From Ardenticatenaceae bacterium (GTDB lineage Bacteria; Chloroflexota; Anaerolineae; Ardenticatenales; Ardenticatenaceae), in assembly GCA_026989095.1 (NCBI GenBank), contig JALSKA010000166.1, positions 1-57,506 of the forward strand: a stretch of 57,506 bases of DNA. The letters are read 5' to 3'. The position numbers and the translations under genes were made by a program. The notes under the pieces were generated by a model. The model was not told the DNA's origin and did no database searches. It was given only the letters and a program-made list of their open reading frames with translations. Shown here piece after piece: positions 1 to 57,506 of the stretch (within the stretch, counting starts at the first letter, position 1; the number at the start of each line of letters is the position of its first letter).

Positions 1-265
1 TCTGAAAGCGCACACCCGGAATGGGTCTGGCCGTGGCCGTGGGCGTGGCTGTCGGCGTGGGCGTGGGCGTCGGCGTGGCGGTGGCCGTGGGCGTGGCCGT
101 CGGTGTCGGCGTGGCGGTGGGTGTGGGCGTGGGCACGTCCGAAGCAGCCAGGCTAACGGAGGGGCCCGGTGAGCCCGTGAGGGGGGTGAACGCCCGGGAA
201 AGGCCCCCCACGAGCAGTCCAAAGAGCAAAAGCCAGAGCGGCCAATGTCTTTGCCGTGCGGTCAC
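1..265 (-). CDS. Secreted Thr/Pro-rich protein, N-terminal part (runs off the window)
   Basis: This is an open frame on the minus strand that starts at GTG 265 and is still open at base 1 (88 codons seen). A GGAGGT ribosome site lies 7 bases before the GTG. The protein begins with a short basic stretch (VTARQRH) and a hydrophobic segment (PLWLLLFGLLVGG), so it is exported or membrane anchored. About 50 residues of Pro-Thr/Ala-Thr repeats follow, typical of wall-spanning linkers. The functional domain lies outside the window, so no function can be given. It begins 26 bases after the LysM gene ends and is probably in its operon. The GC-rich alternating repeat at 30-135 is simply this linker. 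Confidence 0.75.
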   Translation of the reverse strand, partial: MTARQRHWPLWLLLFGLLVGGLSRAFTPLTGSPGPSVSLAASDVPTPTPTATPTPTATPTATATPTPTPTPTATPTATARPIPGVRFQ

Positions 266-291
266 AGACAACACCTCCAGAGGACGGGGGT

Positions 292-1254
292 TTACCGGGT
301 TGGTGTGGGTTGCGGTTTGGGCGGTGTGGTCGTTTCACTGCTCCCCTGGGTGGGCACGGAGATGGTCAGTTGGCGGGCGGGGGGCTCTTGGCTCAGATCG
401 GCCAACCACGTGCCATCTTTGCCCCGCACCACGGCCACGCTCCAGAAGTAGAGTCCCTGGAAGGCGGTCCCGTCGAGCACGTATTCGGGCGTTTTGGTCC
501 AAGCGATGCCGTAGTGGGGCTCGCCGGGCCGCCACAGGCGCACGTCGAAGTACTCGTCCGGGCCAAGTTGTCCTTCCCACTCCCACCGCAAGGTAACGGG
601 CGTGGTGACCTCGGCGCCGTCCTCCGGGCCTATCAGCCGGGGAGGAGGGAAGAGTTCCCGAGTAGGCGTAGGTGACGGCAATGGAAGGCGCGTGGGAGGA
701 GGGGGTGGCGTCCTGGTGCGCGTGGGAGTGGGTGTGGGCTCGCGAGTGGAGGTGGTCGTCGGCGTTAACGTGGCCGCGTCCGACGTGATCGGCACGCGCA
801 CTTCGTCACCGGCCCGGATGGTGGTGTCAGCGAGGCCGTTGACGCGGCGCAAGAGCTCCACCGTGGTGCCGAAGCGCGCGGCGATCTCCGAGAGGGTGTC
901 CCCCTCTTGAACTACATAGGTGATGAGGACAAGCGCCGGCGAAGGCGTGGCCGGAGCGGTATGGGTGGGTGTGGGTTTCGGCCTCAACGGCGTCCGGGTG
1001 GCGGAGGGGGCAGGTGGGCGCGGAGATGGAGAGGCCGGTGTGTCCCCGGGGGCGAGGGGAACCAGTGGGCCGGCCAACACGGACGTGGGAGCCACGTCGG
1101 GCTCCCACGGCGTGGGCGAAGGCGGGGTGGTTGCGGAAACAGAGGTGAAGGCCGGCGAGCTCAGCACGGCGACCGCAGTGCCCCACCCCACGCCGATGAG
1201 AACAGCCAACAAAATGAGCGTCAACGTCATCACCGCGCGCCTTGACGAGAGCAT
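292..1254 (-). CDS. LysM-domain cell-envelope protein with Thr/Pro linkers
   Basis: The 320-residue protein has a hydrophobic signal/anchor segment at about residues 9-30. A Pro/Thr/Ser-rich linker follows, then one LysM domain at 112-156 (YVVQEGDTLSEIAARFG...), a second Thr/Pro linker at about 160-205, and a beta-sandwich-like domain at about 207-300 that resembles a fibronectin-type module (PEDGAEVTTPVTLRWEW). LysM modules bind N-acetylglucosamine-containing glycans, usually peptidoglycan. The protein is therefore probably anchored outside the membrane and attached to the wall. GGGGA lies upstream of the ATG. No catalytic domain is visible. The role of the C-terminal module is unknown; it may recognise a ligand or serve structurally. 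Confidence 0.85.
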   Translation of the reverse strand: MLSSRRAVMTLTLILLAVLIGVGWGTAVAVLSSPAFTSVSATTPPSPTPWEPDVAPTSVLAGPLVPLAPGDTPASPSPRPPAPSATRTPLRPKPTPTHTAPATPSPALVLITYVVQEGDTLSEIAARFGTTVELLRRVNGLADTTIRAGDEVRVPITSDAATLTPTTTSTREPTPTPTRTRTPPPPPTRLPLPSPTPTRELFPPPRLIGPEDGAEVTTPVTLRWEWEGQLGPDEYFDVRLWRPGEPHYGIAWTKTPEYVLDGTAFQGLYFWSVAVVRGKDGTWLADLSQEPPARQLTISVPTQGSSETTTPPKPQPTPTR

Positions 1255-1393
1255 GTGGATTCCCCGTGCGCTACAACCGTTGGCAAGGCCGACCTTCGAC
1301 AGGTTGGCCGCCTCTGTGGTCCTGTGACTTCACGCCGCGTTCGCGGTGTGGGCGATGTTTGGTTGTTGAAAGGCGTGTCGGACAGGGAATGAA

Positions 1394-1416
1394 GGCTCTC
1401 CCCCACGTGGAGAGCC
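1394..1416. terminator. Hairpin in the gap between the LysM and EtfD-like genes
   Basis: A perfect 8-bp stem, GGCTCTCC (1394-1401) and GGAGAGCC (1409-1416), has a 7-base loop. It lies downstream of the EtfD-like gene on the minus strand, about 95 bases past its stop. The sequence after it on that strand (TTCATTCC) is only weakly U-rich, so terminator activity is plausible rather than clear. The rest of the 1255-1510 gap shows no gene. Confidence 0.4.
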
Positions 1417-1510
1417 CATGATGATGATAATAGGGGGAGGATAGATGACCATAAGAGGAAGATGAGAAAAGTCTATCAGCGGAGAAAGGGAGAAGCGGCG
1501 GGAGTGGGGA

Positions 1511-3565
1511 TCACTCCTCCACTCCCACCGACTCGGCCAGCACCTCAGCCACGTCGCGCAGGCGGACCTGCTCCTCCACGCCCAAGTTCTTGGCCCCGGA
1601 GTCGAACATGATCATGCAGAAGGGGCAGGCAGAGGCCACCGCGTCGGGCTCCACGCCGAGAGCTTCTTCGAGGCGGATTTCCTCGACGCGCCGCTTGCCC
1701 TTAGCCTCGTTCCACACGCCGGCGCCGCCGCCCCCGCAGCAGAGCCCCCGCTCGCGGCTGCGGGGCATCTCGCGCAGTTGGACGCCGGGCACCGCGGCGA
1801 GCACTTGGCGGGGGGCGTCGAAGATGTTGTTGTAGCGCCCCAAGTAGCACGAGTCGTGGAAGGTGATCACGTCGTTCACTTCCTTCTCCGGGCGCAGGCG
1901 GCCTTGGGCGACGAGCTCGGCCAGGAGCTCGCTGTGGTGAACGACCTCGTACTCGCCGCCGAATTGGGGGTACTCGTTCTTCAACACGTTGAAGCAGTGG
2001 GGACAGGCCGTGACGATCTTCTTGAAGGCGTATGTGTTCAGCTTCCCCACAGTGCGCTCGGCCATGATCTGGAAAAGGTACTCGTTGCCCATGCGGCGGG
2101 CGGGATCGCCGTTGCAGCTCTCCTCGGGGCCCAGCACGGCGAAGTCCACGCCCGCCTGCTGGAGCAGGCGCACGAAGGCGCGGGCGATCTTCTGGTTGCG
2201 CACGTCATAGCTGGCCGCACATCCCACCCAGTAGAGGTACTCGGCCTCCTTCTTCTCCTTCATGACGGGCACGTCGAGCCCTTCGGCCCACTTCATGCGG
2301 TCGCCGGGCGGGTGGCCCCAGGGGTTGCCCGTGCGCTCCAAGTTGCGCAGTGTGAGGTTGATGTTCTCGGGGGTGCGCCCGGCGTCCATGACCAAGTAGC
2401 GGCGCATTTCCACGATCACGTCCACGTGTTCGATGAAGACCGGGCACTCGTAGACGCACGCGCGGCAGGTGGTGCAGGCCCACACAGTGTCGTCGGAGAT
2501 CACCTCACCCACGAGTTGGGCACCGGGCCGGATGTCGGGGCGGTATCCTTCCCCAAAGCCGCCGATGGTGGAGTGGGGCACTCCCCCTTCGGCCAGCATT
2601 TGGTTGCGCAGGTCCACGATGAGGTATTTGGGGTTCAGGGGGGTGCCGGCGGCCCACGCGGGGCAGACAGCCTGGCACCGCCCACACTCGGTACAGGCGT
2701 CGAACATCAGGCGTTGTCGCCACGAGAAGTCGCTCAGCCGGCCGGCGCCCCACGATTCGGCTTCCTCGATGTTGGGAATGGGGCGCAGGGCTTGGGGATG
2801 GGGCTCCACGCGGGCCAGGAAGACGTTGAGCGGGCTGGTCACCAGGTGGACGAGGGGCGTGTAGGGCAGCACGCCCCAGAAGACCATCACCAGCAGGGCG
2901 TGGAAGAGCCAGAGGGCCACATGGGCGCCGCGCAGCACGGCCTCGCCGGGCGAGAAGAGGTTCACGGCCAGCGCCACGGCGTAGCCCACGGGCGACCACC
3001 CCTGCCACGCGGGCTCCACCACGGCCAGCCGCAGGGCCTCAACGAGGAACCCGGTCAGGTTGATGGCGAAGAGCAGGCCCAGCATCACCTGCCACCCCCA
3101 GTCGTAGCTCAGGCGGGCGGAGCGGTCCACGTAGCGTCGCTTGAAGGCCATGCCCAAGCCCACGAGGAAGAGGAGGCCGAAGAGGTCGAGGGTGATCTCG
3201 TAGACGCGGTAGAGGTTGCCGCGCAGCAGCTTGCTGTCGAAGAGCAATTCCATGATGTCCTGGTCCACTGTGGCCAAGACAGTGCCCATGAAGAGCACCA
3301 CAAAGGCCCAGAACATCATGGCGTGCATGAGGCCGGGGAAGCGTTGGGTGGCCAGCTTAGCCTGTCCCACGGCGTAGACGAGGGTGTGGCGCAGACGGGT
3401 GCCCAAGCGGTCCGGCTTCCAATCCCGCGTGCCCTGGAAGTAGAGGCTCATCCGGCGGCTGAAACCGTGGAGCATGGCCAGCACGCCGACAGCCTGGGAC
3501 ACGTACATGACCACAACGGCCCACGTGGGAATGTTCCACAACGAATCTCGGAAGGGCTCGAGCAT
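1511..3565 (-). CDS. Membrane Fe-S oxidoreductase, EtfD/heterodisulfide-reductase-like
   Basis: The 684-residue protein combines three parts. An N-terminal five- or six-helix NarI-like membrane region spans about residues 10-240. A di-[4Fe-4S] ferredoxin module follows, with CxxCxxCxxxC at C291/C294/C297/C301 and again at C364/C367/C370/C374. The C-terminal half holds two cysteine-rich CCG domains (ACPHCFNVLKNEY and a CCGGGG motif). This architecture matches membrane reductases that pass electrons from electron-transfer flavoprotein to menaquinone (mycobacterial EtfD type), as well as HdrD-like proteins. The role in beta-oxidation or branched-chain acyl-CoA oxidation is inferred. No etfAB or acyl-CoA dehydrogenase lies in the window. 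It starts 24 bases after thrB and probably shares its transcript. Confidence 0.8.
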   Translation of the reverse strand: MLEPFRDSLWNIPTWAVVVMYVSQAVGVLAMLHGFSRRMSLYFQGTRDWKPDRLGTRLRHTLVYAVGQAKLATQRFPGLMHAMMFWAFVVLFMGTVLATVDQDIMELLFDSKLLRGNLYRVYEITLDLFGLLFLVGLGMAFKRRYVDRSARLSYDWGWQVMLGLLFAINLTGFLVEALRLAVVEPAWQGWSPVGYAVALAVNLFSPGEAVLRGAHVALWLFHALLVMVFWGVLPYTPLVHLVTSPLNVFLARVEPHPQALRPIPNIEEAESWGAGRLSDFSWRQRLMFDACTECGRCQAVCPAWAAGTPLNPKYLIVDLRNQMLAEGGVPHSTIGGFGEGYRPDIRPGAQLVGEVISDDTVWACTTCRACVYECPVFIEHVDVIVEMRRYLVMDAGRTPENINLTLRNLERTGNPWGHPPGDRMKWAEGLDVPVMKEKKEAEYLYWVGCAASYDVRNQKIARAFVRLLQQAGVDFAVLGPEESCNGDPARRMGNEYLFQIMAERTVGKLNTYAFKKIVTACPHCFNVLKNEYPQFGGEYEVVHHSELLAELVAQGRLRPEKEVNDVITFHDSCYLGRYNNIFDAPRQVLAAVPGVQLREMPRSRERGLCCGGGGAGVWNEAKGKRRVEEIRLEEALGVEPDAVASACPFCMIMFDSGAKNLGVEEQVRLRDVAEVLAESVGVEE

Positions 3566-3589
3566 CGTTGCACGCTCCTTGGTTGTTGG

Positions 3590-4552
3590 TCAGTCCGGCG
3601 TCTCCTCACGCGAAGGCGGCGGGATCTGCCTGGCCCCCTCGCGGTCCACACGGCCTATGTGGGTGTGGCTGGTCAGGCCGGCCTCGGCAAAGGCGGCCCG
3701 CATGGCTTCGGCAACGCGCTGGGCGGTGGCCTCGTCGTCGGTGACGGCGAAGAGCGTGGGGCCCGCGCCGCTGATGGAGCAGCCGAGGGCGCCGGCCTCG
3801 ATGGCCGCCTGTTTGACCCGCGCGAAGCCGGGGATAAGCGACGCCCGTGCCGGCTCCACGATCTGGTCCTGAACGGCGCGGCCCAACAGGCGCGCGTTGC
3901 CGGTGCAGATGCCGGCCACGAGCGCGGCCAAGTGGCCGCTGTTGGCCACGTGGTCCCGGAGCGAAATGGTCTTCGGGAGGACGCGGCGGGCCTGTTGGGT
4001 GGGGAGCTCACAGTCAGGCAGGGCCAGCACGAAGATGAGGTCCTCTGGCACGGGAAGGCGAATCACGTCCAGCGGGGCGTAGCTGTGGATGAGCACAAAG
4101 CCGCCCAGCAGGGCGGGGGCCACGTTGTCCGCGTGCCATCCGCTGACGCGGGCTTCGGCCTCGAGGGCGGCCGGCAGGAGTTCCGTGCGGCTCAGGGGCG
4201 CGCCGAAGAGCGCGTTCACGGCCCAGCACGCCGCGGCCGCGCTGGCCCCGCTCGACCCGAGCCCGCTGTTGAGGGGCAGCCCCTTGTGGAGCGCGAGGGC
4301 CACGCCGGCCTCCTCGACGCCCAACAGGTCGAGCGTGGCGCGGGCAGCGATGCCGGCTGTGTTCGTCGTCGGGTCGCGGGGCAAGCGTCCCCCATCTCCT
4401 TCCACCTGTTCGAGGACCACCACCCCCGCCCGGCCGTCGAGCCGGCGGGCGGTGACCACGTCGCCCATGCCCTCGACGGCCACGCCCAACACGTCGAACC
4501 CGGGGCCTAGGTTGGCCACAGTGGCCGGCGCGAAGACAGTCACAGAGTCCAT
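3590..4552 (-). CDS. thrB: Homoserine kinase
   Basis: This GHMP-family kinase phosphorylates homoserine in threonine synthesis. The start chosen is ATG 4552 (MDSVTVFAPATVANLGPGFD), with GAGGA upstream, giving 320 residues, close to the usual 300-320. A longer frame to 4663 would run through the promoter. Family motifs are present: the N-terminal ANLGPGFD box and the ATP-binding loop LPLNSGLGSSGASAAA at about residues 85-100. The C-terminal GHMP domain carries SISGAGPTLFA. It is the first gene of a two-gene unit with the EtfD-like gene, a pairing with no obvious metabolic logic. No other threonine gene is nearby. Confidence 0.93.
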   Translation of the reverse strand: MDSVTVFAPATVANLGPGFDVLGVAVEGMGDVVTARRLDGRAGVVVLEQVEGDGGRLPRDPTTNTAGIAARATLDLLGVEEAGVALALHKGLPLNSGLGSSGASAAAACWAVNALFGAPLSRTELLPAALEAEARVSGWHADNVAPALLGGFVLIHSYAPLDVIRLPVPEDLIFVLALPDCELPTQQARRVLPKTISLRDHVANSGHLAALVAGICTGNARLLGRAVQDQIVEPARASLIPGFARVKQAAIEAGALGCSISGAGPTLFAVTDDEATAQRVAEAMRAAFAEAGLTSHTHIGRVDREGARQIPPPSREETPD

Positions 4553-4634
4553 GGTTTCCTCGTTTTGGGAAAGGCTCTCGTGTCGTCGGGCTGTAGGGTG
4601 CGTTGGCATCTCCCGCACGCGCACAGGTCCGCCT

Positions 4635-4663
4635 ATTATGCCCACACCCGCGCCATTTGGCAA
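4635..4663 (-). promoter_or_regulatory. Promoter for thrB and the EtfD-like gene
   Basis: On the minus strand, TTGCCA (4658-4663) and CATAAT (4635-4640) are separated by 17 bp. The predicted transcription start is near 4628, about 75 bases before the thrB ATG. It overlaps the end of the preceding CNNM gene. Confidence 0.65.
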
Positions 4664-4666
4664 CCC

Positions 4667-6028
4667 TTAGGGCTCCTGGGGCGTTTCTCGACCCTGGTCG
4701 GCCGGCCACTCGACCACCACCATGTGCACGGCGCGGTTGTCCACGGCTTGGACTGTGAGGCGGACACCCTGGTACTCGACGGCATCTCCTTCCCGGGGAA
4801 TTCTGCCGAGGAGGGCCATGATCAGGCCGCTCACTGTGTCCGCCTCGTCGTGTTCCAGGGCCAGGTCGTAGAGCTGGTGGAGCTCTTGGAGCAGCACGTC
4901 GCCCCGCACGATGATGCGCCCTGGGGCCACCTCCTGGACCGGAGGGGCTGTCTCCTGGACGAATTCGTCCTCGATTTCACCCACTACTTCTTCCACCACA
5001 TCCTCGAGGGTGACCAGGCCGGCCGTGCCTCCGAACTCGTCGAAGACGATGGCCATCTGGGTGGGCTCCTGGCGGAACCGGGTGAGCATCTCCGCCAGGG
5101 TGAGTGTCTCGGGCACGAAGTGGGCGGGGTGGGCGAGTTGACGCAGGTCGAGCGGCTCGTCGGCGCCGTGTTCGACGAGCCACCGGGCCAAGGTCTTCAC
5201 GTGGAGGACGCCCACAATGTTGTCCAAGTCGCCCTCGTAGACGGGGTAGCGGGAGAAGCGGTGTTGACAGACGAGCGCCATCAGGTGCTGCCGGCCGGCG
5301 TCGACGGGGAGGCCCACTATCTTGGGACGGGGAGTCATGATCTGGCCCACCGTCCGTTCCCTCAAGTCGAAGATGTTCTCGATGAAGAGGTGCTTGTCGC
5401 GGGCCATGAGGCCCTGGCGGTAGCTTTCCTCCACCAGGTACTCGAGTTCGTCGGGCGAGAAAATGTGCGCGTGGATGCCGGCCGGGGGCACGCCCATGAC
5501 GTGCATGACCAAGTTGCTGATGGCGTTGAGGGGCGCCACGATGGGCCAGAGGAGCTTCTGCATCAGGCCCATGGGGAAGGCGAGGCGCAGGGAGGTCCGG
5601 TCGGCGCTCTGGAGGGCGATGGACTTGGGCACCATCTCCCCCAAGACGACGTGGAAGTAGGTGAGCAGGCCCACGGCCAGTGCCGAACCGATGGCGCGCA
5701 AGGTGGGTTCGGCCAGGTGAGCCACGCGCTCCAGGCCGGCCTCGATCCATTCGGCCACCGTGTGCTCGCCGTACATGCCCAAGCCCAGGCTCACAACGGT
5801 GATGCCCACTTGGGCGGTGGCCAAGTAGAGGTTCTGGCGGTCGGGGTCGCGCAGGGTGTTGAGCACGTGCTGGGCCGCCCTGGACCCCTGCTCGGCCAGT
5901 TGGACGAGGCGTGCCCTCGGCGCGGCCACGAGGGCGAACTCCGCGGCCACGAAGAGCCCGTTCAGGAAGATGAGCACGGCGATGATGACGATGGGCACGC
6001 CGAAGGTGAGCAGAACGGCGAGCGTCAT
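4667..6028 (-). CDS. CNNM/CorC-HlyC family membrane protein, second copy
   Basis: The 453-residue protein has an N-terminal DUF21/CNNM membrane domain with three or four helices at about residues 1-190 (including VAAEFALVAAPRARL). A CBS pair follows at about 200-330 (MTPRPKIVGLPVD; FDEFGGTAGLVTLEDVVEEVVGEIEDE), then a CorC_HlyC C-terminal domain. The family covers Mg2+ or Co2+ transport and efflux regulators, often misnamed hemolysins. The start used is ATG 6028, which overlaps the upstream stop as ATGA and so suggests coupled translation. A GTG at 6043 is an alternative. It is a tandem paralogue of the next gene upstream. Confidence 0.88.
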   Translation of the reverse strand: MTLAVLLTFGVPIVIIAVLIFLNGLFVAAEFALVAAPRARLVQLAEQGSRAAQHVLNTLRDPDRQNLYLATAQVGITVVSLGLGMYGEHTVAEWIEAGLERVAHLAEPTLRAIGSALAVGLLTYFHVVLGEMVPKSIALQSADRTSLRLAFPMGLMQKLLWPIVAPLNAISNLVMHVMGVPPAGIHAHIFSPDELEYLVEESYRQGLMARDKHLFIENIFDLRERTVGQIMTPRPKIVGLPVDAGRQHLMALVCQHRFSRYPVYEGDLDNIVGVLHVKTLARWLVEHGADEPLDLRQLAHPAHFVPETLTLAEMLTRFRQEPTQMAIVFDEFGGTAGLVTLEDVVEEVVGEIEDEFVQETAPPVQEVAPGRIIVRGDVLLQELHQLYDLALEHDEADTVSGLIMALLGRIPREGDAVEYQGVRLTVQAVDNRAVHMVVVEWPADQGRETPQEP

Positions 6029-7389
6029 AGCTGTGCTTTCCACCTCTGCAACTGTTGAAGCTGTCGGTCGTTGACTTCCATGCTGACTGTCACCACCCGC
6101 CGGCCGTCCATCTCCTCGACACGGAAGGTGTAGGGGCCCACACTGACTGTCTCGTTCACCCTGGGCACCCGCCTGAGCGTCGCCATGATCAGCCCGCCCA
6201 CTGTGTGGATGTCGCCAGGGCGGGGCAGGCGGATGTCCAGGGCCTCCTCCAGGTCCTCGACGGGCAGGTTGCCCCGCAGTCGGATGCGCCGCCCGCCGGG
6301 CAGCTCGTCAATGGGGGCGGAGGGGCTAGGAGTGCCCACCTCATGCCTGAACTCGCCGAAGATGGCCTCGATGAGGTCGTCCAGCGTGATCATGCCGGCC
6401 ACGCCCCCGTACTCGTCCACCACGATGGCCACGTGAGCGCGCTGGCGTTGAAGCCGTTGGAGGGCCTCTTCCACGGGCATGCTTTCGTGGAGCATCATGT
6501 TCACGCCGATGGGGCGCACCGGCGTGCTGTCGTTCTCGCCGGCGCAGAGGAGGTCCTTCAAGTGGACGAAGCCCACAATCCGGTCGATGGAGCCCTCGTA
6601 GAGGAGCAGCCGGGAGTAGGGCGAGCGCGCCAGCATCGCCAGCAATTCGGAAGGGGGCGTGTCCACCGGCGCGGCCAGGATCTCGGTGCGCGGGATCATC
6701 ACTTGGCCGATGTGGGCGTGTTGCACCCGGACCATGTTCCTGAGCAGCCGGCGCTCTTCCTTCTGGAGCAGGGCCTCCTCCTCGTCGCTCTCCTCCACGA
6801 GCTCCTCGACCAACACCAGAATTTCCTCTGGCGAGTGGACGTGGACCGATTCGGTGGCCGGAGCGCGGCCCAACAGGCGCAGGATGAGGCGGCCGCTGCC
6901 GTTGAAGAACCAGATGAGAGGGCGGAAGAGGCGCACGGACCACTGCATGGGCAACGCTGTGAGGAGGGCCAGCCGCTCAGGGTGCTGAACCCCAATGGAC
7001 TTGGGGACCAATTCTCCCAAGATCACCTGGAGGGTGGTGAGGCTCAGCAGGATGCCCGTAGTGGCCAGGGAGAAGGCGGCCGCCGCCGGCTCGACGCCCA
7101 GGCGGGTGAGCCAGGGAACGATCAGCGGGGCCAGGGCGGCCTGGCCGTAGAAGCCCAACACCAGGCTGGAGAGGGTGATGCCCAGTTGGCAGGCGGCGAT
7201 GTAGGTGTCCAGCCGCTCGGGCGACGTGACGACGGGCAACAGCAGGCGCGCCATCGGGTTCCCCTCGTCGGCCATTTGGGCAATGCGGGCCCGACGGGCG
7301 CTCACCGTGGCGAACTCGGCGGCCACGTAAAAGGCGTTGATGAAAATACAGAGGGCGACGACAACCAGGGCCAGCAGGAAGTCGGGCAT
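6025..7389 (-). CDS. CNNM/CorC-HlyC family membrane protein, first copy
   Basis: The 454-residue protein has the same plan as its neighbour: a DUF21 membrane domain (FINAFYVAAEFATVSARRARI near the N terminus), a CBS pair in the middle (MIPRTEILAAPVD; VDEYGGVAGMITLDDLIEAIFGE) and a CorC_HlyC domain at the end. Start ATG 7389 (MPDFLLALVVV) has AAGGAG just before it. An upstream extension to 7512 would overlap the carboxylase gene and lacks family similarity. The gap to the upstream carboxylase stop is 13 bases, so these genes are probably one transcript. The acidic stretch EESDEEEALLQKEE near the second domain could sense cations, which is speculative. Confidence 0.88.
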   Translation of the reverse strand: MPDFLLALVVVALCIFINAFYVAAEFATVSARRARIAQMADEGNPMARLLLPVVTSPERLDTYIAACQLGITLSSLVLGFYGQAALAPLIVPWLTRLGVEPAAAAFSLATTGILLSLTTLQVILGELVPKSIGVQHPERLALLTALPMQWSVRLFRPLIWFFNGSGRLILRLLGRAPATESVHVHSPEEILVLVEELVEESDEEEALLQKEERRLLRNMVRVQHAHIGQVMIPRTEILAAPVDTPPSELLAMLARSPYSRLLLYEGSIDRIVGFVHLKDLLCAGENDSTPVRPIGVNMMLHESMPVEEALQRLQRQRAHVAIVVDEYGGVAGMITLDDLIEAIFGEFRHEVGTPSPSAPIDELPGGRRIRLRGNLPVEDLEEALDIRLPRPGDIHTVGGLIMATLRRVPRVNETVSVGPYTFRVEEMDGRRVVTVSMEVNDRQLQQLQRWKAQL

Positions 7390-7402
7390 TTCTCCTTGTC
7401 GC

Positions 7403-9013
<1,611 letters not shown>

Positions 9014-9056
9014 TGGCCTGTGCTCCTGTCACGGCGCCTCTCGACCGATGCCGTGT

Positions 9057-9085
9057 AGTATACCGGAAATGTGAGGGCGTTCCAA
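9057..9085 (-). promoter_or_regulatory. Promoter for mccB and the CNNM genes
   Basis: On the minus strand, TTGGAA (9080-9085) and TATACT (9057-9062) are spaced by 17 bp. The start site would be about 9050, roughly 37 bases before the mccB ATG. It is divergent from the fmdB promoter. Confidence 0.75.
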
Positions 9086-9110
9086 AACCGAACTCGAATC
9101 TTCTGGGAGT

Positions 9111-9138
9111 TTGCCCTCACGGGGCCGGCCTGTAGAAT
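9111..9138 (+). promoter_or_regulatory. Promoter for the FmdB-like gene
   Basis: TTGCCC (9111-9116) and TAGAAT (9133-9138) are spaced by 16 bp. The start site near 9145 gives a leader of about 85 bases. It is back to back with the mccB promoter in a 216-bp divergent gap. Confidence 0.55.
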
Positions 9139-9229
9139 GTATGTGTGGCCTCGCCGGCGCGTCTCTGGCGTCACGTGCCTGCGGGCTCGGACATGGGGCG
9201 AAATGAGATAAAGCTCGAGGAGGAAAACG

Positions 9230-9454
9230 ATGCCCTTGTACGAGTACACGTGTTTGGAGTGTCACCGTTCGTTCGACGTTTTCAAGAAGTTCTCGGAGGC
9301 CGACGAGCCGGCGCCCTGCCCGCGCTGTGGCAGCGAGGAGACGGTACGCCACCTGCCGGTGTTTGTGGTTCACAGCAGCGGCGGGGCGGCAAGCACCGAA
9401 GTGGCATCTGGGGGCGGATGTGCGTGTGGTGCCGGCGGGTGCGGGTGTCATTGA
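9230..9454 (+). CDS. FmdB-family zinc-ribbon protein
   Basis: The 74-residue protein begins MPLYEYTCLECHRSF and carries paired CxxC motifs (CLEC and CPRC) separated by about 23 residues. This is the FmdB/CxxC_CXXC_SSSS zinc ribbon. The tail is Gly/Ser-rich with a second cluster of Cys and His (CACGAGGCGCH), which could bind another metal. The family is widespread and its function is poorly defined; early links were to formamidase regulation. GAGGAGG precedes the ATG. It stands alone between divergent mccB and the convergent dehydrogenase operon. Confidence 0.85.
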   Translation: MPLYEYTCLECHRSFDVFKKFSEADEPAPCPRCGSEETVRHLPVFVVHSSGGAASTEVASGGGCACGAGGCGCH

Positions 9455-9567
9455 CCCCCTTGCACGTGTTGAGTCCACTCTGGCTGCACCATGTCCAGGG
9501 CACGGGGGCTCGTTTGCCCTCCGTGCCCCGGGTGTTCTTCGCGCACGAGAACAGCCTGGCCGACCCG

Positions 9568-9599
9568 GCCGACCGGCCCGTGAAGCAGGGCCGGTCGGC
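9568..9599. terminator. Bidirectional terminator hairpin between fmdB-like gene and E2 gene
   Basis: A perfect 12-bp GC-rich stem (9568-9579 with 9588-9599) has an 8-base loop and lies between two convergent genes. There is no long T run on either side, so termination efficiency is uncertain. The position and stem strength suggest insulation of both units. Confidence 0.6.
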
Positions 9600-9628
9600 T
9601 CGTTCACGGGCGGCGTAAACCAGTTGGG

Positions 9629-10918
9629 TCAGAGTGGATAGTTCTCGATGTAGGCGATGACATCCACCATGAAGGCATCGGCGCTGGCGCCGTCGAGCAC
9701 CCGGTGATCGAACGTGATCGTCACGTAGACCATGGGGCGGATGGCGATGGCGTCCACCCCGTCGTGCTCGATGACCACGGCCCGCTTCTGGATCTTGCCG
9801 ATGCCCATGATGGCCGATTGGGGTTGGTTGATGATGGGCGTGCCGAAGAGGCTCCCGCCCACGCCGTGGTTGGTGATCGTGAAGGTGCCCCCCTGCACGT
9901 CGTCGGGCACCAGGCGTCCGCCGCGCGCCCGGTCGGTGATGTCGTTGAGAGCCCGCACGATGCCCTTCAGGTTGAGCTCGTCGGCGTTGCGAATGACGGG
10001 CACGATGAGCCCTTGGCCCCCCTCGGTGGCCACGGCCACGCCGATGTTGATGGCCTTGCGCACGAGGATGCCGTCGTCGGTGAAGGTGGAGTTGACCGTC
10101 GGGTGTTTGCGCAGGGTCTGGGCGACGGCTTCGACGAAGTAGGCCGTGAAGGTGAGGCGCAGCCCTTCACGCTCGTAGTCGGCCTTGTGGCGCCTGCGGT
10201 GGGCCACGATGCGGCTTAGGTCGGCCTCGAAGACGCTGGTCACGTGGGGGGCCGTGTGCTTGCTGCGCACCATGTGTTCGGCAATGGCCTTGCGCATGGG
10301 CGTGAGGGGCACGAGCTCACCCTCGCCCGGCAACACCACGGCCGGCGCCGGCGGCGGGGCGGCCGGCTGGGCCGGCTCGGGGGCCGGTGCGGGCGTCGCC
10401 GGCGTGGGCGTTGGCTCCGGCTTGGCCTCGGCCGCCTTTTTGCGGGCCTCGATGTAGGCCAGAATGTCCTTCTTGGTGATGCGCCCGCCGCGCCCGGTGC
10501 CCCTGACCTGTGACAGGTCAACGTCGTGTTCGGCGGCCAAGCGGGCCACCACGGGGGAGACGCGCATAGGCTTCTTGGGGCGCGCCCCGCGCTCGCGCCG
10601 CTCCTGGGCTGGGGTGGTCTCGGCCGGTTGAGCAGCGGCCTGGGCCGGCTCGTCGCCGTCCTCCCGGCCCGGCTGTTCGCCCGGTTCGCCGATCCAGGCC
10701 AAGACCGTGCCCACGGGCACGGTCTGGCCCTCCGGCACTTCGATGGAGAGGAGCACGCCCGACTCCGTGGCAGTCACCTCGGTGTCCACCTTGTCCGAGA
10801 TCACCTCCAGGAGCGGCTCGTACTTCTCCACGCGGTCGCCGGGTTGCTTCAGCCACTTGCCGATGGTTCCCTCGTGGACGCTCTCTCCCAACTGGGGCAT
10901 TTTGACGGGTGTGGCCAT
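9629..10918 (-). CDS. 2-Oxoacid dehydrogenase E2, dihydrolipoyl acyltransferase
   Basis: The 429-residue E2 core enzyme transfers the acyl group from lipoamide to CoA. An N-terminal lipoyl domain carries the lipoylated Lys43 in EVISDKVDTE. A first Ala/Pro-rich hinge is followed by the peripheral subunit-binding domain at about residues 118-156 (RVSPVVARLAAEHDVDL). After a second Pro/Ala linker comes the catalytic acyltransferase domain, ending in FDHRVLDGASAD with His405 and Asp409. It is third in the operon after E1alpha and E1beta. Substrate choice follows E1 and is probably branched-chain 2-oxoacids. Only one lipoyl domain is present. No E3 (lpd) gene is in the window. Confidence 0.92.
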   Translation of the reverse strand: MATPVKMPQLGESVHEGTIGKWLKQPGDRVEKYEPLLEVISDKVDTEVTATESGVLLSIEVPEGQTVPVGTVLAWIGEPGEQPGREDGDEPAQAAAQPAETTPAQERRERGARPKKPMRVSPVVARLAAEHDVDLSQVRGTGRGGRITKKDILAYIEARKKAAEAKPEPTPTPATPAPAPEPAQPAAPPPAPAVVLPGEGELVPLTPMRKAIAEHMVRSKHTAPHVTSVFEADLSRIVAHRRRHKADYEREGLRLTFTAYFVEAVAQTLRKHPTVNSTFTDDGILVRKAINIGVAVATEGGQGLIVPVIRNADELNLKGIVRALNDITDRARGGRLVPDDVQGGTFTITNHGVGGSLFGTPIINQPQSAIMGIGKIQKRAVVIEHDGVDAIAIRPMVYVTITFDHRVLDGASADAFMVDVIAYIENYPL

Positions 10919-10986
10919 CGCTCACTCCTGTTCGATTAGGGTTTGCGGGTTCTGTGGACGGGGAACGTGCCCCGTTCTGGTCGGCG

Positions 10987-11970
10987 TCAGTACTCGGCCA
11001 GGTCGCGGATGGCGGCCTCGATCTTGTCCGGGTTGGGCATGAACCAGTGCTCCTGGGGCTCATTGTAGGGCATGGCCGGCACGTCGGGCCCACAGAGCCG
11101 CTTGACCGGCGCGTCGAGCCACTCGAAGGCCTCCTCGACGATGGTGGCGGCCAACTCGGCGCCAAAGCCCATGAACTTGTTGTCCTCGTGGACGATGAGC
11201 ACCTTGCTCGTCTTCTTGACGGAGTCCAGGATGAGCTCCTTGTCCACCGGCAGGAGGGTGCGCGGGTCCACCACTTCGACGCTGATGCCGTCTTGGGCCA
11301 CCCGCTCGGCGGCTTCCAGGGCGTAGTGGAGCATGAGCCCGTAGGCGATCACGGTAATGTCGTCGCCGGGGCGCTTGATCTCCCCCTTGCCGATGGGCAG
11401 GGTGAAGAGCTCGTCGGGCACGTCGCCCTTGATGAGGCGGTAGGTCTTCTTGTGCTCCAGGAAGAGGACGGGGTCGCGGTCCTGAATGGCGGCCCAGAGC
11501 AGGCCGGCCGCGTCGTATGGCGTGCTGGGGGCGATCACCTTCAGGCCGGGCACGTGGGTGAAGAAGCCCTCGATGGACTGGCTGTGGTAGAGCCCGCCGT
11601 GGATGCCGCCGCCGTAGGGGGTGCGGATGACCATGGGGCACTCGAAGGCGCCGTTGGAGCGGTAGCGGATGCGGGCGGCCTCGTTCACGATTTGGTCGAA
11701 GGCGGGGTGGATGAAGTCGGCGAACTGGATTTCGGCCACGGGCAACAGGCCGTTGAGCGCCATGCCGATGGCCACGCCGACGATGGAGAGCTCGGCCAAG
11801 GGGGTGTCGATGACCCGCTCTTCGCCGAAGGCGTCCAGGAAGCCGGCCGTGACGCGGAAGACGCCGCCCTTGGCGCCCACGTCCTCGCCCAACACGACGA
11901 CGCGCTCGTCAACTTCCATCGCCTTCCACAGGGTGTCGTGGATGGCTTCCAGAATTGACTTGACGGCCAT
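10987..11970 (-). CDS. 2-Oxoacid dehydrogenase E1 beta subunit
   Basis: The 327-residue beta subunit has the transketolase-like pyrimidine-binding domain first (MAVKSILEAIHDTLWKAM; VVVLGEDVGAKGGVFRVT) and the transketolase C domain after about residue 195 (ITVIAYGLMLHYALEAAE). It completes the thiamine-diphosphate active site with the alpha subunit. The sequence around YRSNGAFECPMVIRTPYGGG is typical of both pyruvate and branched-chain E1 beta. It sits 75 bases after E1alpha and 68 bases before E2, in the same direction. The order alpha, beta, E2 is the standard one for alpha2beta2-type complexes. Confidence 0.92.
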   Translation of the reverse strand: MAVKSILEAIHDTLWKAMEVDERVVVLGEDVGAKGGVFRVTAGFLDAFGEERVIDTPLAELSIVGVAIGMALNGLLPVAEIQFADFIHPAFDQIVNEAARIRYRSNGAFECPMVIRTPYGGGIHGGLYHSQSIEGFFTHVPGLKVIAPSTPYDAAGLLWAAIQDRDPVLFLEHKKTYRLIKGDVPDELFTLPIGKGEIKRPGDDITVIAYGLMLHYALEAAERVAQDGISVEVVDPRTLLPVDKELILDSVKKTSKVLIVHEDNKFMGFGAELAATIVEEAFEWLDAPVKRLCGPDVPAMPYNEPQEHWFMPNPDKIEAAIRDLAEY

Positions 11971-12045
11971 TCCTTGCCTCCTTGTCTGAAATTTCCGGTG
12001 AGCGGCCTGCCGTCGGAATCGTCCCGGTGAAGCGCCACGCGCGGG

Positions 12046-13080
12046 CTAGCGGTCCCAGTAAACGTGCTTCATGGCGTCGGCGGGATCGGGATCGGGCTGC
12101 TGCTCGGCCCAGTCGGTGGCGTCGTTGACCGCCTCCATGACGCGCGCCTCGACGGCGTCCAACATCGCCTGGTCGGCCAGGCCCCGCTCGAAGAGATACG
12201 TGCGCAGGCGGTTGAGGGGGTCGTTGACGGTGCGGTAGTATTCCACCTCCTCGCGGGAGCGGTAGAGGCGGTCGTCGTCGTCGGAGGAGTGGGGCACGAT
12301 GCGGTAGGTCTTGGCCTCGATGAGGGTGGGGCCCTCGCCTCGGCGGGCGCGGTCCACGGCCTCCTGCATGGCCTTGTAGACGGCCAGCACGTCTTGGCCG
12401 TCCACCACAATGCCGGGCATCCCGTAGCCGGCCGCGCGGTCGGCCACGTTCTCGATGGCCATCTGCTTGTCCTGGGCCACGGAGATGGCGTACCGGTTGT
12501 TCTCGCAGACGAAAATCACCGGGAGCCGGTGGATGGCGGCGAAGTTGAGCCCCTCGTGGAAGTCTCCCTTGCTGGAGCCCCCCTCGCCGAAGCTCACGTA
12601 GGTGACGGCGTCCTCGCCGCGCAGCTTGGTGGCGTAGGCGATGCCGGCGGCCTGGGGAATCTGGGTGGCCACCGGGCTGGACTGGGTGACCACGTTGAGG
12701 CGCTTGTGGCCCCAGTGGGCCGGCATCTGGCGCCCGCCGCTGGCCGGGTCCGTCTTCTTGGCCAGGGCACTCAGCATCAACTCCCGCGGGGTGACGCCGA
12801 TGGTGAGCAGGACGCCCAAGTCGCGGTAGTAGGGGTGGAGCCAATCCTTGCCCGGCTCGAGGGCGTAGGCGCAGCCCACCTGGGTGGCCTCGTGGCCCCG
12901 GCAGGAGATGTGGAAGTGGGCCTTGCCCTGGCGCTGGAGCACCTCCATGCGCTCGTCGAGGCGTCGGGCGAGGAGCATCAGCTCGTACATGCGGAGGAGA
13001 TCACCGTCGTCGAGGCCGAGGTCCACGTGGTTGAGGACGGAGCTCGTGGTTTCGACACCGACCGCGATAAACTCGGTCAT
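12046..13080 (-). CDS. 2-Oxoacid dehydrogenase E1 alpha subunit, branched-chain type
   Basis: The 344-residue thiamine-diphosphate subunit decarboxylates the 2-oxoacid. The ThDP motif appears as GEGGSSKGDFHEGLNFA ... CENN, with GEG replacing the usual GDG. HPYYRDLG, SSPVATQIPQAAGIAYA and the phosphorylation-loop equivalent RIVPHSSDDDDRLYR fit the branched-chain family better than pyruvate dehydrogenase; this assignment comes from recalled motif similarity. The first ATG follows AAGGAGG. Together with the nearby MCC beta gene it suggests leucine, isoleucine or valine catabolism. Pyruvate or acetoin cannot be excluded. Confidence 0.9.
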   Translation of the reverse strand: MTEFIAVGVETTSSVLNHVDLGLDDGDLLRMYELMLLARRLDERMEVLQRQGKAHFHISCRGHEATQVGCAYALEPGKDWLHPYYRDLGVLLTIGVTPRELMLSALAKKTDPASGGRQMPAHWGHKRLNVVTQSSPVATQIPQAAGIAYATKLRGEDAVTYVSFGEGGSSKGDFHEGLNFAAIHRLPVIFVCENNRYAISVAQDKQMAIENVADRAAGYGMPGIVVDGQDVLAVYKAMQEAVDRARRGEGPTLIEAKTYRIVPHSSDDDDRLYRSREEVEYYRTVNDPLNRLRTYLFERGLADQAMLDAVEARVMEAVNDATDWAEQQPDPDPADAMKHVYWDR

Positions 13081-13203
13081 GCCAACCTCCTTGTTTGGTT
13101 TGCGGCTTCACCTTTGAAGCGCATGGGCTTGGTTGTCCGGCGGGTGGGATGCTGGTCCGCTTTACGTGAAGGTGAGGACACGGACAGCCGTGCGCGGAAC
13201 ATG

Positions 13204-13224
13204 CCCGGGCGACATCCGCCCGGG
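13204..13224 (-). promoter_or_regulatory. Hairpin in the 5' leader of the dehydrogenase operon
   Basis: CCCGGGCG (13204-13211) and CGCCCGGG (13217-13224) form a perfect 8-bp stem with a 5-base loop just downstream of the predicted start site. No U tract follows, so it looks like a stabilising or protein-binding leader structure rather than a terminator. Confidence 0.35.
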
Positions 13225-13236
13225 GGCGCGCTTGTT

Positions 13237-13265
13237 ATTCTACAGGAAGCCCGCTGAACGAGCAA
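13237..13265 (-). promoter_or_regulatory. Promoter for the E1alpha-E1beta-E2 operon
   Basis: On the minus strand, TTGCTC (13260-13265) and TAGAAT (13237-13242) are spaced by 17 bp. The start site would be about 13230, with a leader of about 150 bases containing the GC hairpin. Confidence 0.6.
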
Positions 13266-13309
13266 ATCCCCGAAAATCCACTGTCATGTCACCTGCGCCG
13301 CAGGCGCGC

Positions 13310-16273
13310 TCACGGCGTGGCCGGCTCGGCCTGGGGACGGCGGGCGTATTGGGCCCGCTCCAGCACCTTTCGCAGGTAGAGCCCGGTAAAACTGCCCGGC
13401 GTGTTGGCCACCTCCTCTGGCGTGCCCGTGGCCACAACCTGCCCGCCCCCTTCGCCCCCCTCGGGGCCCAAGTCGATGACGAAGTCGGCCACCTTGATGA
13501 TGTCCAAGTTGTGTTCGATGACGATGACCGTGTTCCCCTTGCGCACGAGGCGGTCCAGCACCTCGATGAGGCGGGCTACATCGGCGGCGTGGAGGCCCAC
13601 GCTGGGCTCGTCGAGGATGTAGAGGGTGTTGCCGGTGGCCACGCGCGAGAGCTCCTTGGCCAGCTTGACCCGTTGGGCCTCGCCGCCCGAGAGGGTGGGC
13701 GCCGGTTGCCCCAAGCGAATGTAGCCCAGGCCCACGTCGTAGAGCGTCTGGAGCTTGCGGCGGATGGGGGGCACGTGTTCGAAGAAGTTCAGGGCCTCCT
13801 CGACGGTCATGGCCAAGACATCGGCGATGCTCTTCCCCTTGTACTTGATCTGGAGGGTCTCGCGGTTGTACCGCCGCCCCTTGCAGACATCGCACTTGAC
13901 GTACATGTCGGGCAGGAAGTGCATCTCGATCTTGATCTCGCCTTCGCCCTGGCAGACTTCGCAGCGCCCGCCCCGCACGTTGAAGGAGAAGCGGCCCGGC
14001 CGATACCCGCGCATCCGGGCTTCGGGGAGGTTGGCGAAGAGCTCGCGTATGGGGGTGAAGACGTTGGTGTAGGTGGCCGGGTTGGAGCGGGGCGTGCGCC
14101 CGATGGGGGACTGGTCGATGTTCACCACCTTGTCGATGTGGTGTACGCCCAGGATCTCGTCGTGCTCCCCGGGGTGAAGGCGGGCCTGGTGGAGCAGTTG
14201 GGCCAGGCGCTTGTAGAGCACTTCCACGATCAGGGTGGACTTGCCGCTGCCGCTCACGCCCGTCACGCAGACGAAGGTGCCCAGGGGAATCTCCACCGTA
14301 ATGTCCTTGAGGTTGTGGGCCCGTGCGCCCCGGATGACCAAGGTGTTGCCGTTTCCCCGCCGGCGCTCCTCCGGCACGGGGATGAACGCCCGGCCGCTCA
14401 GGTACTGGCCGGTGATGGACTCGGGGCAGTTGACGATGGCCTCGACCGGGCCGGCGGCCACCACGTGCCCCCCGTGCTCGCCGGCGCCGGGCCCCAAGTC
14501 CACCACCCAGTCGGCGGCGCGGATGGTCTCCTCGTCGTGCTCCACCACGATGAGCGTGTTGCCCAAGTCGCGCATCCGCTTGAGGGTGTTGATCAGGCGC
14601 TCGTTGTCCCGCTGGTGGAGGCCGATGCTGGGCTCGTCCAGGATGTAGAGCACGCCCACGAGCTGGGAGCCGATCTGAGTGGCCAGGCGAATCCGCTGGG
14701 CCTCACCGCCCGAGAGGGTGTTGGCCGCGCGGTCGAGGGTCAAGTATCCTAACCCCACGTCCACCAGGAAGCCCAGCCGCGCGCGCACCTCCTTCAGAAT
14801 GCGGTCCGCGATCTGCCGTTGTTGGGGCGTGAAGCCGGGCGGGGATTCCCCCCGCTCCAGGAAGGGACGCGGGTCCACGGGCGGCCGCTCGATGAGCTCC
14901 TCCACCCAGGCCAGGGCGTCGGTGACGCTCATGCGCACCACGTCCACGATGCTCCGGCCGGCCACGAGGACGGCGCGGGCCTCGGGCTTCAGGCGGGTGC
15001 CCTCGCAGGCCGGGCAGGGGCGCTCGGCCATGAGCCGTTCGATCTCGGCGCGCACGTAGTCGCTGGAGGTCTCCCGGTAGCGCCGCTCCAGGTAGGGAAT
15101 AAGGCCCTCGAAGGTGGCCTTGAACGTGCGCGTGCCCCCCCGCCGGCTCCGGTAGAGGACGGGGATCGCCCGGCCGTGGCTGCCGTAGAGCACCACGTGG
15201 CGGTGTTCTGGGGCCAGCTCCTGCCAGGGGGTGTCCAGGCTGAAGCCGTAGAGGTCGGCCGTAGCGGCCAGGACCTGTTTGAAGTGGACATCGGCGGCGC
15301 CCGTGCGGGCCCACCGGTCGAGGATGCTCCGCCGGATGGGGCGTGATGGGTCGGAGATGACCAAGTCGGGGTCGATCTCCCGGCGGACGCCGAGCCCCTG
15401 GCAGGATGGACAGGCGCCGTGGGGCGAGTTGAAGGAGAAGGTGCGGGGCTCGATCTCGCCAATGCTGAGGCCACACGTGACACAGGCGAAGCGCTCGCTG
15501 TAGAGCACGTCTTTCGAGCTGCCGGGGCTCCCCTGGTCCACCACGTTGACGATCACCAGGCCTTCGCCCAACTCGAGGGCCGTCTCCAGGCTGTCGGCCA
15601 GGCGGGCCTCGTCCTCGCGGGCCATGCCCTCGGGGCCGTGCCGGATGACCAAGCGGTCCACCACCACCTCGATGGAGTGGGCCTTGTAGCGGTCGAGCTC
15701 GATGGGCTCGTTCACGTCCCGCACGACGCCGTCCACGCGCACCCGCACGAAGCCGGCGCGGCGCACCTCCTCGAAGACCTTCTGGTGATGGCCCTTGCGG
15801 CCCCGCACCAGGGGGGCCAGGATCTGGATTCTGGTGCCGTCGGGCAGGCCGGCCACGGCGTCCACGATCTGCTCCACGCTCTGCTGGGTGATGGGGCGGC
15901 CACATTGGGGGCAGTGGGGCTGGCCCACGCGGGCGTAGAGCAGGCGCAGGTAATCGTAGATTTCGGTCACCGTGCCCACGGTCGAGCGGGGGTTGTGTCC
16001 ACTCCACTTCTGGTCGATGGAGATGGCCGGCGAGAGCCCTTCGATCAGGTCCACGTCGGGCTTCTCCATCTGGCCGAGGAACTGGCGGGCGTAGGCCGAG
16101 AGGCTCTCCACGTAGCGGCGTTGCCCCTCGGCGTAGAGGGTGTCGTAGGCCAGGGAGGACTTGCCCGAGCCCGAGAGGCCGGTGAAGACGATGAGCTTGT
16201 TCCTGGGAAGCTCCAGGGAGATGTTCTTCAGGTTGTGGACACGTGCGCCCCGAATGATGATCTTATCTGCCAT
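13310..16273 (-). CDS. uvrA: Excinuclease ABC subunit A
   Basis: The 987-residue damage-recognition ATPase of nucleotide excision repair has two ABC modules. Walker A motifs are GLSGSGKSS near residue 32 and GVSGSGKST in the second half. ABC signatures are [14 protein letters not shown] and [14 protein letters not shown]. Zinc modules use CVTC...CPSC in the first half and CEVC...CDVC in the second. The length is close to the usual 940-970. The start is put at ATG 16273 ([15 protein letters not shown]); a GTG two codons earlier is an alternative. Its own -10 element lies upstream. uvrB and uvrC are not adjacent. Confidence 0.97.
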
Positions 16274-16365
16274 GACCACACCGTGCTCTTCGTGAGTTTG
16301 GAAGAAGCCCCTTTGATGTGCTCCACGTGGGGCAGGGGACAGAACGGCCTGTCGGCAATCGAAAT

Positions 16366-16371
16366 ATTATA
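16366..16371 (-). promoter_or_regulatory. Probable -10 element of uvrA
   Basis: A consensus TATAAT on the minus strand lies about 93 bases before the uvrA start. No good -35 is visible at 16-18 bp. I see no inverted repeat that would convincingly mark a LexA-type operator. Confidence 0.45.
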
Positions 16372-16426
16372 GCCAAAATTGTCCGTCCGTCACGAAAGAG
16401 AGCGGGGGATGGACGTGTCTGCCGGC

Positions 16427-18565
16427 TCACGGCAACGAGGCGAGGGTGGCGAAGTCACCTTGGCCGCCGGCCAGGGGCAGGCGCTCGCCGGTGGTGGGGG
16501 TGGAGAGGCCAACAATCAGCCTGACCCCTTCCGGGTGGAGGGGCAAGGCATACGCCTCGGTGACGGGCCGGCCGGGAACCCACGCAGTGGCCGGCCATTG
16601 GCCGTTGCCCGGCACCCGGTTCTGTTGGGCGATCACGCGATCTTGGGCGTCCAAGAGCTGCACGAAGGTGGTGAGGGGCTCCGTGAGGGGCCGTGCCGTC
16701 TGCCACGTCAGCCGGACGATGAGCAGGCCGCCGGAGCGGGCCCACGCCCCGCGCAGGGTGATCCCCCCGGCGAACGTGAAGTCACTTTCCCGCCACCCGC
16801 CGGCCGGCAGGGGCACAAAGCGCACCAGGCGCCACTCGTCCACCCAGCGGTCGTCCATCAGGGCCATGCGCGCCAGGAGCAGGCGTTCCGTCTCGGCGGC
16901 CTGATCGCCGGGGGGCGTGCGCTCGGTGACGAACCAGAGGTGTCCGTCACGCATGGCCTGCACGTCGGGCGGCAGAGGGGCTCCCCGCACCACGGTGCGG
17001 TAGGGCGGCGGAGCGCTGTACCGGTTCATCCAAGCTTGTACGGTGGTGAAGTAATCGTAGTAGGGCACGAGTTCCAGGAGCACGATGTCCCCTTCGCGGT
17101 TCTCCTCCTCGATGATGGCGTTCACCGAGGCAGCGGTGAGGTCGGCCGCGTTCCAGGGGTGATGCGCCATGCCCCACAGGGCAACAGCCACCAGGGCCGC
17201 GGCGCCGAGCGCGAGGCCACTCCGATGGCGCCGGCCGGCCCACATGCCCAGGGCCAAGGCGCCGACGAGGCCTGCCACGACGGGCAGGTCGGGAGCCCCG
17301 TCCCACCAGGCCACGTCGAGGGCACCTTGGCGCAGGAGCTCCAGGTGGAGGCGCGGGGGCCAGAGGGCCCACGACCAGATGACCGCCGTGTCGGGCAGGC
17401 CAGCCTGGTACAGGGTCACCAGGGGAGCGTTGAAGTCCACGAGGGCGCCCAGGGCGTTGATGCCCACGCCTGCCAGCGCGGCTCCCACGACCAACGCCCG
17501 CTCGGCGCGGGGGGCGCGCCGGCCGCTCCACCCCAGCGGCAACAGGAGAACGGGCAGAAGGGCCACCCAGTAGCGCGTGCCCCACGACCACCCGCCCCAC
17601 CACATGAACCACCCGCCCACCAGCGCCGTCCACCCGGCGGCCCAAGCGGCCACCAGGACGGCCAACTCCTTGCGGGCGTGCCAGAGGGCGGGCCAGGCCA
17701 CGAGGGCCGGGAGCACCAGGGGGGCGAACCAGAACAGGCCCTTGCCGGGGCTGACGAGCATCCCGGGCAGGCTGCGGCTGTACGCCCACACGAAGCGCTC
17801 TTCGGGTGCCACGTAGCCGGCGTTCAGGGGGTGGCCGTACCGTTGCCAGTTGAGCCAGCCCAGCACCAGCAGAAACGGCAGGACACCCAGCCCAAAGGCG
17901 AGCAGGGGCCGCCCGCTGCGCCGGCGCCACGCCTGCCACGCCCACCACCCGCCGAAGATGAGCACCATCAGCGCGTTCAGGGCGTGGACGAGCAGGGCCA
18001 GGCCGCACGCCAGGCCGCTGGCCGGCGCCGCCCACCGCGAGTGCCCCCCGCGGAGCCGCGTGGCCGCGCTCAGGGCCGCTGTGCCCAACAGGGCCGAGAG
18101 GGGTTCGCTGAAGAGATACCGGGCGTAGGGCCACGCCGGCGTGGCCAGCCCGTAGGCCAACCCGACCCACGCCGCCCGGGCCGGGGGGACGCCGTTGGAG
18201 GTGAGCAGGCCCATGAGGAGCCACACCGTGCCCAAGGTGGCGAACGTGGCCGTGAGGGTTGCGGCCTGCACGGCGCCCACCTCGGGCAGGCGCTGCCCCA
18301 GGAGCCAAAGCGGGGCAAAGGCGAGGCTGTAGCCGAGCCCCCGCTTCGAGTAGAGGGCTCCCCCCACCCCTTCGGCCACGTGTGTGGGGGTCCATCCCAA
18401 CGCCCACCGAAGCTGGGGGACGCGCAGGGTGCCCTCGCGCGCCAAGGATTCCACGGTTGCCAGGGCGGCGACTTCGTCGATGCTGTGAAAGCGGCCGCTG
18501 AAGGTGAGCAGGTAGAGGGCCAGGAGCGCCAGGAGCACCGTTGCCCGGCGCCGGGTCTCCCCCAT
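16427..18565 (-). CDS. Polytopic membrane protein, GT-C glycosyltransferase-like
   Basis: The 712-residue protein has about ten or eleven hydrophobic segments in its first 470 residues and a soluble C-terminal region of about 240 residues. The first extracytoplasmic loop holds an acidic pair after helix one (GRFHSIDEVAALATVESLA, D30/E31), as in GT-C enzymes that use lipid-linked sugars (PMT/ArnT type). I place it near that superfamily on topology and this motif only. Substrate and product are unknown. The beta-rich C-terminal part (ITLRGAWARSGGLLIVRLTWQTA) may be a carbohydrate-binding-like module. The ATG lies one base after the ROK gene's stop, so the two are co-transcribed. Confidence 0.6.
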   Translation of the reverse strand: MGETRRRATVLLALLALYLLTFSGRFHSIDEVAALATVESLAREGTLRVPQLRWALGWTPTHVAEGVGGALYSKRGLGYSLAFAPLWLLGQRLPEVGAVQAATLTATFATLGTVWLLMGLLTSNGVPPARAAWVGLAYGLATPAWPYARYLFSEPLSALLGTAALSAATRLRGGHSRWAAPASGLACGLALLVHALNALMVLIFGGWWAWQAWRRRSGRPLLAFGLGVLPFLLVLGWLNWQRYGHPLNAGYVAPEERFVWAYSRSLPGMLVSPGKGLFWFAPLVLPALVAWPALWHARKELAVLVAAWAAGWTALVGGWFMWWGGWSWGTRYWVALLPVLLLPLGWSGRRAPRAERALVVGAALAGVGINALGALVDFNAPLVTLYQAGLPDTAVIWSWALWPPRLHLELLRQGALDVAWWDGAPDLPVVAGLVGALALGMWAGRRHRSGLALGAAALVAVALWGMAHHPWNAADLTAASVNAIIEEENREGDIVLLELVPYYDYFTTVQAWMNRYSAPPPYRTVVRGAPLPPDVQAMRDGHLWFVTERTPPGDQAAETERLLLARMALMDDRWVDEWRLVRFVPLPAGGWRESDFTFAGGITLRGAWARSGGLLIVRLTWQTARPLTEPLTTFVQLLDAQDRVIAQQNRVPGNGQWPATAWVPGRPVTEAYALPLHPEGVRLIVGLSTPTTGERLPLAGGQGDFATLASLP

Positions 18566-18566
18566 G

Positions 18567-19520
18567 TTAGAGCGCCTCCGCGGCCTCGAAGACCAGGGCA
18601 GCGGCGCCCACCACGCCGGCGTTGTCGCCCAAGCCGGCCGGCACCACGTCGAACGTGTGGCGGTAGGCTGGCAGCACGTGACGCCGGGCTGCCCGGCGGG
18701 CCGGCTCGAGGATGAGATCGCCGGCGTTGCTCACCCCGCCCCCCACGACGAAGCGCTCGGGGTTGAAGAGGTGAACCAGCAAGGCCATGGCCCGGCCCAA
18801 GTGGGCGCCCGCGCGGGCGAGCAGCTCCAGGGCCACCCGATCCCCGCTGCGGGCTGCCGCCACCACATCTTCAGCGGAGGGGGGGCGGTCGAGCTCGGCC
18901 AGGCACGTCGGCCACCCCCGCTCGATGGCCGCACGAGCCTCACGGGCAAGGCTCGGCCCCGAGGCAAGCGCCTCCAAGTGCCCCCTGTGCCCGCAGCTAC
19001 AGAGAGGGCCCTCGGGAATGAGGGGCATGTGGCCGATCTCGGCGGCCATGCCCAAGGCGCCCGTCAGCAGGCGCCGGTTGACGATGATGCCGCCGCCCAC
19101 GCCGGTGCTGATGGTGATGTAGATCATGTGATGCACATCGCGGCCGGCGCCGAAACGGTGTTCGCCCAGGGCGGCCAAGTTGGCGTCGTTGCCGAGCCAG
19201 ACGGGCATCCCCAGGGCGTCGGCAAGGAGGCGGGCCAGGGGAACCTCGCCCCAGCCGGGCAAGTTGGGCGGGTACATGACCACTCCCCGGTCCGGGTCCA
19301 CGGGCCCGGGGGCGGCGACGCCCACGCCCACGACGTTCTCGCGTTCACATTCGGCCAAGGCCGTGCGGGCCAGGCGGATCAGGCGGCTCACCACAGCATC
19401 GGGGCCTTCTTCGGCGCGAGTCCTGTCGCGCACGGCGTGGACAACGCGGCCGTCCGGGGCCACCACGGCGGCCCGCACGTGGGTGCCGCCCAGGTCAACG
19501 GCGATGGCGTATGCGTCCAT
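18567..19520 (-). CDS. ROK-family sugar kinase (glucokinase-like)
   Basis: The 317-residue ROK kinase opens with the phosphate-binding segment AIAVDLGGTHVRAAVV and contains GVGVAAPGPVD, GNDANLAALGEHRFGAG and GVGGGIIVNRRLLTG, as in glucokinases and N-acetyl-sugar kinases. The zinc motif reads GHMPLIPEGPLCSCGHRGHLE. The third cysteine of the common CxCGxxGCxE form is His here, a variant that can still ligate zinc. It is presumably cytosolic and phosphorylates glucose or a related hexose; specificity cannot be read from the sequence. It lies between CoaBC (12 bases upstream) and the GT-C-like gene (1 base downstream). Confidence 0.85.
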   Translation of the reverse strand: MDAYAIAVDLGGTHVRAAVVAPDGRVVHAVRDRTRAEEGPDAVVSRLIRLARTALAECERENVVGVGVAAPGPVDPDRGVVMYPPNLPGWGEVPLARLLADALGMPVWLGNDANLAALGEHRFGAGRDVHHMIYITISTGVGGGIIVNRRLLTGALGMAAEIGHMPLIPEGPLCSCGHRGHLEALASGPSLAREARAAIERGWPTCLAELDRPPSAEDVVAAARSGDRVALELLARAGAHLGRAMALLVHLFNPERFVVGGGVSNAGDLILEPARRAARRHVLPAYRHTFDVVPAGLGDNAGVVGAAALVFEAAEAL

Positions 19521-19532
19521 GGTCGGCCTCCG

Positions 19533-20780
19533 TCACGTTTGCGACTGGTTTTCCGCCCCGCGACGGGGGCGGCGAAGGTGTTCGACAACTAAGTCGAGCA
19601 GGCGGTTGGCCAGGGCCACCTTGCTCAGCGGCTCCAGGGGCACGATGGTGCCGTCCCGGAAGAGCAGGGTGGCTTGCACACGGTCGCTGCCGAAGGTTTG
19701 GGGGACCGGGTTGGCCACGATGATGTCCAAGTCTTTGCGCTCCAGCTTGCTGCGGGCGTTTTCGATGATGTCGTGGGTTTCGGCTGCCCACCCGATCACC
19801 ATCAGGCCGGAGGGTTTCTCGCCCTTGACGGCTTCCAGGATGTCGGGGTTGGGCACGAGGCGCAACGTCCACGCCTCATTGCCCTTTTTGCGCTTTTGGG
19901 AGGCCACGTCGGCTGGCCGGTAATCGGCCACGGCCGCGGCCATGAGCAGCGCGTCGGCTGCCCTGATAGCCTGGAGCACGGCATCGTGCATCTCCCGGGC
20001 GCTTTCCACCGGCACCAAGTCCACGCCCAAGGGGGTGGGCAAGCCCGTCACGCTCGAGATCAGGGTGACACGTGCTCCCCGCTGGACTGCGGCCTCGGCC
20101 AGGGCGTAGCCCATGCGGCCCGACGAGGCGTTGCTGACGAAGCGCACGGGGTCGATGGCCTCGCGCGTGCCCCCGGCCGTGACCACGATGTGCCGGCCGG
20201 CCAGGTCTTGGGGGGCGAGCAGGCGGGCCAGGGTGGCCAGGATGCGCCCTTCGTCCGCCAGGCGTCCCACCCCGCGCGCGCCGGAAGCCAAGTGGCCGGC
20301 TTCCGGCTCGATGATGGTCACCCCCCGGCGCATCAACGTGGCCACGTGGCCTTGGGTGGCCTGGTGATGCCACATGGCCGTCTCCATGGCCGGTGCCACC
20401 ACCAGGGGGCAACGTGCGGCCAAGGCCGTGGTGGTCAGCAGGTTGTCGGCCAGGCCGAGGGCGAGTTTGGCGATGGTGTTGGCCGTGGCCGGGGCTACGA
20501 GGAGCAGGTCGGCCTGCTGGCCCAGGGTGACGTGGCCGATCTCCGTCTCCGCCCACGGCGCGAACATGTCCACGTGGACGGGGCGATGGGTGATGGCCTG
20601 GAAGGAGAGCGGCTGGACCATGCGCGTGGCCGCTTCGGTCATGATCACGTCCACAGTGGCGCCGGCCTGGACGAGGGCGCTGGCCAGTCCCACGGCCTTG
20701 TAGGTGGCAATGGAGCCCGTCACGCCCAGCACAATGTGGGCTCCGCTCAGGCGCATGGCAATGGCTTCGGCGACTCGCAT
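19533..20780 (-). CDS. coaBC: Phosphopantothenoylcysteine decarboxylase / phosphopantothenate-cysteine ligase
   Basis: This bifunctional coenzyme A enzyme has 415 residues from ATG 20780, chosen because GAGGG lies 9 bases upstream. The flavin-dependent CoaC half (about 1-190) shows LGVTGSIATYKA, catalytic-His segment IGHVTLG and the PATANT box. The CoaB half shows GGTREAIDPVRFVSN, SSGRMG and the lysine cluster SQKRKK. Two positions differ from the E. coli enzyme: the PAMNxxM box reads PAMETAMW, and the LACG loop reads LASG. Actinobacterial CoaBC proteins also vary at these sites as I recall, so activity is still likely. It is co-directional with the pilus genes. Confidence 0.92.
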   Translation of the reverse strand: MRVAEAIAMRLSGAHIVLGVTGSIATYKAVGLASALVQAGATVDVIMTEAATRMVQPLSFQAITHRPVHVDMFAPWAETEIGHVTLGQQADLLLVAPATANTIAKLALGLADNLLTTTALAARCPLVVAPAMETAMWHHQATQGHVATLMRRGVTIIEPEAGHLASGARGVGRLADEGRILATLARLLAPQDLAGRHIVVTAGGTREAIDPVRFVSNASSGRMGYALAEAAVQRGARVTLISSVTGLPTPLGVDLVPVESAREMHDAVLQAIRAADALLMAAAVADYRPADVASQKRKKGNEAWTLRLVPNPDILEAVKGEKPSGLMVIGWAAETHDIIENARSKLERKDLDIIVANPVPQTFGSDRVQATLLFRDGTIVPLEPLSKVALANRLLDLVVEHLRRPRRGAENQSQT

Positions 20781-20841
20781 GGGTATCATCCCTCGTGACG
20801 ATTTGCTGCTGGTTCCAGGGGAAGCCGTTTCCGACACAGGC

Positions 20842-21717
20842 TCACGTGTGGCGTTTGAGCGCCAATCCCACGTTGGCCACATACCGGCGCTCGGGCAACT
20901 CCGCCGGCAGGAGAAGCGGTGATCCCCAGTCGGCTACGGTGTATCCCAGGGCCTCCTGGATCAACCGCCGCAAAAAGGGAAAGGTCCCCAGCGCTCCGGT
21001 GCAGAAGACGGGGGTGGAGGCGTCCACAGGGCGACCGCGTCCGCGGGCATTGTACTCCTGAACGGCCGCTTCCAGAAATTCCGCCAGGCGGACGGCCTTG
21101 TCGCGGGCCGTGGTGAGGAGCGGGGCGTGAAGGGGCTCGCTGAGCACGAGGAGGGGGATGAACTCGTCGGCCACGACGACCGTTGCCAGCGACGGCTCTC
21201 CGTCCACGATGACGCAGTGGGCGTGCCCAACGGCGCGAAGCAGGGCCAGTGGCTTGGGTTCCAGCGCCCGCACGCGCATTCCCGCCTGTTCCAACACGGC
21301 ATAGGTCTGGTCCACCGTGGCCCGTGGCACTCGCAGGAGAATGAGGGTGCGGCGGCCGGCGTGCTCGATCACGTGCCACGCCACCACAGACCCTTCCGCG
21401 GGCCAGAAGCGGGAGGCGATTTCGGTGGCCGCGCGTTCGTCCACGTGTTGGTGAGGGGGCAGGGTGACGAGGCGAACGGATGTCTGGAGGCCCGGCGTGG
21501 CGACGATCACTTGGCGGGAGGGCACGCGGTGGACCTCCCACAGCATCCGCACGGCACGGATGACGGCGTGGGGATCGCGGATCACGTCGCCGTGAAGTGC
21601 GCCGCGGGGCAAGGGGGCTCGCCCCCAAGCGTCCACGCGCTTTCCCCGGACGACGAGGAGGCGGAGTTCGTCAGGTTCCACGCAGAGGGTCACCCGAGGA
21701 CGTTGCCACCACACCAT
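20842..21717 (-). CDS. PilM-like protein
   Basis: The 291-residue soluble protein begins VTLCVEPDELRLLVVRGKRVDAW, the way PilM/actin-fold proteins begin. It continues with a strand-rich middle (HVDERAATEIASRFWP; LEPKPLALLRAV) and ends with LPERRYVANVGLALK, matching the PilM C terminus where the protein re-enters the list of 'average' actin-like folds. Nucleotide-binding glycines are poorly conserved. The start ATG overlaps the stop of the PilO-like gene by one base (TGATG). This is the PilM-then-PilNO relationship in reversed order. A cytoplasmic scaffold for the inner-membrane pilus platform is inferred. Identification is moderate. Confidence 0.55.
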   Translation of the reverse strand: MVWWQRPRVTLCVEPDELRLLVVRGKRVDAWGRAPLPRGALHGDVIRDPHAVIRAVRMLWEVHRVPSRQVIVATPGLQTSVRLVTLPPHQHVDERAATEIASRFWPAEGSVVAWHVIEHAGRRTLILLRVPRATVDQTYAVLEQAGMRVRALEPKPLALLRAVGHAHCVIVDGEPSLATVVVADEFIPLLVLSEPLHAPLLTTARDKAVRLAEFLEAAVQEYNARGRGRPVDASTPVFCTGALGTFPFLRRLIQEALGYTVADWGSPLLLPAELPERRYVANVGLALKRHT

Positions 21718-23753
21718 CAGGGATAGATCTCCAGGATCCAGTTGTTGAGGGTGCCCGTCGTGCCGGCCGGCTTGGTGTCGGTCACCCGCAAGGACCAGGT
21801 GCCCGTCGAGCTCTTGCCCGCAATGCGGTCCAGGTCGCTGCCCTCGACGTTGTACCAGCGGCTGATGCGCGTGGGGCCGTCTTCGTCAACGCGCTCCTCC
21901 TCCTGAAGGGTGATCACGTCCCCGTAGGGCGTCAGGAGCTCGATGCGCAGGTCGAAGGTGTCGTCGTGTTCGATGTAGACGAAGACTTGCACCTCGCGGA
22001 TGGCCACGTCCTCGCTCACGGTGAAGGAGGTGAGGAGGGGGTTGTTGATGTCCTCCGGGATGGGGAGAGGGTCCCCGCTCATCTGGTAGCGGAGCGGCGA
22101 GGGCGTTGGCGTGGGCGTGGGCGTCGGGGTGGGCGTGACCGTCGGCGTGGAGGTGGCCGTGGGCGTGCTCGTCGGGCTGGGCTGGGGGCGCGGCGTGTTG
22201 GTGGGCGTGCTCGTGGGCGCCGGCGTGCCGTACTGGCCGGCGAAGCGGATGAAGTCCACGATGACCACCTGTCGGCCTGTTCCCCCGGGCCGGCAGTCGC
22301 CCAAGTCGGTGAAGACGGTCACAATCTCGGAGAGGTAGGCGCCCGTCTCGCGGTCCACCACGGCCACGTACCACTTGCCCTCCTTGGGATAGGGGGCCAG
22401 CACCACGTCCCAGTACCCGGCCGGCTGGCGCGGGTCGGTGCCGGAGGGGAGGGAGTAGACTTGGTCCGCGGAGGCGCCGTCCCACCAGACGCGCACGGTG
22501 ACGCCGTTGAGGGGCTGGCCCGATTCGGCCTTGATGGTTCCCTTGATCTGGGTGAGCCCGCAGTTGGGCAGGTAGAAGGGCGTGGTGGGGCCGAATTGGT
22601 ACGGGCTCGGCGGACCTGCCGGCGCCGGGGTGTCGGTGGGGCCGGCCGCCCGGGTGGCCGTGGGCGTCACCGACGGCGTGGGCGAGGGACCTGGAGTTCT
22701 GGTGGGGTGGGGTGTCCCTGTGCTCGTGGGCCGAGGTGTGTTGGTGGGCGGCGGCTGTTGGGTTGGCGGGCGGGTAACCGTGGGCGAGGGGCCCTGTGGC
22801 GTGGGCGACGGGGTGGGCGTCGCCGTTGGCCCGACGGCCACGCTGTCGTCGCGCGTGGGCTGTGGCGTGGTCGTGCGGGCCTCGCTGACTTGGAGCAGGC
22901 CGAGCACGGCCTCCTCGCCCTCCGGGCGGATGTTCAACGCCTCACGGAACTGGGCCTCGGCGGCCTCCAGGAACCCTTGGGCCAGCAGGGCGTTGCCGTA
23001 GGCCACGTAGGTGTCGTAGAGGAGGTCGTCCACGCCGGCCGGCTCCAGGAGGGAGAGGCGAATCAACGCGCTGAGGGCCAGCTCGTAGTCGCCCCGGGCC
23101 ATGGCTTCCTCGTAGCGGGCGCGCAGCTCCTCGGCCCGTTGCGCGTCCGTCGGCGTGGGGGAGGCGTCCCCGGCCGCTGCCACCTGTGCCGCGGCGCTCA
23201 GGACCACGAGGGTACCCTCGAGCCTGTAGGTGCCTTCTTCGTCGCGGGCAATGTTCACATCCTGGAACCGGGCGGTGGGCAGGGCATCCTGTTCCACATT
23301 GGTGACGAAGGCCGTGAGCCCGTCGAGGGAGCCGGTCGCCTGAACGGCATAACGCTGCCGCTCGATGCCGTCGCCCACCGCTTGGGCCGACAGGACTTCC
23401 ACCTGTTCCACCGTCACGCCAGACCGGCGCCCCGCTTGGACGAGGGTGTCGAGCACGCTGAGCCCCTCCTCGCCCGGCATCCCGGCTTGGGCCGTGGCCA
23501 GCCGGCCCCGAGCCGCCTCCAACTGGGCCTCCAGCCGGTCGATGTCGGCCACGGTGGGCGCTACAGTGGCCACGAAGGCCTGATAGCGGTAGAGTTCCCC
23601 CTGGAGGAAGCGCTGGGCCTGGCGCTGGCGCCGAAAGTCCAGGGCGAACCAGCCGTACAGGCCCACCAGCACCAGGAAGAGGCCGAGCAGCACGAGGGCG
23701 CGCGCGCGCGGCGAGAGCGACGGTATTGGCGTTGGCCGGACGACGTTGTTCAT
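21717..23753 (-). CDS. PilO-like membrane protein fused to TPR, Cna-B-like and P domains
   Basis: The 678-residue protein has a single transmembrane helix at 18-37 after a short cytoplasmic end. A PilO-like periplasmic coiled coil and ferredoxin-like domain covers about 38-190 (DIDRLEAQLEAARGRLATA; VEQVEVLSAQ). A TPR-like helical segment lies at about 205-290. A Thr/Pro linker at 297-385 leads to a Cna-B or carboxypeptidase-regulatory-like domain at about 398-505 (IKGTIKAESGQPLNGVTV) with cysteines at 398 and 487. A second Thr/Pro linker at 508-553 is followed by a subtilase-type P domain at 555-678 (TSFTVSEDVAIREVQVFVYI; TGTWSLRVTDTKPAG; NNWILEIYP). P domains usually follow proteases; none is here. 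A surface adhesive or tethering role is speculative. Confidence 0.7.
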   Translation of the reverse strand: MNNVVRPTPIPSLSPRARALVLLGLFLVLVGLYGWFALDFRRQRQAQRFLQGELYRYQAFVATVAPTVADIDRLEAQLEAARGRLATAQAGMPGEEGLSVLDTLVQAGRRSGVTVEQVEVLSAQAVGDGIERQRYAVQATGSLDGLTAFVTNVEQDALPTARFQDVNIARDEEGTYRLEGTLVVLSAAAQVAAAGDASPTPTDAQRAEELRARYEEAMARGDYELALSALIRLSLLEPAGVDDLLYDTYVAYGNALLAQGFLEAAEAQFREALNIRPEGEEAVLGLLQVSEARTTTPQPTRDDSVAVGPTATPTPSPTPQGPSPTVTRPPTQQPPPTNTPRPTSTGTPHPTRTPGPSPTPSVTPTATRAAGPTDTPAPAGPPSPYQFGPTTPFYLPNCGLTQIKGTIKAESGQPLNGVTVRVWWDGASADQVYSLPSGTDPRQPAGYWDVVLAPYPKEGKWYVAVVDRETGAYLSEIVTVFTDLGDCRPGGTGRQVVIVDFIRFAGQYGTPAPTSTPTNTPRPQPSPTSTPTATSTPTVTPTPTPTPTPTPSPLRYQMSGDPLPIPEDINNPLLTSFTVSEDVAIREVQVFVYIEHDDTFDLRIELLTPYGDVITLQEEERVDEDGPTRISRWYNVEGSDLDRIAGKSSTGTWSLRVTDTKPAGTTGTLNNWILEIYP

Positions 23754-23845
23754 GTCGTCCCCTGTTCACGTAGTCGGTGAAGAGCCTGCTCGCCCCCTCG
23801 GGGAGCGGGGGTAGCCTGCGAAACCACGGTTCACACGGGCCAGAG

Positions 23846-25246
23846 TCAATACAGCTTGCGCTTGGGCGCCATGAAGATCTCGGGCGGCAGCTTGAACCCG
23901 GCCTGTTCGAGGCGTGGGGTGAAGCGCGGGCGCACGCCGGTGGGCATGAACTCGCCCACGACCTTGCCGGTGTCGGGGTCCAAGCCGTGCTCGCGGAAGA
24001 TGAAGATGTCCTGCATGACGATGGTGTCGCCCTCCATGCCCTGGATCTCGCTGATCTGCACCACCTTGCGGGAGCCGTCGCGCAGGCGTGATGTCTGGAC
24101 GATGAGGTCCACGGCGCTGGCGATCTGCTCGCGGATGACCTTCAGGGGGAGCTCCATGCCGGCCATCAGCGCCATGGTTTCCAAACGGGCCAGACAGTCG
24201 CGCGGGCTGTTGGCGTGGGCGGTGGTCAACGAGCCGTCGTGGCCGGTGTTCATGGCCTGGAGCATGTCGAGCGCTTCGCCGCCGCGCACCTCGCCCACCA
24301 CGATGCGGTCGGGGCGCATCCGCAGGGCGTTGATGACCAGGTCGCGGATGCTGACGCGGCCCGTGCCGTCCACCTCGGCCGGCTTGGCCTCCAGGCGCAC
24401 CACGTGGCGCTGTTGGAGCTGGAGCTCGGCGGCGTCCTCGATGGTGACAATGCGCTCGCCGTCCGGGATGAAGCGGCTCAGAATGTTGAGCAGCGTGGTC
24501 TTGCCGGAGCCTGTGCCGCCGCTCACCACGATGTTGAGGCGCGAGACCACGCAGGCCCGCAGGAACTCGGCCATTTGGGGGGTCATGGAGCCAAAGCGGA
24601 TCAGGTCGTCCACGCCCAGTTTCTCCTTGCTGAACCGGCGGATGGTCAGCGTGGGGCCGTCGATGGCGCACGGCGGGATGATGGCGTTCACGCGGCTCCC
24701 GTCGGGCAGGCGGGCGTCCACCATGGGCCACTTGCGGTCGATGTGGCGCCCCAAGGGGCGGATGATGCGCTCGATGATGCGCATCACGTGGGCGTCGTCC
24801 CGGAACTTCACGTCCGTCTCGATGAGGCGGCCGGCCTTTTCCACGAAGACCAAGTGGGGCCCGTTGACCATGATCTCGGTCACCTCGGGGTCCCGGAGCA
24901 GGGGCTCCAAGGGGCCGAATCCCAGCAGCTCGTCCTCGATCTCCTGGAAGAGAGCCCGCTGTTCGGACGGCGTCAGGGCCACGCCGCTTTCACGGTAGAG
25001 CTCCTGGAAGCGCTGTGCCAGCAGCCGGCGTGTCTCCGGGGAGCGGTCCAGCTTGAGCCCTTCCAGGTGCTCGAAGAGACGGTCCACCATCCAGTCGCGC
25101 AGCTCGGCGCGGCGCTGCCTGGCGATGTCCTCCAGCCCGGCCGTCTGGCGGCGTGCGGGCCGGGGTGCGGCCGGCTGATCGCCTTGGGGAGGCTTGGGCG
25201 AACGCTCGGGCTCCGGGTTTTGCAGACGTTGTAAGAGCGACGACAT
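23846..25246 (-). CDS. cpaF: CpaF/TadA-family pilus or secretion ATPase
   Basis: The 466-residue traffic ATPase has an N-terminal helical region (40-120), an N2 domain (EVTEIMVNGP; RIIRPLGRHIDRKWPMVDARL) and a RecA-like core. Walker A is GGTGSGKT at 243-250 and the Walker B region is RIVVGEVRG at 314-322. An Asp/His box lies at NTGHDGSLTTAHANS (333-347). This is the CpaF/TadA subfamily that powers Tad pili and related systems. The start is ATG 25246, with GGGGTGA upstream; a GTG at 25255 is the alternative. No TadB/TadC platform, pilin or prepilin peptidase is present in the window, so the rest of the machine must lie elsewhere. Confidence 0.92.
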   Translation of the reverse strand: MSSLLQRLQNPEPERSPKPPQGDQPAAPRPARRQTAGLEDIARQRRAELRDWMVDRLFEHLEGLKLDRSPETRRLLAQRFQELYRESGVALTPSEQRALFQEIEDELLGFGPLEPLLRDPEVTEIMVNGPHLVFVEKAGRLIETDVKFRDDAHVMRIIERIIRPLGRHIDRKWPMVDARLPDGSRVNAIIPPCAIDGPTLTIRRFSKEKLGVDDLIRFGSMTPQMAEFLRACVVSRLNIVVSGGTGSGKTTLLNILSRFIPDGERIVTIEDAAELQLQQRHVVRLEAKPAEVDGTGRVSIRDLVINALRMRPDRIVVGEVRGGEALDMLQAMNTGHDGSLTTAHANSPRDCLARLETMALMAGMELPLKVIREQIASAVDLIVQTSRLRDGSRKVVQISEIQGMEGDTIVMQDIFIFREHGLDPDTGKVVGEFMPTGVRPRFTPRLEQAGFKLPPEIFMAPKRKLY

Positions 25247-25282
25247 GGCTTTCACCCCAATCTCTGGTTTTGCGGTGTTGAC

Positions 25283-26596
25283 TCAGAACTCCACGAAGTA
25301 GGCCGAACAGGCTTGGTCGATGAGCTCTTTGGTGAGCGCCGGCTTGATCCCCCGGTAGGTGGCGATGTCGATAATTTGGTCCACGATGTCGCGGGGGTGA
25401 ACGGAGCGCAGCTCCCGCTTTTGTTTTACATAATACTCGCGCAGCAGGTAGACCACGGCTTGGGGGGCAAACTCGACGCCCCGGGCCTTGCACACGCGGC
25501 GGAAGATCTCGTAATATTGGCGCTCCGTGGGGTTGCCGATCTCGATTTTGTGGCGAATGCGGCGCAGGAACGCCTCGTCCACCAGGTCCTTGGGGTCCAA
25601 GTTGGTGCTGAAGACGATCAGCACCTGGAAGGGAATCTCAATCTTCATGCCCGTCTGGAGGGTGAGGAAGTCCACGCGCGATTCGAGGGGCACGATCCAG
25701 CGGTTCAGGAGGTCTTGGGGACGCACTTGTTGCCGGCCGAAGTCGTCGATCATGAAGACGCCGCCGTTGGCCTTCATCTGAAAGGGGGCCTCGTAGGTCT
25801 TGGAGACCGGGTCGTAGATGAGGTCCAAGGTTTCCAGGGTGAGCTCACCGCCCACGACGATGCACGGCCGCTGGATCTTCACCCAGCGCTGGTCGGGCCG
25901 GCGGGCGCGCAGGCTGCTGGTGGTCTCGCGTCGGGCCGGCTCCTCGACGGGCTTGTGGTTGACTTGGTCGAAGACTTTGATGACGCTGCCGCCGACTTCA
26001 ACGGCGTAGGGCACGTAGACATCGCCCTTCATCATGCGCGATATGGCCGAGGCAATGGTGGACTTGCCGTTGCCGGGCGGGCCGTAGAGGAAGAGGGAGC
26101 GCCCGGAGTTGACGGCCGGCCCCAGCCGGTCGATGAGTGTGGGGGGAATGACCAGGTGGGAGAGGGCCCGCTTCACGTCCTCGGGGCCCACGCGGTGTTG
26201 GTTGGGCGATTGGCGCAGGACCACTTTCCGGTAGGCGTCTAGGGTGACGGGGGCCGGTCCTATGTACTGGTTGCGCTCGAGCGCCTCGCGGGCCCGCTGG
26301 ATGCCCTTTTGGGAGATGGCGTATCGGAAGCCCCGCTCGCCGAGCCCGGAGCTTCCCGTGATGCTGACCAGCTCCTCGCGCTTGAGGTACTCGAGCACGG
26401 TGTCCACCACCCCCACGAAGGGCAGGCAGACGGTCTCGGCGATGTCCCGGGCAATGATCTCGCCGGCGAAGTAGATGACTTTCAGGATCAGGTCGGTGAG
26501 GAACCCCATGCTGAGGCCCGTCTCCTCGATGGAGCGGGGTTCCAGAAGTTCCTCGGGCAGCGCGGACGCGGTCGTTGTTGGGCTGCGGACGCTCAT
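25283..26596 (-). CDS. AAA+ ATPase with N-terminal winged helix, pilus-cluster associated
   Basis: The 437-residue protein has a winged-helix-like N-terminal region (about 30-110: LEYLKREELVSITG; GFRYAISQKG) and a AAA+ core. Walker A is GPPGNGKST at 172-180, Walker B is GGVFMIDDFGR at 278-288, a sensor-like motif is VFSTNLDP at 328-335, and an arginine-finger candidate is FLRRIRHKIEI. A cysteine/His-poor C-terminal helical lid ends the protein. The start is ATG 26596, overlapping the upstream stop as ATGA. It lies 36 bases before cpaF. The family looks like a helicase-loader/RavA-style AAA+ rather than a secretion ATPase. Regulation or assembly of the pilus is inferred from context only. Confidence 0.75.
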   Translation of the reverse strand: MSVRSPTTTASALPEELLEPRSIEETGLSMGFLTDLILKVIYFAGEIIARDIAETVCLPFVGVVDTVLEYLKREELVSITGSSGLGERGFRYAISQKGIQRAREALERNQYIGPAPVTLDAYRKVVLRQSPNQHRVGPEDVKRALSHLVIPPTLIDRLGPAVNSGRSLFLYGPPGNGKSTIASAISRMMKGDVYVPYAVEVGGSVIKVFDQVNHKPVEEPARRETTSSLRARRPDQRWVKIQRPCIVVGGELTLETLDLIYDPVSKTYEAPFQMKANGGVFMIDDFGRQQVRPQDLLNRWIVPLESRVDFLTLQTGMKIEIPFQVLIVFSTNLDPKDLVDEAFLRRIRHKIEIGNPTERQYYEIFRRVCKARGVEFAPQAVVYLLREYYVKQKRELRSVHPRDIVDQIIDIATYRGIKPALTKELIDQACSAYFVEF

Positions 26597-26898
26597 GGCG
26601 CTTCTTCCTCGCCTTGTCGGACCGCTTCCACGGGAATGACCCACACGAGCTGGCTCTTGTTCACGGCCACGAAGCCCACGTGGAGTTCGTTTCCGTCCGG
26701 GCCGGGCACGGTGGCGTCGGTGAGGGCGATGAAGAGCCGCTCGCTGTTGAGCTCGTCGCTGAGCCGGTGGCCGGGGTGGATGTGCATCATGCCCCGGATG
26801 GTGCCCGTGCGCGTGATGGCGAAGACTTCCAGGGTCTGAGTTGTCACCCGGTCGGTGTAGTATTTGCCCTTTGCGTCGATCCTTACTTCCGCGTTCAT
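26593..26898 (-). CDS. Small conserved beta-rich protein, possibly DUF6812-like
   Basis: The 101-residue protein starts at ATG 26898 (MNAEVRIDAKG), with AGGAG upstream. Alternating hydrophobic and polar stretches (ITRTGTIRGMMHIHPGHRLSDELN; FIALTDATVPG; ELHVGFVAVNKSQLVWVIP) predict a small beta-barrel or sheet. I recall similar short proteins accompanying pilus and motility genes, but I cannot name the family with certainty. No signal peptide, membrane segment or catalytic motif is visible. It ends inside the AAA+ start codon (ATGA), so the two are probably translated in a fixed ratio and may interact. Confidence 0.65.
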   Translation of the reverse strand: MNAEVRIDAKGKYYTDRVTTQTLEVFAITRTGTIRGMMHIHPGHRLSDELNSERLFIALTDATVPGPDGNELHVGFVAVNKSQLVWVIPVEAVRQGEEEAP

Positions 26899-26972
26899 CT
26901 CCGTTCTCCTGTGACGTGTTGCCCGGTGCGCGGCGGCGGGGGATACGGCTGGCCGCGTCCCCCGCCTTGTTC

Positions 26973-28202
26973 TCACTTGCGCACGCTGCCCACGGCCCAG
27001 AGGAACCCGGCCACCATCATGGCGGCCGTGGCCGCCAGGCCCACGAAGGGGAGCTTGGAGTCGTAACCGGGATTGATGGGCTCGCCGGCGGCGTATTGCT
27101 TGAACAGGGCGCCCCAGCCGGTGTGTTCCAAGATGTATTGGGCCCGTTGGTGGCCGACGAAGGGATACCAGAAGACGTTGTGGTAGAGGTTGGAGGCGAG
27201 GTAGCTCCAGGGAACCAACCGCGAGCGCAGCAGCACGCCCTCCAGGGGCTTGAGGGGGCCGTGGTAGATGAGTTTCTGCCCCCGGCTGGCGAAGGTGTTC
27301 TCCTGGCCGGAGAAATGCCAGTTCTCCTCGGCCGCGTCCACGTCGCCCACGATTTCGATTTCTCTCGGGTCTCCCACGCCTAAGCCGCGCTCGTGGGCGA
27401 GGCGGATGAACTTGATCTTCAAGGGGTCGAAGCCCATCATCTTGGCCGCAATGGCATCAATGGCCACTTGGTCGGCCGAGGCCAAGATGACATTCTTCAC
27501 GTGGGGGCGCATGGCCCGTGGGCCGGGGCCGTCGCCGGCCAAAGTGCCGTCCATGACGGCGAAGAGGCCACTGTGGATGTCCTGCTGGATCTGGAGCAAG
27601 TCCACCAGCGTCTCGTGGATGACGGCGTGGGTCCAGTGGCGCCGCTCGTTCAGGAGCCCGCCAAAGGCGTTCTTCATGGCCCCGGTCATGGTAGTGAAGA
27701 CGTGAGTTTTGGTCTGGGGCAGGTGGATGATGTTGCGGTCGTAGAAGAACTCGGGGATGTAGACCCCTTCGGGGTAGATCTGGTCGAGCACGAGGAAGGG
27801 CTGCTTGGGCTCATAGCGAACCCACTTCACGTGGGGTTCGTAGATGTGAACGTTGCGCAGGCCGTATTTCTCGATGACGTGCTTGTGGCGGTTGTTCACC
27901 TCCCCCTCCTTGGCGCTGACCACCACCGTGCGGTTGTGGGCGGCGATGAGCGACTCGCGGGGGTAGCCGTCGTCCAGGAGTGTACGGATCACGCCCTCGA
28001 GTTGCCAGGGAGGAGTGGAGCAGCCGGGGTACCAGATTTGCCACGAGATGTTGATCTTCAGGATGGTCTCGTGATCCTTGGGCAGGTTCTCCTGGTATCC
28101 TGCCAGGCGCATCAGGCGGGCATAGTCTTCGAGGACTGTCTGAGGGCTGGTGCGCAGGATGGCCACACGCCCTCGCCCGGGGAAATTGGCCGGATCGATC
28201 AT
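26973..28202 (-). CDS. DUF362-domain protein with C-terminal membrane anchor
   Basis: The 409-residue protein carries DUF362 features: VAILRTSPQTVLEDYARLM near the start, ETILKINISW, LPQTKTHVFTTMTGAMKNAFGG and NVILASADQVAIDAIAAKMMG. The C terminus ends in one hydrophobic segment (FVGLAATAAMMVAGFLWAVG) and a basic tail, so it is probably tail-anchored to the inner membrane. Many DUF362 proteins carry a 2x[4Fe-4S] ferredoxin domain; none is present here. The biochemical role of the family is unknown to me. A perfect AAGGAGG precedes the ATG. It is monocistronic, or precedes the pilus run by a 74-base gap. Confidence 0.8.
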   Translation of the reverse strand: MIDPANFPGRGRVAILRTSPQTVLEDYARLMRLAGYQENLPKDHETILKINISWQIWYPGCSTPPWQLEGVIRTLLDDGYPRESLIAAHNRTVVVSAKEGEVNNRHKHVIEKYGLRNVHIYEPHVKWVRYEPKQPFLVLDQIYPEGVYIPEFFYDRNIIHLPQTKTHVFTTMTGAMKNAFGGLLNERRHWTHAVIHETLVDLLQIQQDIHSGLFAVMDGTLAGDGPGPRAMRPHVKNVILASADQVAIDAIAAKMMGFDPLKIKFIRLAHERGLGVGDPREIEIVGDVDAAEENWHFSGQENTFASRGQKLIYHGPLKPLEGVLLRSRLVPWSYLASNLYHNVFWYPFVGHQRAQYILEHTGWGALFKQYAAGEPINPGYDSKLPFVGLAATAAMMVAGFLWAVGSVRK

Positions 28203-28453
28203 GGGAATCCTCCTTGTACGGGGATGGGAGTTGTGTTCAATACGGGTCCATGTTATTATTATTCAGGATTTTGGCCGCGACGGTCTGGGAAACACGCCAC
28301 GCCATCGCGCGAGGTCAAGTATAGCGACAGCGTCTAGGAAGGCAAACAGGAGAAGCCCCCTTCACCGACGTGGTGTGACGCCGCTGTTGGGTCATTGTTT
28401 AACATATTTCTCGTGCGAGCACAATAGGAAAAAAGGAAGAACAGGCGGGATTT
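28203..28453. other. Divergent intergenic region, 251 bp
   Basis: This gap separates the DUF362 gene from the tandem-HTH gene. It is less GC-rich than its surroundings near 28245-28265 and 28395-28445. TTGTTT (28395-28400) and CACAAT (28420-28425) are a weak plus-strand promoter candidate with a long 19-bp spacer. I see no clear minus-strand promoter, hairpin or small gene. Confidence 0.35.
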
Positions 28454-29107
28454 ATGGGCATTGACGAAATTACTCTGCGCCGCAAGCTCGTCGGGCTTCA
28501 GCTTCAGGCAGCCCGCTTGGAGGCCGGAGTGAGCGTGGAGACCTGTGCGTCCTGGCTGGGCGTTTCGCCCGAGACTCTGGGGGCCTGGGAGTCAGGCCGC
28601 GATCCCGTGCCCCTCTCCGTGGCCTTGCGCCTGGCGCGCCGTCTGGAGCTCCCCCTGACGGCCTTCGAGGATGGGCCCTCGTCCGACGACCGTTCTGCGG
28701 ACGGGGCTTCGCTGTCGGCCCTCGTGGGGGCTCGCCTGCGGCACTTTCGGGAAGCCGCCGGCCTCTCCCCGGAGGCCCTGGCGGCGGACGTGGGCCTCTC
28801 GCCGGAGGAGCTCCTGGCCGCCGAGGAGGGCGAGGTCGAGCTCGACATGGCCACGCTGGTGACGCTCACCAAACGGCTTCAGGTCTCCCTCGAGGATGTG
28901 GTGGTGCCGGTTCCCCCGGAGCCCGCGGACAACAGCGCGAACCTGCCCCCGGAGTTGGCCGAGTGGTTGGCTGCTGAGGAACACCAGGAGCTCGTTCGCC
29001 TGCTCCAGGCCACGGTTGCCCAGCCCGTGGAGGCCATCACCGCCGTGGGGCGGCTCCTGGTGGAAGTGGCCATGGTGCGTGCCCAGGAGGAGAGGAAGGG
29101 GGCGTAA
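28454..29107 (+). CDS. Tandem XRE-type helix-turn-helix regulator
   Basis: The 217-residue protein has two Cro/C1-like HTH domains in tandem, at about residues 8-70 (LQAARLEAGVSVETCASWLGVSPETLGAWESG) and 92-148 (LRHFREAAGLSPEALAADVGLSPEELLAAEEG). An acidic linker and a C-terminal helical region (about 160-217) follow. Both HTHs keep the pattern of a recognition helix followed by the xxxxxG turn, although the second is acidic where DNA contacts are expected, so it may mediate protein contacts. It ends one base before the GTG of the histidine kinase, so the two are translationally linked. Target genes are unknown; autoregulation is plausible. Confidence 0.82.
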   Translation: MGIDEITLRRKLVGLQLQAARLEAGVSVETCASWLGVSPETLGAWESGRDPVPLSVALRLARRLELPLTAFEDGPSSDDRSADGASLSALVGARLRHFREAAGLSPEALAADVGLSPEELLAAEEGEVELDMATLVTLTKRLQVSLEDVVVPVPPEPADNSANLPPELAEWLAAEEHQELVRLLQATVAQPVEAITAVGRLLVEVAMVRAQEERKGA

Positions 29108-29108
29108 C

Positions 29109-30782
29109 GTGGTGGAGCTCGCCGTTCACGATATGCTGTGGGTCGTCCGGCAACGCGACCCGCGACAGATTTTGGAGACCTTGCTCGTGCGCCTGGTGGA
29201 GCTCACCGGCAGCCAGGGTGGAGGGCTGCTCTTCGCCAGCCCCCACGAGCCCATGGTGTTGCGCCACGGCCACCTCCCCCCCAAGGCCATGACCACCCTG
29301 AGCGGCTGGGACCACGCCATGCTCAACCACTTGCGCCACGGCCCCCTCCACGTGGAGATCGCCTCCCAAGTGACGTTGGACGACCGCTACGTGCTCGTCA
29401 AGCTGCCCATGAACACGCCGGAGGCGGTGGTGGGCTACATTGGGCTCCTCTACCCAATCGAACAGGCTCCCCAACTCGTCGAGTTGGAGGACATTCGCAC
29501 TTTCATCCAGGCCACGGCCAACTTCGTGGCCCTCCTCGATGAGCTCACCAGCACCCGGAGGCGGCTCGACCGCCTGGCCCTCCTGTACGAAGTGGGCCAG
29601 GCCCTGGCCTCAACCCTGGACCTCTCCTCCCTGCTCCACGAGACCATCAAGCTGGCCGTGGACGTGATCAACGCCGAGGGGGGCAGCTTGATGCTCTACG
29701 ACGAGCTGACGGACGAGCTGGTCTTCCAGATCGTCTACGGCCCCCACGGCCAGGATTTGGTGCAGACCCGCCTTCCCGCGGACAAGGGCATTGCCGGGTG
29801 GGTGTTCCGGCACAGCGAGCCCGTCATCACCAATAACCCCCAGGCGGATCCCCGCTTCAGCGGCCACGTGGACCACCAGATCGGCTTTCGCACGCGCAGC
29901 ATCCTCTGTGTGCCCATGCACATCAAGGGGCGCACGATAGGCGTGCTGGAGGTGGTGAACAAGCAGACGCCCGGCGGCTTCGACGAGGAAGATAAGGAAT
30001 TGCTCCTCACCTTGGCCGGTCAAGCGGCCATTGCCCTCGAAAATGCTCGCCTCTACGAGAGCCTCCGGGAGGAGCGGGACAAGATCCTCCAAGTTCAGGA
30101 GGAGGTGAGGCGGGAGATCGCCCGCAACCTCCACGACGGCACCGTCCAGATCCTGGCCTCCATCGCCATGAGCTTGAGCCACTTGCGGCGCCTCATCCAG
30201 CAGGCCCCGGACAAGGTTGACGAGGAGCTGGACCACATCGAGGAGCTGGTCCAGCGGGCCATTCGCGAGTCCAGGTTGCTCCTCTTCGAGCTGCGGCCCC
30301 TGGTGCTGGAGACGCGGGGGCTGGGCGCTGCCCTGGAGGCGCACATCTCCCGGCTCAACGAGTCCGCCCACGGCCCACCTGTCCACCTGGAGCTGCCGGA
30401 CCACATTCCGCCCCTGGAGCCATCAGCGGCCCGCACGCTCTTCGCCATCATTCAGGAGGCTGTGAACAACGCCCGTAAGCACGCCAGGGGGGCTACGGGC
30501 ATTTGGGTCACGCTCTCGGTGGACGAGGGCTATTTGAACGTGGAGGTCCGGGATGACGGAGAGGGATTCGACCTTAAGGCCGTGGAAGCCGGCTACGACG
30601 AACGGGGCAGTTTGGGCCTGGTGAACATGCGGGAGCGAGCGGAGCTCATCGAAGCCCAGCTCCGGCTGGAGAGCGCGCCGGGCAAGGGCACGCGCGTGTT
30701 GATTCGGGTCCCCCTGAGCGCTCATGTGCTTGCCCCACAGGCAGCCCCCGAGGAGCCCGGTGGCCTGGAAACAACGCCTTGA
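29109..30782 (+). CDS. GAF-domain sensor histidine kinase, HisKA_3 type
   Basis: The 557-residue kinase starts at GTG 29109, one base after the HTH stop, with GGAAGGGGG upstream. Two GAF-like domains occupy about residues 15-140 and 155-315; the second has the classic LPADKGIAGWVFRHSEPVITN and GVLEVVNKQTPGGF. The HisKA_3 dimer domain carries the phospho-acceptor His342 in RNLHDGTVQILASIAMSL. The HATPase domain has an N box QEAVNNARKHA (449-459) and G boxes DDGEGFD and GSLGLVNMRERAE. There is no transmembrane segment, so it is a cytosolic NarX/LiaS-class kinase. Its partner would be a NarL-type response regulator, which is not in the window. Confidence 0.92.
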   Translation: MVELAVHDMLWVVRQRDPRQILETLLVRLVELTGSQGGGLLFASPHEPMVLRHGHLPPKAMTTLSGWDHAMLNHLRHGPLHVEIASQVTLDDRYVLVKLPMNTPEAVVGYIGLLYPIEQAPQLVELEDIRTFIQATANFVALLDELTSTRRRLDRLALLYEVGQALASTLDLSSLLHETIKLAVDVINAEGGSLMLYDELTDELVFQIVYGPHGQDLVQTRLPADKGIAGWVFRHSEPVITNNPQADPRFSGHVDHQIGFRTRSILCVPMHIKGRTIGVLEVVNKQTPGGFDEEDKELLLTLAGQAAIALENARLYESLREERDKILQVQEEVRREIARNLHDGTVQILASIAMSLSHLRRLIQQAPDKVDEELDHIEELVQRAIRESRLLLFELRPLVLETRGLGAALEAHISRLNESAHGPPVHLELPDHIPPLEPSAARTLFAIIQEAVNNARKHARGATGIWVTLSVDEGYLNVEVRDDGEGFDLKAVEAGYDERGSLGLVNMRERAELIEAQLRLESAPGKGTRVLIRVPLSAHVLAPQAAPEEPGGLETTP

Positions 30783-30803
30783 CGAGTTGAGGAGGAGAGT
30801 TCC

Positions 30804-31355
30804 ATGACCGAACAGCAACACGACCACCTTGACGCGGGCAAACGTGCCTATGATGTCGGCGATTACGAGACGGCCGTCCAGGCCTTTCGCCAGGCACGGG
30901 AAGTTTGGCGCCAGGTGGGCGACAAATACGCCGAGGCCGATGCCCTCATGAGCGAGGGCGTGGCCCACTTGCGCATGAAGAACTACCAGGATGCCGAAGC
31001 CGCGCTGCGCGAGGCCCTGCAGATTTTCACCGAGATCGGCGCCACGGACGGCCAGGCGACGGCTCTGGGCAACTTGGGGTCTCTGCTCTACAGCCGCGGG
31101 CGCTACGACGAGGCCGCCGATTACTTGGACCAGGCGGCCGTGCTCTTCGGCCAGATCGGCGAGGTGGAACGGGAGGTGGAGTCACTCCAGATGCTGTCCC
31201 GCATCCTGTTGCGCAAGCGTGATTGGATCAATGCCGTGTTGGTCTACGACCGTTTGCTCCAGAAGATTCCCCCCAACGAGCTGAAGCCCTCTCAGCGCCT
31301 CCTGCGCCTCCTGAACAAGATTTTCTTCCGCGTCGTGGGCGTGCAGACTGGGTAG
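30804..31355 (+). CDS. TPR-repeat protein
   Basis: The 183-residue all-helical protein has about four tetratricopeptide repeats: DAGKRAYDVGDYETAVQAF, ADALMSEGVAHLRMKNYQDAE, ATALGNLGSLLYSRGRYDEAA and the more degenerate SLQMLSRILLRKRDWINAV. It is probably a cytosolic adaptor. It lies 21 bases after the histidine kinase with a strong GAGGAGG site, so it belongs to the same operon and may bind the kinase or the HTH protein (inference from context). The stop codon lies inside the stem of the following terminator. Similar stand-alone TPR proteins have many roles, so no specific function is assigned. Confidence 0.8.
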   Translation: MTEQQHDHLDAGKRAYDVGDYETAVQAFRQAREVWRQVGDKYAEADALMSEGVAHLRMKNYQDAEAALREALQIFTEIGATDGQATALGNLGSLLYSRGRYDEAADYLDQAAVLFGQIGEVEREVESLQMLSRILLRKRDWINAVLVYDRLLQKIPPNELKPSQRLLRLLNKIFFRVVGVQTG

Positions 31356-31387
31356 GGAGGCCGGCAGGCGTGCCGCACCTCCCTACC
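31351..31387. terminator. Bidirectional terminator between TPR gene and valS
   Basis: A perfect 10-bp stem, GGTAGGGAGG (31351-31360) with CCTCCCTACC (31378-31387), contains a nested GGCA/TGCC pairing. It lies between convergent genes, and the TPR stop codon is within the left arm. No pronounced T run is present. Confidence 0.65.
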
Positions 31388-31398
31388 CGGGGCGTGTT

Positions 31399-34101
31399 CT
31401 ACGCCCCTTCCAGTTGCGCCAGTTGAGCTTTCACTTTCTCCAGCCGCGCTTCGGCCTCCCGGAGAGCCTGCCGGGCGCCCTCGACGATGTGCGGAGGCGC
31501 CTTCTGGACGAAGTTCTGGTTCGCCAGCCGTTGCCGGTGGCGTTCCACTTCGGCTTCGATCTCGGTGAGGAGTTTCGTGAGGCGGTTCCGCTCCTGCTCG
31601 ATGTCCACGAGGCCGGCCAGCGGCAAGTAGGCCTCGACGCCCTCCCGGGCGACGACGTGGACGGCGCCGCGGGCCGGGGGCTCGGCTTGGGCGCGCAGCT
31701 CCAGGCGGGCTTCGTCCAAGCGCGCCAGGAAGATCACCACCTCACGCTCGGCCTTCACGTCCTCGACCAAGTTGCCTGCGCCGATGGTGGCGGCGATGCG
31801 CCGTCCGGGTTCGACGTTGTACTCGGTGCGCACGTTGCGAATGGCCCGCACCAAATCCTGAATGGCGCGAAAGCGGCGGATGGCCTCCTCGTCCACCGGG
31901 CCGGCTTGGGGCCACGGGGCCACAATAAGGGCCTCGCCCTGGTGGGGCAGGTGTTGCCACAGGGCCTCGGTGATAAAGGGCATGAAGGGGTGGAGGAGGC
32001 GCAGGGCGCGCTCCAACACGTAGACCAGAACGCGCCGCGCCGTCATGGCCCGACCGTCGCGCGGGCCCTGCGAGGCGTAGAGGCGGGTTTTGCTCGCCTC
32101 CACGTACCAGTCGGCGAACTCGTCCCACAGGAAGTGGTAGATGGCCCGGCCAGCCTCGCCGAAGCGGAAGGCCTCCATGTGGTCGGTCACCTCGGCGATG
32201 AGCTGGTGGATGCGGCTCACAATCCAGCGCTCGGTGAGGGGCAGGGAGGCGAGCGCGTCGGCGTCGAAGGTGGTGTGGGCCAGGGCGGCGCGTTCCTCGT
32301 CTGTCAGCGCCTCCAAGTTGGCCACCACGAAGCGGCCCATGTTCCAGATCTTGTTGGCAAAGTTGCGCCCACCTTCGATGCGCTTCTCCGAGAGGTTGAT
32401 GTCCTGCCCGGGCGTGGAGCCGGTGGCGAGGGTGAAGCGCAGGGCGTCGGCGCCGTATTTCTCGATGACCTCGATGGGGTCGATGATGTTGCCCAAGGTC
32501 TTGGACATCTTGCGGCCTTGGGCGTCGCGCACTAGGCCGTGCAGGTAGACGATGCGGAAGGGGGGCTTGCCCGTGAACTCCAGGCCGGTGATGATCATGC
32601 GGGCCACCCAGAAGAAGAGGATGTCGTACCCCGTCTCCATGACGGTCGTGGGGTAGAAGTACCGGTAATCCTCCTTCTCCTCGTCAGGCCACCCCAGGGT
32701 GCTGAAGGGCCAGAGGGCGCTGGAGAACCACGTGTCGAGCACGTCGGGGTCCTGCTCGAGGGTGACATCCGGCCCGTACTTGTCGCGCGCTTTGCGGTAG
32801 GCTTCCTCCTCGTCGTGGGCCACGATGAACTCCTCCCGGCTGCCGTTGACGTACCAGACGGGGATGCGGTGGCCCCACCACAACTGGCGGCTGATGCACC
32901 AGTCACGGATGTTCTCGAGCCAGTGGAAGTAGACTTTTTCAAAGCGCTCAGGAAGGATGCGGATGGCCCCCTCCTTGACGGCGCGAATGGCCGGCCCGAC
33001 GAGGGGTTTCATCTTCACGAACCACTGGGTGCTGATCAGGGGCTCGATGATCTCGCCGCCGCGCTGGGAGCGGGGCACACGCATGGTGTAGGGCTCGGTC
33101 TTGAGGGTAAGCCCCGCGCGTTCCATGTCCTCCCACAGCCGCTGGCGGGCCTCGAAGCGGTCCATGCCGGCGTAGGGGCCGGCGTTCTCGTTGAGTGTGG
33201 CGTCCTTGTTCATGATGTTGATGGTGGGCAAGCCGTGGCGTTGGGCGATCTCGTAGTCGTGGGGATCGTGGCCGGGCGTCACCTTGAGGGCACCGGTGCC
33301 GAATTCCCGGTCCACGTACTCGTCGGCGATGACCGGGATTTCACGCCCGAGGATGGGGACGATGACCTGCTTCCCGATGTGCTTTTGATACCGCTCGTCC
33401 TCGGGGTGGACGGCGACGGCCGTGTCGCCCAAGATGGTCTCCGGCCTGGTCGTGGCCACGGGGATGTACTCGTCGCTTCCCTTGAGCATGTATTTGAAGT
33501 AGTAGAGGGTGGCCGGCTCCTCGAAATACTCCACTTCCAGGTCGGAGACGGCCGTCTGGAGGTTGGGGGACCAGTTGACCATGTACTCTCCCCGGTAGAT
33601 CAGGCCCTTCTCGTAGAGGCGCACGAAGGCCTCGGTCACGGCCCGGTTGAGGTCGGGGTCTAGGGTGAATTTCTCGCGGCTCCAGTCGCACGAGGCGCCG
33701 AGGCGGCGGAGCTGCTGGGTGATGTAGCCGCCGTACTTTTCCTTCCACGCCCACACGCGGGCCTCGAAGGCCTCGCGTCCCAGGTCCCACCGGGTCTTCC
33801 CCTCCTCGGCGAGCTCCTTTTCGACCTGAAGCTGGGTGGCGATGCCGGCGTGGTCGGTGCCGGGCAGCCACAGGGTGGGATCGCCCTTCATGCGGTGGTA
33901 GCGGGTCATCAGGTCTTCGAGGGTGACGAACATGGCGTGACCCATGTGGAGGGCGCCTGTGACGTTGGGTGGGGGCATGGAGATGACGAAGGGCTCCTTG
34001 GACCAGTCGATGTGGGGGGTGAAGTAGCCCCGCTCTTCCCACCAGCGATAGAGGCGCATTTCGGTTTCGCGTGGGTTGTACACTTTGGGCAACGCGCTCA
34101 T
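31399..34101 (-). CDS. valS: Valyl-tRNA synthetase
   Basis: The 900-residue class I synthetase charges tRNA-Val. It has the HIGH-type motif HMGH (52-55) in PPPNVTGALHMGHAM. The large CP1 editing domain includes TTRPETILGDTAVAVHPEDERY. KMSKT lies near residue 530 (DAQGRKMSKTLGNIIDP). An anticodon-binding domain and the C-terminal coiled-coil arm typical of ValRS (VERHRQRLANQNFV) complete it. The length is normal for bacterial ValRS. It is preceded by a methyltransferase gene 26 bases upstream, and both are under a T-box leader that senses uncharged tRNA, so expression should rise on valine starvation. Confidence 0.97.
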   Translation of the reverse strand: MSALPKVYNPRETEMRLYRWWEERGYFTPHIDWSKEPFVISMPPPNVTGALHMGHAMFVTLEDLMTRYHRMKGDPTLWLPGTDHAGIATQLQVEKELAEEGKTRWDLGREAFEARVWAWKEKYGGYITQQLRRLGASCDWSREKFTLDPDLNRAVTEAFVRLYEKGLIYRGEYMVNWSPNLQTAVSDLEVEYFEEPATLYYFKYMLKGSDEYIPVATTRPETILGDTAVAVHPEDERYQKHIGKQVIVPILGREIPVIADEYVDREFGTGALKVTPGHDPHDYEIAQRHGLPTINIMNKDATLNENAGPYAGMDRFEARQRLWEDMERAGLTLKTEPYTMRVPRSQRGGEIIEPLISTQWFVKMKPLVGPAIRAVKEGAIRILPERFEKVYFHWLENIRDWCISRQLWWGHRIPVWYVNGSREEFIVAHDEEEAYRKARDKYGPDVTLEQDPDVLDTWFSSALWPFSTLGWPDEEKEDYRYFYPTTVMETGYDILFFWVARMIITGLEFTGKPPFRIVYLHGLVRDAQGRKMSKTLGNIIDPIEVIEKYGADALRFTLATGSTPGQDINLSEKRIEGGRNFANKIWNMGRFVVANLEALTDEERAALAHTTFDADALASLPLTERWIVSRIHQLIAEVTDHMEAFRFGEAGRAIYHFLWDEFADWYVEASKTRLYASQGPRDGRAMTARRVLVYVLERALRLLHPFMPFITEALWQHLPHQGEALIVAPWPQAGPVDEEAIRRFRAIQDLVRAIRNVRTEYNVEPGRRIAATIGAGNLVEDVKAEREVVIFLARLDEARLELRAQAEPPARGAVHVVAREGVEAYLPLAGLVDIEQERNRLTKLLTEIEAEVERHRQRLANQNFVQKAPPHIVEGARQALREAEARLEKVKAQLAQLEGA

Positions 34102-34127
34102 CTCTCTCCTCCTGTGCTAAGAAGGTG

Positions 34128-34850
34128 TCATCGGATCAGCCGTTTGCGGCGCAACACCCACCACGTTTCGTGTGGGTAGTCCGCGCGTTCGGCAACGGTG
34201 AGGCCGGCTGCGGCCGCTGCTTCCTCCAGCCTAGCGGGCGTGATGGGGTAGTAGGTGGTCGCGGAGGTGTGAACGCGCCATTTTCCCTCCTGCTCCAGCA
34301 GGTAAAAGGTCGTCCAGATGACGTGCTGGGCCCGGAAGAGGCGCACGTCGAACATGAGCAGGCGGGAACCGTTCATGCGCGCCACGCGACGTGGCACGAA
34401 GAAGGTTCGCTCCCGGAGCAGGCCCTCCCAATCCCGCAGGCCGATGAGGGCGAGGCCCTTGGGGGCCAGAATGCGGGCCATTGCCTCCAGGGAGCGCCCC
34501 TGTTCGGCAGGGGAGTGGCGGGCCAAGGCATCGTGCAGGGCGAAGGCAGCGTCGAAGGGCCCTTCGAGCACGTGGGCCAGGCCCGGCAGCCCGACCCGGT
34601 AGAGGGCCACCGAGACGGGCGCACCGGCCAAGTGTTCGAGGGCCTGGCGAAACAGAGCCTCGTCGGGCTCACAGGCTACCACGTGGAAGCCCCGCTCGGC
34701 CAAGGCGGAGGCGAGTCTGCCCCCGCCGGCGGCCGCGTCAACGACGGTGTGAACGCGGTGTGCCTCCAACACGTGAGCCAGCCGCCGGCCCTCGTCGTCC
34801 ACGTGATCCTGCCAGTGATCGTACAAGTTCCACGGAGAGGGAGTTTTCAC
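34128..34850 (-). CDS. SAM-dependent methyltransferase, class I
   Basis: The 240-residue protein has a Rossmann-type SAM-binding domain. Motif I is VVDAAAGGGRLASALAERG (about 36-54), an acidic residue ends strand two (ACEPDEAL), and a motif IV-like segment is FDAAFALHDALA. The rest resembles small-molecule or ubiquinone/biotin-type methyltransferases (motif LAPKGLALIGLRD). The substrate is unknown. It lies directly between the T-box leader and valS, so it is co-regulated with valine charging. A role in tRNA or amino-acid metabolism is tempting but unproven. The first ATG follows GGTGAAAACTC, a weak ribosome site. Confidence 0.8.
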   Translation of the reverse strand: MKTPSPWNLYDHWQDHVDDEGRRLAHVLEAHRVHTVVDAAAGGGRLASALAERGFHVVACEPDEALFRQALEHLAGAPVSVALYRVGLPGLAHVLEGPFDAAFALHDALARHSPAEQGRSLEAMARILAPKGLALIGLRDWEGLLRERTFFVPRRVARMNGSRLLMFDVRLFRAQHVIWTTFYLLEQEGKWRVHTSATTYYPITPARLEEAAAAAGLTVAERADYPHETWWVLRRKRLIR

Positions 34851-34891
34851 CGTTCACCTCGGGCTGTCCCCACGCCGCACAACACCACAAC

Positions 34892-35193
34892 AAAACGCCT
34901 CCCGCCCACAAGGACGAGAGGCGCCTCTTTCCTCCCGCGGTACCACCTTGTTTGTCCGACACAGGGCCGGACCCCTCGGCCCCGGCGCCCATCTGAGCGC
35001 CGGCAGTGCTGATAACGGGCACCACTCCGGCCGGGCTTACTGGGGCTCATGGGGCCCGTTCAACCCGGCGACTCCCCGGCGACCTTCGGCGGCTCCCTGC
35101 CGAGGGTGGCTCTCAGCCTGCGACCACCCCTCTCTGGCGGCCGACCACCGCCTACTCCTCCGGTTCACCGTCGTTTGCGTTCTCGGCTGTGGT
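34892..35193 (-). ncRNA. T-box riboswitch leader (tRNA-Val) of the methyltransferase-valS operon
   Basis: The leader RNA is read on the minus strand. The conserved T-box sequence AAGGTGGTACCGCG lies at 34936-34949; its TGGT pairs with a tRNA ending in A-CCA. Stem I landmarks are AGTAGG, AGAGAG and GCTGAGAG. A GTC valine specifier candidate lies at 35081-35083. The terminator is a perfect 12-bp stem (34912-34923 with 34896-34907) followed by TTTT. The alternative antiterminator pairs ACAAGG (34946-34951) with CCTTGT (34908-34913), which destroys the terminator. Uncharged tRNA-Val should therefore permit read-through into both genes. The specifier assignment is the least certain part. Confidence 0.88.
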
Positions 35194-35199
35194 GGCAGA

Positions 35200-35228
35200 A
35201 GTATAGTGGTGGAGAGAAGGGTTGTCAA
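35200..35228 (-). promoter_or_regulatory. Promoter of the T-box/valS operon
   Basis: On the minus strand, consensus TTGACA (35223-35228) and TATACT (35200-35205) are spaced by 17 bp. The start site is near 35193. The -35 lies in one arm of a 10-bp inverted repeat shared with the tmRNA promoter. Confidence 0.85.
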
Positions 35229-35257
35229 GTGGCTCGTGGAAGACGGGGTTCTCCCAC

Positions 35258-35287
35258 TTGACAGCGAGGGCCCCGGTCTACTATAAT
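35258..35287 (+). promoter_or_regulatory. Promoter of tmRNA
   Basis: Consensus TTGACA (35258-35263) and consensus TATAAT (35282-35287) are spaced by 18 bp. The start site would be about 35294, leaving a 5' extension of about 27 bases to be removed by RNase P. Confidence 0.88.
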
Positions 35288-35320
35288 AATGTTGCAGAAG
35301 TTGTTCCCTGTGACGGCCGT

Positions 35321-35664
35321 GGGGATGAATGGTTTCGACGGGGAGGTGCCGTCCAGGGGCTGCAGGCGGAGCGCCCGGCTCCTAAAACGGGCACCTAAAC
35401 ATAACTGGCGAACCTCAACTCGCCCTCGCCGCCTAAGCGCGCGGCGACACTCGTCGGCACCTTCCCCCGGTGGGTGCCGAACGGGTGACAGAGAACCGGG
35501 GTGCCGTCAGGCCGGGCCGCACGGCCTGACGAAAGAACGCGCGGCTGGCGGGCTGGCAGCTTTGTTCGGTTGGGCTGCGGCCCGCGAGATGGACCAACCG
35601 AACTAAGCCTGTAGATGCCTCTGGGCGAACTCTCCGGACGCGGGTTCGATTCCCGCCATCTCCA
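35321..35664 (+). ncRNA. ssrA: Transfer-messenger RNA (tmRNA)
   Basis: The ribosome-rescue RNA begins GGGGATGAATGGTTTCGACG, the hallmark tmRNA 5' end. It closes with a T-arm (GCGGGTTCGATTCCCGC) and CATCTCC, which pairs with GGGGATG including the G3-U wobble of alanine acceptors. The discriminator is A at 35664. CCA is not fully encoded (ACCT follows). The tag frame appears to resume at GGC 35407: GEPQLALAA then TAA at 35434-35436, preceded by the non-templated Ala. The ALAA end is the classic ClpXP/Lon degradation signal. Pseudoknot-like complementary blocks flank the tag. It lies next to fmt and not far from clpC. Confidence 0.95.
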
Positions 35665-35671
35665 CCTGCGG

Positions 35672-35706
35672 AGCGCGGGCGTATCCGGTGCCCGCGCTTT
35701 TGTTTT
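35672..35706 (+). terminator. Intrinsic terminator of tmRNA
   Basis: A 9-bp stem, AGCGCGGGC (35672-35680) with GCCCGCGCT (35690-35698), is followed by TTTTGTTTT. It lies 8 bases past the mature tmRNA end. Confidence 0.9.
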
Positions 35707-35723
35707 CCCCCACACCCCACGAT

Positions 35724-35751
35724 TTGCCTTCGTCCACACAAGGGGTATGCT
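35724..35751 (+). promoter_or_regulatory. Promoter for fmt and lipB
   Basis: TTGCCT (35724-35729) and TATGCT (35746-35751) have a 16-bp spacer, immediately after the tmRNA terminator and about 65 bases before the fmt start. Confidence 0.5.
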
Positions 35752-35820
35752 TAACCACGCCGACTGTGGTGAGAGCAGGACATGACGTCGTGTTGGCCGA
35801 AGGGTGAAGGAGGGCGAGCG

Positions 35821-36783
35821 GTGAGTCAAGAACGGCCGCGCGTTGTGTTCTTGGGAACCCCCGAGTTCGCCGTGCCCAGCCTCGAGGCGTTGGCCATCAG
35901 CCGGCAGTACGAGATTGTCTCCGTGGTGACTCAACCCGACAGGCCGGCCGGCCGGGGACGGCGCGTGCGCCCCTCGCCTGTCAAGGTCGCGGCCGAGCGG
36001 CTTGGCCTGCCCGTGTGGACCCCGCGAACCTTGCGCTCCCCCGAGGCCGTGGCCCGCCTGAGAGACTTGGCGCCCGATGTGGGCGTCGTGGTGGCCTACG
36101 GTGAAATCCTGCGGCCGGAGGTGCTCGCCATCCCCCCTCGGGGCTTCCTCAACGTCCACGCCAGCCTGTTGCCCAAGTACCGCGGCGCGGCGCCCGTTCA
36201 GGCCGCCATCTTGGCCGGTGACCGGGAGACCGGTGTCACGGTGATGGTGATGGACGAGGGCATGGACACAGGCCCCATTCTGGCCCAGCGGGCCGTGCCC
36301 ATTGCCGACGACGAGACGGGAGCTTCTCTTGCGGAGAAGTTGGCCCGTGTGGGCGCTGAGCTCCTGAGTGAGACGTTGCCCCGCTGGTTGGCGGGAGAAA
36401 TCGAGCCGCGCCCCCAGGACGACGCCGGCGCCTCGGTGGCGCGACGGCTGAGGAAGGCCGACGGCCTGCTGGAGTGGACGAAGCCGGCCGAGGTGTTGGC
36501 CCGCCAAGTGCGCGCTTACACGCCTTGGCCGGGCACCTTCACGACGTGGGCCGGCAAGCGCTTACACGTGCGGCGAGCTCACGCTGTGACTCGACCGCTT
36601 GGCGGCGCCCGCCCGGGCGAGGTGCGCCTGTGGCCCGAGGGGTTGGCCGTGGCCACGGGGGACGGGTGGCTGGTGCTGGACGAGGTTCAGCTTGAGGGGC
36701 GCAAGGCTGTGGCCGGCATGGCCTTTTATCACGGACATCCCCAGATCGTGGGGGCGCGATTAGGAGAGGAGGAGGACTCATGA
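35821..36783 (+). CDS. fmt: Methionyl-tRNA formyltransferase
   Basis: The 320-residue enzyme transfers formyl from 10-formyl-tetrahydrofolate to initiator Met-tRNA. The start is GTG 35821 with GGAGGG upstream; an ATG at 35782 lacks a good site. The N-terminal formyltransferase domain opens VVFLGTPEFAVPSLEAL. It carries the catalytic Asn/His region NVHASLLPKYRGAAPVQAAIL and the active-site Asp in DTGPIL, with the C-terminal tRNA-binding OB-like domain after about residue 205 (VRAYTPWPGTFTTW). Its stop overlaps the lipB start as ATGA. The common partner def (peptide deformylase) is not adjacent. Confidence 0.96.
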   Translation: MSQERPRVVFLGTPEFAVPSLEALAISRQYEIVSVVTQPDRPAGRGRRVRPSPVKVAAERLGLPVWTPRTLRSPEAVARLRDLAPDVGVVVAYGEILRPEVLAIPPRGFLNVHASLLPKYRGAAPVQAAILAGDRETGVTVMVMDEGMDTGPILAQRAVPIADDETGASLAEKLARVGAELLSETLPRWLAGEIEPRPQDDAGASVARRLRKADGLLEWTKPAEVLARQVRAYTPWPGTFTTWAGKRLHVRRAHAVTRPLGGARPGEVRLWPEGLAVATGDGWLVLDEVQLEGRKAVAGMAFYHGHPQIVGARLGEEEDS

Positions 36784-37577
36784 GCCGACGGCCGCTCTGG
36801 GTGGTTGACTTAGGGCTCATCCCCTACGCGGAGGCGCTCCAGCTTCAACACACTCTCGTGGCTGCCAAGAAGAACGTGCCCGACATGCCCGATGTGCTGC
36901 TCCTCCAAGAGCATCCGCCGGTTATTACCATTGGCCGCAACGGCAATGAGGAGAATATTGTGGCCCCCAGGGAGGTGCTTGAGCGGCTGGGGTTCCAGAT
37001 CTTCCGCGTCGAGCGCGGGGGGGATGTGACCTATCATGGCCCGGGGCAGGTGGTGGGCTATCCCATTCTCGACCTGCGCCGTGTGCCCAAGCCCAAGGAT
37101 GTCGGGTGGTTCGTGTGGGCCCTTCAGGAGGCGCTCATCCGCCTGCTCGACGAGTACGGCATTCGGGGGGAGCGCATTCACAAGGTGGTGGGCGTTTGGG
37201 TGCGCGACCACACTGGGCCGGCGCTGGACGCCTCCTTCGACGAGCGCACGCGGGCTTCTCTGGCCGCGGCCCACGCGCGCTTCAGCGACCGCAAGATCGC
37301 GGCCATTGGGGCGCGCATCGAGGAGTGGATCTCCTACCACGGTTTCGCCCTCAATGTGAACACGAACCTCCACCATTTCGACTTCATTGTGCCCTGTGGC
37401 CTGCGTGACCGGGGGGTTACTTCGATGGCACGGGAGCTGGGCCACGAGGTGCCGTTGGAGGAGGTGAAGCGGCGTGTGGCGTACCACGTGGGCCAGGTCT
37501 TCGACCGGAAGCCGGTGTGGCGTTCGCGGACGGCGCTGGAATATCTCTGTGGCGCCCCGGCCATGAGGGGAAGGTAA
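36780..37577 (+). CDS. lipB: Octanoyl-[ACP]:protein N-octanoyltransferase
   Basis: The 265-residue cofactor enzyme moves octanoyl from acyl carrier protein to lipoyl domains, for example the E2 at 9629-10918. It contains the LipB block GGDVTYHGPGQVVGYPI. The catalytic lysine lies in the DRKIAAIGARI region, and the active-site cysteine lies in FIVPCGLRDRGVTSM. An internal lid-like insertion (HTGPALDASFDERTRASLAAAHARFS) lengthens it relative to typical 210-240-residue LipB proteins. It is translationally coupled to fmt (ATGA). lipA is not present in the window. Confidence 0.94.
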   Translation: MSRRPLWVVDLGLIPYAEALQLQHTLVAAKKNVPDMPDVLLLQEHPPVITIGRNGNEENIVAPREVLERLGFQIFRVERGGDVTYHGPGQVVGYPILDLRRVPKPKDVGWFVWALQEALIRLLDEYGIRGERIHKVVGVWVRDHTGPALDASFDERTRASLAAAHARFSDRKIAAIGARIEEWISYHGFALNVNTNLHHFDFIVPCGLRDRGVTSMARELGHEVPLEEVKRRVAYHVGQVFDRKPVWRSRTALEYLCGAPAMRGR

Positions 37578-37611
37578 AAAACACCTCCCGGGAAAAAAGC
37601 CCCGGGAGGTG
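37576..37611. terminator. Bidirectional terminator between lipB and clpC
   Basis: A perfect 11-bp stem, CACCTCCCGGG (37582-37592) with CCCGGGAGGTG (37601-37611), has an A-rich loop. On the minus strand it is followed by TTTTTTACC, so it is an intrinsic terminator for clpC and probably also blocks lipB read-through. Confidence 0.85.
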
Positions 37612-37640
37612 ACGAACAGGCATGTCCGCTCTGGTGGCGG

Positions 37641-40178
<2,538 letters not shown>

Positions 40179-40222
40179 GATATCCGTCCTTGATTCAGTC
40201 GTATAGCAGCCGTGCCTCGCCG

Positions 40223-41512
40223 TTAATTTGAATCATCGGTGCCAATATTGGCAAATTCGACGGCCGTGTTGGCGTCCATGTCCCCGGTGTGCGCGGTGGG
40301 CTCGCCGTTGGGACAGGACTCCGCGCGGGAGGGGAGAGAGTCCACGTGGCCGGCCGCCTCGGCCGGTGGAGGGGGGGAAACGTCGTCCTGCTCTTGGGGC
40401 GGGGTGGGCCTCGCGACGGCCTTGAGGCTGAGGCCAATGCGCTTGCGCTCGGGGTTGAGGCGAATGATACGTGCCCGCACCCGGTCGCCTTCGGCGACCA
40501 CCTCGGATGGCTTGGCCACATGCCGGTGGGCCATCTCCGAGATGTGGATGAGCCCTTCCACTTCTTCGCCTTCCAAGCGGGCGAAGGCGCCGAAGGATGT
40601 GAGCTTGGTGATGATGACGTTCACTTCGTCGCCGACTTGGTATTTTTCGCCGATCTGGCTCCAAGGTTCGGGCTGCAGGCGCTTGAGGCTGAGGCCCACG
40701 CGCTGGCGTTCGTGGTCCACGCGGAGGACATACACCTCGACTTCGTCGCCGACGTTGACCACGTCGCTGGGGTGAGAGATGCGGTTCCAGGAGAGCTCGC
40801 TGATGTGGACGAGGCCGTCCACGCCGCCGAGATCGACGAAGGCGCCAAAGTCGGTCAAGTTGGTGACGGTGCCGCGCACCACTTGGCCTTCCTGGAGCCG
40901 GGCGAGCATCTCCTGTTTGCGTTGCTGCTGGAGCTGTTTTTCGGCCTCCCGCTGGGAGAGGATGAGCCGGCCGCGCCGTCGGTCGGCGTCGAGGACTTTC
41001 ACGTGAATGGTCTGTCCCACCAATTGGCGCAGGACGCGCGCGCGCTCTTGGGAGGACTTGCCCTGGGTAGCCGTCAGGTGGGAGGCCGGCACGAACCCGC
41101 GAACTTGCCCGATGTAGGCCAACACCCCCCCTCGGTTGTAGGTGGTGACCGTGGCTTCCATGATCTCGTTGTTGGCCACACACCTTTCGATGAAGTCCCA
41201 ATCCTCGCTTTGCAGGGCCCGGTAGATGGAGAGCAGGGCCTGGTCGTCGTCCTCGTCGAAGCGCACCACGTAGACGCGCACGTGGGCGCCCTCCACGATT
41301 TGGGCCCGCGTCTCCTCGGAGAGGCGTTCGAGGTCCTTGCGGGGCACGAGCCCTTCGGTTTTGGTGCCGATGTCCACGAGGACTTCGTTTGGAGTCACGT
41401 GCATCACGACGCCTTCGAGGATTTGGCCCGGCTCAAGGACAAAGGAATCGGCGGACTGAAGCCATTCCTCCAAGAGCGTGTAGTCCCTCGCGTGGCTGTG
41501 ATCTTTTGGCAT
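40223..41512 (-). CDS. rpsA: 30S ribosomal protein S1
   Basis: The 429-residue protein has four S1 RNA-binding domains, at about residues 28-98, 115-180, 205-275 and 290-360, each with the GxFVxLxxxxxGLVHISE-type core (for example LTDFGAFVDLGGVDGLVHIS). It has four domains rather than the six of enterobacterial S1, as in many non-proteobacteria. After residue 375 a low-complexity Pro/Glu/Asp-rich tail follows. It supports mRNA recruitment to the 30S subunit. A strong promoter precedes it and clpC follows. Shorter S1-domain regulatory proteins exist, but the domain count and length favour ribosomal S1. Confidence 0.9.
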   Translation of the reverse strand: MPKDHSHARDYTLLEEWLQSADSFVLEPGQILEGVVMHVTPNEVLVDIGTKTEGLVPRKDLERLSEETRAQIVEGAHVRVYVVRFDEDDDQALLSIYRALQSEDWDFIERCVANNEIMEATVTTYNRGGVLAYIGQVRGFVPASHLTATQGKSSQERARVLRQLVGQTIHVKVLDADRRRGRLILSQREAEKQLQQQRKQEMLARLQEGQVVRGTVTNLTDFGAFVDLGGVDGLVHISELSWNRISHPSDVVNVGDEVEVYVLRVDHERQRVGLSLKRLQPEPWSQIGEKYQVGDEVNVIITKLTSFGAFARLEGEEVEGLIHISEMAHRHVAKPSEVVAEGDRVRARIIRLNPERKRIGLSLKAVARPTPPQEQDDVSPPPPAEAAGHVDSLPSRAESCPNGEPTAHTGDMDANTAVEFANIGTDDSN

Positions 41513-41563
41513 CTCCTTTCAGTCCTCAGCGCGGTATTTCGGCGAGTTGGTGCCGGTGCCTAT

Positions 41564-41592
41564 ATTATACTGATTCCCAGACACAATGGCAA
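41564..41592 (-). promoter_or_regulatory. Promoter of rpsA
   Basis: On the minus strand, TTGCCA (41587-41592) and consensus TATAAT (41564-41569) are spaced by 17 bp. The start site is near 41557. It is divergent from the small membrane-protein promoter. Confidence 0.8.
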
Positions 41593-41623
41593 TCTTGAAG
41601 GGGGCGCGGGCGCCTGGCCGGGC

Positions 41624-41652
41624 TTGGCCGTTTGATGGGCTTGTGCTATAGT
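41624..41652 (+). promoter_or_regulatory. Promoter of the small basic membrane protein
   Basis: TTGGCC (41624-41629) and TATAGT (41647-41652) are spaced by 17 bp, about 50 bases before the GTG start. Confidence 0.6.
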
Positions 41653-41701
41653 TGGGGAGAAGCGAAGAGGCTGAGAGATAGAGCAGAAGGAGGAAAGAGC
41701 C

Positions 41702-41872
41702 GTGGGCAAGAAGCGAAATCGGCGGAAGGGGCGCCAAAATCGTCGGCGAGCTTCGGCCCCATCTCGGCCGCGGCGCCGGCGTCGCGACTGGCGCATGACG
41801 ACGTTTTACGTGTTGGGCATCCTCATTGTCATCAGCATGGCCGTGAGTTTGGTCTTTCCCTTCCTCCAGTAG
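41702..41872 (+). CDS. Small basic single-pass membrane protein (56 aa)
   Basis: A GTG at 41702 is preceded by AAGGAGG at good spacing and by its own promoter. The first half is extremely basic: about 20 of the first 33 residues are Lys or Arg. Its end (RDWRMTTFYVLG) leads into one hydrophobic helix (VLGILIVISMAVSLVFPFLQ) that ends the protein. The charge pattern predicts a cytoplasmic basic domain and an N-in topology. The basic part could touch RNA, the ribosome or acidic lipids, which is only an inference. It is too short for most gene callers. Its neighbours are rpsA (divergent) and frr (convergent). Confidence 0.75.
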   Translation: MGKKRNRRKGRQNRRRASAPSRPRRRRRDWRMTTFYVLGILIVISMAVSLVFPFLQ

Positions 41873-41888
41873 TCGGCCGTCAGAGGGG

Positions 41889-41936
41889 GACACGGGGAGC
41901 AAGTGGAGGGATCACCGTCCACGTGCGCCCCGTGTC
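41889..41936. terminator. Hairpin between the small membrane-protein gene and frr
   Basis: An outer 9-bp stem, GACACGGGG (41889-41897) with CCCCGTGTC (41928-41936), encloses an inner 5-bp stem, GTGGA (41903-41907) with TCCAC (41918-41922). It lies between convergent genes and has no T run, so it is probably a bidirectional terminator of modest strength. Confidence 0.5.
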
Positions 41937-41941
41937 TGCGC

Positions 41942-42499
41942 TCATCCCTCGAGAATTTCCTCTTCCTTGGCCTGTCCGACTTTGTTCGCCTCCTCGATCT
42001 TGCGGTCGGTAAGCTTCTGGACATCGTCCTTGGCGCGGTAGAATTCGTCCTCGCTCAGCAGGCCCTCCTTCTGCATTTCTTGGAGGTCTTGGAGCACGTC
42101 GCGGCGCACGTTGCGGATGGCCACCCGTGCCTCCTCCACCCGCTTGTGGACGGTGCGGACGAGCTCGTGGCGCCGCTCTTCGGTCAGGGGGGGCAGGACG
42201 AGGCGGATGACTTTGCCGTCGTTGTTGGGCGTCAGGCCCAAGTCGGACTCGAGAATGGCCCGTTCGATGGCCGCCAGCGTGCTGGGGTCCCACGGCTTGA
42301 TCATCAGAAGCCGCGCCTCGGGAGCGGTCACCGAGGCCAACTGGGTGAGCGGAGTGGGCACGCCGTAGTATTCGACCCGGATGCGCTCGAGCAGTGCCGG
42401 GGAGGCACGGCCGGTCCGCAGCGCGCGCAGGTCCTGTTCGAGGGCGGCAACGGCTTTGTCCATGCGCGACTCGGCGTCTTTCATCAGGTCTTTGAGCAT
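41942..42499 (-). CDS. frr: Ribosome recycling factor
   Basis: The 185-residue protein splits post-termination ribosomes together with EF-G. The start is ATG 42499 (MLKDLMKDAESRMDKAV) after AAGGAGGG. The canonical long helices and hinge are recognisable (DLRALRTGRASPALLERIRVEYYG; LPPLTEERRHELVRTVHKRVEEARVAIRN). The length is the family norm. It is the last gene of the rpsB-tsf-pyrH-frr block, 62 bases after pyrH. Confidence 0.96.
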   Translation of the reverse strand: MLKDLMKDAESRMDKAVAALEQDLRALRTGRASPALLERIRVEYYGVPTPLTQLASVTAPEARLLMIKPWDPSTLAAIERAILESDLGLTPNNDGKVIRLVLPPLTEERRHELVRTVHKRVEEARVAIRNVRRDVLQDLQEMQKEGLLSEDEFYRAKDDVQKLTDRKIEEANKVGQAKEEEILEG

Positions 42500-42561
42500 G
42501 GCTTTCCCTCCTTGTTCGGTGCGACAGTGGCATGATTGTGGGGCAAAGCGGATGGGAGGCG

Positions 42562-43284
<723 letters not shown>

Positions 43285-43337
43285 TCACCTCTTCCCGTTT
43301 GCGTCACATCGGGGGTTGAGAGCGGTTTTTGGCCAGC

Positions 43338-43364
43338 AAAAAGGGCCGGTGTTTCCACCGGCCC
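43338..43364 (-). terminator. Intrinsic terminator between tsf and pyrH
   Basis: On the minus strand, a perfect 9-bp stem (43356-43364 with 43343-43351) with a GAAA loop is followed by TTTTT (43338-43342). It lies 6 bases after the tsf stop and inside the otherwise co-directional rpsB-frr block, so it probably reduces pyrH-frr expression relative to rpsB-tsf. Confidence 0.85.
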
Positions 43365-43370
43365 CCGTGT

Positions 43371-43976
43371 TTACTCCGCCTCGCCGACGGCAAAACGGCA
43401 GAAGCGGCGCACGACAATGTTTTCGCCGAACTTGGCGATGGACTGCTTAATGAGATCGCCGACGGTGATTTCCTGGTCCTTGATGAAGGGCTGCTCCAGG
43501 AGAACCGTTTCCCCGAAGAATTTCTCCAGCCGCCCTTCCACCACTCGCTCGATGACGTGGTCGGGCTTGCCCTCTTGGCGAGCTTGCTCTGTGAGGATGT
43601 GACGCTCCCGCTCGATCACCTCGGCCGGCACCTGGTCGCGGGAGACGAACTGGGGACTAATGGCGGCCACGTGCATGGCGATCTCGTAGGCGAGCTGTTG
43701 AAATTCGGGCGTGCGGGCCACGAAGTCTGTCTCGCAGTCCAGCTCCACCATGGCCCCGATCTGGTTGCCCGTGTGAATGTAGCAGGCCACCACGCCCTGG
43801 GAAGTGGCCCGGTGGGCTTTCTTGGCAGCCTTGGCCAGTCCCCGCTCGCGCAGGAGCTGGATGGCCTGTTCGATGTCGCCCCCGGTTTCCTGGAGCGTCT
43901 TCTTGCACTCCAGGATGCCGGCGCCCGTGCGGGCGCGCAGCTCTTTGATCATCTCCGTCGTGATGTGTGTGCTCAC
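43371..43976 (-). CDS. tsf: Translation elongation factor Ts
   Basis: The 201-residue nucleotide-exchange factor for EF-Tu starts at GTG 43976 with GAGGTGAT upstream. The N-terminal UBA-like domain (EMIKELRARTGAGILECKKTLQETGGD) and the TDFVAR exchange motif (LDCETDFVARTPEF) are present. The C-terminal dimerisation domain is short, as in the compact EF-Ts of about 200 residues found in several phyla rather than the 280-residue E. coli form. It follows rpsB by 72 bases. Confidence 0.96.
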   Translation of the reverse strand: MSTHITTEMIKELRARTGAGILECKKTLQETGGDIEQAIQLLRERGLAKAAKKAHRATSQGVVACYIHTGNQIGAMVELDCETDFVARTPEFQQLAYEIAMHVAAISPQFVSRDQVPAEVIERERHILTEQARQEGKPDHVIERVVEGRLEKFFGETVLLEQPFIKDQEITVGDLIKQSIAKFGENIVVRRFCRFAVGEAE

Positions 43977-44048
43977 GGTATCACCTCGTGTTGGCGTAGG
44001 TCTTTATGTCTGTTTGATCCGTGCGACGCTCAACTTCTGTTCGTTTCT

Positions 44049-44879
44049 TCATTCCTGGCGTTCTTCGGCTTCACTGAGCTCCTCGAGCTCCTCGAATTCC
44101 TGGGTGACTCCGTAATCGTATTCGTCCGTGGGGGAGAAGACCCGCTGTTCGGGAATGGGGCCTTCTTCCTCTTCCTCCACCATCATGGTCTGGTAGAGGT
44201 TACGCCCTTCGATAACGGCGTCGGCCACGAAACTGGTGATGAGCTTGATGGCCCGGATGGCGTCGTCGTTGGCCGGGATGATGTACTCGATGCCGTCGGG
44301 GTCGGAGTTGGTGTCCACCATGGCGACGATGGGCAGGCCCAGGATTTGCGCCTCGCGCACGGCAATGTGCTCTCGGTAAACGTCCACGATGTAGAGCATG
44401 TCGGGCAATGTCTCCATGCCCCGCAGGCCGCCCAGCCGGCGGTCCAACTTGGCAATCAGCCGCTCCAGCTTGAGCCGTTCTTTTTTGGGCAGCAGTTCAA
44501 ACTCACCCCTAGCGCGCCTGGCCTCCAAGTCGAGCAGGTATTCTACCCGGCGCCGGATGGTGCGGAAGTTGGTCAGCGTGCCCCCAAGCCAGCGCTGATT
44601 GACATAAGGCATCCCGCAACGTTGGGCCTGGGTGGCAATGATCTCTTGGGCTTGGCGTTTCGTGCCCACGAAGAGCACGTAGCCCCCTGCGGCCACCGTG
44701 TCCCGGATGCCCTCATAGGCCCTCTGAAGGGCTTCAAGGGTTTGGGCCAAGTCGATGATGTGGATCCCGTTGCGCTCGGTGAAGATGTAAGGGCGCATCT
44801 TGGGGTTCCAACGGCGCGTCCGGTGGCCGAAGTGGACACCGGCTTCCAAGAGGTCCTTCATGGTGATTTTGATAGTCAT
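44049..44879 (-). CDS. rpsB: 30S ribosomal protein S2
   Basis: The 276-residue protein starts at ATG 44879 ([28 protein letters not shown]). S2 signatures are present: [20 protein letters not shown] and [31 protein letters not shown]. The extra C-terminal tail of about 45 residues is very acidic ([27 protein letters not shown]). The tail is longer than in E. coli S2 and echoes the acidic tail of RpoC in this genome. It is first in its operon, with a promoter and a leader hairpin upstream. Confidence 0.96.
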
Positions 44880-45004
44880 TGGTGGCGTGCCTCCTGTGGG
44901 TTTTGATCGTCCGCGCCCTTCCTCCCCCAACGGAACCCGCGGGCGGGCACCCCCGTTGAAGTCCGGGCGCGTGCTTGGTTGAACTGACGATGTGCGCACA
45001 CAAC

Positions 45005-45035
45005 AAAATCCCCTATTCCTGGAACGAAATAGGGG
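45005..45035 (-). promoter_or_regulatory. Leader hairpin of rpsB, candidate attenuator
   Basis: On the minus strand, CCCCTATT and AATAGGGG (45028-45035 with 45010-45017) form an 8-bp stem with a 10-base loop, followed by GATTTTGTTG. It starts about 11 bases after the predicted rpsB start site. It may terminate transcription early or bind S2 for autogenous control. It is too far from the DUF2207 stop to be simply its terminator, although that remains possible. Confidence 0.5.
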
Positions 45036-45053
45036 AACGCCGGCGGCTTGCTA

Positions 45054-45082
45054 AGTATACCACAACGGGAACAAAGGGGCAA
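45054..45082 (-). promoter_or_regulatory. Promoter of rpsB-tsf
   Basis: On the minus strand, TTGCCC (45077-45082) and TATACT (45054-45059) are spaced by 17 bp. The start site is near 45047, giving a leader of about 167 bases. Confidence 0.75.
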
Positions 45083-45134
45083 GCCCCCCGAAGCCCCGGT
45101 GACTGTGTGAGCAGGGGGCCGCGGACGTGAGCTC

Positions 45135-47090
45135 TTAGCTGAACCCGCCGCCGCCCCCTCCACCGCCGCCACCACCGCCTCCGCCGCCGCCGGAGAAGCC
45201 GCTGCCGCCGGACGAGGAGGTCAACGCTGAGGAGGCTTCGTTCACCATTGCGGCCAGGCCGGCACTCATGGCGGACAGGCGTGCGCCGAGGCTTTGGGGC
45301 GGGGCTCCTCCGCCGCCCGAGGTGCCGCTGGAGGTGGCGGTGATGGCCGGATGGTACCAGGCCGGCCACACGTCTGCGTCCGTGTCCCGGGCGAGGTGTG
45401 CCCACGCGCGCAGGAAGTGCTTCTCCACGCCGAAGGCCACTGCGTAGGCCAAGTAGCGCTCCAGGCGCTCACGCGCCGGGGCGATCTGTTCCATGCGCTC
45501 CAGCTCCTGCAAGTACCGGCGAAATGCGCGCCACTTTTCCGCCTCCTCCGCGCCCACATCGGTGCGCTTGGCCATGAACCGTCCCGCCACGCGCACGGCT
45601 ACGCCGACGATGCCCAAGCTGATGAAGAGCAGGCCCCCGAAACGGTCGCTCAGGCCCAGGCGGGCGAAGCCGCCCATTCCGAAGGTGAAAAATGCGAGCA
45701 CACTCAGCCCGATGAGCACGTTGCCCACCAGCCAGTGGAGCGCATCGGCCTCGGAGGGGGGAGCGGGGAACAGGCGACGGCGCACGAGCTCCGTCTCCTG
45801 GGCCTTTCTGATGGCGCGCACGTGTTTGTGGAACCGTTCCCGGATGTCCTTCAGCCGCTTCTCCCGGGAGCGAGCCATGAAGGCGTACATCGTGCGCTGT
45901 TCAAAGGGAAGCAGGTGCTCGGGGGCGTCTTTCAGCCGGCGGAACAGGTAATCGTGCTTCTTCGCGCCGCGCACGGGCCGTTCCTCGATCTCCAAAAAGC
46001 CGCGGCGTGCCAGGTCGAGGACGGTGGCCAGCACGTGGCGGGGTTTCATGAAGGCGTCTACTAACTGGCCCGCGAGCGCGGGAGGCAGGTCTGACGGGGG
46101 TTCGCGCAGGTAATCGATGCGGGGCACGGGCTTGTCCCGCCCGTATAGGTACCAGATGAGCACCAGTGCTGCCAGGCTCAGCGCGGCAAAGGTGACGCTG
46201 CCGAACACCATGCCCACTTCCAGCAGGGGCACGGCGCGCGTGCGCCAGGCGTGGCTCAGCTCAATCCTCCACGTCTCCCTGTCCGCTTTGGCCTGCCATG
46301 GCGCCGGGGTGACGGGAATTGTGCCGTGGGGCCACTGCACCCGCACCTCGAAGGCAGTGCCGGGGGCAATGGGCTTCTCGGCAACGAAGCGGACGGTGCG
46401 TTCGTCCAGGCGTTCTATCTCCGCCGGGACGTAGTAGGCCGCATACGCTTGGACGGGGCCGGGCACCCTCACCGTGACGGTCGAGAGGATGACGGCCCCA
46501 TCTCGGTCGGGGAAGACGGCCTTCCACCACAGTTGGTCGCCGCCCGGGTAGGCGCGCAGCCCCCCGTGGACGCGGTAGGTGAGCACAAACGTGCGCTCTT
46601 CGTCCGTAAGGGGGGAGAAGTGCCACCTGACGAGCATCTCGCCGCCCTCTCGGGTGACCGAGAAGGTGTGATCGCCGGCGGTGCTGGCTTGGGTGTAAGG
46701 GCCTGCGTCGTCCTCCAGGCGGAGGTCGGTGATGTCCACCACTTTGTCCAAGGGAATGGAGCGGTACCCCGAGGTGAAGGGGCCGCCCAGAAAGTTCACC
46801 TTGAGGCGCTCTTCCACGGTGAAGGTGCCGTCGTTGTGGACCGTAATGTTGACGTCCGCGCGCAGCCAGAGCACGCTTTTCTGTCCGGGCGCCGGCGTGG
46901 CAGCGGGTGGCTTCCACCGTCGCTCGCCCGCGGGCTGTGGCAGGGGGGCAAGAGGGGCTGACGACGGCGTGATGGCCGCTGCGCGTGTGGTGAGAGATGT
47001 CCACCAGGCGGACAAGGCCAGGACGACGAGCAGGAGCAGGAAACGAGCGGCCCGGCATCCGTTCACGTGAGGAGATGGAGAGCCTTCCAT
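45135..47090 (-). CDS. DUF2207-family membrane protein with poly-Gly tail
   Basis: The 651-residue protein starts at ATG 47090, downstream of its promoter. It has a signal or anchor segment (ARFLLLLVVLALSAWW) and a beta-rich extracytoplasmic DUF2207 domain to about residue 300 (ADVNITVHNDGTFTVEERLKVNF). A transmembrane helix follows, then a cytoplasmic helical part with two more hydrophobic segments at about 460-510. The C-terminal tail is low-complexity, ending in about 16 glycines and GFS, as is usual in this family. Function is unknown; it is probably an envelope protein. The glycine run comes from GCC/GCG-rich DNA prone to slippage. It stands alone between rpoC and rpsB. Confidence 0.85.
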   Translation of the reverse strand: MEGSPSPHVNGCRAARFLLLLVVLALSAWWTSLTTRAAAITPSSAPLAPLPQPAGERRWKPPAATPAPGQKSVLWLRADVNITVHNDGTFTVEERLKVNFLGGPFTSGYRSIPLDKVVDITDLRLEDDAGPYTQASTAGDHTFSVTREGGEMLVRWHFSPLTDEERTFVLTYRVHGGLRAYPGGDQLWWKAVFPDRDGAVILSTVTVRVPGPVQAYAAYYVPAEIERLDERTVRFVAEKPIAPGTAFEVRVQWPHGTIPVTPAPWQAKADRETWRIELSHAWRTRAVPLLEVGMVFGSVTFAALSLAALVLIWYLYGRDKPVPRIDYLREPPSDLPPALAGQLVDAFMKPRHVLATVLDLARRGFLEIEERPVRGAKKHDYLFRRLKDAPEHLLPFEQRTMYAFMARSREKRLKDIRERFHKHVRAIRKAQETELVRRRLFPAPPSEADALHWLVGNVLIGLSVLAFFTFGMGGFARLGLSDRFGGLLFISLGIVGVAVRVAGRFMAKRTDVGAEEAEKWRAFRRYLQELERMEQIAPARERLERYLAYAVAFGVEKHFLRAWAHLARDTDADVWPAWYHPAITATSSGTSGGGGAPPQSLGARLSAMSAGLAAMVNEASSALTSSSGGSGFSGGGGGGGGGGGGGGGGFS

Positions 47091-47217
47091 TGGGAGCCCT
47101 TTTCGATGTGCCCGAGGCCCCTTGCCCCTGTGGTGATCGGTGGGGCCCGGGATCGGCCGTCGGCCGTCGATACGGGTGCAGAGCGTGTTTCCTGGGGGCT
47201 GCCCAGGAGCTGCCACG

Positions 47218-47246
47218 ATGATACATGCCCGTGAGCGTATGGCCAA
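47218..47246 (-). promoter_or_regulatory. Promoter of the DUF2207 gene
   Basis: On the minus strand, TTGGCC (47241-47246) and TATCAT (47218-47223) are spaced by 17 bp. The start site near 47211 rules out the in-frame upstream extension to 47246 as coding. Confidence 0.6.
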
Positions 47247-47308
47247 TTTGTTCCCGGTGTGCTCGCCGTGGTGGGCGTCTCAGCGCCGTTTCTGGTTCCA
47301 CGCACAAA

Positions 47309-47339
47309 GGGCCGACGGCTCCCCGGAAGCCGCCGGCCC
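47309..47339 (-). terminator. Terminator of rpoC
   Basis: On the minus strand, a 12-bp stem with one G-U pair (47328-47339 with 47309-47320) and a 7-base loop is followed by TTTG. It lies 30 bases after the rpoC stop. Confidence 0.75.
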
Positions 47340-47368
47340 AAAGTTGTCGCCGGGACTGGTGGAAGGCG

Positions 47369-52114
<4,746 letters not shown>

Positions 52115-52188
52115 GCGGGCCCTCCGTCAAAGAGAGAATTTACACGGTTTTTTCCGGCCTCTTTTGGCTATGTTTCACAAACAGAACA

Positions 52189-52220
52189 AGACCTTTAGGG
52201 CCATTTTCGCCCAAAGGTCT
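52189..52220 (-). promoter_or_regulatory. Leader hairpin upstream of rpoC, candidate attenuator
   Basis: On the minus strand, AGACCTTT-GGGC pairs with GCCC-T-AAAGGTCT, a 12-bp stem with one bulged T and a 7-base loop (52189-52220). It is followed by the U-rich TTGTTCTGTTTG. It lies in the roughly 200-base rpoC leader. The remainder of the 52115-52441 gap holds only the two promoters. Confidence 0.5.
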
Positions 52221-52320
52221 CCGTTGGCGAGGGTGAAGTCAAATCTCGGGAGGTACTTGGTCCTCGAGCCACTCGTGTTTGGGGGATGTGTGTCATCCTT
52301 GATACAATTCGCAACGCATA

Positions 52321-52349
52321 AATTTAGTACAGAAGTGCTATTTTGTCAA
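52321..52349 (-). promoter_or_regulatory. Promoter of rpoC
   Basis: On the minus strand, consensus TTGACA (52344-52349) and TAAATT (52321-52326) are spaced by 17 bp. The start site near 52314 gives an untranslated leader of about 200 bases. Confidence 0.75.
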
Positions 52350-52384
52350 AACGGGTGCCCTGATGGCGCGAAGGAGGGGGCAAG

Positions 52385-52413
52385 TTGACAAGTGTACCGG
52401 TGAGGTTTACAAT
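52385..52413 (+). promoter_or_regulatory. Promoter of the HD-domain gene
   Basis: Consensus TTGACA (52385-52390) and TACAAT (52408-52413) are spaced by 17 bp. The start site near 52420 places the ATG at 52442 as the first usable start. Confidence 0.8.
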
Positions 52414-52441
52414 TCGGAGCATCTTACGGGGAGCCAACGTC

Positions 52442-53125
52442 ATGCGCGCACAGGTGGACGGGCATCCGGTGACCTTGGAAGATGTCAAGCGGGATGCCCA
52501 GGTCAAGGCGTACCTGTACCAGGCCAACGAGAACCTCAAGGCGCTCGGGTACACCGAGCACGGCTTTCGGCACGCCGGCCTTGTGGCCCAGATTGCGCAT
52601 AACATCCTGCTCCACTTGGGCCACGCGCCCCGACAGGCCGAGTTGGCCGCCATCGCGGCCTACTTGCACGACATCGGCAACGTCATCCACAGGGACAACC
52701 ACGCCCTGAGCGGCGCGCAAATTGCCCACGACATCCTCAGCCGGCTGGGTATGCCCTTCGACGAAATCGCCCTCATCATCAACGCCATCGGCAACCACGA
52801 GGAGGAACGGGGCAGCACCACCAACGCCATCAGTGCAGCCGTAGTCTTGGCCGACAAGGCCGACGTCCACCGCAGCCGGGTCCAAGAGCGGGACCCGGCC
52901 CGCTTCGACATCCATGACCGGGTGAACTTCGCCGTGAACCGCTCCTTCGTGCGCGTCGGCGACGACCGCCGCACGATTTCCCTGGAGCTGGAGATCGACA
53001 CGACCATGTCCTCGGTCATGGAGTACTTCGAGATCTTCCTCACTCGAATGCTCATGTGTCGCCGCGCGGCGGGCACATTGGGGTGTTCCTTCCGGCTTGT
53101 CATCAACGGCGTTCAGCTCCTCTAG
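52442..53125 (+). CDS. HD-domain phosphohydrolase-like protein
   Basis: The 227-residue protein has an HD metal-binding fold at about residues 35-160: H44 ([16 protein letters not shown]), H76-D77 ([16 protein letters not shown]), H87 and a later Asp in [11 protein letters not shown]. This matches metal-dependent phosphohydrolases acting on nucleotides or cyclic nucleotides. The C-terminal third is beta-rich ([21 protein letters not shown]) and may be a regulatory or dimerisation domain. The substrate is unknown. The start follows GGGGAG and the promoter position. A TTG at 52385 with a good ribosome site is rejected because it coincides with the -35 element. It is divergent from rpoC. Confidence 0.8.
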
Positions 53126-53321
53126 GTCGCGGAGTGCTCCGCGCCGGGCATGAAACTGCACACGGTTGAGCGGCAGGGTGGTGGGGGAATTCGTCTGTGC
53201 CGGACATAAAGGGGTGTCCACCGGCTTCACGGTACAACCCGGTGTTTCGCCTGCACCGGGCGCCGGACGACGCGAGGACCACGTGGGTTCTCGTGTGAAA
53301 AACCTGATGAGAGGTGATATC

Positions 53322-54929
53322 ATGTCAGGGGAACACGCGACCGTACAGAGCACCTATGGCCTCGACCAGCACGGCCTGACCAATGTCCGGCGTGAGCTCT
53401 GGAACCTCTTCCCCGCCCAGCTCTACGAGCACGCCCTTCGCCTGGGGGAGGGAGTCCTGGCTCACCAAGGGCCCTTCGTGGCCGTGACAGCCCCGTACAC
53501 CGGCCGCTCGCCCAATGACCGCTTCCTCGTGCGGGAAGCCTCCAGCGAAGCCAACATCTGGTGGGGCGATGTCAACCGCCCCTTCGATCCGGCCGACTTC
53601 GACCGCCTGCACAGCGACGTGTTGGCCTACTTCCAGAACCGCGAGCTCTTCGTGCAGGACGTGTACGCCTGCGCCGACCCCGATTACCGCTTCCGCGTGC
53701 GCGTCGTCTCCGAGTCGGCCTGGCACAGCCTCTTCGTCCACAACATGTTCCTGGTGCCCCCGCCGGAGGAGCGCCGGGAGTTCGTGCCCGACTGGCTCGT
53801 GCTCCACGCCCCCAACTTCCTGGCCGCGCCCGCGCGCCACAACACGCGCTCCCAAGTGGCCGTGGTGATCAACTTCGGCCTGCGCGTGACGGTCATCGTG
53901 GGCACCCGCTACGCCGGCGAGATCAAGAAGTCGGTCTTCTCCGTGCTCAATTACCTCCTGCCCGAGCAGGGGGCATTGCCCATGCACTGCTCGGCCAACG
54001 TGGGGCCTGAGGGGGATGTGGCCCTCTTCTTCGGCCTCTCCGGCACGGGCAAGACCACCCTCTCCAGCGACCCCGACCGCTCCCTCATCGGCGACGACGA
54101 GCACGGCTGGGGACCCAACGGCGTCTTCAACTTCGAGGGCGGCTGTTACGCCAAGGTGATCAACCTCTCGCCCACCGACGAGCCCGTCATCTACGCGGCC
54201 TCCCGCCGGTTCGGCACGATTCTCGAGAACGTCATCCTCGACCCAATGACCCGGGAGCCCGACTTCGACGACGGGAGCATCACCGAGAACACGCGCTCCT
54301 CGTATCCCATCGAGTTCGTGGAGGGCCATGTGCCCGAAGGGCGGGGCGGTCACCCGCGCCACATCTTCTTCCTCACCGCCGACGCCTTCGGGGTCATCCC
54401 GCCCATTGCCCGCCTGACGCCCGAGCAGGCCATGTTCCACTTCCTGGCGGGCTACACGGCCAAAGTGGCCGGCACGGAACGGGGCGTCACCGAGCCTCAG
54501 GCCACGTTCAGCGCCTGTTTCGGCGCCCCCTTCTTGCCGCGCCACCCCTACGTCTACGCGGAGATGTTGGGCCGCAAAATTCAGGAGCACGGCGCGCGCG
54601 TCTGGCTGGTGAACACGGGGTGGACCGGCGGGCCCTACGGCGTGGGCCACCGGATGCCCCTCAAGTACACCCGGGCCATGATCCACGCGGCCTTGGCCGG
54701 CCGCCTCGACGACGTGGAGACCGTGCGCGATCCCATCTTCGGCCTCCACATCCCGGCCCACGTGCCCAATGTGCCCGACGAGGTGTTGATCCCGCGCAAC
54801 ACGTGGGCCGACAAGGGCGCCTACGACGAGCGGGCTCGTGCCCTGGCGGCCGCCTTCCGCCGCAATTTCGCCGCCTTTGCCGAGTTGGTGCCAGAAGAAG
54901 TGCTCGCAGCCGGACCACGAGTCGAGTAG
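53322..54929 (+). CDS. pckA: Phosphoenolpyruvate carboxykinase (ATP)
   Basis: The 535-residue gluconeogenic enzyme converts oxaloacetate and ATP to phosphoenolpyruvate. The start is ATG 53322 with GAGAGGTGAT upstream. Substrate loop [16 protein letters not shown]-loop GLSGTGKT (238-245), metal-binding DDEH (258-261) and the adenine-site region [13 protein letters not shown] are present, identifying the ATP rather than the GTP class. The length is normal. The 196-base upstream gap contains a 7-bp hairpin, CCCGGTG (53238-53244) with CACCGGG (53254-53260), but no promoter I would defend. A strong terminator follows. Confidence 0.97.
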
Positions 54930-54949
54930 CCGGCCCCTCCATCGGCCGG

Positions 54950-54989
54950 AGCCGGGCACAGCGGCCGTCCGCAGCCCGGCTTTTCTCTT
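54950..54989 (+). terminator. Intrinsic terminator of pckA
   Basis: AGCCGGGC (54950-54957) pairs with GCCCGGCT (54974-54981) in an 8-bp stem, followed by TTTTCTCTTT. It ends only a few bases before the MgtC-family start. Confidence 0.8.
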
Positions 54990-54995
54990 TCGCCC

Positions 54996-56315
54996 GTGGC
55001 ACAGAGCACCATGGAATGGCTCACCGAGTTAGTGCCGAACATCGAGCTCTGGTTTCGCTTTGGCCTCGCCATGGCCCTTGGGGGGCTCGTGGGCTTGGAG
55101 CGGGAGTACGCCCAGCAGCACGTGGCCGAGGTGGAGCGGGCCTTCGCCGGCATCCGCACGTTTCCCCTCATCTCGCTGCTGGGCGCGCTGGCCGCCTTCG
55201 TGGCCGACACGCTCGAGTCGCCAACGGTGTTCGCCGTGGGCTTCGGGGGCATGGCCGTCCTGGTAGGCGTGGCCTACATGCGCCGCCTCACCGACGAGCG
55301 GGGCGACCGCAGCGAGGGCATCACCACGGAGGTGACCATCCTGCTCGTCTTCATGTTGGGCAGCTTGAGCTACTGGGGGTGGGGCACCCTTGCCAGCGCC
55401 ATCACCGTCGTGGTGACCTTGCTCCTCTCCCTCAAGCGAACTCTGCACGAGCTGGCCCGCAGCCTCACCCACGAGGACCTGTTGGCCACGCTCCAGTTCG
55501 CCCTCATCACAGTGGTGGTCTTGCCCATTTTGCCCAACCGCCCCTTGGACCCCTATCAGGTGCTCAACCCCTACCGCATTTGGTTGCTGGTGGTGCTCAT
55601 CTCGGGGGTGAGCTTCGGGGGCTACTTGGCCATCAAGGCCGTGGGGCCTCACCGGGCCCTGTGGATGACCGGCCTCCTGGGGGGCATGGTCTCCAGCACG
55701 GCCACCACGCTGAGCTTTGCCGAGCGCAGTCACAGCACGCCGCGCTTGGCCCCGGCCTTGGGCGTGGCCCTGATCTTGGCCTCCACGGTCATGTACCCGC
55801 GGGTGGCCGTGCTCCTCCTGATCGTGAACCCCGAGCTCTTTTGGGCCACGTTGCCCTACTTGCTGGCCCTCACCGTGGCCGGCCTGATCACCTTCTTCCT
55901 CCTTTGGCAGGTGTACCGCCTGCCGGCCGACGAGCGGGGCGTGACCCTCGAAAACCCCCTCAACTTGGGAGGGGCCATTCGGTTCACCTTCATCTTCGTG
56001 CTCGTTTCCTTTATAGTGAAGTTCGCCGAGCTCTACTTAGGCACCGTGGGACTCTTCGTGGCCAGCCTGCTGACCGGCTTGGTGGGCGTGGATGCTATCG
56101 TGCTCTCCTTGGCCAACACCACTTCCACCGGGGGGCTCAACGCGATGAGCGCCGCCATTGCCATTCTCTTCGCCACGCTGGGCAACACCTTGGCCAAGGC
56201 GGCGATGGCGTACACATTGGGAGCACGTCCCATCCGCAAGCCCACGGCCTACGGGTTCGGCGTGCTGGCGGCCATGGGTGCCGTGGCCGTGGCTGTGGCC
56301 TTCTTCAGAAGCTGA
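54996..56315 (+). CDS. MgtC/SapB-DUF4010 family membrane protein
   Basis: The 439-residue polytopic protein has an N-terminal MgtC-like domain (FGLAMALGGLVGLEREYAQQ; AGIRTFPLISLLGALAAFV) with four or five helices. A DUF4010 membrane domain follows from about residue 195 (VSFGGYLAIKAVGPHRALWM; MVSSTATTLSFAERS). About twelve helices are predicted in all. Family members are linked to Mg2+ or pH adaptation; transport is unproven. The start is uncertain: GTG 54996 and ATG 55011 both lack a good ribosome site and lie directly after the pckA terminator, so the gene may depend on read-through or on a promoter inside pckA. Confidence 0.85.
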   Translation: MAQSTMEWLTELVPNIELWFRFGLAMALGGLVGLEREYAQQHVAEVERAFAGIRTFPLISLLGALAAFVADTLESPTVFAVGFGGMAVLVGVAYMRRLTDERGDRSEGITTEVTILLVFMLGSLSYWGWGTLASAITVVVTLLLSLKRTLHELARSLTHEDLLATLQFALITVVVLPILPNRPLDPYQVLNPYRIWLLVVLISGVSFGGYLAIKAVGPHRALWMTGLLGGMVSSTATTLSFAERSHSTPRLAPALGVALILASTVMYPRVAVLLLIVNPELFWATLPYLLALTVAGLITFFLLWQVYRLPADERGVTLENPLNLGGAIRFTFIFVLVSFIVKFAELYLGTVGLFVASLLTGLVGVDAIVLSLANTTSTGGLNAMSAAIAILFATLGNTLAKAAMAYTLGARPIRKPTAYGFGVLAAMGAVAVAVAFFRS

Positions 56316-56342
56316 GAGCCTGAAGCGCAAAGGAGGTTCAAG

Positions 56343-57125
56343 ATGAAGATTGTGCGCTTTGCCTACCGTGGCCTGGTGGCCACCGGAGTGTTGGACGGCG
56401 ATGAGGTGTATCGCCTTGACGGCGATGTGTTCCGGGAATGGCAACGGGGCACACACGTGGCCTCTCTGGCCGACGTGCGCCTCCTGCCCCCGGTGCAACC
56501 CAGCAAGATCGTCTGTGTGGGCCGCAATTACGCCGCCCACGCGGCCGAACACAACGCCGAGGTGCCCAAGGAGCCGCTCCTCTTCCTCAAGCCCCCCAGC
56601 GCCGTCATTGGCCCCGGCGAGGCCATTCGGCTCCCCGGCCTGAGCCAACGGGTGGAGCACGAGGCCGAGCTGGCCGTCGTCATCGGCCGGCGCTGTCGTC
56701 ACGTGCGGCCCGACGAGAGCGCGTGGGACGTGGTGCTCGGCTATACCTGCGCCAACGATGTGACGGCGCGGGACCTCCAGTTCAGCGACGGCCAGTGGAC
56801 GCGGGCCAAGGGGTTCGACACCTTCTGCCCCCTGGGCCCTTGGCTCGTCACCGACGTGGACCCCCGCGCCCTGGACGTGGTCGCGCGGGTGAACGGGCAA
56901 GTGCGCCAACACGGCAACACGCGCGACATGGTCTTTGACATCCCCCACCTCATCGCCGCCGTCACCGCGGTCATGACCCTCGAGCCGGGCGACGTGCTGC
57001 TCACCGGCACGCCGGCCGGCGTCGGGCCCCTCTCCCCGGGAGATGTGGTCGAGGTGGAAGTGGAGGGCGTGGGCGTGTTGCGCAACTCCGTGCGCGCCGA
57101 AGGGGAGAGCGTGCCGGGCGATTGA
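56343..57125 (+). CDS. Fumarylacetoacetate hydrolase-family protein
   Basis: The 260-residue protein has a short N-terminal domain, then the FAH fold: [16 protein letters not shown], metal ligands E107 and E109 in [13 protein letters not shown]139 in [14 protein letters not shown], and the C-terminal [22 protein letters not shown]. The length and layout match the small FAHD1/HpcE-type hydrolases and decarboxylases, which act on acylpyruvates, oxaloacetate or homoprotocatechuate intermediates. Proximity to pckA makes oxaloacetate decarboxylase activity thinkable, but this is speculation. An AAGGAGG site precedes the ATG, 27 bases after the MgtC-family gene. Confidence 0.9.
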
Positions 57126-57150
57126 CAACTGCCCGGCCGCGTGGTACAAT
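57122..57150 (+). promoter_or_regulatory. Promoter of the acylphosphatase gene
   Basis: Consensus TTGACA (57122-57127), overlapping the stop of the FAH-family gene, and TACAAT (57145-57150) are spaced by 17 bp. The ATG at 57193 lies about 36 bases after the predicted start site. Confidence 0.8.
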
Positions 57151-57192
57151 CCACCCGGTTTCGGCAGTTTATGTAGAGGTGTGGGGAACCCG

Positions 57193-57498
57193 ATGAGCGC
57201 GCCGGACAGGAAGCGGGTTCACGGTTTCATCAGCGGGCGAGTGCAGGGCGTCTTCTTCCGCGTCTCCATGCAGGAGGAGGCCACACGTTTAGGCGTGGGC
57301 GGCTGGGTGCGCAACGTGCCCGACGGGCGGGTGGAGTTTGTGGCCGAGGGCGCTCCCGAAGCCGTGGACGCCCTGGTCCAGTGGGCCCACCGGGGGCCGC
57401 CTGGCGCCAGAGTGACCGGGGTGGAGGTCGATGAGGAGCCCCCGACGGGCCAGGAGCGCCGCTTCGAGGTCCGGCGCACGCCCTTCAGGTGGCCGTGA
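57193..57498 (+). CDS. acyP: Acylphosphatase
   Basis: The 101-residue protein starts at ATG 57193 ([20 protein letters not shown]) with GGGGA upstream. The acylphosphatase loop [16 protein letters not shown] carries catalytic Arg23, and [13 protein letters not shown] carries catalytic Asn41. It hydrolyses carboxyl-phosphate bonds such as acetyl phosphate or 1,3-bisphosphoglycerate. The length is normal and the fold appears complete before the window ends. Confidence 0.95.
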
Positions 57499-57506
57499 CG
57501 AGCGTT

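Follow-up and report, generated by a model that had tools for sequence, protein, structure and literature searches.

How an inner-membrane pilus protein comes to carry a long tail of extracellular-type modules, and which pilus it serves, is the question raised by one gene in the window analysed here, a stretch of 57,506 nucleotides from an Ardenticatenaceae genome. The gene, a pilO-type fusion of 678 amino acids, fills an open reading frame whose limits are exactly 21717..23753 (minus strand). Its predicted product is a single membrane protein in which a transmembrane helix and coiled coil lead into a PilO-type domain and a TPR segment; a Cna-B domain and then a proprotein-convertase P domain follow, each preceded by a Thr/Pro linker. 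A preliminary description of the sequence had read it as PilO, TPR, Cna-B-like and P domain segments and had proposed a search for the same architecture in other Chloroflexota; all four segments were named correctly, and full-length versions are present in five related genomes (G001, G002, G004, G005 and G006).

The P domain is kept in all six orthologues, that of the window included, and substitutions between the window gene and the other five fall mostly at third codon positions; this is therefore one real gene, and its conservation together with the substitution pattern indicates that the fusion is under selection. Identity to the window across the five orthologues ranges from 93 to 56% for the Cna-B domain, the most conserved segment, and from 90 to 56% for the TPR segment. 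The corresponding ranges are 91 to 36% in the P domain, which changes faster than any other folded part of the tail, and 61 to 32% in the PilO domain. The AlphaFold2 model of the whole protein has a pTM of 0.36, a low value that is expected for domains so loosely linked.

Two possible artefacts were ruled out: an assembly chimera, by the occurrence of the same full-length gene in five further genomes, and an antisense open reading frame (21597-23780, plus strand) as the true gene, by homology and the third-position substitutions.

The PilO segment and its partners

The protein begins with an N-terminal transmembrane helix (residues about 15-44; 23622..23711, minus strand) and a coiled coil that runs on to about residue 93; AlphaFold2 models a helix at residues 15-64, and the hydrophobic stretch is also evident directly in the sequence. 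Residues 94-187 (23193..23474, minus strand) form a PilO-type ferredoxin-like domain, assigned by AlphaFold2 fold, Foldseek and profile matches. In the model its elements run alpha-beta-beta-alpha-beta-beta, and the top three PDB matches returned by Foldseek are all PilO—two chains of 2rjz, then 3jc8, with E-values of 2.8e-5 to 3.9e-4—while 5uvr, also a PilO, ranks high as well. By AlphaFold2 and Foldseek, the transmembrane helix, coiled coil and ferredoxin-like domain that are common to the canonical PilO proteins of P. aeruginosa and M. xanthus (2rjz, 5uvr, 3jc8) are all present. Those canonical proteins, in contrast, are without TPR, Cna-B or P domains and function alongside PilP and the secretin PilQ.

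Neither Pfam nor a PDB search gave a PilO match for the window sequence by itself. Among family members, 11 of 13 match Pfam PilO at E≤1 (best 5.4e-6), and a family profile built from an alignment of 13 N-terminal parts from relatives finds the PilO of M. xanthus (E 0.0017) and of P. aeruginosa (E 0.014) in the PDB, both ranked under many TPR proteins. The preliminary description had staked its PilO assignment on a profile match at residues 15-190; Pfam does not provide one from the single sequence, but the family profile, the fold and the Pfam matches of family members support the assignment. An unrelated coiled-coil membrane protein at the N-terminus would accord with the missing Pfam match and with a whole-model pTM of only 0.36, but fold, profile and gene order agree on PilO, and we regard this alternative as very improbable.

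The gene order is as follows. Downstream of the fusion lies a PilM-like gene of 291 amino acids (20842..21717, minus strand), which overlaps the fusion's stop codon by one base at the junction TGATG. Its match to TIGR01175 (E 9.6e-6) falls under the curated cut-off; some homologues in other Chloroflexota exceed the Pfam PilM_2 cut-off. In G004, G005 and G006 the PilM-like gene is followed directly by pilN and then by a histidine kinase gene, and Pfam PilN confirms the PilN assignment in G005 and G006. The source genome has pilN and a receiver-type histidine kinase, of the kind present in the sisters, together on contig C177 (L063:1152-3290), apart from pilO and pilM, whereas the genes form one run in the sister genomes. 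This PilN starts with MHVPDVNLMP, similar to the motif through which other PilN proteins bind PilM. Because the PilM-like gene overlaps the fusion and pilN comes next in three sister genomes, there is good support for identifying the fusion protein as the PilO subunit in a PilM-PilN-PilO complex.

The modules of the tail

The TPR segment (residues 203-295; 22869..23147, minus strand) is modelled by AlphaFold2 as five helices; Pfam TPR matches, at about residues 247-288, are weak, and the TPR is clear from the family profile and the model. Two Thr/Pro-rich linkers, recognised by composition and about 88 and 45 residues long, occupy residues 296-383 (22605..22868, minus strand; 65% T/P/S) and residues 510-553 (22095..22226, minus strand; 84% T/P/S over residues 509-553). 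By rough estimate the linkers, if extended, could span tens of nanometres, a reach that would match a multilayered envelope such as Litorilinea has.

Between the linkers lies the Cna-B domain (residues 384-509; 22227..22604, minus strand), identified by alignment, model and structure match. Modelled with a pLDDT of 92 and a pTM of 0.84, it has as its best PDB match a domain of S. pyogenes FbaB (2x5p, E 5.8e-5), and pilus adhesins and pilins also rank high. The Lys/Glu/Asp(Asn) triad of an isopeptide bond was not found, no Lys, Glu or Asp being invariant in the alignment of ten Cna-B copies. Two cysteines are invariant in all ten, which suggests a disulphide formed outside the cytoplasm. The two-cysteine module occurs in other envelope proteins too (L046:8286-9740, L048:8609-9985, L009:1495-2433 and L017:1249-2031). 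By eye, it precedes an apparent polysaccharide deacetylase domain elsewhere in the same genome and adjoins LysM in another genome, and we therefore regard it as a mobile envelope module.

The P domain region (residues 554-678; 21720..22094, minus strand) contains a match to Pfam PF01483 at residues 586-675 (21729-21998; 53 bits against a cut-off of 21, E 3.9e-14), which bears out the earlier placing of a P_proprotein domain at residues 555-678; it is the sole P domain found in the genome. No protease family is among the Pfam matches of the fusion protein, and no subtilisin domain stands ahead of the P domain. Subtilisin-type proteases with P domains (e.g. 3hjr and 3wqb) likewise have it C-terminally, at a weak sequence match, but they have a protease domain, whereas the fusion is without one and its P domain ends a membrane scaffold. 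The earlier remark on P domains, that their usual place is after subtilisin proteases, should be qualified, since a surface protein of 792 amino acids from the same bacterial family (G003, L047:3114-5489) ends in a P domain with, by eye, no obvious protease part. That protein also has no obvious PilO part, and was ruled out as an orthologue of the fusion.

Neighbouring genes and pilus machinery

Upstream of the fusion is a second CpaF/TadA-type ATPase gene (23846..25255, minus strand), whose product shares 58% identity with the CpaF encoded in the Tad cluster of this genome. It falls among the Tad ATPases rather than with PilB and PilT, forming a branch of its own beside the Tad CpaF. The gene is not at the locus in G001 and G006, which keep the fusion and in which the Tad ATPase is the only T2SSE ATPase found. 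In G002 its frame is split by a frameshift (L034:9596-11298), reflecting either an assembly or sequencing error or gene decay. Two further upstream neighbours are an AAA+ ATPase gene (25283..26644, minus strand), which is conserved and adjoins the fusion in all six genomes, and a DUF6812 gene (26593..26976, minus strand), which recurs in G002 and G005.

The genome has two T2SSE ATPases, both TadA-type, and its T2SSF platform matches are TadB and TadC only. Matches to a secretin, PilB and PilT—the trio of a T4aP machine with a secretin—were not found in the genome, possibly through gaps in a draft assembly. There is also no archaellin match in the genome, and an archaellum as partner, as in Litorilinea, was rejected on that ground. 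Because Tad-type motors and platform proteins alone were found, the pilus served is, by exclusion, most likely Tad.

The retention of the fusion in G001 and G006 with a Tad ATPase alone favours service to a Tad pilus. Against it count three points. Tad pili are described as lacking PilMNOP, or as having it very rarely (PMC10191384, PMC6668835); the sister Tad clusters, which hold TadE/G-like genes, CpaB/RcpC, CpaE, CpaF, TadB and TadC, already have the CpaB/RcpC conduit; and the fusion sits outside the Tad cluster. The known Tad conduit so far is RcpC (PMC12307814). RcpC/CpaB, of the Tad alignment complex, resembles the fusion in being an inner-membrane protein with a proposed role as pilus conduit (PMC12307814), but its fold is SAF/RcpC, not PilO, and it is separately present in the sister Tad clusters.

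The separate branch of the second CpaF beside the Tad CpaF, the constant adjacency of the AAA+ gene and the position of the locus apart from the Tad cluster could also mean that PilMNO, the second CpaF, the AAA+ protein and DUF6812 make up an envelope machine of their own, perhaps without a filament, instead of a Tad scaffold. G001 and G006, however, have the fusion and no second CpaF, and the platform proteins found are TadB and TadC only; we consider a separate machine quite unlikely.

Enlarged PilO proteins and the proposed role of the tail

Other families of the class have the same PilO-TPR core with an apparent LysM at the end, and in several of these PilO-TPR-LysM families the preceding gene encodes a PilN with long Thr/Pro-linked extensions. 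Such extended PilN-type proteins, about 525 to 1069 amino acids in total, are found at L039:226-1806, L041:14103-15677, L042:1363-3111, L094:4078-6018 and L095:5731-8937; Pfam PilN is confirmed for two of the five. Given these C-terminal extensions, PilN as well as PilO is extended in Chloroflexota. Two clusters have mixed contents. That of G028 (L040:2203-9025) combines PilT, an archaellin-type pilin (Pfam Arch_flagellin, E 1.6e-24), a bacterial prepilin peptidase, PilM, a TPR-LysM protein and PilO-TPR, so that here TPR-LysM stands as a protein of its own beside PilO-TPR; that of G035 (L042:281-8389) holds a response regulator-KaiC fusion, a distant T2SSE ATPase, a T2SSF platform protein, an extended PilN and PilO-TPR-LysM. 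Elsewhere in the phylum, plain PilO proteins of 183-191 amino acids are followed by PilM in clusters that include PilB-, PilC-, PilD- and PilT-like genes; two of them just reach the Pfam PilO cut-off. The PilO profile is matched in 26 of 251 genomes of the phylum, several weak matches having the look of chance. Because many of the matching frames are short, long tails look uncommon outside the class, as judged from part of the long matches.

A PilO-LysM protein near the archaellum of Litorilinea aerophila (Chloroflexota) has been published, with a proposed role in bridging peptidoglycan (PMC12488501), and only three Chloroflexota among 244 archaellated genomes screened have PilO-LysM in the archaellum neighbourhood (PMC13319060). 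Like the fusion, the Litorilinea protein has a PilO-type N-terminus, a C-terminal extracytoplasmic module, a PilN gene nearby and a host without PilQ or PilP (PMC12488501, PMC13319060). By its published description it is set apart by LysM in place of the Cna-B and P domains; it also lies near an archaellum and is reported without PilM, whereas the fusion has an overlapping PilM-like gene, no archaellin match in its genome and a Tad-type ATPase gene upstream. For the large PilO (PilH) of the monoderm Streptococcus sanguinis, wall crossing or anchoring has been proposed as speculation (PMC6916266); the likeness to the fusion is drawn from the published description, and PilH differs in belonging to a T4aP machine with PilB/PilT-type motors. 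A literature search for PilO with a P domain returned nothing relevant, and we found neither a Cna-B/P tail nor a pairing of PilMNO with Tad described in published work. PilO-LysM fusions are thus already published, and the Cna-B/P tail is a further variant of enlarged PilO, real and conserved.

We think it probable that the fusion is the PilO of a PilM-PilN-PilO inner-membrane scaffold whose tail lies in or passes through the wall, and that it most likely serves a Tad pilus. One N-terminal helix followed by modules of extracellular type suggests that the helix crosses the membrane with the N-terminus in the cytoplasm and the TPR, Cna-B and P domains outside on their Thr/Pro linkers. By analogy with known PilMNO systems, PilN would be the partner of the coiled coil and ferredoxin-like domain and would itself hold PilM in the cytoplasm. 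The tail would then hold the scaffold within the wall and surface layers, or lead it across them, and keep the pilus exit aligned, a job that may parallel those of PilP, PilQ and TsaP in diderms. Anchoring in the wall or surface layer is suggested by the peptidoglycan-binding LysM that relatives carry at the same place, and the occurrence of Cna-B beside a deacetylase domain or LysM elsewhere also favours a wall link. Strong conservation of the TPR and Cna-B segments likewise counts in favour of this overall reading. The tail thus probably anchors the pilus machine in the cell wall or carries it through that layer.

Both halves of the role first suggested, a platform carried through the wall and an adhesive or sensing module outside it, bear on this point. 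The former is the better supported, with LysM at the same place in relatives and the same role proposed for other enlarged PilO proteins (PMC13319060, PMC6916266). For the latter we found no direct support, and the slow change of Cna-B is more in keeping with a structural anchor than with a variable adhesin. The main rival is nevertheless a sensor that acts through the kinase encoded beside pilN: the P or Cna-B domain would bind an outside ligand, and the signal would pass via PilO, PilN and PilM to the histidine kinase. The Cna-B fold does resemble pilus adhesins, the kinase gene follows pilN in the source genome and its sisters, and the P domain changes fastest among the folded tail parts. 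The more rapid divergence of the P domain than of Cna-B leaves room for other roles; Cna-B is, however, the most conserved segment, LysM takes the same place in relatives, and the link between kinase and PilN is one of gene order alone. We consider an adhesin or sensor unlikely.

Returning to the wall-anchored scaffold, we put forward tentatively, as a possible further step, that a type IVa PilM-PilN-PilO has been taken over by the Tad pilus in a secretin-less Chloroflexota order, its PilO having become a wall-crossing Cna-B/P guide that replaces the secretin route.

How a pilus passes through the wall without a secretin is an open question, to which an enlarged PilO is so far no more than a proposed answer (PMC6916266, PMC13319060). 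The Chloroflexota offer a natural series on one core—plain PilO, PilO-TPR-LysM and PilO-TPR-CnaB-P—which opens the idea of a wall anchor to testing. Should Tad prove to be the partner, the fusion would break the current rule that Tad machines are without PilMNOP (PMC10191384).

Follow-up and report, generated by a model that had tools for sequence, protein, structure and literature searches.

Within the 57,506-nucleotide stretch of DNA analysed here (the window; contig JALSKA010000166.1 of an Ardenticatenaceae bacterium, assembly GCA_026989095.1), a transcriptional T-box riboswitch that reads tRNA-Val(GAC) probably controls a two-gene operon in which a methyltransferase is followed by valS, the former being an accessory gene recruited into the valS operon. 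We place the probability of this explanation as a whole at about three in four. The mode of control is T-box attenuation of the ordinary kind. As long as tRNA-Val is charged, the leader terminator would fold and transcription would halt before the methyltransferase; once uncharged tRNA-Val accumulates, its anticodon would pair with the GUC of the leader and UGGU would bind its free ACCA end, two contacts that would establish the antiterminator and allow both genes to be transcribed. We infer the switching from membership of the T-box family, while the leader, the specifier, the matching tRNA and the gene order are laid out in the DNA itself. The methyltransferase would belong to a set of accessory genes that came into this slot on more than one occasion within the class (Anaerolineae), from at least two subfamilies and once before leuS, and it might methylate the amino group of a small molecule, a reaction that would be useful when charging is limiting.

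The leader lies on the minus strand and is matched from stem I to the antiterminator by the Rfam T-box model RF00230 (35177-34907; model positions 1-219 of 219, 83.4 bits, E 8.8e-19 in cmscan). Because this score falls below the gathering score of 93, a gathering-level scan of the window lists the tmRNA alone. All four T-boxes of the genome score below that threshold, and among relatives 60 of 60 have a significant T-box, 13 of the 60 lacking one above the gathering cut-off. A chance T-box is ruled out by the E-value together with Rfam matches in every methyltransferase-linked leader (19/19). The covariance alignment places AGUA (35156-35153) on the 5′ side of the stem I specifier loop and the valine codon GUC (35083-35081) at the expected specifier position, within the motif GAA-G-GUC-G-CCGG that is also found in relatives; the CCGG strand that follows it pairs with a 5′ CCGG in the Rfam alignment. 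Any other specifier codon is ruled out, the alternatives in stem I not being placed before the CCGG helix. The genome encodes a tRNA-Val(GAC) with the acceptor stem GGGCGCG/CGCGCCC and discriminator A73, which fits the leader UGGU; A73 is present in its tRNA-Val(UAC) and tRNA-Val(CAC) as well. The antiterminator (34949-34910) includes the T-box sequence AAGGUGGUACCGCG, whose UGGU (34945-34942) is the predicted partner of the ACCA end of uncharged tRNA-Val. An intrinsic terminator of 12 pairs closed by a UUGU loop occupies 34923-34892 and, by eye, reads CGCCUCUCGUCC-UUGU-GGGCGGGAGGCG followed by the U-run UUUUGUUG; the hairpin appears in the minimum-energy fold of the leader as well as in its centroid fold. 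It is absent from the pattern scanner output for the leader region, we think because G-U pairs lengthen the stem into the U-run. Since 34923-34910 is common to antiterminator and terminator, the two folds are mutually exclusive.

Upstream, a sigma-70-like promoter on the same strand (35228-35200) comprises TTGACA (35228-35223), a 17-nt spacer and TATACT (35205-35200), agrees with 11 of 12 consensus positions and sits 23-51 bases before the start of the RF00230 match; the pattern scan of the leader region returned two promoter sites against a shuffle mean of 0.0. Back to back with this promoter on the plus strand (35258-35667) stands the tmRNA gene, ssrA (35321-35667), divergent from the T-box operon and equipped with a promoter-like site of its own that matches at 12/12 positions. 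Downstream of the leader, a Shine-Dalgarno-like GAGGTG (34860-34855) precedes the GTG start of a class I SAM-dependent methyltransferase of 240 aa (34850-34128, minus strand), which belongs to Methyltransf_25 (PF13649; 38.5 bits against a cut-off of 27) and is conserved in four other members of the window's family. Its stop codon is separated by 26 bp from the start of valS (34101-31399, minus strand), a valine--tRNA ligase of 900 aa that has the Shine-Dalgarno sequence AGGAGG at 34113-34108 and matches the equivalog TIGR00422 at 1108.4 bits against a cut-off of 612.1. The sequence-only reading had assigned to 34128-35193 a complete T-box leader, a GTC specifier candidate, an antiterminator/terminator switch and a SAM-dependent methyltransferase as first gene. 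Each of these identifications is borne out and the coordinates are correct, with the operon extending to 31399.

The arrangement recurs well beyond this genome. Within the window's family, the order T-box, methyltransferase, valS is found in five of six genomes (G000, G001, G002, G004 and G005); in the sixth, G003, the T-box stands directly on valS and the methyltransferase is absent. In G004, five CRISPR-DR18-like repeats (L088, 4794-5132; 36.3 bits, gathering score 50) immediately precede the T-box. A census of the class covered 133 valS loci, made up of 128 fetched upstream regions and the five of the window's family. A T-box core motif stands within 360 bp of valS in 89 of them and farther away in 29, while 11 have no core and four are cut by a contig end. 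Five loci with the core 311-360 bp away contain neither a 110-aa reading frame nor a methyltransferase remnant. The 29 occupied slots divide into 16 with an intact methyltransferase, distributed over families f1 (5), f21 (4), f22 (3), f11 (2), f47 (1) and f15 (1), and 13 with another insert. Sixteen linked loci out of 133, spread over six families, rule out a pairing unique to the window's genome. Such uniqueness and a specifier for another amino acid were the two outcomes that the sequence-only reading had named as fatal to its proposal, and the specifier is valine. A seventh family contributes G039, one of the 11 loci without a core motif, which nonetheless has an Rfam T-box (48.4 bits) and a methyltransferase remnant of 66 residues (E 3.5e-8). 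In two genomes, G048 (L104 and L138) and G071 (L220 and L237), there are two valS genes, each with an upstream T-box core.

Specifier codons follow the synthetase. G123, where T-box and methyltransferase end at a contig edge and valS begins another contig, was left out of the 16 linked loci and counted among the valine leaders, of which there are thus 17. All 17 read GUC, 16 by a script that finds the GAA motif and that of G087 by covariance alignment (AAA-U-GUC-A). In f9 (G013 and G048), a methyltransferase of the subfamily termed type B below is located between leuS and a T-box with the leucine codon CUC (2/2). Together these leaders make up the 19 with an Rfam T-box (17 Val, 2 Leu), at 35.4 to 131.1 bits. 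With GUC before valS and CUC before leuS, the specifier tracks the synthetase and not the methyltransferase. One further locus, L151, was left out of the count: its methyltransferase follows a core-like motif at a distance of 371 bp, but no Rfam T-box is present. Outside the class, no T-box-linked methyltransferase was found in 13 type C and 29 type B loci from phylum searches, in which 58 genomes matched type B and loci were taken for part of them. A search for related loci in named genomes yielded two relatives only, both remote (26% and 43% identity).

A tree of 96 methyltransferases, built quickly and carrying long-branch warnings, resolves three types, of which the window's enzyme represents type A. 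A fully supported branch (100%) of length 2.14 lies between type B and the other two types; type A (99) and the T-box-linked type C enzymes (97) form clades of their own, which group together with two unlinked rows at 92% SH-aLRT. Within type B, the valS-linked rows are dispersed over three positions separated by unlinked rows, and the leuS pair stands apart. The valS-linked rows there require three label changes, and the starred branches of the tree would accommodate one origin within B. A single ancestral methyltransferase for all linked loci is not supported, given the long branch that splits A and C from B. At least two separate recruitments into the T-box slot are supported by the tree, and three to six are likely.

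What these enzymes methylate has to be approached through distant relatives, as no family model above its cut-off is more specific than methyltransferase. For type A, the best model is that of daptide methyltransferases (39.7 bits, well below the cut-off of 175), enzymes that act on amines. The window's methyltransferase reaches 27.6 bits against the glycine/sarcosine N-methyltransferase model, short of the NCBIfam cut-off of 350, and its nearest solved relative, 9icz, is weak (E 1.7e-4). A single-protein structure prediction of the enzyme had a mean pLDDT of 45 and was kept out of the interpretation. Type C enzymes are nearest to the glycine/sarcosine N-methyltransferase 5h02 (E 4e-18; 77.5 bits, again under the NCBIfam cut-off of 350), and type C groups with type A, though neither is a member of that family. 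Type B aligns over nearly its full length (residues 3-242) with NmbA (PDB 9RI2; E 5.4e-29), to which type A has no match at E 0.001. NmbA is a bacillithiol N-methyltransferase reported to act on the nitrogen in the cysteine moiety of bacillithiol, and the part of its description available to us mentions no link to a T-box or a synthetase (PMC12719100). By analogy with these relatives, the substrate could tentatively be the amino group of a small molecule, either of an amino acid or of a thiol that contains cysteine; the idea of amine methylation rests on types B and C, since type A has a weak solved relative only. A tRNA substrate is less likely than a small-molecule amine.

The most serious competitor to a recruited accessory function, though it falls short of even odds, is that the methyltransferases are bystanders, common genes that happened to land in a tolerant insertion site behind the T-box terminator. 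The slot does admit much else: the 13 other valS inserts, named by eye, are VapBC-like pairs, small membrane proteins, epimerase-like, DinB-like and transposase-like genes, or no clear gene, so that location by itself says little about function, and the decayed remnant of G039 indicates that the methyltransferase can be lost. Several of these occupants are of interest in their own right. VapBC-like pairs are found in the T-box-valS slot of three families (L129, L205, L213, L230 and L232), where the valine T-box may thus govern a toxin-antitoxin pair. A family of small membrane proteins occupies it in f40 and f44 (L116, L183, L188 and L194), with several tandem copies in L194, and in L224 (G130) the gap is filled by a transposase-like gene and then by repeats of some 100 bp in which several frames are open.

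Against chance insertion stands the distribution of the methyltransferases, which comprise two subfamilies in six families at valS and are absent from all 30 gaps exceeding 300 bp between a T-box core and leuS (19 of 70 loci) or ileS (11 of 30 loci), a control in which 60 loci taken from searches span 1500 bp upstream only, such that longer gaps were missed there. Expressed as family-slots, methyltransferases account for 6 of 14 at valS versus 0 of 21 at leuS/ileS (Fisher p 0.0019), or 1 of 22 at the latter (p 0.0083) when the f9 leuS case, which came from the methyltransferase search and not from the census, is added; f22 is counted on both sides, and these p-values are guides only, being based on hand counts of families that are related and hence not fully independent. 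Retention argues in the same direction. The methyltransferase has been kept for long in f1, f21, f11 and f22, and two pairs of congeners differ by dN of 0.23 (the nearest pair) and 0.28 at dS of 1.22 and 1.21, respectively. The gene evolves faster than valS of the same congeners (dN 0.06 and 0.08), and on such sequence comparison it is under purifying selection. Beyond recruitment as such lies a more specific and more tentative proposal, that small-molecule methyltransferases directed at nitrogen, from two unrelated lineages, were repeatedly drawn into the valS (once the leuS) T-box regulon and mark a methylation step needed when charging of branched-chain tRNAs fails, which might, for example, disarm a near-cognate amino acid or an amino-thiol.

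A related and rather doubtful alternative assigns the enzymes to aminoacylation quality control, in which methylation would remove near-cognate amines or thiols, such as homocysteine-like compounds or other misactivated amino acids, in parallel to editing proteins. In the same class, several families have an AlaX-like editing gene between a T-box core and ileS (L379, L382, L389, L390, L392, L395 and L399), an order that suggests that Ile T-boxes also control an editing factor. The window's own genome has a T-box reading AUC (Ile) before an AlaXM-like editing gene (L003, 1501-2534, contig C224; 296.7 bits, cut-off 300), its ileS being on another contig. In G136, a type B methyltransferase directly follows an AlaX-like gene (L149, 1103-2590, minus strand). 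What weighs against the proposal is that all of this is association alone, and that no Rfam T-box was found at the G136 locus. A role in translation quality control, one of the functions put forward by the sequence-only reading, is possible.

Improbable, finally, is a methyltransferase that modifies tRNA-Val or the branched-chain tRNAs and thereby tunes decoding or recognition when valine is short: shared control with the synthetase, by a Val T-box in 17 leaders and by a Leu T-box in two, and a weak likeness of type C to CmoM, the wobble-uridine tRNA methyltransferase (45.7 bits, cut-off 366), speak for it, but the window's enzyme has no RNA-binding domain in Pfam and scores 19.3 bits against CmoM, far below this and every other tRNA methyltransferase cut-off, two unrelated subfamilies occupy the same place, the same kind of enzyme precedes leuS in f9, the slot also holds unrelated genes, and most genomes of the class lack a methyltransferase there. 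Modification specific to tRNA-Val is now less likely. Of the sequence-only reading, the control of methyltransferase and valS by a Val T-box is supported, and the step from that control to a service to tRNA-Val, valine metabolism or quality control is not.

As to the recruited accessory gene, much of its setting is familiar. T-box control of valS is textbook knowledge, and the operon shares with known systems the specifier codon, the T-box sequence, the antiterminator/terminator switch and the control of a synthetase; it differs in having a methyltransferase between leader and valS. In the portion of a comparative T-box survey available to us, valS is among the most widely T-box-regulated genes, the two Chloroflexi analysed have ile and trp T-boxes only, and streptococci have Val T-box genes designated "Val-tRNA ligase related hypothetical" (PMC2494555), which, as far as that portion goes, provide a precedent for an accessory gene beside valS under a Val T-box. 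The words Chloroflexi and methyltransferase do not occur in the accessible part of a second article (PMC7778990), and no description of a T-box-methyltransferase-valS operon was found in the literature searched, a scope to which subscription journals were mostly external.

The recurrent recruitment of methyltransferases into the T-box-valS slot is a modest but real surprise, and it points to a real link between methylation and tRNA charging. Because the T-box reveals the signal to which the operon responds, it also offers a clue to the substrate, in that the enzyme would be needed at times when charged tRNA-Val is scarce. If the pairing is functional, it would bring to light a methylation reaction linked to aminoacylation, and its recurrence over families supplies many orthologues and two enzyme types that could be tested on one short list of substrates.
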